From Desulfobulbaceae bacterium (GTDB lineage: Bacteria > Desulfobacterota > Desulfobulbia > Desulfobulbales > Desulfobulbaceae), in the NCBI GenBank assembly GCA_015493715.1, contig WGCP01000217.1:1-40935 (forward strand): a DNA stretch of 40,935 nt, given 5' to 3'. Shown piece by piece: positions 1 to 40,935 of this stretch. Each line of letters begins with the position of its first letter. Position 1 is the first letter of the stretch. The notes under the pieces are model-generated. The model was not told the origin of the DNA and did not search any database. It saw only the letters and a program-made list of their open reading frames with translations. A program made the position numbers and the translations under genes.

Positions 1-103
1 CCTCAAGGCTCGTTGTAGACTACAACGTTGATAGGTCGGGTGTGGAAGCGTGGCAACACGTGGAGCTAACCGATACTAATAAGCCGTGCGGCTTAACCAT
101 ATC
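1..103 (+). rRNA. 23S ribosomal RNA, 3' end (partial, truncated by window start)
   Basis: Conserved 23S 3'-terminal sequence '...acgttgataggtcgggtgtggaagcgtggcaacacgtggagctaaccgatactaataagccgtgcggctta'. Exact 3' end estimated. Confidence 0.93.
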
Positions 104-234
104 CTTTTTAAATAAAGTTATAGATTACCCTGCTATTCAATTCTCAAAGGTTTTTTTTCCCTTTGTTTGTCCACAAGAAATCTATTGGACAAATCGACAT
201 GGGAAAAGATACAAAGAGAAAAGAGTATAAAAAT

Positions 235-351
<117 letters not shown>

Positions 352-360
352 CTTTCTACA

Positions 361-400
361 ATCCTCTTAGGATGCTTCGCATCTTAAGAGGATTTTTTTT
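361..400 (+). terminator. Rho-independent terminator of the rRNA operon
   Basis: Hairpin ATCCTCTTAgGATGC-ttc-GCATCTTAAGAGGAT followed by an 8-T run. Confidence 0.88.
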
Positions 401-442
401 GTGTTGTGCTCCCCTGCAAGTTCTCTTTGTTTGTTAAACACC

Positions 443-676
443 TCACTCAAAAGAGTACTTTCCTCGTATTCTTCGAGGCAGCTTGTTGGTGTACTTCCCT
501 GCAAGAAACTGCTTAAATTCACAAAGAGTATCCAGCCTGCCCTGCTGAAATTCCACGTCGGAATTTTCTTCGGCCAGGATATTCATCTCCTCTGTCGTCT
601 CTTCCATACGCTTTTGAATAAGAGCGTAAAGATCTATTAAATACGTATGAGACATGGCAGCTAATAATATCTCCAA
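443..676 (-). CDS. Small hypothetical helical protein (paralogue-like to the neighbouring 661..858 ORF)
   Basis: 77 aa ORF (TTG start at 676, or ATG at about 655) overlapping the upstream ORF end. Shares a 'GRL..L..F+QFL..K' pattern with the next ORF. Confidence 0.55.
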   Translation of the reverse strand: MEILLAAMSHTYLIDLYALIQKRMEETTEEMNILAEENSDVEFQQGRLDTLCEFKQFLAGKYTNKLPRRIRGKYSFE

Positions 677-858
677 TTTTTCAAATCTATCTTTTCATTG
701 AGGTACTGTCGCATCGTATTGAGCTCGAAGAGCCGCCCCTCAAAATAACGACGAGTTTTTTCATCGTCCCCCTTCACTGCTCTATTTTTTCCTTCCTCGG
801 CCAGCCTTATTTTGTGACCGAGGAACTTATGGATTTCTACAGAAAAGATGTGGGCCAC
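661..858 (-). CDS. Small hypothetical helical protein
   Basis: 65 aa ORF, co-oriented with and overlapping the 443..676 ORF. '...EGRLFELNTMRQYLNEKIDLK...' resembles '...QGRLDTLCEFKQFLAGKYTNK...'. Confidence 0.55.
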   Translation of the reverse strand: MAHIFSVEIHKFLGHKIRLAEEGKNRAVKGDDEKTRRYFEGRLFELNTMRQYLNEKIDLKNWRYY

Positions 859-923
859 GATTCTCCTCCGACTTGATTATTCCACTAAAACCTCTCCTTT
901 ATTATGAGCCTTTCAATCAATTA

Positions 924-1868
924 TCAAACCAAGCGTCTACACAATCGGGCAAATCCTCCCGGGACAGAGCCTGAAGACCAGTAAACCTTGCCCTGCCTGT
1001 AATCCACGAACCAGTAACCGGTTGGTATGCGACGGGCATCAACGAAAACAAATGGCTGTTCTGTGGAAAAACAGGAATGAAGATACATACCCTTCTCGTT
1101 TGGACACGGTTCCATAAGCGACATCGCCTCGGCAAGAGTCGGTACCCGCCAATCATGAGCCCCAGCAAAACCCTCCATATTCAACTGTTCAATAGTTTTT
1201 TTCATGGTCCGCTTTGAACAGAGATCCAGACCGCACCTCTGCCATACAAGCCCTGTCCGCTCATCAATAACAGTCAGGCCATCACCACCATCGGCTAAAA
1301 AATTATCAAACTTTCCCTGGGGATTTATTGCCGCATCAAAAAAATTCCAACCAAGAATCAACTGATGCATCTGATCATCATCAAGGCTGAGACGCTCAAC
1401 CGAGAAATTAACCATTTCTCCTTGGAAGCCTGTTGCGCCACAGGCAGGAAGAGCAGCTCCCGGTGACTCATCTTTGGGTTGCTCCGATTCGACAGGGACT
1501 ATAAAAGGACTCTCTTCCAGGTCTATAACATTGGTGCGCAACCAATCTTTGAGGGTGGAATCAATCGGAAAATTATCTCTTGCTGACGGGGTAGCACCCT
1601 GATGAACTATACAGTCGACAAGCAGGTCCACAGGGGCTGTTATCTCGGCCAGAATATGCACAAATCCGGTACCGCGTTCCATGAGATAAAGTATGGGCGT
1701 ATCTCCCCAATTATCAATAAAAAAATAACAAATCCTTTCATCGCCTGTTCTCAACTCTTCCCGTAACCCCTTGGCGTTGAATGTACAAAACGCCAAGTCC
1801 GGGGTCATATCCCACTCAATTGTTGCAGCAGTCGAATCACTTATTTGCAACCTGTCAAATATTCCCAT
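924..1868 (-). CDS. DUF1566 (Lcl C-terminal-like) domain protein
   Basis: C-terminal half 'GLTVIDERTGLVWQRCG...AHDWRVPTLAEAMSLM...YWFVDYRQGKVYWSSGSVPGGFARLCR' matches the DUF1566 pattern (TGLMWQ...WRLPT..E...ARLCR). Confidence 0.75.
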   Translation of the reverse strand: MGIFDRLQISDSTAATIEWDMTPDLAFCTFNAKGLREELRTGDERICYFFIDNWGDTPILYLMERGTGFVHILAEITAPVDLLVDCIVHQGATPSARDNFPIDSTLKDWLRTNVIDLEESPFIVPVESEQPKDESPGAALPACGATGFQGEMVNFSVERLSLDDDQMHQLILGWNFFDAAINPQGKFDNFLADGGDGLTVIDERTGLVWQRCGLDLCSKRTMKKTIEQLNMEGFAGAHDWRVPTLAEAMSLMEPCPNEKGMYLHSCFSTEQPFVFVDARRIPTGYWFVDYRQGKVYWSSGSVPGGFARLCRRLV

Positions 1869-1936
1869 GGTAGCACCTGGTTAAATTCCCTGAGAAAAAG
1901 TCGGCCATCGCTTGGCAAGGCGATACCAACAATAAT

Positions 1937-2872
1937 TCACTTCGACGGGATGGCCTTAAAACGTTTAAGGATCCGTCCACATACATCTTGCCCTTCTCCC
2001 CCCCCTTGCTGCAAGTCATCAACCAGGGGCAACAACTCTTGAATAAGTTGTTTTTCCACAGGGTCCAGAGAAGCAATAAACCGTCTTCCCTCTCGATATT
2101 GTTTTACCCAGAATTGCCGGCTGGTTTCATGGTGAAGACACCCCTGCTTAACCCTGTCCAACCATAACCGACTTGGTAACCGGCTTTTCTTGATGGCGGT
2201 TGCCTGGGAGCGACGAATGTTTACAGCATGACTTTCACCCGATGTCCGCAGTTTGTTCTTTGTTGCAGTTGATTGCGGCTGTATATAATCTTCAGCATCA
2301 TGATCAGTCATCTTCATCGAAGATGCGGAGGAAGACACAGTATCCGGAAGGCGAACTCCATATACGGTCGAATCCCGCCTCTTACCGTTACCCGCCTCTA
2401 CGGGCATGGATTTTTTTGCGGTTGAGTCTTTCTGCAGTTCCGGAGCAAGAGTACTCTTGCGCGTGACCATGGTTTTCATTGGTCGTAATTCAATCGGCGA
2501 TGGAGCGTCGCTGGTAATATTTAAAAACAGAACCACCGAGGCGGCTGCGGCAAGAAAAGAACCGGCCCATACAATAAATCTCGGCCGAAACACCTTATGA
2601 GTGGTATCTTTATTCCTTTTCTTGTCAAAACGAACTATTTTCGAGAGTTCTACCCAATGTTGATAACAGCCTGAACAATTCGCCAAATGGAGAAGATACT
2701 GTTCTCCCTCCTCCGTTGAGCAGGCGCCATCAACCAGGGCCGCCATTTCCTCATCCGAAAGACAGGAACCTTCCTCATCATTGCTACCGGAAAGGGCCAG
2801 ACCCAGCAGGGCCGTCCTCTTGTCCGCATCATTTGATCGATGTATTGAATATCGTTTTGCCATTTTCAGCAC
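1937..2872 (-). CDS. Putative anti-sigma factor with N-terminal zf-HC2-type zinc-binding motif and one TM helix
   Basis: 'LSDEEMAALVDGACSTEEGEQYLLHLANCSGCYQHW' resembles the zf-HC2 HxxxCxxC motif. TM helix 'FIVWAGSFLAAAASVVLFLNI'. Directly downstream of a sigma factor-like gene. Confidence 0.7.
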   Translation of the reverse strand: MLKMAKRYSIHRSNDADKRTALLGLALSGSNDEEGSCLSDEEMAALVDGACSTEEGEQYLLHLANCSGCYQHWVELSKIVRFDKKRNKDTTHKVFRPRFIVWAGSFLAAAASVVLFLNITSDAPSPIELRPMKTMVTRKSTLAPELQKDSTAKKSMPVEAGNGKRRDSTVYGVRLPDTVSSSASSMKMTDHDAEDYIQPQSTATKNKLRTSGESHAVNIRRSQATAIKKSRLPSRLWLDRVKQGCLHHETSRQFWVKQYREGRRFIASLDPVEKQLIQELLPLVDDLQQGGGEGQDVCGRILKRFKAIPSK

Positions 2873-2936
2873 CTATCCATATATTCAGACGGACAAAACA
2901 ACTTTATTTGTCGTCCCGTACCGGTCAGCGCTTCCT

Positions 2937-3764
2937 TTACTCTTCATGCAACAGTTGCCGCAGTTCATCACTGATCCCCACTCGATCAAATTCGCACCGC
3001 AATCGAGAAAGTAGACGCCGCAGTTTCCCGTGAACCTGATTTGCATTAAGCCCAAGCATTTCCCCTGCCCAGGTAACGGAAAGATCCTCCTGAAAACAGA
3101 GCTTAAGTAAAAGACGTTCTTGAGCATCAAGATCAAGGGAAAAGTTATCGGTGAAAAGCGACACAGCCTGGACTTCGGAAATGCTCTGACCACTTTTGCT
3201 GAAAAGCAGTTCAAAAAAGGTCTCGCGTTCTTTTGCCAATATCTGTTGTTCAGGAGTCGGAATTGCCGAATGCATCCTTTCCTGATCCTGCACCGTCTTC
3301 TCATTGATCTCATCCAGAGAGATTTCACTTCCCTGATGACGGCCGCAATGAATAATGCGCTCCAGAATTTTCCATGCCGCATTCTCCACCTCTGCCCGCA
3401 AATATTTTCCGCTTCGGGTAATAACCGTTTCGACGGCATCAGCAACAGCAAAACGCTGCAGGCAGAGAAGTTGAAAGAGAACGAGCCAGATACCGCCCAG
3501 ATCCATCACCCATGTCGGAGGTCGCAGGCGCCCGTATTTTTTTCGGGAAAAATCTTCAAGAAGGCGAATACAGAGAGAGGAGAGATAGGTGGAAAACTTT
3601 GCCCGTCCACTGAAGGCGCGCAGCCGGTGATAATCATCCTCTTCAAGACGATTCAGCAGGTAAAGCGCAGCCTCCTCGGCAAGGGTGTCGTCCGTAAATC
3701 TACGCCCGGCAATTGAATTGATCAACGGCCAAGCCGCTGTCAGCTCCTGTTTGTAATCAATCAA
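2937..3764 (-). CDS. Sigma-70 family (ECF-like) RNA polymerase sigma factor
   Basis: Region 2-like 'FSGRAKFSTYLSSLCIRLLEDFSRKKYGR'. Region 4-like 'LDAQERLLLKLCFQEDLSVTWAGEMLGLNANQVHGKLRRLLSRLRCEF'. Long linker between them. Paired with an anti-sigma gene. Confidence 0.72.
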   Translation of the reverse strand: MIDYKQELTAAWPLINSIAGRRFTDDTLAEEAALYLLNRLEEDDYHRLRAFSGRAKFSTYLSSLCIRLLEDFSRKKYGRLRPPTWVMDLGGIWLVLFQLLCLQRFAVADAVETVITRSGKYLRAEVENAAWKILERIIHCGRHQGSEISLDEINEKTVQDQERMHSAIPTPEQQILAKERETFFELLFSKSGQSISEVQAVSLFTDNFSLDLDAQERLLLKLCFQEDLSVTWAGEMLGLNANQVHGKLRRLLSRLRCEFDRVGISDELRQLLHEE

Positions 3765-3789
3765 TATTTCAATTCCATAGAAGCCGGCA

Positions 3790-3895
3790 TGGCTGGACCA
3801 GATTTTTAAACGTCACAGCCACAACCAGATAAGCGTAGACTTCGACAATGAAAATAGCCCGGAGCGGAAACAGTTCGTGGGCTATTTTCAGACAA
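3790..3895. repeat. Dispersed intergenic repeat C (copy C1), with a 12-bp perfect hairpin
   Basis: 'ATGGCTGGACCAGATTTTTAAACGTCACAGCCACAA' recurs (inverted) near 18894-18929. Hairpin TGAAAATAGCCC (3849-3860) / GGGCTATTTTCA (3879-3890). Confidence 0.7.
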
Positions 3896-3968
3896 GAGAA
3901 AAACTATTTCATAGTTCTACAACACCACATTTTCAGCTTCCTGCAACCTCTTTCATCACTCTAAATAC

Positions 3969-4121
3969 GTAACCGTTCAGCGGGAACGACAAGTTTATGA
4001 AAATCTCCGGCCTGTAATCGTTTTCCAGTGCCTTAGATTTGTTCATTTTTGACTTTGAAGCATACTCGTGCTATTCGAGAAGACAAAAATGGACGAAGAT
4101 GAGGTGCTGGTGAACGATTAC
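3969..4121. mobile_element. MITE-like element D, 153 bp, flanked by 8-bp direct repeat CTAAATAC
   Basis: Ends GTAACCGTTCAGC... and ...TGAACGATTAC (imperfect TIR). CTAAATAC at 3961-3968 and 4122-4129. No ORF inside. Confidence 0.75.
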
Positions 4122-4247
4122 CTAAATACGATGGTATCTCCTTCTAAATAAAAAAACAGCAGAAAAAAGCGACAAATTTTCTCTTTATGGCCGTCACTAT
4201 AGGCAAGAATAAAAAAACCATTTCATTAAAGCTCAAGGAGGATTGCC

Positions 4248-5951
4248 ATGGCTCGCTGTCAACAATTTATCATCGCGGTTTGTATACTCGCCCTCTTCGG
4301 TTGTTCAACCCCCGGCGAACAACCAACAAAAAACACTCCCAATAAACCCCGGTCGGTTAATGTGTCCGTCCATAAACAAAATCCATCCGTTGCCGATAAG
4401 GCAGCGCTCTCGATCAAAAATACCAGGCAACGTAATGTCGCAGAACTTCAATTAAAAAGCATGCAGGGTACATATCAGCCCATATTGGGTAGAACAATGC
4501 CTGCCCCGGAAGAAGGCATGTGGCTTCCGCCGGTCCGGAACAGGGAATCCTACAATGCAATGACGGAAAACGGATTTATTACAACCAACAATGATCCTCT
4601 CTCCACCTTTTCCATTGATGTGGATACGGCTTCTTACAGCAATATCAGGCGTTTTATCAACCAGGGAACCCTGCCGCCTGTCGGGGCGGTCCGTATTGAG
4701 GAAATGATCAATTATTTTTCCTATTCCTATCCACAGCCCACAGGAAAACATCCTGTTTCCATCACGAGCGAGCTTGGCCCCTGCCCCTGGAAGAAAGGTC
4801 ACAAACTAGTACGTATCGGCCTGAAGGCCCATGATATCAATAGAAAAGACTTGCCGCCATCGAATCTAATTTTCCTGATTGATGTCTCCGGATCCATGGC
4901 GGCAACCAATAAATTACCGCTATTGAAACAGGCCATGAAAATGCTTGTTCGACAGCTGGATAAAGATGATCGAATCTCAATGGTCGTCTATGCCGGAATG
5001 GACAGCATCGCTCTTGAGCCGACGGCCGGATCCGACCGGGAAAAAATCATGGCCGCCATCGACTCCCTTGGCGCCGGCGGGTCCACCCACGCATCAAGCG
5101 GTATAATTACCGCTTACAAGCTGGCAAAACAGGTCTATATGCCGGAAGGCAATAATCGGATCATCCTGGCCTCCGATGGGGACTTTAACGTCGGCGTTAC
5201 CAGTAGAGGCGAATTGCAACGACTCATCGAAGAAAAGAGAAAATCCGGAATCTATCTCACCGTACTCGGCTTCGGCATGGGTAACTATCACGACGATACC
5301 ATGGAAATTCTGGCGGATAAGGGGAATGGCAATTATGCCTACATCGACAACCTGCTGGAGGCCAAAAAGGTCATGGTTAAGGAGATGAGCGGTACCATGT
5401 TTACCCTGGCCAGGGACGTTAAACTGCAGATTGAATTCAATCCGGCAAAGGTTGCCGCCTATAGGCTCATCGGCTATGAAAACAGGGCATTGGCCGATGA
5501 GGATTTTAACAACGACAGCAAAGATGCCGGAGAAATAGGGGTCGGCCACACGATCACCGCCCTGTATGAACTCATTCCAGCCGGCAGCACGGATGTGCCG
5601 TCGGTTGATCCACTTAAATACCGAAAAATTGCAGGGGCGACGCAAGCAAAATATCAAGATGAAATTATGACCATCAAACTTCGTTACAAGCCTCTCAAAA
5701 GTGACACATCCCTTCTCATGAGTAAACCCGTCAAAGACGAGACGACATCGCTCTCACAGACAAGTAATGATTTCCGTTTTACCGCCGCCGTCGCTGCCTT
5801 CGGTATGATTCTCGAACATTCACAATTCCAGGGCGATTTCAATTTTGAAAAAATACTCACCCTGGCAAAAAAGGCGCGAGGCAAGGATGAAGAGGGCTAT
5901 CGGGCGGAATTCATCCGGCTGGTGGAAACCAGTCAGTTACTTGAAAAGTAG
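4248..5951 (+). CDS. von Willebrand factor type A domain lipoprotein (YfbK-like, with C-terminal DUF3520-like region)
   Basis: Lipoprotein signal 'ILALFGCSTPG'. MIDAS motif 'FLIDVSGSM'. 'DPLSTFSIDVDTASYSNIRRFINQGTLPPVGAVRIEEMINYF' is typical of YfbK-type VWA proteins. Confidence 0.9.
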   Translation: MARCQQFIIAVCILALFGCSTPGEQPTKNTPNKPRSVNVSVHKQNPSVADKAALSIKNTRQRNVAELQLKSMQGTYQPILGRTMPAPEEGMWLPPVRNRESYNAMTENGFITTNNDPLSTFSIDVDTASYSNIRRFINQGTLPPVGAVRIEEMINYFSYSYPQPTGKHPVSITSELGPCPWKKGHKLVRIGLKAHDINRKDLPPSNLIFLIDVSGSMAATNKLPLLKQAMKMLVRQLDKDDRISMVVYAGMDSIALEPTAGSDREKIMAAIDSLGAGGSTHASSGIITAYKLAKQVYMPEGNNRIILASDGDFNVGVTSRGELQRLIEEKRKSGIYLTVLGFGMGNYHDDTMEILADKGNGNYAYIDNLLEAKKVMVKEMSGTMFTLARDVKLQIEFNPAKVAAYRLIGYENRALADEDFNNDSKDAGEIGVGHTITALYELIPAGSTDVPSVDPLKYRKIAGATQAKYQDEIMTIKLRYKPLKSDTSLLMSKPVKDETTSLSQTSNDFRFTAAVAAFGMILEHSQFQGDFNFEKILTLAKKARGKDEEGYRAEFIRLVETSQLLEK

Positions 5952-5999
5952 CGAATGATTCCACTCGCCGTATCATATCATGCGAGATAGAGGATGGTT

Positions 6000-6029
6000 A
6001 ACCCGGGCAGTTTTCTACCCGGGTTTTCT
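6000..6029 (+). terminator. Rho-independent terminator downstream of the VWA gene
   Basis: AACCCGGG-cagttttcta-CCCGGGTT followed by TTCT. Confidence 0.65.
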
Positions 6030-6387
6030 ATGAACAGCAGGTCTCTGCCGAACAGAGTCGCAAATCCGGTGTCGGGATGGGGACTCCTTCCGTGGAAACC
6101 CTATCTCCTTCCCACAGCCAGATGGGAAGATTTTTTTGATCGGGCAGGTAACCGAAAAATCCAGCCGCTTTTGTGACAAAACGAAACTGTTCGCCGGTCA
6201 ATCGGGCAACAGGCGTTTTACCGCTGATAAAATATTCCATCCGGCCATCACTGCTGACAAAAAGTCGGTTGCCTTTCTTTTTCATGATACTTTCACGTAA
6301 AAACCTAACGGAACAAAGCTTCAATTTACCGTTTTTGCGGAAAGAAAAAGCGAACATTGTCTGTCGTACTATCATTTTGTATTTCAT
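6028..6387 (-). CDS. Small hypothetical protein
   Basis: 119 aa ORF preceded on the minus strand by a strong Shine-Dalgarno (AAAGGAGG, 6 nt before ATG). No recognised domain. Confidence 0.5.
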   Translation of the reverse strand: MKYKMIVRQTMFAFSFRKNGKLKLCSVRFLRESIMKKKGNRLFVSSDGRMEYFISGKTPVARLTGEQFRFVTKAAGFFGYLPDQKNLPIWLWEGDRVSTEGVPIPTPDLRLCSAETCCS

Positions 6388-6559
6388 ACAAACCTCCTTT
6401 AGAGTGAGGAATCAGGATCGATTCTCGTACGTCACGATCCCCTACTGAGTTTGACACGTTTCATTATTTTCCTTGACTCTACCAGAGGTGGTCTGTCATA
6501 TAGTGACAGGCGGTGTTATTTTTTTCATTTTTTTCATTTTTTTCGGATACCACATAAAA

Positions 6560-6753
6560 GATGGTCTCGTAAAAAGTCCAGACAATGCCTAAAGATGGCT
6601 ATGTGAAAATACAGATATACAAAGCGAGACTCCGGGTAAGCGTAGACTCCAAGGAGTAGTGTTCTGTGGCGGGTCTTAATTATTACATGTAGTTTACCCA
6701 CGAATCGCCACAGGACACACGACACCGTAGATCGAAGTTTTTACGACGCTATC
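6560..6753. mobile_element. MITE-like element A (copy A1), 194 bp, flanked by 6-bp direct repeat ATAAAA
   Basis: TIRs GATGGTCTCGTAAAAAGTC / GAAGTTTTTACGACGCTATC. Internal hairpin CTGTGGCG/CGCCACAG. ATAAAA on both sides. Homologous to 9746-9930. Confidence 0.85.
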
Positions 6754-6808
6754 ATAAAAAAAACCTGCGTGGCGCACTCTCCCGGCAGGACCAATTCGGT
6801 GCACAACG

Positions 6809-7741
6809 ATGTCCGTCCTTGAGCGAATCTATTTTTTCCATGGAAAAATTCAGTCCGGCGGCTATCCCAATACCAGCCACCTGATCGATGAATTTGAAAT
6901 TTCGCAGTCCACCGCGCACCGGGATATTGCCTACCTGCGGGAACGATTGCTGGCACCGCTGGCATTCGACACCAAAAAAAACGGCTTTTACTATACAAAA
7001 ACGTTCCGACTTCCCTTTGAAAACAGTCCCGCCATGACCATGATTCTTGGTCTGCTCGGTAATATGGCCGAAGAAACCGGGCTGACCGAACTCCCCGAAC
7101 TTGCGGCAATCAAACAACGGTTGCAGGAGGTTCTTTTCCCAGGACAGCGCAACATGGGCGATCTTGTCTACTGTGAATGGGTGGAGAAGGAACTGATCAA
7201 CAAGCACATATTTTCCACCGTGCTGAACGGCCTGAGAGAACAACAGCAACTCCGTGTAACCTATCGCGCCGGAAGCGGCCATATAAGCACTCGCACAATC
7301 GAGCCGTTGAAGCTGATTAACTACCAGGGACGCTGGTATCTGCTGGCCTGGTGCAGAACCAAAAAAAACCGCCGAATGTTCCACCTGGCTCGGATACAAG
7401 AGGCCCGGATACTGCAGGAACCGGTCAATCGGAGTCTGGACGGTGATGATAGCTGGCTGCAGGCAAGTTTCGGCATTTTCAAGGGACCCGCCACATCAAA
7501 GGTATCCATCAGATTTACCGGTACAGCGGCCGAGATTGTTCGCCATCAGATATGGCACCATCAGCAGAAAATCGAGGATGAAAAAGACTCCATCCGGTTG
7601 ACCCTGCCTATTGCCGATGATCGGGAATTGATAATGAAGGTGCTGCAATTCGGCGCCCGGGCGGAAATTCTTTGTCCGAAGAAACTACGGCGGCGACTTG
7701 CTGAAGAAATAAAAAAAATGGCGAAAAACTATAAGCCCTGA
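6809..7741 (+). CDS. HTH/WYL-domain transcriptional regulator
   Basis: N-terminal HTH 'LIDEFEISQSTAHRDIAYLRERL' and WYL core 'RTIEPLKLINYQGRWYLLAWCRTKKNRRMFHLARI'. Confidence 0.9.
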   Translation: MSVLERIYFFHGKIQSGGYPNTSHLIDEFEISQSTAHRDIAYLRERLLAPLAFDTKKNGFYYTKTFRLPFENSPAMTMILGLLGNMAEETGLTELPELAAIKQRLQEVLFPGQRNMGDLVYCEWVEKELINKHIFSTVLNGLREQQQLRVTYRAGSGHISTRTIEPLKLINYQGRWYLLAWCRTKKNRRMFHLARIQEARILQEPVNRSLDGDDSWLQASFGIFKGPATSKVSIRFTGTAAEIVRHQIWHHQQKIEDEKDSIRLTLPIADDRELIMKVLQFGARAEILCPKKLRRRLAEEIKKMAKNYKP

Positions 7742-7824
7742 CCGCACTGCCCGCTCTTTCCAGAACCACCATGCTTTCTCCATGAAAAAATCAAAGAAGA
7801 AAGTAGTTACATAAGGAAACTATC

Positions 7825-8835
7825 ATGCACGACAAAACTATCGCCGTTGTCCTGGCCGCCGGCAAGGGAACCCGTATGAAATCAGATCGCGCCAAGGTCC
7901 TGCATGAGGTCTTTTTCAAGCCCATGCTCCATCATGTGCTTGATGCAGTCATCGGGGCAGGCATTGAGCACATGGCCGTCATTGTCGGCCATCAGAGGAA
8001 AAAAGTCCTGGCCGCCATTGACCAATACGCCCACCTGCCCGTCATCCAGAGGGAACAACTGGGCACAGGTCATGCCGTACTCTGTACGAAAAAGGCCTGT
8101 GAAAAGAGCGGACAGGTCATGATTCTGTGCGGAGATACTCCACTTATCAGGTCGCAAACCCTTCAAAAAATGCTCAAGGATCATCAACAGAACAATGCTA
8201 TCATTACTCTGATGACCACCGTGCTTGAAGATCCCTTCGGCTACGGCCGGGTTATCACTGATGAGAATGGAAATATCATCAGAATCGTTGAGCAGAAAGA
8301 CGCCGATGATAAACAACGAGAGATACGGGAAATCAATACCGGCATCTACCTTGTCGAGAAAGAATTTCTCTTTCAGGCCCTGCAAGAGGTGGGCACCGAC
8401 AACAGCCAAGGAGAGGTCTACCTGACCGACATTATTGCAATAGCCCGCAGAAATGGCCATGCGGTCCATAAATTTTTCCATCCCCATGCCATTGATGTTC
8501 TGGGGGTTAATTCGAGGGTTGAGCTGGCCCAGGCCCACGGGGAACTGCGGATGCGCCATAACCGCAAGGTCATGCGCAGCGGGGTGACCATGTACGCACC
8601 GGAAACGATCCTGCTTGATCCGGAAAGCAGGATCAGTCGGGATACCATCATCCATGGGGGAGTGCAGATAACCGGTCGGTCCGAGGTGGGGCAAAATGCA
8701 CGGCTGGAAACAGGCGTGGTCCTGCAGAAAGCTACATTGGGCGCACACGCCGTTATCGGCGCCCACAGTGTTTTACACAACTGTACCGTGGAGGCGGAAG
8801 AACATATTCCGCCCCTGACCTACAAAGTCGGCTGA
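7825..8835 (+). CDS. GlmU-like nucleotidyltransferase (UDP-GlcNAc pyrophosphorylase-type domain with a short left-handed beta-helix tail)
   Basis: 'VVLAAGKGTRMKSDRAKVLHEV', 'QREQLGTGHAVLCTKKA', 'LCGDTPLI', 'GYGRVITDENGNIIRIVEQKDA', 'EINTGIYLVEKEFLF'. Only 336 aa. Confidence 0.85.
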   Translation: MHDKTIAVVLAAGKGTRMKSDRAKVLHEVFFKPMLHHVLDAVIGAGIEHMAVIVGHQRKKVLAAIDQYAHLPVIQREQLGTGHAVLCTKKACEKSGQVMILCGDTPLIRSQTLQKMLKDHQQNNAIITLMTTVLEDPFGYGRVITDENGNIIRIVEQKDADDKQREIREINTGIYLVEKEFLFQALQEVGTDNSQGEVYLTDIIAIARRNGHAVHKFFHPHAIDVLGVNSRVELAQAHGELRMRHNRKVMRSGVTMYAPETILLDPESRISRDTIIHGGVQITGRSEVGQNARLETGVVLQKATLGAHAVIGAHSVLHNCTVEAEEHIPPLTYKVG

Positions 8836-8839
8836 TGCC

Positions 8840-9646
8840 ATGCTGAGAGTCAACGAGCGACCCTATCCATTTCATGAGGGAATGCGCCTGGGAGAACTTG
8901 CCGACCGGCTGAAGCCGGGCGCTGATATCCTGGTACTCAACGGCACGCCTGCTTCCAGAGATTCCCTGCTCCAGGACGAAGACGTCTGCGCCCTCATCAA
9001 AATCGGCGAAATTCCCTCGGCCATTGACATGCAGCACACCCTTGAAGCCAGACATGGCCGGGATGTGCAACGATTGTTCAAAAAGGCTAGCGTAGGTATC
9101 ATGGGGATCGGCGGACTGGGTTCGGCCGTGGCGCTCAGTCTTGCAAAAATCGGCATTGGAAAATTAATCCTTGCCGACCATGACGTGGTAGTTCTCAGCA
9201 ATATTCACCGCCAGCACTATTTCATCGACCAGATCGGCATGAAAAAAACTGCGGCCCTGAAAAAAACAATGGTCAGGGTTAATCCATTTGTCAGCATCAC
9301 TGCCCTGGACGTCAAGCTTACTGAACAAAACATTCCCGAGCTGTTTGGGGGCGTTGATGTACTTGTCGAATGTTTCGATGATCCGACAATGAAAGCCGAA
9401 GCCCTGCGGGCGGCACTGCAGCACCTGCCGGAAATGGGCTATGTCGGCGCTTCCGGTGTAGCGGGATACGGAGACGGCAATACCATTACCTGCAAAAAAA
9501 TAAAGGCCGGTGTTTTTATTGTCGGTGACGGCACCTCGGAGGCCGGAGACAGCTCAGGTCTCTTTGCGCCGAGAGTTGGAATAGCCGCCCATCACCAGGC
9601 CAACTTGGTCGTTCGCCTGCTTCTTGGTCTTGAAAAAAACAAGTAA
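8840..9646 (+). CDS. thiF: ThiF-family sulfur carrier adenylyltransferase with N-terminal ThiS-like domain
   Basis: 'GIMGIGGLGSAVALSLAKIGIGKLILADHDVVVLSNIHRQHY' (ThiF/MoeB/E1 fold). N-terminal 'VNERPYPFHEGMRLGELADRLKPGADILVLNGTPASRDSLLQDEDVCALIKIGEIP' is ThiS-like. Next to thiS, thiG and thiH. Confidence 0.88.
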   Translation: MLRVNERPYPFHEGMRLGELADRLKPGADILVLNGTPASRDSLLQDEDVCALIKIGEIPSAIDMQHTLEARHGRDVQRLFKKASVGIMGIGGLGSAVALSLAKIGIGKLILADHDVVVLSNIHRQHYFIDQIGMKKTAALKKTMVRVNPFVSITALDVKLTEQNIPELFGGVDVLVECFDDPTMKAEALRAALQHLPEMGYVGASGVAGYGDGNTITCKKIKAGVFIVGDGTSEAGDSSGLFAPRVGIAAHHQANLVVRLLLGLEKNK

Positions 9647-9745
9647 TTGTGTGCCCTATTTCCCTTTTTCAGTGTTGGCAACCAGCCCTGTTCCGATTAT
9701 GATTGATTTGTTTTCCGCTGAAACATTAGAGATAATCTTCTGAAT

Positions 9746-9930
9746 GATGAACTCGTAAAAAGTCTAAATAATACTGAAAAAAGGCTAAGTAAAAACACAG
9801 ATATACAGGTAAGCGGAGCGGAGACTCCGAGGAGTAGTGCTCCAGGGCGGGTCTTAACTACACATGTAGTATGCCCACGAATCGCCCCGGGACACACGAC
9901 GTAGTAGATCGAAGTTTTTACGACGCCATC
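9746..9930. mobile_element. MITE-like element A (copy A2), 185 bp, flanked by 6-bp direct repeat CTGAAT
   Basis: TIRs GATGAACTCGTAAAAAGTC / GAAGTTTTTACGACGCCATC. CTGAAT at 9740-9745 and 9931-9936. Conserved internal hairpin and loop with A1. Confidence 0.85.
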
Positions 9931-9934
9931 CTGA

Positions 9935-10144
9935 ATGAAAAGAGTGAAAATACAATGTAACGGTCGACAACAGACCCTTGCCGAGGACACTACCCTTGCC
10001 GAACTGCTGGATGATTTAGGGCTGCCTGCAGACTCCGTTGTCGCTGAAATCAATAAAAAAATAATTGATCGTGATCAGTATGCAACCTTCAAGCTTTCTT
10101 CAGGCGACCAGGTAGAGCTGATTCGTTTTGTTGGAGGAGGGTGA
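9935..10144 (+). CDS. thiS: Sulfur carrier protein ThiS
   Basis: 69 aa, ubiquitin-like, ending '...[13 protein letters not shown]' (Gly-Gly C-terminus). Directly upstream of thiG. Confidence 0.92.
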
Positions 10145-10151
10145 GAGTAGA

Positions 10152-10937
10152 ATGCTGACCATCGCAGAAACGAAATTTTCATCACGTCTGTTTGTCGGTA
10201 CCGGAAAGTTTTCTTCGGCAACAGTCATGGAACAGGCCATTAAAGCCTCGGAAGCGCAAATGGTGACCGTCGCGCTCAGGCGTGTTGACCTGGAAAATCC
10301 GGATGATGACATAATGACGCACCTGGACCGGGAGCGGGTCCACTTTCTTCCCAATACCTCCGGCGCCAGAAACGCGGAGGAGGCCGTTCGGCTTGCCCGC
10401 CTGTCCCGGGCCGCTTCCGGAACACGCTGGCTGAAACTTGAGGTTACCCCGGATCCCCGAACCCTGCTGCCCGACCCGGTGGATACGCTGAAGGCCACTG
10501 AGCTGCTTGCCAAGGAGGACTTCATCGTTCTGCCCTATATAAACGCCGATCCCATTCTTGCCCTGCGGTTGCAGGACGTGGGAGCCGCCGCCGTTATGCC
10601 CCTTGGCGCTCCGATCGGCACCAACCTGGGGATCCAGACCGCGCTGCAAGTGGCCATCATTATTGAACAGGCCCGGGTACCGGTGGTGGTTGACGCCGGA
10701 ATCGGCGCCCCATCCCATGCGGCGCGGGCTATGGAAATGGGCGCGGATGCGGTGCTGGTCAATACGGCCATTGCCGTGGCCGGTGATCCCGTCCGTATGG
10801 CCACGGCCTTCAAACAGGCGGTACTGGCCGGACGACTAGCCTTTGAGGCCGGGCTGGGCGCAAGTTCAACCTCGGCGCGGGCATCCTCTCCACAGCGGGG
10901 AATGGTCGGTGAATCCTTACACTTCATCGAAGAATAA
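10152..10937 (+). CDS. thiG: Thiazole synthase ThiG
   Basis: '[22 protein letters not shown]...[15 protein letters not shown]...[15 protein letters not shown]...[39 protein letters not shown]'. Start chosen at 10152 rather than the 10128 ORF start. Confidence 0.95.
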
Positions 10938-10941
10938 TCCC

Positions 10942-12051
10942 ATGCTAGCATCTTTTCATATTGAAAATTTTTCAGCGCTCACCGATCAAATTCTTGCGGC
11001 CACAACTGCAGAGGTTGAAACCGCCCTGAACAGTCGGGTTTGCACTCTCGACGACCTGGCCGCCCTGCTCTCTCCGGCGGCGGAAAAATTTCTGCCCATG
11101 ATGGCTGCCCGCTCCCGCGAGTTGACGGCCCTGCGTTTCGGCAAAACCACGCAGATATTCGCCCCGCTTTATCTGTCCAACTTTTGCATCAACAGATGCG
11201 CTTATTGCGGATTTGCCGCCGACAATGCCATCCCCAGAAAAAAGTTGACGATCAATGAAGTCGAACGGGAAGCAAACATCCTCAAACAGCGTGGCTTCAA
11301 CCATGTTCTTCTGGTCACGGGAGAAGCGCCGGCCAAGGCAGGCGTGGACTATCTGGAAGAAGTGGTTCTGCGTCTAAAAAACAAATTTGCCGCCCTTTCC
11401 ATTGAAGTGCAGCCCATGGAACAGGAGGAATATGCCCGACTGTTCCGAGCCGGGGTTACGGCGGTTGCCGTCTACCAGGAGACCTATGATCGCAGGGTCT
11501 ACAATCAGGTGCATCTGGCCGGAAAAAAATGTGACTATGAGTATCGTATAGCAACCCCGGCCCGTGCCGCCGCCGCCGGAATGCGTGAAATCGGTATCGG
11601 TTCTCTGCTCGGCCTTGCCGACTGGCGCGCCGAGGGACTGGCCCTGGGCAGTCATCTTGCCTGGCTGAGGAAACGGTTCTGGCAGACGAACTTTACCGTC
11701 AGTTTTCCCCGGCTCAGACCGGCCGCAGGCGCATTCAAGCCGCTGATCAACGTTACGGAGAAAAATTTAAGCCAACTCATGTTTGCCCTGCGCATCTTTG
11801 ATCCGGACGTGGGCCTGATCCTCTCCACCCGCGAGGAGGCCAGATACCGTGACGGCATGTTAGGCCTTGCACCCACCAGGTATTCCGCCGGTTCCTGTAC
11901 GGACCCGGGAGGTTATTCATCGAACGATCACACGGGTGAACAGTTCTCGGTCGGCGATCATCGGACAATTGATGAGGTATGCCGGGTTATAGTCAACAAA
12001 GGCCTTGATCCGGTCTGCAAGGATTGGGACAGAGAATTTCAGCTGAACTAA
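10942..12051 (+). CDS. thiH: 2-iminoacetate synthase ThiH (radical SAM)
   Basis: 'PLYLSNFCINRCAYCGFAADNAIPRKKL' CxxxCxxC radical SAM motif; '...YSAGSCTDPGGYSS...EQFSVGDHRTIDEV'. Start at MLASFHIENF. Confidence 0.93.
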   Translation: MLASFHIENFSALTDQILAATTAEVETALNSRVCTLDDLAALLSPAAEKFLPMMAARSRELTALRFGKTTQIFAPLYLSNFCINRCAYCGFAADNAIPRKKLTINEVEREANILKQRGFNHVLLVTGEAPAKAGVDYLEEVVLRLKNKFAALSIEVQPMEQEEYARLFRAGVTAVAVYQETYDRRVYNQVHLAGKKCDYEYRIATPARAAAAGMREIGIGSLLGLADWRAEGLALGSHLAWLRKRFWQTNFTVSFPRLRPAAGAFKPLINVTEKNLSQLMFALRIFDPDVGLILSTREEARYRDGMLGLAPTRYSAGSCTDPGGYSSNDHTGEQFSVGDHRTIDEVCRVIVNKGLDPVCKDWDREFQLN

Positions 12052-12167
12052 TCGTCACTGTTTACCAGCTGTGACCAGTTACGAATAATGTCGACCCCGG
12101 CTGGATCGACAACCAAAAGTCAAAAAACACAAGATGGCCTGAACAACTCTACCAACGGAGCAAATTT

Positions 12168-13457
12168 ATGAGCGACATTAAAAAGATGTACACAACTATT
12201 TTAGGTGATTCTTTTCCTCTGGAAATGACCATCTCCTTTGGTGACCAGACCCTGGTGTACCGTAAACGGACCTGGGCCATTGCCACAGGAGACGGAACCG
12301 TGGAGGAACGCGGCCTGCGTTACGGTGAAAATCCCGATCAGGAGGCCGCCCTCTATGAGCTGGTCAACGGCAACCTGGTCCTGGGTGACTGCAAGTTTAT
12401 TGATCCGGGCAATTCACTGGTTTCCGGTATCACGGTCGATGACATGCTGCAGGTGGGGAAACATCCCGGTAAAATCAATCTGACCGATGTGGATAATGGC
12501 CTCAATATCATCAAATACCTGGTCGACAAACCGGCCGCCGTCATCCTCAAGCACAATAACCCCTGCGGCGCAGCCGTAAGCGATACCCTGGCCGACGCCT
12601 ACAACAAGGCCAACCGTACTGATCGGATCGCCGCCTTTGGCGGGGCCGTCATCATGAGCAGGCCGGTGGACAAGGACGCCGCCGAACTTATGAGCCAAAA
12701 CTATCTCGAAGTCGTCTGCGCCCCAGAATTTGAAGAGGGCACGCTGGACATCCTCTCCAAGGCCAAGAATCTGCGGGTTATCCGCATGGACGGCATCAAC
12801 CGGCTTGCCGATTTTGAAAAATTTCGCTTTGTCGATTTTAAATCACTTATAGATGGCGGGCTAATTGTTCAGCAATCCGCCGTCAACTCCATTCGCTCTC
12901 CGGCTGATCTGAGACCGGCAACCGCCACCTGGAAAGGGAAAGAATATGCCTGTAAGCGGCAACCGACCCAGCAAGAGCTTGATGATATGATTTTCGGGTG
13001 GGCGGTTGAACATGGCGTCACCTCGAATTCCGTGCTCTATGTCAAGGATGGCTGCACCACCGGTGTCGGTACCGGTGAACAGGACAGAGTGGGTGTGGCG
13101 GAAATCGCCATCCACAAGGCCTATATAAAATATGCCGACATTACCTGCTTTGACAAATTCGGTATCCCCTACGCCGATCTGGCCCTGGAAGTGGAACAGG
13201 GCAAAAGGGATGCGGCCGATAAGGAGGCTATCGATGCTAAGGTGAAAAAGGATAAGGCCGGACTACCGGGATCGGTCATGATCTCCGACGCCTTCTTCCC
13301 GTTCAGAGATGCCGCCGACGTAGCCATCCGCGAGGGTATCACCGCCATTCTCCAGGCCGGTGGCTCCATGCGCGACTACGCCTCCATCGAGGCCTGCAAC
13401 GAGGCTGATCCGCAGGTTGCCATGATGTTTACCGGACAGCGCTCATTTAAGCATTGA
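12168..13457 (+). CDS. Phosphoribosylaminoimidazolecarboxamide (AICAR) formyltransferase, PurH-type AICARFT domain without the MGS/IMP cyclohydrolase domain
   Basis: 'RYGENPDQEAALYELV', 'ILKHNNPCGAAVSDTLADAYNKANRTDRIAAFGGAV', 'CTTGVGTGEQDRVGVAEIAIHKA', 'VMISDAFFPFRDAADVAIREGITAILQAGGSMRD'. Confidence 0.9.
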   Translation: MSDIKKMYTTILGDSFPLEMTISFGDQTLVYRKRTWAIATGDGTVEERGLRYGENPDQEAALYELVNGNLVLGDCKFIDPGNSLVSGITVDDMLQVGKHPGKINLTDVDNGLNIIKYLVDKPAAVILKHNNPCGAAVSDTLADAYNKANRTDRIAAFGGAVIMSRPVDKDAAELMSQNYLEVVCAPEFEEGTLDILSKAKNLRVIRMDGINRLADFEKFRFVDFKSLIDGGLIVQQSAVNSIRSPADLRPATATWKGKEYACKRQPTQQELDDMIFGWAVEHGVTSNSVLYVKDGCTTGVGTGEQDRVGVAEIAIHKAYIKYADITCFDKFGIPYADLALEVEQGKRDAADKEAIDAKVKKDKAGLPGSVMISDAFFPFRDAADVAIREGITAILQAGGSMRDYASIEACNEADPQVAMMFTGQRSFKH

Positions 13458-13472
13458 GCCTCCCGTCACCTC

Positions 13473-13507
13473 CTTTCTCCCGGCTTGGACCACCGGCCGG
13501 GAGAAAG
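13473..13507. terminator. 12-bp perfect hairpin between convergent genes, likely (bidirectional) terminator
   Basis: CTTTCTCCCGGC ... GCCGGGAGAAAG, between the AICARFT gene (+) and the Gfo/Idh gene (-). Confidence 0.6.
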
Positions 13508-13546
13508 ACCCTGTTCCCCCCTTTTTTCCATTGAGCAGTATTCGTA

Positions 13547-14512
13547 TCATGGCAAGGTCGCAACCTTTTCCCAGGCGCCATGCCTGGCAGAACGGAGGCA
13601 GGCCTCACAAACCGCGACCGCCTGCAACCCATCCGCACCGGTTATCGGATTGGGTCCGTGTCCAGCCAGGTAATCACGCCAATCGGCAAGGAGCGGCACA
13701 ATAGTCCCTACTGCAGGTCCCGGCTCAAGATCCGTGCGCGTGGTATGATGGATCATTTCACAGGTCGTGTCAATCTGGTCTCCTGTCAATTGCCCATGTT
13801 TGCAGACAAAATCAAACCTTCCTGAGCGGGCCTGACCGATTTTGGAACAGTCCACCACGCCCTGGACACCTTGTTCCATTTCTATCAGGGCCAGCAGGCT
13901 GTCTTCCAGGACCCGGTTATGACGGCTGGTTGTCACGGCCATGACACGGACAATCTCAAGACCGGTGATAAAACGAAGGGCATCAAAGACATGGACGGCA
14001 GTATGGTAACTGACTCCGGCCCCGGCCAGGTCCGGATCCTCATGCCAGGAAAGGGTGGAAGGCTCGATGCGCTGGTTGACCGAAACCGTATACAGAGGGC
14101 CGAGCTCCGAAAGATGGCGTCGAAAACACCTGATGACCGAATTATACCGCAGGGTCTGACCGACGCTCAGGCGCAAACCTCCTTTCCCGGCAAGCGCGGC
14201 AATTGCCTGCGCATCGGCAAGGCTTGCGGCAAGAGGTTTTTCCAGGAGCAGTGGTTTGCCGACCTCGGCGCAGGCACGGGCTATATCCAGATTCAGAGCC
14301 GGCGGCACAACACTGATGACCGCCTCAACCCGGTCATCAGTGACAAGCCTGCGCCAGTCCTCATGAAGCCGACAGTTCCACTCTTTAGCCTGCTCAAGTC
14401 CCGTGTCGGAACGTCTACTTATCACTGAAAGTTCAAGCCCTTCAACGTCGTTGATGATATGGCCGGCATAGCGGCTCCCGTGTTTACCGGTGCCGATGAT
14501 TCCTATGCGCAT
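13547..14512 (-). CDS. Gfo/Idh/MocA family oxidoreductase
   Basis: 'MRIGIIGTGKHGSRYAGHI...' Rossmann motif, 'KPLLLEKPLAASLADAQAIAALA' (EKP motif), 'YHTAVHVFDALRFITGLEI'. Confidence 0.88.
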   Translation of the reverse strand: MRIGIIGTGKHGSRYAGHIINDVEGLELSVISRRSDTGLEQAKEWNCRLHEDWRRLVTDDRVEAVISVVPPALNLDIARACAEVGKPLLLEKPLAASLADAQAIAALAGKGGLRLSVGQTLRYNSVIRCFRRHLSELGPLYTVSVNQRIEPSTLSWHEDPDLAGAGVSYHTAVHVFDALRFITGLEIVRVMAVTTSRHNRVLEDSLLALIEMEQGVQGVVDCSKIGQARSGRFDFVCKHGQLTGDQIDTTCEMIHHTTRTDLEPGPAVGTIVPLLADWRDYLAGHGPNPITGADGLQAVAVCEACLRSARHGAWEKVATLP

Positions 14513-14611
14513 ACAATTCTCATACACATAATATTTATGATACTTCAACTCACCAGAATTTTACAGCACACAAAAAGATAAGTGTCCTCTCGAAATTATT
14601 TATTATATATT

Positions 14612-15109
14612 TCATTTTATATGGTTAAAAATCATTTTTATTTCAACCCGGTAACGAATGCACATTAGAAGACAGCCAACAATCCAGCTTAGAGGTTTTA
14701 ATTGGGACACAACAGAGACATACTTCTGGAGAACAGATTGATATTTTACTATTACATTGCCAATCTCATCAACTAATGGCCCTCCATCCAAATATTTAAT
14801 ATCCTCTTTTGGTATTGACCAACCATTCACTAGTTGGTACTTGCGAGGAAAACCTTTAATTGAGATGTCATCCTGTTTAATTGCGTCTGGAAAAGTTATC
14901 ATTTCTTCTCCACCCCATTTCCTTACAGCCCACCAATACAAGTCAAAAACTTTGTATTTCTTTCTCCAAAAAAGTTCTATAATCTTTTGAAATAAATTTG
15001 ATTCACGATGCCTAATCTCAAAAGTTAATGGATTGATAAACCAGCTTTTCCCAAATCTTTCTATACGTTTTTCCCTTTTTCTTGCCTCTGATGGTGTTAA
15101 TTCACTCAT
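14612..15109 (-). CDS. Hypothetical protein with hydrophobic C-terminal segment
   Basis: 165 aa ORF, AT-rich compared with its neighbours. Start codon 1 nt after the stop of the upstream ORF (TAAGATG). No recognised domain. Confidence 0.5.
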   Translation of the reverse strand: MSELTPSEARKREKRIERFGKSWFINPLTFEIRHRESNLFQKIIELFWRKKYKVFDLYWWAVRKWGGEEMITFPDAIKQDDISIKGFPRKYQLVNGWSIPKEDIKYLDGGPLVDEIGNVIVKYQSVLQKYVSVVSQLKPLSWIVGCLLMCIRYRVEIKMIFNHIK

Positions 15110-15110
15110 C

Positions 15111-15629
15111 TTATCTCACAGACAATTCCCCGTCCGGACAAAGCTCCTGCCAGCCCAAGGGAAAACAGTGCGGATCGCAACCAAGTTCACGGCTGAACTC
15201 GATCAGCTCCCCGGCGGAACAGTTGACGCAGGAGCTACGTCCGCCGGCAGCCACGTCATTGGCCTCACGATGGAGAAAGGTAACCAACGCCTCCCGGACA
15301 ACCGTTCTGAATGCGTCCTGCCTGTGTCCGATACGTCCACAAAAATCCTGCATCCGCTTCCAGTTATAGAGTGTTCGCTTGATTCCCCGGTAGATGGTAC
15401 GATCTCGATTTTCCGGGTCAAGATCACGTAGAACAATCTCCCGGCAACGTTCAAGGGCTGCGTCCTGCAGGGAGCGCAATTCCTCATCAGAAAGGGTTAG
15501 ATGCGGCCCTTCCGCATCTTCCTGCAGATAATGGAGGGTAGCATGGAGGGCAATCTCGGGAATTTCTCCGGAATGGCGCACGATAAGCAACTCATCCTCT
15601 AAAATCTGCACACGCGTCTGCCCGGTCAC
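15111..15629 (-). CDS. Hypothetical protein, cysteine-containing C-terminus
   Basis: 172 aa ORF overlapping the hemA end by 4 nt. C-terminal 'GGRSSCVNCSAGELIEFSRELGCDPHCFPLGWQELC'. Confidence 0.65.
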   Translation of the reverse strand: MTGQTRVQILEDELLIVRHSGEIPEIALHATLHYLQEDAEGPHLTLSDEELRSLQDAALERCREIVLRDLDPENRDRTIYRGIKRTLYNWKRMQDFCGRIGHRQDAFRTVVREALVTFLHREANDVAAGGRSSCVNCSAGELIEFSRELGCDPHCFPLGWQELCPDGELSVR

Positions 15630-16918
15630 GACCCGTCACTCCCGTCCCGGTCAAGATTAAACAGGGTGCGGACCACTTCCACTCTTTTTTGCTGGTCAAC
15701 GCAGGGGTGGTCCGTTTTCAGATAGCGAATTGGATGATGGAGCATTTTCGAACAGATCGAGGAAGCCATTTTCTCCAGAGTCTTTTTTTCCTTGTCCGTC
15801 AGGGAACCGAGCCGTCCCAGGGTACGGCCAAGCTCATCCCGACAAATCTGATCGGCCATGGACCGCATCTCAATAATGGTCGGCGTCACCTCCATATTCT
15901 CCAGCCAACCACAGAATTTCAGCGTCTCTTCTTCAACAATACGGCTAGCCTTGACGGCCTCTTTGTCCCGCTCCGATTTGTTCATCTCCACAACATTATT
16001 GAGATCATCAATGTCATAAAGATAGACATTATCAATCTCGTTAATGGCGGGATCAAGATCGCGGGGCACGGCAATATCAATGAAAAATAATGGCTGATAA
16101 CGCCGCTTCGGCATCACGGGAGCAACATCCTCCCGGGTCAGAATCAGGTCAGGGGCTCCGGTGGAGCTGACGATGATATCAACATCCTGTAACTGTTCGA
16201 CCAACTCTTCAAGGCCGATGGCCCGGCCATGATAACAACCGGCAAGTTTCACCGCCCGCTCAAAGGTACGGTTGGCGACAATAACCTCGGCCACGCCCTG
16301 CCCGACCAGATGCTCGGCAGCCAGCTCAGCCATCTCACCGGCGCCGACAAGCATGACTCTTTTTTCTTTGAGATCACCGAAAATCTTTTTCCCCAACTCA
16401 ACGGCGGCGTAAGAGATAGAAACCGCGCTGGCCCCGATTTTGGTCTCCGTTCGCACCCTTTTAGCCACGGAAAATGATTTATGCAGCAATTTGTTCAAGA
16501 CCATGCCGCTGGTCTTCTTTTCCGAGGCAAAACGATAGGCTTCTTTAAGCTGACCGAGGATCTGAGATTCACCGACAATCATGGAATCAAGACTTGAGGC
16601 AACAAGAAACAAATGCCGGACAGCCTCTTCATCCCGATGTTGATAAATACAACCGGCAACTTCTTCCCGACTCACGCTGCCGGCAAAGAGCATGTCAAGA
16701 ACCTGACGACGGGCCGAGTCCGGATCATTACAGGTAAACAGAACCTCAACCCGATTGCAGGTGGAGAGGAGAAAGCATTCATCCAGGCAGTCCAACCGGC
16801 GCAGATCGGCGAGCGGCTGGTCATACCCGCTTGCCAGGGCCATTTTTTCCCGCACGGCAAGGGGCGTTGTCTTGTGATTGACCCCTAACAGGACAATGGT
16901 ATCACGCGCCATGACCAT
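15626..16918 (-). CDS. hemA: Glutamyl-tRNA reductase
   Basis: 'LLGVNHKTTPLAVREKMAL', 'ECFLLSTCNRVEVLF', 'VVGESQILGQLKEAYRFA', 'VMLVGAGEMAELAAEHLVGQGVAEVIVANRTFERA'. Confidence 0.96.
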   Translation of the reverse strand: MVMARDTIVLLGVNHKTTPLAVREKMALASGYDQPLADLRRLDCLDECFLLSTCNRVEVLFTCNDPDSARRQVLDMLFAGSVSREEVAGCIYQHRDEEAVRHLFLVASSLDSMIVGESQILGQLKEAYRFASEKKTSGMVLNKLLHKSFSVAKRVRTETKIGASAVSISYAAVELGKKIFGDLKEKRVMLVGAGEMAELAAEHLVGQGVAEVIVANRTFERAVKLAGCYHGRAIGLEELVEQLQDVDIIVSSTGAPDLILTREDVAPVMPKRRYQPLFFIDIAVPRDLDPAINEIDNVYLYDIDDLNNVVEMNKSERDKEAVKASRIVEEETLKFCGWLENMEVTPTIIEMRSMADQICRDELGRTLGRLGSLTDKEKKTLEKMASSICSKMLHHPIRYLKTDHPCVDQQKRVEVVRTLFNLDRDGSDGS

Positions 16919-17714
16919 GCACTCCTTTGAACAAAAAGACCAGCGTCAACAGCACAGCCACGAAGGCAACGATGGTGACGATGGCGGCGCGGCGGCCCCG
17001 CCAGCCCATGGTGAAACGCTGATGCATCAGCGCGGCATAAAGAAACCAGGTAATCATGGCCCAGACGATTTTCGGATCCCAGTGCCAGTTTCTCCCTCCC
17101 CAGATCTGCCGAGCCCAGATATAGCCGGTAAACATGCCAAGGGTCATCAAGGTAAAACCGATACTCAGACAGTGTTGATTAAGCTTATCCAGGGACTCCA
17201 GCGAAGGAAGGCGTGAATAAAAAAAACCAAATCTTTTCTGCTTGAGTTCCCTCTCCTGCAGCAGATACATCAACCCGCCGATACAGGCCAGGGCAAGAAA
17301 GGCATCGGCAACAATGGCAAGTGAGGCATGAACGGGAAAGAGCCAGGAATGCTGTGTCTGGCTCAGGGGCAGTATTGCATGGGGAGCCAGTGCGGAAACC
17401 AGCATAAGAAGAACAACCAGTATGGACGAGAAGGTGCCGAAATTTTTCACCGTATAACGCCACCGAAAAGAGAGGTAGCACCAGGCAATGGACCAGGCGA
17501 AAAAGGAAATAACCTCATGAACACTGGTGATCGGCGTGTGTCCTGCTGCAACAAGCCGGGAAATGATATTGGCGGTGTGCAGAAGGGCGGCGGCAAAAAA
17601 CAACTTTCTTGCCAGACCGCGCACATATTTTTTCTGGGTAAAGAAAAAAACCAGATAAACCGTCATGGCCAGGATATAGGCCACAAAACTCACTTGAAAA
17701 AGCAGGTAGCTCAT
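16902..17714 (-). CDS. CcsA/HemX-family cytochrome c assembly-like membrane protein
   Basis: Multi-TM protein with WGGRNWHWDPKIVWAMITWFLYAALMHQR (WWDPKE...W-like tryptophan motif of CcsA/CcmC). Upstream of hemA. Confidence 0.85.
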   Translation of the reverse strand: MSYLLFQVSFVAYILAMTVYLVFFFTQKKYVRGLARKLFFAAALLHTANIISRLVAAGHTPITSVHEVISFFAWSIAWCYLSFRWRYTVKNFGTFSSILVVLLMLVSALAPHAILPLSQTQHSWLFPVHASLAIVADAFLALACIGGLMYLLQERELKQKRFGFFYSRLPSLESLDKLNQHCLSIGFTLMTLGMFTGYIWARQIWGGRNWHWDPKIVWAMITWFLYAALMHQRFTMGWRGRRAAIVTIVAFVAVLLTLVFLFKGVHGHGA

Positions 17715-17841
17715 GCGATTTCCCAGTTAGAGATTGTGAAAAAATAAAAGTTGGAAAACGTGTTCATCCATCGATCATTCTCTTTTTTGCTTGTTTTCGA
17801 CTGCGGCCCGATTCCCTTTGAAGAAAAAATCGTGATGGACA

Positions 17842-18049
17842 TTAACCCGCATATTTCACAAAGGTCGTCGCGAAAGGCCTGAAAATTCCATGAATGCAGA
17901 TAGCGAACGAAGTGAGACCTTCGAGGAACAGCGTAAAAATGTTCGCAAACATATTGAAATATTTCGAGGAATCCTTTTTTGCGCTGTAACGCCGCAGGTA
18001 TGATGTTTTCGGGCCTTGCAGCAGATCGCTTGTGAAATATGCAGGTTAA
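17842..18049. mobile_element. MITE-like element B, about 208 bp, with 20-bp near-perfect (extending to about 42-bp imperfect) terminal inverted repeats
   Basis: TTAACCCGCATATTTCACAA... / ...TTGTGAAATATGCAGGTTAA (1 mismatch in 20). Inner arms cgAAAGGCCTGAAAA / TTTTCGGGCCTTgc. Confidence 0.8.
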
Positions 18050-18059
18050 ATCCGTATCG

Positions 18060-18749
18060 CTAATCCCGATTGAGAATATCATTTACCTCCGGACCCAAGA
18101 CCGTCTGCAGATGGTGCCGCACTTTATCCCAATGACCGGATTTGATCCAATGAATCATATCCTCATGAAGAATTTTTTGAAATAGGGATTTCCGCTCATC
18201 GCTGGTGCGGGCGGCATTGATAACCAGTGGCCGAAGCTTCCCCATCAGGGAGAGAAGCTGTGCATGTTCCTCTCCGTACTGCTTTGCAAGCATCTGCCGA
18301 ACCATGGCGGCAAGGGCCGGGCTCTTGCCGGCGGTTGAAACCGCAAGCGTCAAATCACCACGCCTCAAAACAGCAGGCACGTGAAAGGTGCAGCGTTCGG
18401 GCTGGTCGGCCACATTAACGGGCAGGCCCAATGCCTCGGCATCGGACGCGACCCGATCTTGTACTGTCGGGGAATCGGTGACGGCAAAAACAAGAAAGGC
18501 GCCATGCAGGTCATCAGCCGTATATTTTTTTTTGAGCCAACAGCATTGCGCCCGTGCAGCAAGGCGGGCAATCCCCCCCGTCACTGCAGGACTTACAATA
18601 ACGACATCCGCCTTTTCCCGAAGCAATCCTCGTACTTTTCGTTCAGCGACCATTCCGCCGCCTACTACCAGGCAACGCTTTGCACGAATATCAAAAAAAA
18701 CAGGGTACACCGCATTCACCTGAATAGCATTTAAACAAAAATCACCCAC
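18060..18749 (-). CDS. Precorrin-2 dehydrogenase / sirohydrochlorin ferrochelatase-like (CysG N-terminal, Met8p-like)
   Basis: 'YPVFFDIRAKRCLVVGGGMVAERKVRGLLREKADVVIVSPAVT', 'FAVTDSPTVQDRVASDAEALGLPVNVADQPERCTFHVPAVLRRGDLTLAVSTAGKSPALAAMVR'. GTG start; the exact start is uncertain. Confidence 0.92.
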   Translation of the reverse strand: MGDFCLNAIQVNAVYPVFFDIRAKRCLVVGGGMVAERKVRGLLREKADVVIVSPAVTGGIARLAARAQCCWLKKKYTADDLHGAFLVFAVTDSPTVQDRVASDAEALGLPVNVADQPERCTFHVPAVLRRGDLTLAVSTAGKSPALAAMVRQMLAKQYGEEHAQLLSLMGKLRPLVINAARTSDERKSLFQKILHEDMIHWIKSGHWDKVRHHLQTVLGPEVNDILNRD

Positions 18750-18779
18750 GAAGTGATGTCGTTTCGGGCAAAGTTCATA

Positions 18780-18929
18780 CTTCGAAGTCTACGCTTCTCC
18801 GTTGTGGCTGAGACCTGAAAATGTAGAGGTCTGATGCAGGTTTATCCAAAAATAGTCCACAATATGTTGTTGGCTCGGGCTATTTTCATCGTTCATTGTG
18901 GCTGTGACGGTATAATTTGGTCCAGCCAT
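18780..18929. repeat. Dispersed intergenic repeat C (copy C2, inverted relative to C1)
   Basis: Reverse complement 'ATGGCTGGACCAAATTATACCGTCACAGCCACAA...GATGAAAATAGCCCG...' matches C1. A second 'CAGCCACAAC...GAAGCGTAGACTTCG' module lies at about 18783-18810. Confidence 0.7.
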
Positions 18930-18953
18930 ATTGGTTTATCAAAAAACAGATGA

Positions 18954-19640
18954 TTAGCGGGCAACCAGCCTGGTCAGCAACACCTCTTTGTCATCTTCAA
19001 AACTTTTCAACTTTTTCTTCTGGGCCGAGATAATATACTGATCTTCCGCCATCTGCAAAAACGGAGCAAGGCTCTTACGACGAATATCATGGGCCAGATA
19101 GATGGCGCCCCCTGGGCGCAGGGTCTTGCCAAGAAGGGAGAGAAGAGGCTTAAAAAATTCCTTCCGAAAAAGAATTTCAGCACCGAGAATGACATCATAC
19201 TGTTTCATGGCGGGGGGATCAAGCCAGTCCAGAAGCATACAGTCAACATCAAGGCCGCTGGCGGCAGCGCTGACCCGCTCAAAGTCGAGAATCAACTCTT
19301 CATAATCGGTCAAGGTCACCGTACATCCTTTGGCCGCAGCCACCAGACCCGGAGCGCCAAGACCAGCGCCGAGTTCGAGCACACTGGTACCGGGAGCGAA
19401 ATTCCGGCCGCCGACAAACTCCGACAGGACAAGGGCCGCCTCCCAGAGACGTATCCAGAAGGGAAAATCGGATACATCTTTCAAGGGGTCCTTGCCGCCG
19501 AGGATCTGTTCAAGATCGGTAATTCTTAACAAATACAGCCGAATATCATTAATTGTTAACGGCTCAAAAGCGACTTTATATTTTTGGGCAATCGTCTCGT
19601 ACAGGGCTTTTTGCGGAGCAGGAAGAGTCTGGGGATCCAT
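18954..19640 (-). CDS. Class I SAM-dependent methyltransferase (METTL21/NNT1-like)
   Basis: 'FPFWIRLWEAALVLSEFV...GTSVLELGAGLGAPGLVAAAKGCTVTLTDYEE', 'YDVILGAEILFRKEFFKPLLSLLGKTLRPGGAIYLAHD'. Confidence 0.82.
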   Translation of the reverse strand: MDPQTLPAPQKALYETIAQKYKVAFEPLTINDIRLYLLRITDLEQILGGKDPLKDVSDFPFWIRLWEAALVLSEFVGGRNFAPGTSVLELGAGLGAPGLVAAAKGCTVTLTDYEELILDFERVSAAASGLDVDCMLLDWLDPPAMKQYDVILGAEILFRKEFFKPLLSLLGKTLRPGGAIYLAHDIRRKSLAPFLQMAEDQYIISAQKKKLKSFEDDKEVLLTRLVAR

Positions 19641-19662
19641 AATATAACGTAGGCGTGAAAAT

Positions 19663-19700
19663 CAAAAAAAAACGGGTTGATGGCAAAGCATCAACCCGTT
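19663..19700 (-). terminator. Rho-independent terminator for the small secreted protein gene
   Basis: AACGGGTTGATG/CATCAACCCGTT hairpin followed on the minus strand by a T run. Confidence 0.82.
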
Positions 19701-19731
19701 CTCAACATCTTCAATAAAGAAGAAATCTATA

Positions 19732-19932
19732 TTAGCAACCTTCGATGGCTTTTTTCTTATGGGCCTTGACCGTAACAGCTTCACCGGCTTTCAGTTTATC
19801 AGCTTTTTTACAGGTCATGGTCACTGTGCTGCCGTCAACCTTATCAACCGTACATTTTACTTTACCTGCCAATGCGCTGCCGGCGCTGAAGGCAAAAGCA
19901 ACAACCATAACAACAGTGAGCATCTTTTTCAT
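19732..19932 (-). CDS. Small secreted protein with signal peptide
   Basis: 'MKKMLTVVMVVAFAFSAGSALA|GKVKCTVDKVDGSTVTMTCKKADKLKAGEAVTVKAHKKKAIEGC'. SD 'AAGGAGAATGTT' upstream. Confidence 0.75.
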   Translation of the reverse strand: MKKMLTVVMVVAFAFSAGSALAGKVKCTVDKVDGSTVTMTCKKADKLKAGEAVTVKAHKKKAIEGC

Positions 19933-20088
19933 AACATTCTCCTTAGTAAGAATTGAATTAGTAAACCTGCTCATTATTAAATGAATATTTTCTATGATTA
20001 TATCTTATATAAGATATAAGAAATACTAAGGCGTTGTCAATAAAAAAACTTACTTAAGGCTGACATGCCTGCCCACTCTGCTGAAAAA

Positions 20089-20589
20089 TTATTGTAACAC
20101 GGCCTCAATATCGCGGACCAGCAGGGAATGGGGAACAAAGCCGGGATATTTTTTTACCACATGCCCCTTCCTGTTGACCAGAAAAGATGTCGGAATTCCG
20201 GCAATACCGCCAAAGGAACGGGCCGTTGCCCGATCGGCCATCAGAACGGGATAGGTGATTTTTTCATGCTGAACGAGTTTGGCAACCACCGACGCACCGC
20301 CCTCGTCAACGGAAAGGCCGATAACGGTAAAGCCCTTGGTTTTGTATTCATTATATAGCTCAACCAGATTGGGAATCTCCTGACGACAGGGTGGACACCA
20401 GGTAGCAAAAAAGGTTACCAGGATAACCTCCCCCTTGAAATCTCCACTATTAACGACCTTGCCGTTGGTCACGGACGGCAGAGAAAACTGCGGCATGGCG
20501 ACAGCCGCCGATGCACTTGAAAATCCAGTAAAAAACAGCAAACCAACGGACAAGAGAATAATCGTATATGAACGAAATGCAGCAAACAT
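20089..20589 (-). CDS. TlpA/ResA-like thioredoxin-fold thiol-disulfide oxidoreductase (secreted)
   Basis: Signal peptide; 'KGEVILVTFFATWCPPCRQEIPNLVELYNEYK' (WCPPC active site); 'GIPTSFLVNRKGHVVKKYPGF'. Confidence 0.92.
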   Translation of the reverse strand: MFAAFRSYTIILLSVGLLFFTGFSSASAAVAMPQFSLPSVTNGKVVNSGDFKGEVILVTFFATWCPPCRQEIPNLVELYNEYKTKGFTVIGLSVDEGGASVVAKLVQHEKITYPVLMADRATARSFGGIAGIPTSFLVNRKGHVVKKYPGFVPHSLLVRDIEAVLQ

Positions 20590-20775
20590 ATAATCTCCCT
20601 GTGAAATAGAGGACGGATTTTAGGATCCAGACGAGCAACAATTATAAAGACGCAGTTAAACCGAGACGCATCTTTCTGTCAACAGGGAACCGTCCGTAGA
20701 TCAGATTACCATTCAGTACTGAAGGCTTGAATTACAAATTCGCAACACGAGGTGGTGAAAAATTCCCCTGCACGC

Positions 20776-21132
20776 TCAGGCCTTCAGATCAAGGACACTC
20801 TTTTCCATTTCGTCCACGGCCTGCAAAGATCGAATATTTGCCAGCAAAGCGTGCTGATTAAGCATCATTTCCGGAAGCTCCTCGGTAAGATCAACATTAG
20901 ATTGCTCAACCATTCGCCTTCCCTGCCCGGTTTCCTCCATGATCCGTGGGCCCGGCGTTTCGACTTCTTCAACATGCGTAGCAACGCCCTGCGGCTTTTC
21001 TTCACTGAGAAGAACCCGGCCCTTCTTAAAACCGGATGTATTCATATTGGCGATATTATTTGCATTATTTTGCAAGCGCATGCCGTATGCCTGTAGCCCG
21101 GAAAGTGAAGTATATCGTCCTGAAACCATCAT
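20776..21132 (-). CDS. Flagellar basal-body rod protein-like (FlgB/FlgC-type) short protein
   Basis: 'SGLQAYGMRLQNNANNIANMNTSGFKKGRVLL' (N-terminal rod motif) and C-terminal 'SNVDLTEELPEMMLNQHALLANIRSLQAVDEM'. Start approximate (longer ORF to 21159). Confidence 0.8.
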   Translation of the reverse strand: MMVSGRYTSLSGLQAYGMRLQNNANNIANMNTSGFKKGRVLLSEEKPQGVATHVEEVETPGPRIMEETGQGRRMVEQSNVDLTEELPEMMLNQHALLANIRSLQAVDEMEKSVLDLKA

Positions 21133-21173
21133 GTTTACCCTAAAGCTATTAGAATTCACCTACTCCATCATTA

Positions 21174-21307
21174 GGCCACCTTGAAAAATTGTATTTTCGT
21201 CCAATCTCTGTGTCATACTCACAATTTTATCCTGGGAATATTCGGCCTGTGGTAAAATTTTTCGTATCCCTTGATCTTGAACGAAAATCCTAATTTTTCA
21301 AGGCACC
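21174..21307. mobile_element. MITE-like element E (copy E1), about 134 bp
   Basis: GGCCACCTTGAAAAATTGTATTTTCGTCCAA / TTGAACGAAAATCCTAATTTTTCAAGGCACC inverted ends. Confidence 0.75.
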
Positions 21308-21728
21308 AATTAATTTATGCAAAAAACGATCCTCTTACGGCGATCCTGCTTGCATATCAAAAAATAAATCTTATAAATACTTCGGACGGGACACCGTTCG
21401 CTGTTTCTTTGACTATCACCATGACTCAGAAAAAAACATTGCCAAACGTAAGAGTTCGCCCGGGTAACGAAGTTCAACAGGTCTTGTACCATGGAAATTA
21501 ACCAGGAAAAATGGACTTTAACGTACAAGACCCTCTCAAATCAAATGTCGGCAGATTTTCGTCACAAGAGGCGCAGCCTTTTCCTCCTTCAATCAAATGG
21601 AGCATTAGACGACAATCAGGAAATAATTTGCCTCTTTCCCCTGTTCCGTGTAGATAAAGGTGGCGGATCGAGTTATCTTTTCTCGATTCATCGACAAATA
21701 TCCCAACATCAACAAAACAATCTCGACA

Positions 21729-22724
21729 ATGAAACATATCTATATATTCTGTACATTGGTCCTTCTTCTTATCTATTCAGCAGCGCCCCTGTCCGCAGAG
21801 GTGGTTGACTGCTGCGTGGCTGCCGTCAACGATGATGTCATCACTCTCTCCGAAGTCAACGAAGTGGGCAAACCTCTTTTTACCCGGATAGCGGAACAGA
21901 CGCCCCCCGGCAAACTGAGCGAACGGCTCCTGCAGGCCAGAAAAACCATCATTGAAAAACTCATAGACAAAAAACTGCTCCTTCAGGAGGCCAATAAATA
22001 CAAAATGACTGTTTCTGACGAGGAGGTCAACAAGGCCCTGCAGCGAATTCTGAGCCGAAACCACACGACCACTCAACAGTTCCGCAAACAGATTGCCGCC
22101 ATGGGACTGAGTGAGAAACAGTACAGAGAAGACCTGAAGGATCAGATACTCAGCGCAAAACTCGTCAATGTCGCAGTACGTTCCAAGGTGATCATTCCTG
22201 AAAAAAAAATTATCGATTACTACGACATGCACTATACGGAACAGGTCGGTGACGGCGGCTATTATATTTTGCAGATAGGCTGTTCATGGGACAAGGACAA
22301 AACCGGAGCAGACCTGAAAAAGGCAAAGAAAGCCGCTTTGAAAAAGGCACAACGGGTCCATAGTCTTGCCGTTGCCGGCAAGGATTTTAAAAAACTTGCA
22401 GAAGAGTATTCAGATCTACCTTCGGCATCCGATGGCGGCGACATCGGCGTATTTCGTGCTGAAGAGATGGCCGATTCCATGCGCAAAGCGGTAACCGCAC
22501 TGAAACCAGGCCAGATAAGCGGAATTGTTGAAACGCCGGCAGGATACCAGATTTTCGAGCTGCTTTCCAGTCAGGAGGGTCAGATTATCACTAAGGTACC
22601 CTATGAATCCGTCAAGGATGAAATCCGTGAAATACTCTACCGACAAGAGATGCAGAAGCTCTATAAAAACTGGATGAAAGAACTGCGTGCACAATCTTAC
22701 ATCAGAGTTTTCCAAGGAAAATAG
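21729..22724 (+). CDS. SurA-like periplasmic chaperone / parvulin peptidyl-prolyl isomerase
   Basis: Signal peptide 'MKHIYIFCTLVLLLIYSAAPLSA'; SurA_N 'VVDCCVAAVNDDVITLSEVNE'; parvulin 'FKKLAEEYSDLPSASDGGDIGVFRAEEM...LKPGQISGIVETPAGYQIFELL'. Confidence 0.9.
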   Translation: MKHIYIFCTLVLLLIYSAAPLSAEVVDCCVAAVNDDVITLSEVNEVGKPLFTRIAEQTPPGKLSERLLQARKTIIEKLIDKKLLLQEANKYKMTVSDEEVNKALQRILSRNHTTTQQFRKQIAAMGLSEKQYREDLKDQILSAKLVNVAVRSKVIIPEKKIIDYYDMHYTEQVGDGGYYILQIGCSWDKDKTGADLKKAKKAALKKAQRVHSLAVAGKDFKKLAEEYSDLPSASDGGDIGVFRAEEMADSMRKAVTALKPGQISGIVETPAGYQIFELLSSQEGQIITKVPYESVKDEIREILYRQEMQKLYKNWMKELRAQSYIRVFQGK

Positions 22725-22771
22725 CAAACAACATGCAATGAAAAACGGAAAAATTCTCTTGAGGTCCAGGC

Positions 22772-23674
22772 ATGAGTGACAAGCATCCTTCTCCGGGACG
22801 CGACACGGAGATTACCCCGGGCCGTTACCTGCAAAAATTACGAGAGGACAAGGATATCAGCGTCGAGGAGGTATCCGAGTCGACCAAAATTTCCATCAAA
22901 AATATCCGAGCCATTGAGCAGGCATCCTTTGACCAGCTTCCCGCAGACACCTTTGTCCGTGGCCTGGTTACCCTGTATGGCAATTATCTCGGCATCAACG
23001 GCGGAAAAATCGCCACTGAACTTCTTGCTGAACGCAAAAAACATTCTACCGGATCCAGGCCGCAGAGCCTGGCAATAAAAATAATTCCGCCATCCACATT
23101 GGCTCCGAAAAAATTTGCCGAGCCTTCTCATATCTCGTCGGCGACGGTGGCCCTGTTACTCTTTGCCGCTATTGTCCTTTCTTTTACCGGTTTCTGTCTC
23201 TATACATCATGGAACCCCTTTGCTTTTCTGTCCAAACAGACCAGCAGCATGCAGGTTTCCATTCAAAAGATGTTTGGAGGAGATGAATCGCAGGCAACTG
23301 ACGAAAAGGGCCAGCCGACAAAAAACGATGCCCCCGAGGAGAACAATACGTTACCTGGGCAGGGATCGGGAGCAATGACGGGAAGAGACGCATCCGCATC
23401 AGCGGAGCAGGCTGAATTTCCATACAGACTTACGGCCCACTTTATTGAAGACTGTAAGGTTACGGTATCGGTTGACGGCGAAGAACCTATCAAAAAGAGA
23501 TATACAAGCGGCCAGGCCGCGCACTGGCAGGCAAGACAACAGCTTAAAATAATTTTTGATACACCGAAATCCGCAACCCTCTCCCTCAATGACACCCCGC
23601 TGTCCTTCCCAGTATCGGAAAAAGGCCGACCACCCACGCTGTTGCTTCCCGACGACGTTTTCGACCAGCAATGA
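22772..23674 (+). CDS. RodZ-like HTH membrane protein with C-terminal DUF4115
   Basis: 'PGRYLQKLREDKDISVEEVSESTKISIKNIRAIEQASFDQLPADTFVRGLVTLYGNYLGI' plus TM helix and C-terminal beta domain. Confidence 0.85.
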   Translation: MSDKHPSPGRDTEITPGRYLQKLREDKDISVEEVSESTKISIKNIRAIEQASFDQLPADTFVRGLVTLYGNYLGINGGKIATELLAERKKHSTGSRPQSLAIKIIPPSTLAPKKFAEPSHISSATVALLLFAAIVLSFTGFCLYTSWNPFAFLSKQTSSMQVSIQKMFGGDESQATDEKGQPTKNDAPEENNTLPGQGSGAMTGRDASASAEQAEFPYRLTAHFIEDCKVTVSVDGEEPIKKRYTSGQAAHWQARQQLKIIFDTPKSATLSLNDTPLSFPVSEKGRPPTLLLPDDVFDQQ

Positions 23675-23716
23675 GTCTGTCTATTTAATAGTTAATAGAT
23701 TTTTTGTTCGAGGTTA

Positions 23717-23850
23717 GATAAGCGTAGACTTCAAGGCATACGGAAAAATTTCATCATGGCTATACGGTTGATATCACAAAATATTTTTTTGGTATAATGA
23801 GGTAAGCAAGCTCGAAGTCTTCACTACGTTCCGCTTATCTGCGAGACTCC
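23717..23850. repeat. Intergenic inverted-repeat element F
   Basis: AGATAAGCGTAGACTTCAAG / CTCGAAGTCTTCACTACGTTCCGCTTATCT inverted arms, then the shared 'GCGAGACTCCGGGAGATCGGGG' motif. Confidence 0.55.
23768..23798 (+). promoter_or_regulatory. Possible sigma70-type promoter inside element F, upstream of recO
   Basis: TTGATA (23768-23773), 19-nt spacer, TATAAT (23793-23798). Confidence 0.4.
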
Positions 23851-23891
23851 GGGAGATCGGGGAAAAATGCATTAAATCAACGGGTTCATCA

Positions 23892-24683
23892 ATGACCAAC
23901 CGGCAATCCCCTGCCATTGTCCTCCAAGTAACCGCTCATGCTGAAGCTGATAAAATTGTTACCCTGTTCTGTCGAGATCTCGGCAAAATAACCGCCATAG
24001 CGAAAGGGGCCAAACGCAGCAAAAAACGCTTCGTCAACAAGCTTGAACCCTTTACCTCCCTTGTCATCACCTGTCGTCCTCCCAAAAAAGGCTCCCTCTT
24101 CTTTTTAAACGAAGCGGAACTGGTCGATGCCCACCTTTTCCTGCGCAGTCATTATGCAGGCTATGTGACCGCCGCCTTTATCAGCGAACTTGTCCGCCGC
24201 TTCAGTGGCGACCAGGACGGCGACCCCGCTGTTTTCACTCTCCTGTCCTGGGCCCTGGAAGCGCTGGAACAGCCAAAAAATCATGCCGTCATTGCGGTTT
24301 TTTTTCTTCTACGCCTGTTGGATGCCTGTGGCTATCAACCACAGTTTTCCGGATGTGCAGCCTGCGGCTGTTCCATTGAGCAACAACCGGATTTTACCCT
24401 ATATCCGGGTAACGGCACCCTGCTCTGTCTTCGCTGCCGGCAACATAGCAGGGGATCATCTCTGCACCTTACGCGACAGACACTAAAATTTCTCTCCAGC
24501 GGCCAACAGATGCAGCTCTCCAGGCTGACAAGCCTGCACATGTCCACAAACAACGCATATCAGGCCCTGCGGGTACTGTGCAGTTACAGCCGTCACATCC
24601 TTCAACAGGACATTCATTCATGGAAATCCCTGGAAATGATAATCAGAGATCCCGGCAGAAACAATACAATCGACTGGGGGTGA
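23892..24683 (+). CDS. recO: DNA repair protein RecO
   Basis: 'AIVLQVTAHAEADKIVTLFCRDLGKITAIAKGAKRSKKRFVNKLEPFTSL', Cys-rich 'FSGCAACGCSIEQQPDFTLYPGNGTLLCLRC'. Confidence 0.92.
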   Translation: MTNRQSPAIVLQVTAHAEADKIVTLFCRDLGKITAIAKGAKRSKKRFVNKLEPFTSLVITCRPPKKGSLFFLNEAELVDAHLFLRSHYAGYVTAAFISELVRRFSGDQDGDPAVFTLLSWALEALEQPKNHAVIAVFFLLRLLDACGYQPQFSGCAACGCSIEQQPDFTLYPGNGTLLCLRCRQHSRGSSLHLTRQTLKFLSSGQQMQLSRLTSLHMSTNNAYQALRVLCSYSRHILQQDIHSWKSLEMIIRDPGRNNTIDWG

Positions 24684-24693
24684 TGGAAAAAAT

Positions 24694-24824
24694 GCAACTA
24701 TTCAGGAGTGCTCCATATCTGTGTAGGCACGCCTGTGAACTATAGTGATTCCTCTATGGATCAGACCTGACCGTGCAGATAGCGAAGTACGAGACTTCGG
24801 AGATGGGGGTGCTCCTGAAGTTAC
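24694..24824. mobile_element. MITE-like element G, 131 bp, flanked by 8-bp direct repeat GAAAAAAT
   Basis: Ends GCAACTATTCAGGAGTGC... / ...GGTGCTCCTGAAGTTAC. GAAAAAAT at 24686-24693 and 24825-24832. Confidence 0.78.
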
Positions 24825-24942
24825 GAAAAAATAATTATCCCGTACCCGTATAATGCGCCGTTTTTTGCTCCTGATTCAAGACGTACAAAGGGGCGCATAT
24901 TGTGAACATGTACTTATTTCGTAATAAGTAAAATTTACACAA

Positions 24943-25034
24943 TGATGGCTAAGTAAAAACGCAGATATACTGGTAAGCTGGGCGCAGCGGAGACTCCGGG
25001 AGATTAGACAAAAAGACAATTTTTTAAGGTGGCC
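24943..25034. repeat. Partial/chimeric copy of element E (E3) carrying the internal module of element A
   Basis: Right end GATTAGACAAAAAGACAATTTTTTAAGGTGGCC matches the E1 end. Left part ATGGCTAAGTAAAAACGCAGATATACTGGTAAGC matches the A2 interior. Confidence 0.65.
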
Positions 25035-25054
25035 TAGAAATTTTCCGGCAACAA

Positions 25055-28000
25055 TCAAGCCCCGCGAATAAGCTCCAGGAGTTCCTCCGCACTGATCCTG
25101 GCCCCAACATCGGAACCCTCGAGCAGGGAGCTGGCAAGGTCCCGCTTTTCCTGATGCAACCGGACAATTTTTTCCTCAATGGTATTGGAGGTTATCAACC
25201 GATAGACCGTAACCGGTCTTTTTTGACCAATACGATGAGCACGGTCGGCCGCCTGGTCTTCCACCGCTGGGTTCCACCAGGGATCCATATGAAGAACATA
25301 ATCTGCCGCCGTCAAGTTCAGTCCCAGTCCGCCGGCCTTCAGGCTGATAAGAAAAAGATCCCCTTCACCGGCCTGGAAACTCTCCACCTGCCGTTGCCGC
25401 TCCCGGGCGGGCGTGGTACCGTCTAAATATTTATAGGCAATTCCCTTTTCATCAAGCAGCTCACGAATAAGCGCTAAATGGCCCGTAAACTGGCTGAAGA
25501 CCAGGGCCTTGTGCCGGCTGGCAATGAGTTCTTCCAGTACCTCGGCAAATACTCGCAGTTTGGTCGAAGGTATTTCTATATCTTCGGAGATGAGGCGTGG
25601 GTTGCAGCAGGCACGACGCAGACGCATAATTTCCGCCAAAATACGAAGATGTCTGCCCGTCTTTTCCGCATTCCCCTCGATATTTTCCATGGCCTGCTGC
25701 CTTAGGGCCTCGTAAAAGGCAACCTCTTCCGGACTCATCTCCACCCGCAAAGTTATTTCCGTGCGCGGCGGCAGCTCCTCAAGGACCTGGGATTTTATGC
25801 GGCGCAGCATAAACGGCCGGATTAATTTTTTCAGTTTTCGACGGGCATCCTGATCATGATGCTTTTCTATGGGAATACCGAAACGAGCATTGAACCTTTT
25901 ATACGTCCCCAACAGACCTGAATTAATAAAAGAAAAAAGATTCCACAATTCCCCGAGATGATTTTCTATCGGTGTACCGGTGGTGATGAGCTTGAATCTG
26001 GCCTTGAGCCGTTTTGCCGCCTTAGACCGCTTGGTAGCTGCATTTTTAATGGCCTGGGCCTCATCAAGGGCGATACATTGCCAGTCCACCTGTTCAAGCA
26101 ACTCAACCTCCTGCTGAAGCAGGGTATAACTGGTGATCAGCAGGTCATATTTACCAAGGCCCTGTATCACCTCTTCCCGGTCAAGGCTGCCGAGCATGTG
26201 CATCTTCAGTGTCGGCGCAAAACGATTCACCTCCTGTTCCCAGTTCATGCACACCGAGGTCGGCGCAACGACCAGGGTCGGGCCTTTACCGGCGAAATAG
26301 AGAATAACGGCCAACGACTGCAGTGTTTTGCCCAATCCCATGTCATCGGCAAGACAAGCCCCAATGCCAAGCCGGGCCAGACGAACCATCCAGACGAATC
26401 CTTCTACTTGGTAATCACGCAAATCCGCCTGCAGGGTCGAGGGCACTTCGGGCACAAAATCCTGGGCCTCGTTGATTGCCTGCAAACGCTCACGCCAACC
26501 GTCATCAACGGTCGTTTTTGCCTGCCGGGTCAGCTCTTCCAGGGCCGGGGCCGCCAGGGGATGCACATAAATTTCATTCTCAGCTCGCCCCTCTTCGCCA
26601 AAGAGGATAAGCTCTTCCAGGCGATTACGAAACTCCTGTGTCAGGGCGATAAATTGACCGTCCCCCATGGGAATAAAACGACTGTGGGATTTTTTTACCT
26701 GCTCGAGCAGAGATTTAAGTTCAATGACCTCATCCTGATCGACCTGCAAATGTCCGCTCAGAGAAAACCAGTCCTGCTGACTGGTCCGGATATTGAGATT
26801 CAATTGATTGACGCCGGTCTGCCTACGCACGGCGATCTTTTCACCTTCCGGCCATTCCAGAACAACCCGGTCACGAATCTCTTCAATCTCCAACAGGGCC
26901 TGCAGACATTCCTCCGGATCCAACAGATGCCATTCCCGCTCATTCTCCTGTTCAAGATCGATGGCCAGATCCAACATGGGACAACTTTCCTCGACCTCGC
27001 GCGCTTTTTCCTCTTCAAGCAGCAAATTCCTCTTTGTCTGCAGACGCCGCCCCTTGACCTCAGCCATGATATTGGTCTCACCGACGCCGGGTTTCAGGTA
27101 GGGACCGGCATGGGAAAAGGGCTGCACAAACATCTCCAGACGAAAACCACTGCCATAGGGGATGATATGGATATGCGGAGTCGCATCTGCACTCACTAGG
27201 GTAATATTCTGCCCCTCCCCGCCGACATCTATAGAGGAATGCACCGTCATAAACGAGGCGATATTACCGATTGCGTCCAGTACTTGTCCACTGGCTTCGA
27301 TTGGAACCCGCAGGCCTTCCCGGCCCGTTATCTCGGCAACCCGCCTGTGCTCGTCCGTGATACGGACAATGCGAAACCTAGTCGGTGTTTCCTGCCAGAC
27401 CACGACTTCTCCCTCGCCGATATCCTGTATAAAATGAATAAACAGTGTCTCCCCATGCGACTCGACCACCAGCTCGGGTTCTCCGGCAACCAACTCCACC
27501 GGAGTTTGCTGTGAATGTTCAAGAAAAACATAGGGATGCCCGATAATTACAGGAAGGGCCTTTTCCATATTGAAGATATAGCCGCTAATCTTCCCGCTTC
27601 CTTCAAGGATCGGCTCAAGGGCGGCGCAAATCTCCCTGTCCTGGTCGGAAAGGTAGGAAAACTCATCAGTCTCCGCCAGTCTGTTTAAACCGATGATCCG
27701 TCCCTTGCTCCACTGACCGGAGGCCTTTCTCTTCTGCTCTTTGGGTGTGAGAACCAACGAATTATCGGCAAAACAGACGAACCAGGAAAGCCTGGTGGTC
27801 TGCTCCTGCCCTCTGGCCGCCCGCGTCACCTTGATAAGTTCCTGCAGGCTCTGCTTCCATGACTCATCCGGTGAAACAATATGAACAATCGTCCCGCAAC
27901 CGAGCTCTCCCCGCATCTTTTCCGCCCAGGCCCTGTCCTCCTCCCGTAGCGGATCTATTGTGGCCAGCAGTTCCGCCGCCTCCATAGCAAGCCAGAGGAA

Positions 28001-29188
28001 ACCGTTCTCCCTTGCCTGAACATAGATCGCATTCAGGGCCTTCTGCAGTTCCGAAGGGATCTCAACTCCCATCCAGTGCAGACAGAGGATGGAAATGAGC
28101 GTGGAAAGACTGCGCTCCTCCGCCTTTAACTGCTCGGAAAGGGCGAGCATATCGGGAATATCATCCTCAACGGAACGGGCATAGGCATCCAGAAAGAGAA
28201 AAGGCAGTTCTTCAGGGCACCCCTTACAGGAGGCCAGGACAATGGTTGTGGCCCCGATAACCGCCCGTAGGTCGCCCTCCTGTCCCCGCGAGAGGAGGGC
28301 CAGAATACAGAAGATACCGGTCAGGCCGAAAAAAAAGGTTCCACCTTGGCCGGCGTATTGATTCAAACGTTCAAGATCTTCCTCAAAAGAGGCTAGTCCG
28401 GCCTCGGTTTCACCCAACAGGAAAGTGGTCGTTCCGGAAAATCCCGACCCTAAAAAAGAATCGCCATGCCGGCCGATAAGGGCCTGCAGCGCATCAAACC
28501 GGCCCTGAAACAGGTAGTATCCGGCCAGCATGCGATGAAAGGGAACTTGCTCAATCGTAGAAATTGTTAGCGCCGTGTCATCTTCAAGATAGTTAAGCAC
28601 CTCGGGAAAATGAACAAGCCGCTCCATGGAATAACGAAAAATCTGATCGAGCAGAAAAAACTGCATTGAGCCGGGCAACCCTCCAAACCACTTGGCATCA
28701 AAAGGGTTGGTAACTATTTGAACAGCCGGAGATTCCATTTCCAGACGACTGCCGCAGTGCTGGGCGAGAAATTGTCCACTCTCATCAATTTTATCAAAAT
28801 CACAGGTATAGACGCCGATGCGAAACTGGCGCATGGCCCGCCAGCATCGGGTCGCCCATTTTCCATACATATAGGAAACAGGCGCTTCCTTTTCAACCAG
28901 TCCCGCAAACGCAGCAAACCAACCCTCCCGCTCACTCCGCCGGAGAAGGGATTCAGATAATTCAGGCACACACTGATTGTGCAGATTCAAGAAACCCGCT
29001 TCACGCAGATGATCAATACTCTCCTTTATCTCGGTCCGGCTGACCTGATACTTCCCGGCAAGGCTGATACATTTGGTTAGAAATGCAACCGAAACCGGTT
29101 CATAGATAATGGAGACACATTGCAGCAGGTAGTGATCGAACGGTTCGAGTTCAGAAAAATCGTGTTTCAGGTCAGAAGATGCATTCAT
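25055..29188 (-). CDS. SNF2-family DEAD/DEAH-box helicase, 1377 aa
   Basis: '[23 protein letters not shown]' (Walker A), '[11 protein letters not shown]', '[22 protein letters not shown]', '[12 protein letters not shown]...[17 protein letters not shown]...[43 protein letters not shown]'. Confidence 0.97.
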   Translation of the reverse strand: [1377 protein letters not shown]

Positions 29189-29255
29189 AAAAAATCGTCC
29201 TGAATAGACAGTAGAAAAAAATAAAAATAATGCCTCGTTGAGGTATGGGTCGCCA

Positions 29256-29285
29256 ATAAAAAAGCCCCCTGCGCTGCAAGGGGCC
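29256..29285 (-). terminator. Rho-independent terminator downstream of the ppiD-like gene
   Basis: Minus strand GCCCCTTGCAGCGCAGGGGGC followed by TTTTTTATT. Confidence 0.75.
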
Positions 29286-29332
29286 TGTCCATATCATAAA
29301 ACCGACAATCCGGCCATGGACTATCTCTTACG

Positions 29333-29455
29333 GGTACCTTGAAAAATTAGATATTTTATTCAAGTTCAGGTAAGCGCAGCATATTATCCGGATGTGAGTA
29401 GTTTTTTTTGCTGTGACACAGAAATTGGGCAAAATAGCATTTTTTCAAAGTGGCC
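29333..29455. mobile_element. MITE-like element E (copy E2)
   Basis: Left end GGTACCTTGAAAAATTAGATATTTTATTCAAG closely matches the E1 right end (reverse complement). Right end ...CAAAATAGCATTTTTTCAAAGTGGCC abuts the ppiD stop codon. Confidence 0.68.
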
Positions 29456-31330
29456 TTACTTGAGAATTGCATCATTAGTCCATATTTCCGCCTTTTTCTG
29501 TAAATCAGCCAGCCAATCCATAAGCAACCGGGTTCGCTGGTCGGCAAGTAACTGTTTGCGGAGCTGTTCCTTTATTTTTGCATTCACGGTTTTACTGTCT
29601 TGCCGACGCTCCGCGATCTGATAAAGATAATAGTTATCGCCTACTTTGAGCGGATGCTCGCAAAACATGGTTTTCGGAGACAGGGAAAAGGCATCCTTGA
29701 TAATCTCACCGGGTACATTTTCCGTCCGTGGCGTACCACGTTTGATAAAATCCGTCTGATGAACATCCTTTCCGGTAAGTCTTCCCTCTTTTTTTGCCTG
29801 CGCAAGCAGCTTATCCGCTGTTTTTTGCGCGAAAACAACCGCTTTTTCCATCCGGTAATCGCTGACAACCCGTTTTCGTACATCGGCAAGAGGCGGCACA
29901 ACAGGAGGTTTGACATCTTCAACAAACAGGATCGCATATCCTTTTTTGACATCAACCAGGGAGCTGAGCTCTCCTTTGCCCAAGGAAAAGGCCTCCTTAA
30001 CAAAGGCGGGATCCGACACAATGCCGCCGGCAAGACTGGAACGGGAGAAAAAATTCGTTTGAACGACTTGCACTCCCTTCTGTTTGCCATATTTCTCCAG
30101 ACTGCCCGCTCTCATGATGCCCTCATAGGCAGAGGAGGCATTTTTAAAGGCCAGGGTCTTTGCCTCTTCCTCTTTCACTTTCTCAGCCAGTTCATTCTTG
30201 ACATCGGCAAAAGAACGGGTCATCGCCGGACGAATTTCCTCCAGCTTTATGATATGAAAACCAAAGGGAGAGCGTACCAGACCGCTGATTTCACCAGGAT
30301 GAAGAGAAAAGACAGCATCGTCAAAAGGTTTAACCATCCTGCCACGAGGAAAGAACCCAAGATCTCCGCCGTTTTTGCCGGTCGGCCCCTCAGAATATTT
30401 TTTGGCAAGGGCCGAAAAATCTTTGCCTGCCTTGGCAAGGGCCAGAATCTTCCGGGCCTCTTTTTTCTTTGCGGCCACTGTCTGCTCGTCCGCCTGCTGG
30501 TCTACTTTAATCAGAATATGACGGGCATGGCGTTGTTCAGGGGTTCGATAGGCATCCTTTTCCTTCTCATATCGGGCTTTCAGCTCGTCATCACTCACCT
30601 GTACCTGTTTCATGGCCTTGTCGGCATCAAAGAGGAGATACTGCACCCGTATTTTCGGTTCGGTGGTATATGTTTGCTTATGCTGCTCATACCAGGCGGC
30701 AAGTTCGGCATCCTTGACCTCCACCTTGTCTTCAAAATCAGCGCTTTTCACTTCTTTGACCGCAAGCTTGATCTCTTCATCGGCAAAAGCAATCCATGTA
30801 TTCAATTCGCTTTCAGGCAATACCGCAAAAGAACCGACTGCCTGGACAACACGTTTTGTCAATGCATCATTGAGCAGGCTGCCTTCAAAGGAAGTGGGTG
30901 TCAACCGATTGCGGGCAAGAATTTTTTTATATCGATCAAGATCAAAATGACCATCCTTCTGAAAGGCAGCCATTTTTTCAATTTGGTGCTGTATGGTTTC
31001 CTTGCTGACTTTCAGACCCATGGCGGCAGCTCCCTGCCGCAGCAGTTCTTCCTGAACCAACTGGCCGACAACACGGCCTTTTAAATTAATTTTATCGAAA
31101 AATCCCGGGGGAACCTGGCCGTTAAATTGGCGGCGATATTTCTCAACGGCCTGATCATAGGCCCGCTGATACGCCTGAATGGAAATCTCCTGTCCATTGA
31201 CAACGGCAATGGAGTTACGATTTCCCCTCATGCTGCTGCCGACACCCCAGAAAACAAAGACCACCGCAATTAAAAGAACCAGCCCCTGAATCAACGTTGA
31301 TTGGGCTCTATTTCGTAAAAATCTCAACAT
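29456..31330 (-). CDS. PpiD-like membrane-anchored peptidyl-prolyl isomerase (SurA_N plus parvulin domains)
   Basis: 'MLRFLRNRAQSTLIQGLVLLIAVVFVFWGVGSSMRGNRNSIAVVNGQEIS' and parvulin 'ARHILIKVDQQA...FSALAKKYSEGPTGKNGGDLGFFPRGRMVKPFDDAVFSLHPGEISGLVRSPFGFHIIKLEEI'. Confidence 0.93.
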   Translation of the reverse strand: MLRFLRNRAQSTLIQGLVLLIAVVFVFWGVGSSMRGNRNSIAVVNGQEISIQAYQRAYDQAVEKYRRQFNGQVPPGFFDKINLKGRVVGQLVQEELLRQGAAAMGLKVSKETIQHQIEKMAAFQKDGHFDLDRYKKILARNRLTPTSFEGSLLNDALTKRVVQAVGSFAVLPESELNTWIAFADEEIKLAVKEVKSADFEDKVEVKDAELAAWYEQHKQTYTTEPKIRVQYLLFDADKAMKQVQVSDDELKARYEKEKDAYRTPEQRHARHILIKVDQQADEQTVAAKKKEARKILALAKAGKDFSALAKKYSEGPTGKNGGDLGFFPRGRMVKPFDDAVFSLHPGEISGLVRSPFGFHIIKLEEIRPAMTRSFADVKNELAEKVKEEEAKTLAFKNASSAYEGIMRAGSLEKYGKQKGVQVVQTNFFSRSSLAGGIVSDPAFVKEAFSLGKGELSSLVDVKKGYAILFVEDVKPPVVPPLADVRKRVVSDYRMEKAVVFAQKTADKLLAQAKKEGRLTGKDVHQTDFIKRGTPRTENVPGEIIKDAFSLSPKTMFCEHPLKVGDNYYLYQIAERRQDSKTVNAKIKEQLRKQLLADQRTRLLMDWLADLQKKAEIWTNDAILK

Positions 31331-31582
31331 AATATACAAACTCCATGGAGGAACGATAATACGGCGCGAAACGGCCTGCGCACGAAAAATGCATTATGTT
31401 CAATTTTCAGGCAAGTTACCAGTGAAAAATGCACATCAGAGATCTCGACATGAAAGCGGGGCTGGAATGAATTCTCCGGTCCCTCTTTAAACAACAGATT
31501 ATTATCGTTGAAAATGGAATAATTCCACCGACGATATGCAGGAAAACACCTGTTTCATCCCGGAAAAAATAAATGGCCATAC

Positions 31583-31611
31583 TTGACAAAAAATATTAGT
31601 TAGAGTAAGAA
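31583..31611 (+). promoter_or_regulatory. Putative sigma70 promoter of dsrC
   Basis: TTGACA (31583-31588), 17-nt spacer, TAAGAA (31606-31611). Strong SD AAGGAGG before the ATG at 31672. Confidence 0.55.
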
Positions 31612-31671
31612 ATTCATGTTTTTTACTCGAAAAATTTTTTAAATCCATATAATTGTCTAAGGAGGAACAAA

Positions 31672-31992
31672 ATGGCAACAATTGAGCACAATGGCACGAG
31701 TTATGAGGTTGATGAAGACGGATTCTTACTCAACGGCGCTGAGGAATGGAACGAAAACTGGGTTGATTACGTAAAGAGCGTTGAAGGAATCAGTGAGATC
31801 ACCGATGAGCATCAGAAGGTTATTGATTCCCTGCAGGAATACTACAAGAAGAACGGTATTGCTCCCATGGTGCGTATCCTCTCCAAGACAACGGGTTTTC
31901 CGCTGAAACGTATCTATGAGCTGTTCCCCTCCGGACCTGGTAAAGGCGCCTGTAAAATGGCCGGCCTGCCGAAACCAACCGGTTGCGTCTAA
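31672..31992 (+). CDS. dsrC: DsrC/TusE family sulfur-trafficking protein (dissimilatory sulfite reductase-associated DsrC)
   Basis: 'DEDGFLLNGAEEWNENWVDYVKSVEGI...VRILSKTTGFPLKRIYELFPSGPGKGACKMAGLPKPTGCV', with both C-terminal cysteines of true DsrC. Confidence 0.97.
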   Translation: MATIEHNGTSYEVDEDGFLLNGAEEWNENWVDYVKSVEGISEITDEHQKVIDSLQEYYKKNGIAPMVRILSKTTGFPLKRIYELFPSGPGKGACKMAGLPKPTGCV

Positions 31993-32014
31993 TACGACTA
32001 CACCTCACTTTGTG

Positions 32015-32055
32015 AAAAAAAGGAAGGCTGCTTAGGGCAGTCTTCCTTTTTTTTT
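32015..32055 (+). terminator. Rho-independent terminator of dsrC
   Basis: AAAAAAAGGAAGgCTGC-ttag-gGCAGtCTTCCTTTTTTTTT. Confidence 0.92.
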
Positions 32056-32155
32056 GTAAGGTTTTTATATCTATCTGAAGAGTTACCTTTTTTTACCCCT
32101 GAAGCCCTTCTTCATTTCCCCATTTCAGTTCCCCGTCCGGCCCATTGTAAGTTGG

Positions 32156-32917
32156 TCAAATACGGCCCGTTAGCTCCGCCACAAGTTGCTTGTGCACTTT
32201 TTCCACCTGCTGCAGATAATCCTGCTGGGTCAAAACAGCCCCTTTTAACCCGCCTCGCAGGTTGATCTCAGTCAACCAAACCTCCCCCGTCGGTGGAACC
32301 AACAGATCAATATGCGCATAGGGAAAATCAGCCCGTGCCATAATCCGGCGGCAAATCGCCGTCTGCATCTCCGATAGCGGCCAGGGACTGCTCACGCCTC
32401 CGAAATGGAGATTATGCCGAAAATTATTCGGATTATGCCTTTCATAGGCCTCCACCTTTTCTCCGAGTACAACCACCCGCACATCCCTGCAATCCGAATA
32501 AAATGGCTGGACAACAAAGGGAAAACGCAGACTCCCCAGAACCGTCTGGGTATAGACATCTTCAATGGAAGAAAAATGGAGGATGCCGGTGCCGGCATTG
32601 GCCCGATCAAGTTTACAGATAACAGGAGTTGCCTCGTCATATTCACCGACAAGACGCAGCATATCATGCAGATCATAGGCGACGCCGGTACCAGGCCCCA
32701 TGTAGCAGCCCAGCAGCCTGGCCTGCAATGCCTTGGAACGGCTGCATAACTGAGAGGTCGCAGATGGAATCAATTGGATGCCCCGACTGACAAGATCAAG
32801 CAGCAGGGATTCTTCGCCGGGACGAAGACGAATACGGCCGACAACGATATCACCGGCCTGCAGGGAGTGGAAATCGGCAAACAGTGTCCGATTATCGGTG
32901 ATAATACGACCGGCCAT
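32156..32917 (-). CDS. ATP-grasp family protein (RimK-like)
   Basis: 'CKLDRANAGTGILHFSS', 'FVVQPFYSDCRDVRVVVLGEKVEAYERHNPNNFRHNLHFGGVSSPW', 'FPYAHIDLLVPPTGEVWLTEINLRGGL'. Confidence 0.78.
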   Translation of the reverse strand: MAGRIITDNRTLFADFHSLQAGDIVVGRIRLRPGEESLLLDLVSRGIQLIPSATSQLCSRSKALQARLLGCYMGPGTGVAYDLHDMLRLVGEYDEATPVICKLDRANAGTGILHFSSIEDVYTQTVLGSLRFPFVVQPFYSDCRDVRVVVLGEKVEAYERHNPNNFRHNLHFGGVSSPWPLSEMQTAICRRIMARADFPYAHIDLLVPPTGEVWLTEINLRGGLKGAVLTQQDYLQQVEKVHKQLVAELTGRI

Positions 32918-32922
32918 GTCGA

Positions 32923-33231
32923 TTAGAAAATCATATCCAGAAAATGGCTATGAAAACCGGTCATGTCGGCGTTGCACTTGCCGCACAACAACACGACCTC
33001 GCCATGGATATCAGTCTCATTCTCCTCAGGCGTAAAGCTACCGTCATCATTTTGCCGGTAGCGGGTGGTCACGGTGACATTCTGCGCCAGTTCGAGAAAA
33101 TCTTCATTGTTGCCGCAAACGGGACAGGTTAGACGGCCACGGGGTCGACCAGTGGGAATTTGGACTTTTTTCTTCATCAAATCAAAGAGGATACGGTTTA
33201 GCTGAGCTTTGGTGGCAACCAGGAAAGCCAA
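32923..33231 (-). CDS. Small hypothetical zinc-ribbon protein
   Basis: 102 aa with two CxxC pairs: 'LTCPVCGNNEDF' and 'LLCGKCNADM'. Directly upstream of the ATP-grasp gene. Confidence 0.65.
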   Translation of the reverse strand: MAFLVATKAQLNRILFDLMKKKVQIPTGRPRGRLTCPVCGNNEDFLELAQNVTVTTRYRQNDDGSFTPEENETDIHGEVVLLCGKCNADMTGFHSHFLDMIF

Positions 33232-33269
33232 TGCACAGAAGAGCCAACAGTCCCAACCGATAGCACATA

Positions 33270-34244
33270 TTATCTACCGGAAATACCAGTCAAAGCAAGA
33301 ATCCTTGCTTTGAAATCTAAATACTCCGAGCTGGTTTCAGAAATAAGATTGCCAAGCAAATAAAAACGATTTGTTGATGGCGATTCTCTGTGCGCCATTG
33401 TTTCGTTAAAATTTTCAACATTCACAACAGTCCAGCATTCCACATAACCAGCAGCTTTCGCTTTCTGATGGCTTTTTTCTGCTTCACCGACACGATTGTG
33501 AATATTAGAAAAGTCAGTGCCTGCTTTGACTTCTATGGCGATTTTATTTTGAAAATTTCCTGGGGCTATTTCTTCCTGGATGACAATATCCGGGTCAGGA
33601 GCAAATTTAATGACAACTATTCTCCGAGAGGCGTTCAATATTTTAATATTACTTTCGGATGATTTGATCGTCGCATGTTCAACTATATTCTGAATAGCTT
33701 CAAAAACCCTGACAATACCCTTTATTCCCTTTTTAACATTTGCTCCGCCACGCAATTGAGGGCCAACGGTAAGAAGAGTTAGATCGTCAACTACTTTTTT
33801 ACTGATCCGTTTGACGCCTACGCCTTCAACAAGTTGGCACAAACTTTTCACTAATGCCCCACACAGTTTCGGCAACGAATCCTGCTGTTTTTTAGTAATT
33901 ACCCCTCGTTCTTCCATTGTTTTGTAACCGGTAAGCCCAAACTTTAAAGTATAAAAAGATTTTTGGCTAAAACCCAATAAAAGACGGTAATATCCTAAAA
34001 GATGAGGATTCGTTTGTAATAAATACGGGGTTGGGAATACCAATTCACCCCGCAAACCATGTTGTGCAACGGCTTTTAAACTTCCAGAAGGGACATATTC
34101 CGATAATTCTCTATCGAGCTGCGCGATGTCTAGCCCGGCTACCGTTTTTTGCAAAGCCTCTTGTAAGCATATCTGCCGTATTTGTCCAAGAGCAAAGGAA
34201 AAATCTATTTGCAATTGCGGCAAAGGTATATTGATTTCTGCCAT
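33270..34244 (-). CDS. Type II restriction endonuclease, XcyI-like (XcyI recognises CCCGGG)
   Basis: 324 aa beginning 'MAEINIPLPQLQIDFSFALGQIRQICLQEALQK', with 'LRGELVFPTPYLL', 'LGYYRLLLGFSQKSFY', 'DDLTLLTVGPQLRGGANV' and PD-(D/E)xK-like 'DPDIVIQEE...KIAIEVKAGTDFSN'. Recalled family pattern of XcyI. Overlaps the MTase stop by 1 nt. Confidence 0.8.
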   Translation of the reverse strand: MAEINIPLPQLQIDFSFALGQIRQICLQEALQKTVAGLDIAQLDRELSEYVPSGSLKAVAQHGLRGELVFPTPYLLQTNPHLLGYYRLLLGFSQKSFYTLKFGLTGYKTMEERGVITKKQQDSLPKLCGALVKSLCQLVEGVGVKRISKKVVDDLTLLTVGPQLRGGANVKKGIKGIVRVFEAIQNIVEHATIKSSESNIKILNASRRIVVIKFAPDPDIVIQEEIAPGNFQNKIAIEVKAGTDFSNIHNRVGEAEKSHQKAKAAGYVECWTVVNVENFNETMAHRESPSTNRFYLLGNLISETSSEYLDFKARILALTGISGR

Positions 34245-35116
34245 TATACAGCGACCCTAATAATATTATTTTCCAATAGTGCCAGCCTTTCCATGGCAAG
34301 AGATACATATTCCGAGTGCAGTTCTATGCCGATATATTTTCTTTGGTGAACCTGGCAAGCAACACCAACAGTGCCAGTGCCAAAAAAAGGATCGAGCACA
34401 TAATCGTCTCTATGGGTAGTGGCAAGAATACAAGGTTCAATTAAATTCGTTGGGAAAGTAGCAAAGTGGGCGCCAGGAAAAGGTTGAGTATTAATACTCC
34501 ATACACTGCGCCGATTTCGGAGCTTACCATTTACACCAGGTTCTTTAATGGCATTGCGATTATAATAATACTTTTGAGACTTACTGAACATAAACAAATA
34601 TTCATGTGATCTAGATGGCCTATCTTTAACACTTTCGGGCATTGCATTTGGTTTCTGCCAGATAATGTCACTTCGTAAATACCAGCCATCATCTTGCAGG
34701 GCAAACGCGAGACGCCATGGAATACCCAGCAGGTCCTTAGGCTTCAGGCCTGATGGAGTATCGGGGCGGACAGACATAGCCCTGGCTGGATTTTTTTTAT
34801 CAGGAGCACGATATCCCCTATTACCGCTTGTATAACCATCGCCAATATTTAGCCACAAAACTCCATCAGATTTAATCACCCGTTTTATTTCAGAAAAAAT
34901 TGTTACCAATTTATGAATAAACTGCGTCAGTGATTTCTCTAGGCCAATCTGACCTTCAACCCCATAATCTCGAAGGCCCCAATAAGGCGGGGAGGTGACA
35001 ACACATTGGATTGATTCAGAAGGAAGGCGATTTAGGGCATGCAGAGCATCACCTTCAAGAATAACGGAACCCGTTAATGACAATATTTCCGGTTTTGATA
35101 TTTTTTCTCTCTTCAT
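34244..35116 (-). CDS. Type II DNA methyltransferase (likely N4-cytosine), modification partner of the XcyI-like endonuclease
   Basis: 'VVTSPPYWGLRDYG' (SPPY motif), 'DGVLWLNIGDGY', 'YVLDPFFGTGTVGVACQVHQRKYIGIELHSEY'. Confidence 0.92.
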   Translation of the reverse strand: MKREKISKPEILSLTGSVILEGDALHALNRLPSESIQCVVTSPPYWGLRDYGVEGQIGLEKSLTQFIHKLVTIFSEIKRVIKSDGVLWLNIGDGYTSGNRGYRAPDKKNPARAMSVRPDTPSGLKPKDLLGIPWRLAFALQDDGWYLRSDIIWQKPNAMPESVKDRPSRSHEYLFMFSKSQKYYYNRNAIKEPGVNGKLRNRRSVWSINTQPFPGAHFATFPTNLIEPCILATTHRDDYVLDPFFGTGTVGVACQVHQRKYIGIELHSEYVSLAMERLALLENNIIRVAV

Positions 35117-35186
35117 AACAATCTTATAACCGAAACGAGTAAATGATTCAATTTTAGACAGTTAATTTTGGGCGTCATCATTACCA

Positions 35187-35468
35187 TCAGCCATAACGGA
35201 CGACAAAAGAGGAATAGTTATTACATTGGGTTTCTTCACTGAAATCAACCGCCGTCACTTTTGACATGGGTGAGCCCTCATGCAGCCAGGCAAGAAACCG
35301 ATCCACGTCTTCGGGTGCCCCCTCGGCGACCACTTCCACCGTCCCGTCAATCAGATTGCGCACCCAGCCACAAACGCCGAGGTGCCGGGCCTCTCTCCTG
35401 GTATAATCACGGAAATAAACGCCCTGCACCCGGCCATGCACAACAGCATGTATACATCTTTTTTTCAT
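35187..35468 (-). CDS. Acylphosphatase
   Basis: 'HAVVHGRVQGVYFRDYTRREARHLGVCGWVRNLIDGTVEVVAEGAPEDVDRFLAWLHEGSP'. Confidence 0.95.
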   Translation of the reverse strand: MKKRCIHAVVHGRVQGVYFRDYTRREARHLGVCGWVRNLIDGTVEVVAEGAPEDVDRFLAWLHEGSPMSKVTAVDFSEETQCNNYSSFVVRYG

Positions 35469-35497
35469 ATTTCGCTCCAGCGGCATCGGTAGACAAG

Positions 35498-37695
<2,198 letters not shown>

Positions 37696-37838
37696 TTTAT
37701 CTTCCTCTATGTGGTTCACATTGGCTGCTTTATCAATTATTCATGAAAACTTATCATATCAGAATTTCCATTTGAAGTCGAACAGGTTATAGTAGAGGGC
37801 GCCTGGAAAAAATCGTGACGAATAACAGGGAGAAAAGA

Positions 37839-38876
37839 ATGCAACACATCATTGTTACCGGCGGCGCCGGCTATATCGGCAGCCATACCTGCCTGGAACT
37901 GCTCAATGGCGGCTATCAGGTCACCGTTATTGATAATCTCTCCAATGCAAGCCGGGAAGGATTACGACGGGTAGAAAAACTGACGGGAAAGTCGGTGGAA
38001 TTTTTCCAGGCCGATCTTCTTGATCCCGATGCCTTGGACCGGTTTTTTCGTACCCACAAGGACGCATTTGGCGTTATCCATTTTGCCGGGCTCAAGGCCG
38101 TGGGTGAATCGGTGGAAAAGCCCCTGCTCTACTACCAGAACAATATTACCGGCACCCTCAATCTCTGCCGGGCAATGGAAAAATATGGTATTAAAAACAT
38201 AGTGTTCAGTTCGTCGGCAACAGTCTACGGCGACCCGGCAAGCGTGCCTATCACTGAGGAATTTCCTCTGCTCTCCTGCACCAATCCCTATGGCCGCACC
38301 AAGGCCATGATCGAGGACATCCTGCGCGACATTCATGTTGCCGACAACAGTTGGAACATCGGATTGCTCCGTTATTTTAATCCGGTCGGCGCCCATAAAT
38401 CCGGCCGCATAGGTGAGGATCCCAATGGGATCCCTAACAATCTGATGCCCTACATCTCCCAGGTGGCTGTGGGTAAATTATCCGAGCTTTCGGTCTTCGG
38501 CAATGACTACCCTACCCATGACGGCACCGGTGTACGGGATTTTATCCATGTGGTCGACCTGGCCGTTGGTCATCTCAACGCCCTGGAAAAACTAACGGAA
38601 AAGCCCGGCGTCGTTACCTATAATCTGGGAACGGGGCAGGGATATTCGGTTCTGGATATGGTCAAGGCCTTTGAAGAGGCCAGCGGCAGAAAAATCCCCT
38701 ATATAATTGCCCCCCGAAGGGCCGGAGATATTGCTCAGTGCTATGCCGATCCTTCGCTCGCGCGGCGCGAATTAGGCTGGCAGGCCGAACGAGGCTTGAA
38801 AGAAATGTGCGAAGACAGTTGGCGCTGGCAGTCAATGAACCCAAACGGATACGCTGCAGTCACGGACAAGGAGTAG
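37839..38876 (+). CDS. galE: UDP-glucose 4-epimerase
   Basis: '[22 protein letters not shown]', '[31 protein letters not shown]', '[14 protein letters not shown]', '[30 protein letters not shown]'. Confidence 0.97.
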
Positions 38877-38926
38877 GGAAATCCAGGCATGGATAGTCAC
38901 CCCTTAATGCCGTCGGCGGGAGGCAA

Positions 38927-39829
38927 TCACTGCCACTCCCGGGCAAGTTCCTTGGCCTCCTGTAGCAGACAAAAACCGTTTTTACGTGTGACGACCTGGA
39001 TATCCACTGAAAATCTGCCGACCAGAACGGCCAGCCTCTGCCAGAGATCCCGGTTGCCGACCTCCTTTCCCTGGCTGGTCATCCAGCCCCTTTGCTGCCA
39101 GCCGGCAAGCCAGCAGTGTACGCCGTCCCGAAGATAACCGGAGGTGGTGTAGACGGTGACGGGTACATCCTTTTTCAGAGCCGACAGGGCCGCAATCAGT
39201 GCTTGAAGATGAAATTGGTTGGCGGAATCTCCCTCGCCCGATCCTCCCAGAACTTTCACATACTGCTTATACGAGAGAATGACGGCCCAGGACCCTACCC
39301 CACGGCTGGGCGCATAGGTGATGCCGCAAAAAACGGCGATTGTGTCATTGCCGGGTCTTGTGAGTTCAACCTCGCCGGTCTGTTCCTGGATTCGCACGCT
39401 CCTGGCGGCAACCGCCAGCGCATCGGCACGCTCGTTCCAGGGGTCCTCGGAATGGCCGCGCACCCATTGCCAGTCAACCCGGTGCTCCCTGATGACCTGA
39501 TCCAGCTGTTCCCAGAGATCACGATTCTTAACCGGCTGCCGGGTTGACGTCAGCCAGCCGCGCCTTTTCCAGGCGCTCATCCAGGAGCAGATGCCGTTTT
39601 TCACATAGGTGGAATCGGTAATGACGATCACCCGGTGCGGCTCCTTAAGGCTCAGCAATCCATGCAGGGCGGCTGCCAACTCCATCCTGTTGTTGGTTGT
39701 TTCTTCTTCCCGACCGCTCAATTCCTGAAATAACCCACCATTTTTGAGCAAAACAGCGGCCCAGCCGCCAACCCCGGGATTCGGGCTGCAGGCGCCATCG
39801 GTGTAAATTGTAACTTCAGGAAGAGCCAT
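38927..39829 (-). CDS. RNase HI with a fused second, apparently degenerate RNase H domain
   Basis: N-terminal domain complete: 'VTIYTDGACSPNPGVGGWAAVL', 'TTNNRMELAAALHGL', 'VIVITDSTYVKNGI', 'WVRGHSEDPWNERADALA'. C-terminal repeat 'AVFCGITYAPSRGVGSWAVIL...VTVYTTSGYLRDGVHCWLAGWQQRGWMTSQGKEVGNRDLWQRL'. Confidence 0.92.
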   Translation of the reverse strand: MALPEVTIYTDGACSPNPGVGGWAAVLLKNGGLFQELSGREEETTNNRMELAAALHGLLSLKEPHRVIVITDSTYVKNGICSWMSAWKRRGWLTSTRQPVKNRDLWEQLDQVIREHRVDWQWVRGHSEDPWNERADALAVAARSVRIQEQTGEVELTRPGNDTIAVFCGITYAPSRGVGSWAVILSYKQYVKVLGGSGEGDSANQFHLQALIAALSALKKDVPVTVYTTSGYLRDGVHCWLAGWQQRGWMTSQGKEVGNRDLWQRLAVLVGRFSVDIQVVTRKNGFCLLQEAKELAREWQ

Positions 39830-39831
39830 GA

Positions 39832-40731
39832 TTATATATCCATATCATAGGATATCTCGCCGGAATATTCGATAATCCTCGAGCCATCAGACAACTGCAT
39901 AACCAGTCCTCCGGCTGCATCAATATCGACTGTCCTGGCCCGGTACAGCGGTTTGGTCTGCACATCATACCCATAGGTAACCGTCCTGCCCAAGGTGTCA
40001 CTCAACTCTTGCCAGCGCCGGAGAAGTAAACTTTTCCCTTCACCACTACTGGCCCGGCCATCAGCAAGAAACCGTTCTTCCGAATAATATAACAAACCAA
40101 AATTCCATTGCAGCCGGGCCAGCAGCAGAGTACAGAGCCTGTCAAGGTCAACCTCCGCCCCGGTTTCCAGACAAAGGGAGGTGGCAGTCGCCTCTAATTC
40201 TTGTGGAAATTGCTGGGTATTTGCATTGATACCGATGCCGATCAGATGAAATTGTTCGCCATCTGTTGTCGGCACCGTTTCGCTGAGAATGCCGCAGATC
40301 TTTTTCCCCCTGATCCGGACATCATTGACCCATTGCAGACGGGCGGCAGAGAGAAACTCCTGCACGGTTTCACAACAGGCAATACCGGCGGCAAAGGGAA
40401 GTTGACGGCTGAAATCCGGCAGGAGGGTGTCCGCCCACAGCAAGGCAAGATAAAGGCCGCCGACCGGGGCATGCCAGGAACGGCTGAACCGACCGCTGGA
40501 ACCGGTCAGCCGATCAGCCCACACAACGCAACCGGTGGCCGGTGACGGCGCGGTGTTATCCCGGACCCGACGACGAAGCAGATCCATGCAGCGGGGTAAT
40601 TGATGATAATGGGCAAGAGAAGAACCAACGGGAGCGCCGTAGCGAAGAATCCGCTTTTTCACATCAGGGCTGTAGTCCGCATCTCTCGCCTTCTCTGCGG
40701 CGAGACGACAAAGGGCGGCATGAGAAAGCAC
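39832..40731 (-). CDS. Biotin--[acetyl-CoA-carboxylase] ligase (BirA/BPL)
   Basis: 'GSSGRFSRSWHAPVGGLYLALL', 'LQWVNDVRIRGKKICGILSET', 'HLIGIGINANTQQFPQELEATATSL'. No N-terminal HTH recognised. Confidence 0.9.
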   Translation of the reverse strand: MLSHAALCRLAAEKARDADYSPDVKKRILRYGAPVGSSLAHYHQLPRCMDLLRRRVRDNTAPSPATGCVVWADRLTGSSGRFSRSWHAPVGGLYLALLWADTLLPDFSRQLPFAAGIACCETVQEFLSAARLQWVNDVRIRGKKICGILSETVPTTDGEQFHLIGIGINANTQQFPQELEATATSLCLETGAEVDLDRLCTLLLARLQWNFGLLYYSEERFLADGRASSGEGKSLLLRRWQELSDTLGRTVTYGYDVQTKPLYRARTVDIDAAGGLVMQLSDGSRIIEYSGEISYDMDI

Positions 40732-40737
40732 GAATTC

Positions 40738-40935
40738 CTATTCCCACTCTGCTTTAACTCTGGTGATAATTTTCTGAACAATGGCCAGCTTTTCTTCAGG
40801 ACAGACGCCGATAAGAGGAACTCCCTGGTCAATACTGTCACCCGGTGAGAAGTAGAGTGAGTGGAGGATTCCCGCCTCGCCGTCATAGTACACCGGCGTA
40901 TCCCGTTTCATCAGCGACATGGTGATAATCTCATC
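40738..40935 (-). CDS. C-terminal part of a biotinyl/lipoyl-attachment domain protein (5' part outside window)
   Basis: 'DEIITMSLMKRDTPVYYDGEAGILHSLYFSPGDSIDQGVPLIGV' aligns with BCCP 'EAMKM....V.A...G.V..I.V..GD.V..G.PL..'. Frame open to the window end. Adjacent to the biotin ligase gene. Confidence 0.75.
   Translation of the reverse strand, partial: DEIITMSLMKRDTPVYYDGEAGILHSLYFSPGDSIDQGVPLIGVCPEEKLAIVQKIITRVKAEWE

Follow-up and report, generated by a model that had tools for sequence, protein, structure and literature searches.

Genomic context and structure of two MITE-like copies

The window (here, the whole 40,935-nucleotide stretch of Desulfobulbaceae DNA that was analysed) carries two copies of a short repeated element, A1 (194 bp) and A2 (185 bp), hereafter family A. 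A1 has a conserved promoter-like block (TTGACT..TATAGT, identified by eye) on one side and the gene for a WYL-domain regulator (6809-7741) on the other, and A2 lies between thiF (8840-9646) and thiS (ORF 9935-10144) of a thiFSGH cluster, downstream of a promoter-like site (9675-9703) that falls within a block conserved among relatives. From alignment of these relatives, the natural start of thiS may be the GTG at 9944. Both copies sit in presumed 5' leaders. The parts of the two copies, with their terminal inverted repeats (TIRs) and target site duplications (TSDs), are as follows.

6554-6559, no strand: left TSD of A1, ATAAAA, an exact match to 6754-6759
6560-6753, plus strand: MITE copy A1, its site empty in G001, G005 and G007
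6560-6575, plus strand: left TIR of A1
6594-6609, plus strand: inner repeat of the end motif in A1, sequence GATGGCTATGTGAAAA
6659-6718, plus strand: central hairpin of A1, arms 6659-6670 and 6707-6718
6738-6753, minus strand: right TIR of A1
6754-6759, no strand: right TSD of A1, ATAAAA
9740-9745, no strand: left TSD of A2, CTGAAT
9746-9930, plus strand: MITE copy A2
9746-9761, plus strand: left TIR of A2
9780-9795, plus strand: inner repeat of the end motif in A2, sequence AAAGGCTAAGTAAAAA
9808-9829, plus strand: nested mini-repeat of A2, GGTAAGCGGAGCGGAGACTCCG, not in the 161-bp subfamily
9837-9895, plus strand: central hairpin of A2, arms 9837-9848 and 9884-9895
9915-9930, minus strand: right TIR of A2
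9931-9936, no strand: right TSD of A2, CTGAAT
About 24922-25002, plus strand: relic of a truncated third copy, with the inner repeat and mini-repeat only and without the right half

An earlier note on this DNA had described two elements at 6560-6753 and 9746-9930 with matching inverted ends of about 18 bp, conserved interiors, a perfect 6-bp direct repeat around each (ATAAAA and CTGAAT) and no transposase of their own. Both sets of coordinates were borne out, the two direct repeats are exact, and the interiors are indeed conserved, with A1 and A2 78-85% identical across aligned blocks. The ends do match one another as inverted repeats, but they measure 16 bp rather than 18 and are imperfect, being complementary at 13 of 16 positions (81%) within each copy (sequence GATGNNNTCGTAAAAA, with the core TCGTAAAAA). 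The ORFs listed across A1 and A2 are short or chance frames, none of them transposase-like, in agreement with the earlier reading. Features beyond that reading are a repeat of the end motif further inside the left half of both elements (GATGGCTAAGTAAAAA-like), the central hairpin, the truncated third copy, and empty sites in relatives.

Copy number, target duplications and empty sites

A genome search with the element, as the earlier note had proposed, returned at least 40 copies in the window's own genome (G000; 3.66 Mb in 477 contigs), many with an exact 6-bp duplication of their own. Among 40 entries scanned there, most of them intergenic, exact 6-bp repeats flanked 19, a count to be read with the fact that the script mis-delimited some of the entries without one. 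Matches to the end motif were likewise in excess of controls, both in the window (8 with at most two mismatches, versus a mean of 1.3 after shuffling) and across the genome (150 with at most one mismatch, versus 7 for a reversed control pattern). The TIRs are conserved across 45 aligned copies, and an alignment of copies with their flanks shows duplications that vary from site to site. Unpaired end motifs inspected in the same genome adjoin ordinary genes and were set aside.

Across all fetched loci (1.40 Mb), exact 6-bp flanking duplications accompanied 112 of 394 TIR pairs spaced 40-210 bp apart, versus none of 984 pairs spaced 400-6000 bp apart. These loci hold 133 distinct elements with both these ends and exact duplications, which are mostly of 6 bp, sometimes of 7 and in a few cases of 5. 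The targets follow a pattern A....T, with A at position 1 or T at position 6 in 203 of 222 symmetrised counts. Tandem elements with one common duplication (e.g., L187 and L361) suggest that the flanking duplication of an existing element is itself a good next target. In G024 and elsewhere, TIRs spaced as widely as those of an IS proved to belong to separate MITEs around host genes, and such pairs were rejected.

The empty sites that the earlier note had suggested seeking in relatives were found for both copies. The A1 site is empty in the congeners G001, G005 and G007, where the promoter-like block and the regulator gene are kept and about 200 bp are missing, and the A2 site is empty in G001, where the gap spans 46 bp versus 229 in the window; the sequences at these empty sites are too diverged for the junctions to be read letter by letter. 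G005 is also without A2, but a separate copy, flanked by the duplication TGTTTT, has inserted at a different point of this gap. Another copy is common to G000 and G007 and has identical flanks in both, which fits inheritance from a common ancestor.

Of seven congeners examined, six contain matches to the A2 element, four of them at least 30, and G002 contains none; matches extend to some other genera. Among the matches listed, the named hosts of the end motif belong mainly to Desulfobacterota and also to Nitrospirae; single matches, again among those listed, fall in bins labelled Neomarinimicrobiota and Bacteroidales, where bin contamination is possible. Searches by blastn gave no match in plasmids and short, weak matches only in phages, and a literature search on the end sequences returned no relevant paper. 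Two predicted viral contigs from IMG/VR have such elements or end motifs inside them (L147, about 1740-2482; L141, 1-116), and in L141 a TTCGACGGGCTCAG palindrome adjoins the end motif. Four viral contigs that match the motif and have one common flank were rejected, the match being probably part of a coding sequence.

Interior families and the central hairpin

The same ends enclose widely differing interiors: 125 elements fell into 20 interior families. The genome G024 alone (L108, L110, L113, L115 and L118) has 82 exact end motifs, mostly GATGAAATCGTAAAAA, around a CACAGAG-palindrome and other interiors. Structurally, the mean fold z-score was below -2 in 9 of the 20 families and not in the others, and since about half of the families are without a strong hairpin, a hairpin is not needed for mobility, and we rejected it as a mobility requirement.

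Within family A, the central hairpin covaries, with eight pairs showing a double change and none of 500 shuffles scoring as high, a control that relatedness can inflate; the changes perhaps represent only a few events. Two near-fixed G-U pairs favour the plus strand. These observations, together with the position of both window copies in presumed 5' leaders, are what one would expect if the repeats were incidental and a structured RNA or regulatory element, such as a leader RNA or attenuator, had been spread by selection. Against this reading stand the exact TSDs, the empty sites and the many sites occupied, the lack of a strong fold in about half of the same-end interior families, the lack of a clear orientation bias towards the neighbouring gene among the own-genome copies checked, and the Rfam search, which gave no match for the elements and only rRNA in the window. 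We therefore regard such an RNA as very improbable as an explanation of the repeats; a role of the hairpin in expression is possible, although gene orientation gives it no support.

The palindromic nature of some interior families, and a RAYT-like Y1 gene (L103 412-1440, on G000:C430) about 240 bp from an unpaired end motif, could also point to REP/BIME-like palindromes spread by a single-strand Y1 (RAYT/IS200-type) transposase. However, many interiors are not palindromic, and TSDs of 6-7 bp are the rule for these elements, unlike REP/RAYT elements, which have no TSD and offer a single-strand hairpin as substrate. Y1 transposases are not known to duplicate their target or to act on TIRs. We consider this the most improbable of the readings weighed here, slightly below even a selected RNA.

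The long form of family A (about 178-194 bp) contains a mini-repeat of 17-29 bp, GRTAAGCG..AGACTCCG, which is missing from the 161-bp form. The unit, GRTAAGCG-(0-16 nt)-AGACTCCG, occurs both within family A copies and alone, and L052 has three units in tandem; it seems to be a small interspersed repeat in its own right. Its positions in the window are as follows.

3828-3844, 6635-6651, 9808-9829 and 24972-24998: mini-repeat GRTAAGCG..AGACTCCG
17097 counted on the reverse complement, minus strand: mini-repeat GRTAAGCG..AGACTCCG

An IS1182-like candidate mobiliser

The starting point was a search for genes next to unpaired ends, which in G065 (L178) led to a degraded transposase gene flanked by an end motif on either side. 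Its full-length relatives encode 573-584 aa and form multicopy elements of 1.9 kb in G125 and G154; they also occur in G162, and in G174 a copy is split over two frames. At these loci, nine copies of the IS combine both ends with an exact TSD of 6-7 bp, and by the same criterion none of 986 long TIR pairs at all other loci qualified. Eleven more IS copies were then retrieved, in some of which the retrieved stretch stopped short of one end, and six of the eleven (L354, L355, L356, L361, L362 and L363) have duplications of 6-7 bp, whereas L357, which has both ends, has none. In total, 15 IS copies combine matching ends with a TSD of 6-7 bp, and one IS end (GATGGCGTCGTAAAAA) is identical to the right end of A2 at 16/16 positions.

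The transposase matches Pfam DDE_Tnp_1 (PF01609), DDE_Tnp_1_6 (PF13751) and DUF772 (PF05598) above their cut-offs. Against the NCBIfam model IS1182 (NF033551), most of the model is aligned at E-values of about 1e-44 to 1e-50, with scores of 152.9-171.8 bits that fall below the cut-off of 270, and we therefore call it IS1182-like rather than IS1182. The transposase is thus only a distant relative of IS1182.

Closer to the window, the congener G006 encodes a complete transposase ORF of 575 aa, flanked on either side by end motifs. At this locus (L348 1322-3413), the complete IS (1429-3306) lies directly between two 101-bp MITEs, which have 6-bp duplications of their own (ATATTT and AATTTT); no matching TSD was found for the IS itself. 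The congener G005 contains transposase fragments, including an internally deleted copy (L352 1341-2047) in which the first transposase codons are joined to the C-terminal part between GATG..TCG[TC]AAAAA ends. This copy has no TSD, and it is plausibly a step towards a short element. The MITE interiors show no obvious similarity to the IS outside the terminal 16-20 bp, and simple internal deletion of the IS therefore does not account for the MITEs.

The transposase gene bounded by the same TIRs that the earlier note had proposed looking for thus exists in relatives, complete in one congener, but is missing from the assembly of the window's own genome, where no transposase of the IS1182-like lineage was detected among 477 contigs. 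Fragmented assemblies tend to lose repeats. No transposase copy was detectable either in G009, G018, G023, G024 or G028, all rich in these ends. ISNCY_1 transposases, present in the window's own genome, in G009 and in several MITE carriers, were rejected as candidates, being without these TIRs.

The many MITE-rich genomes without a detectable IS1182-like gene would fit a different, undetected DDE transposase as the mobiliser, with the IS1182-like IS as another user of similar ends, and the number of transposase families tested was limited. Against such a transposase, IS and MITEs match in their ends (16/16 at one end), in TSD length including the 7-bp variants and in the A....T preference; no other long TIR pair with a TSD was present in 1.4 Mb; and the ISNCY-type transposases of G000 and G009 are without these ends. 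We judge this alternative unlikely, if well ahead of an RNA or a Y1 origin. It is thus highly likely, in our assessment, that A1 and A2 are non-autonomous MITEs, mobilised most likely by the IS1182-like transposase of a 1.9-kb IS with the same ends. Mobilisation in trans, proposed in the earlier note, gains support from an IS with the same ends and TSD, and we still infer it, from sequence comparison.

Mechanistically, A1 and A2 retain the termini, about 16 bp long, on which recognition by a DDE transposase depends. The IS1182-like protein (DUF772 plus DDE_Tnp_1, 573-584 aa) would bind the MITE ends, GATGNNNTCG[TC]AAAAA, and cut at GATG...CATC. It would prefer AT-rich A....T targets, where staggered cuts of 6, sometimes 7, bp would give rise to the 6- to 7-bp duplications, and a DDE cut-and-paste reaction would move the MITEs in trans.

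Relation to known elements and implications

The kind of element is already known, and family A shows ordinary MITE behaviour; what is new is probably the family member and its probable mobiliser. Chunjie, a MITE of Geobacter uraniireducens, is described as 178-235 bp long with conserved TIRs and direct repeats, in 38 copies plus partial ones (Chen et al. 2008 in PMC10969869), mostly intergenic and with one copy within an operon (PMC10969869). By this description, Chunjie and family A are alike in size, TIRs, direct repeats and copy number, and family A, unlike Chunjie as described there, is linked to a candidate transposase. The ISMac2 MITEs of Methanosarcina acetivorans (160-169 bp) have an IS1182-family partner, and are listed with direct repeats of 4 or 0 bp and inverted repeats of 25-26 bp (PMC3852290). 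Both they and family A are, by this description, non-autonomous and similar in size, whereas family A has TSDs of 6-7 bp, ends about 16 bp long and hosts in a different domain of life.

As for the candidate mobiliser, it resembles the IS1182 family (NF033551) in its DDE and DUF772 domains and in aligning over most of the model, and differs in its score of 153-172 bits, below the cut-off of 270. IS1272 is classed in IS1182. Its TIRs may form a stem-loop, and it is reported to replace target inverted repeats without TSDs (PMC5678879), unlike the IS1182-like IS, which has exact 6-7-bp TSDs in 15 copies.

A broader and more speculative reading, which we consider rather unlikely, is that one short-end transposase lineage might be a general carrier of about 20 unrelated, often palindromic interior families (CACAGAG-, CATTCC..GGAATG- and TTCGACAAGCTCAG-type) across Desulfobacterota and some other phyla, and that compensatory changes might preserve the family A hairpin because it serves mobility or the expression of host genes.

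The inferred trans-mobilisation can now be put to the test with one particular transposase gene and a minimal substrate that is defined. A single source is also suggested for several repetitive palindromes scattered through the genomes of sulfate reducers, and the elements may account for some of the breaks between contigs and some of the differences in intergenic sequence that separate related metagenome bins.
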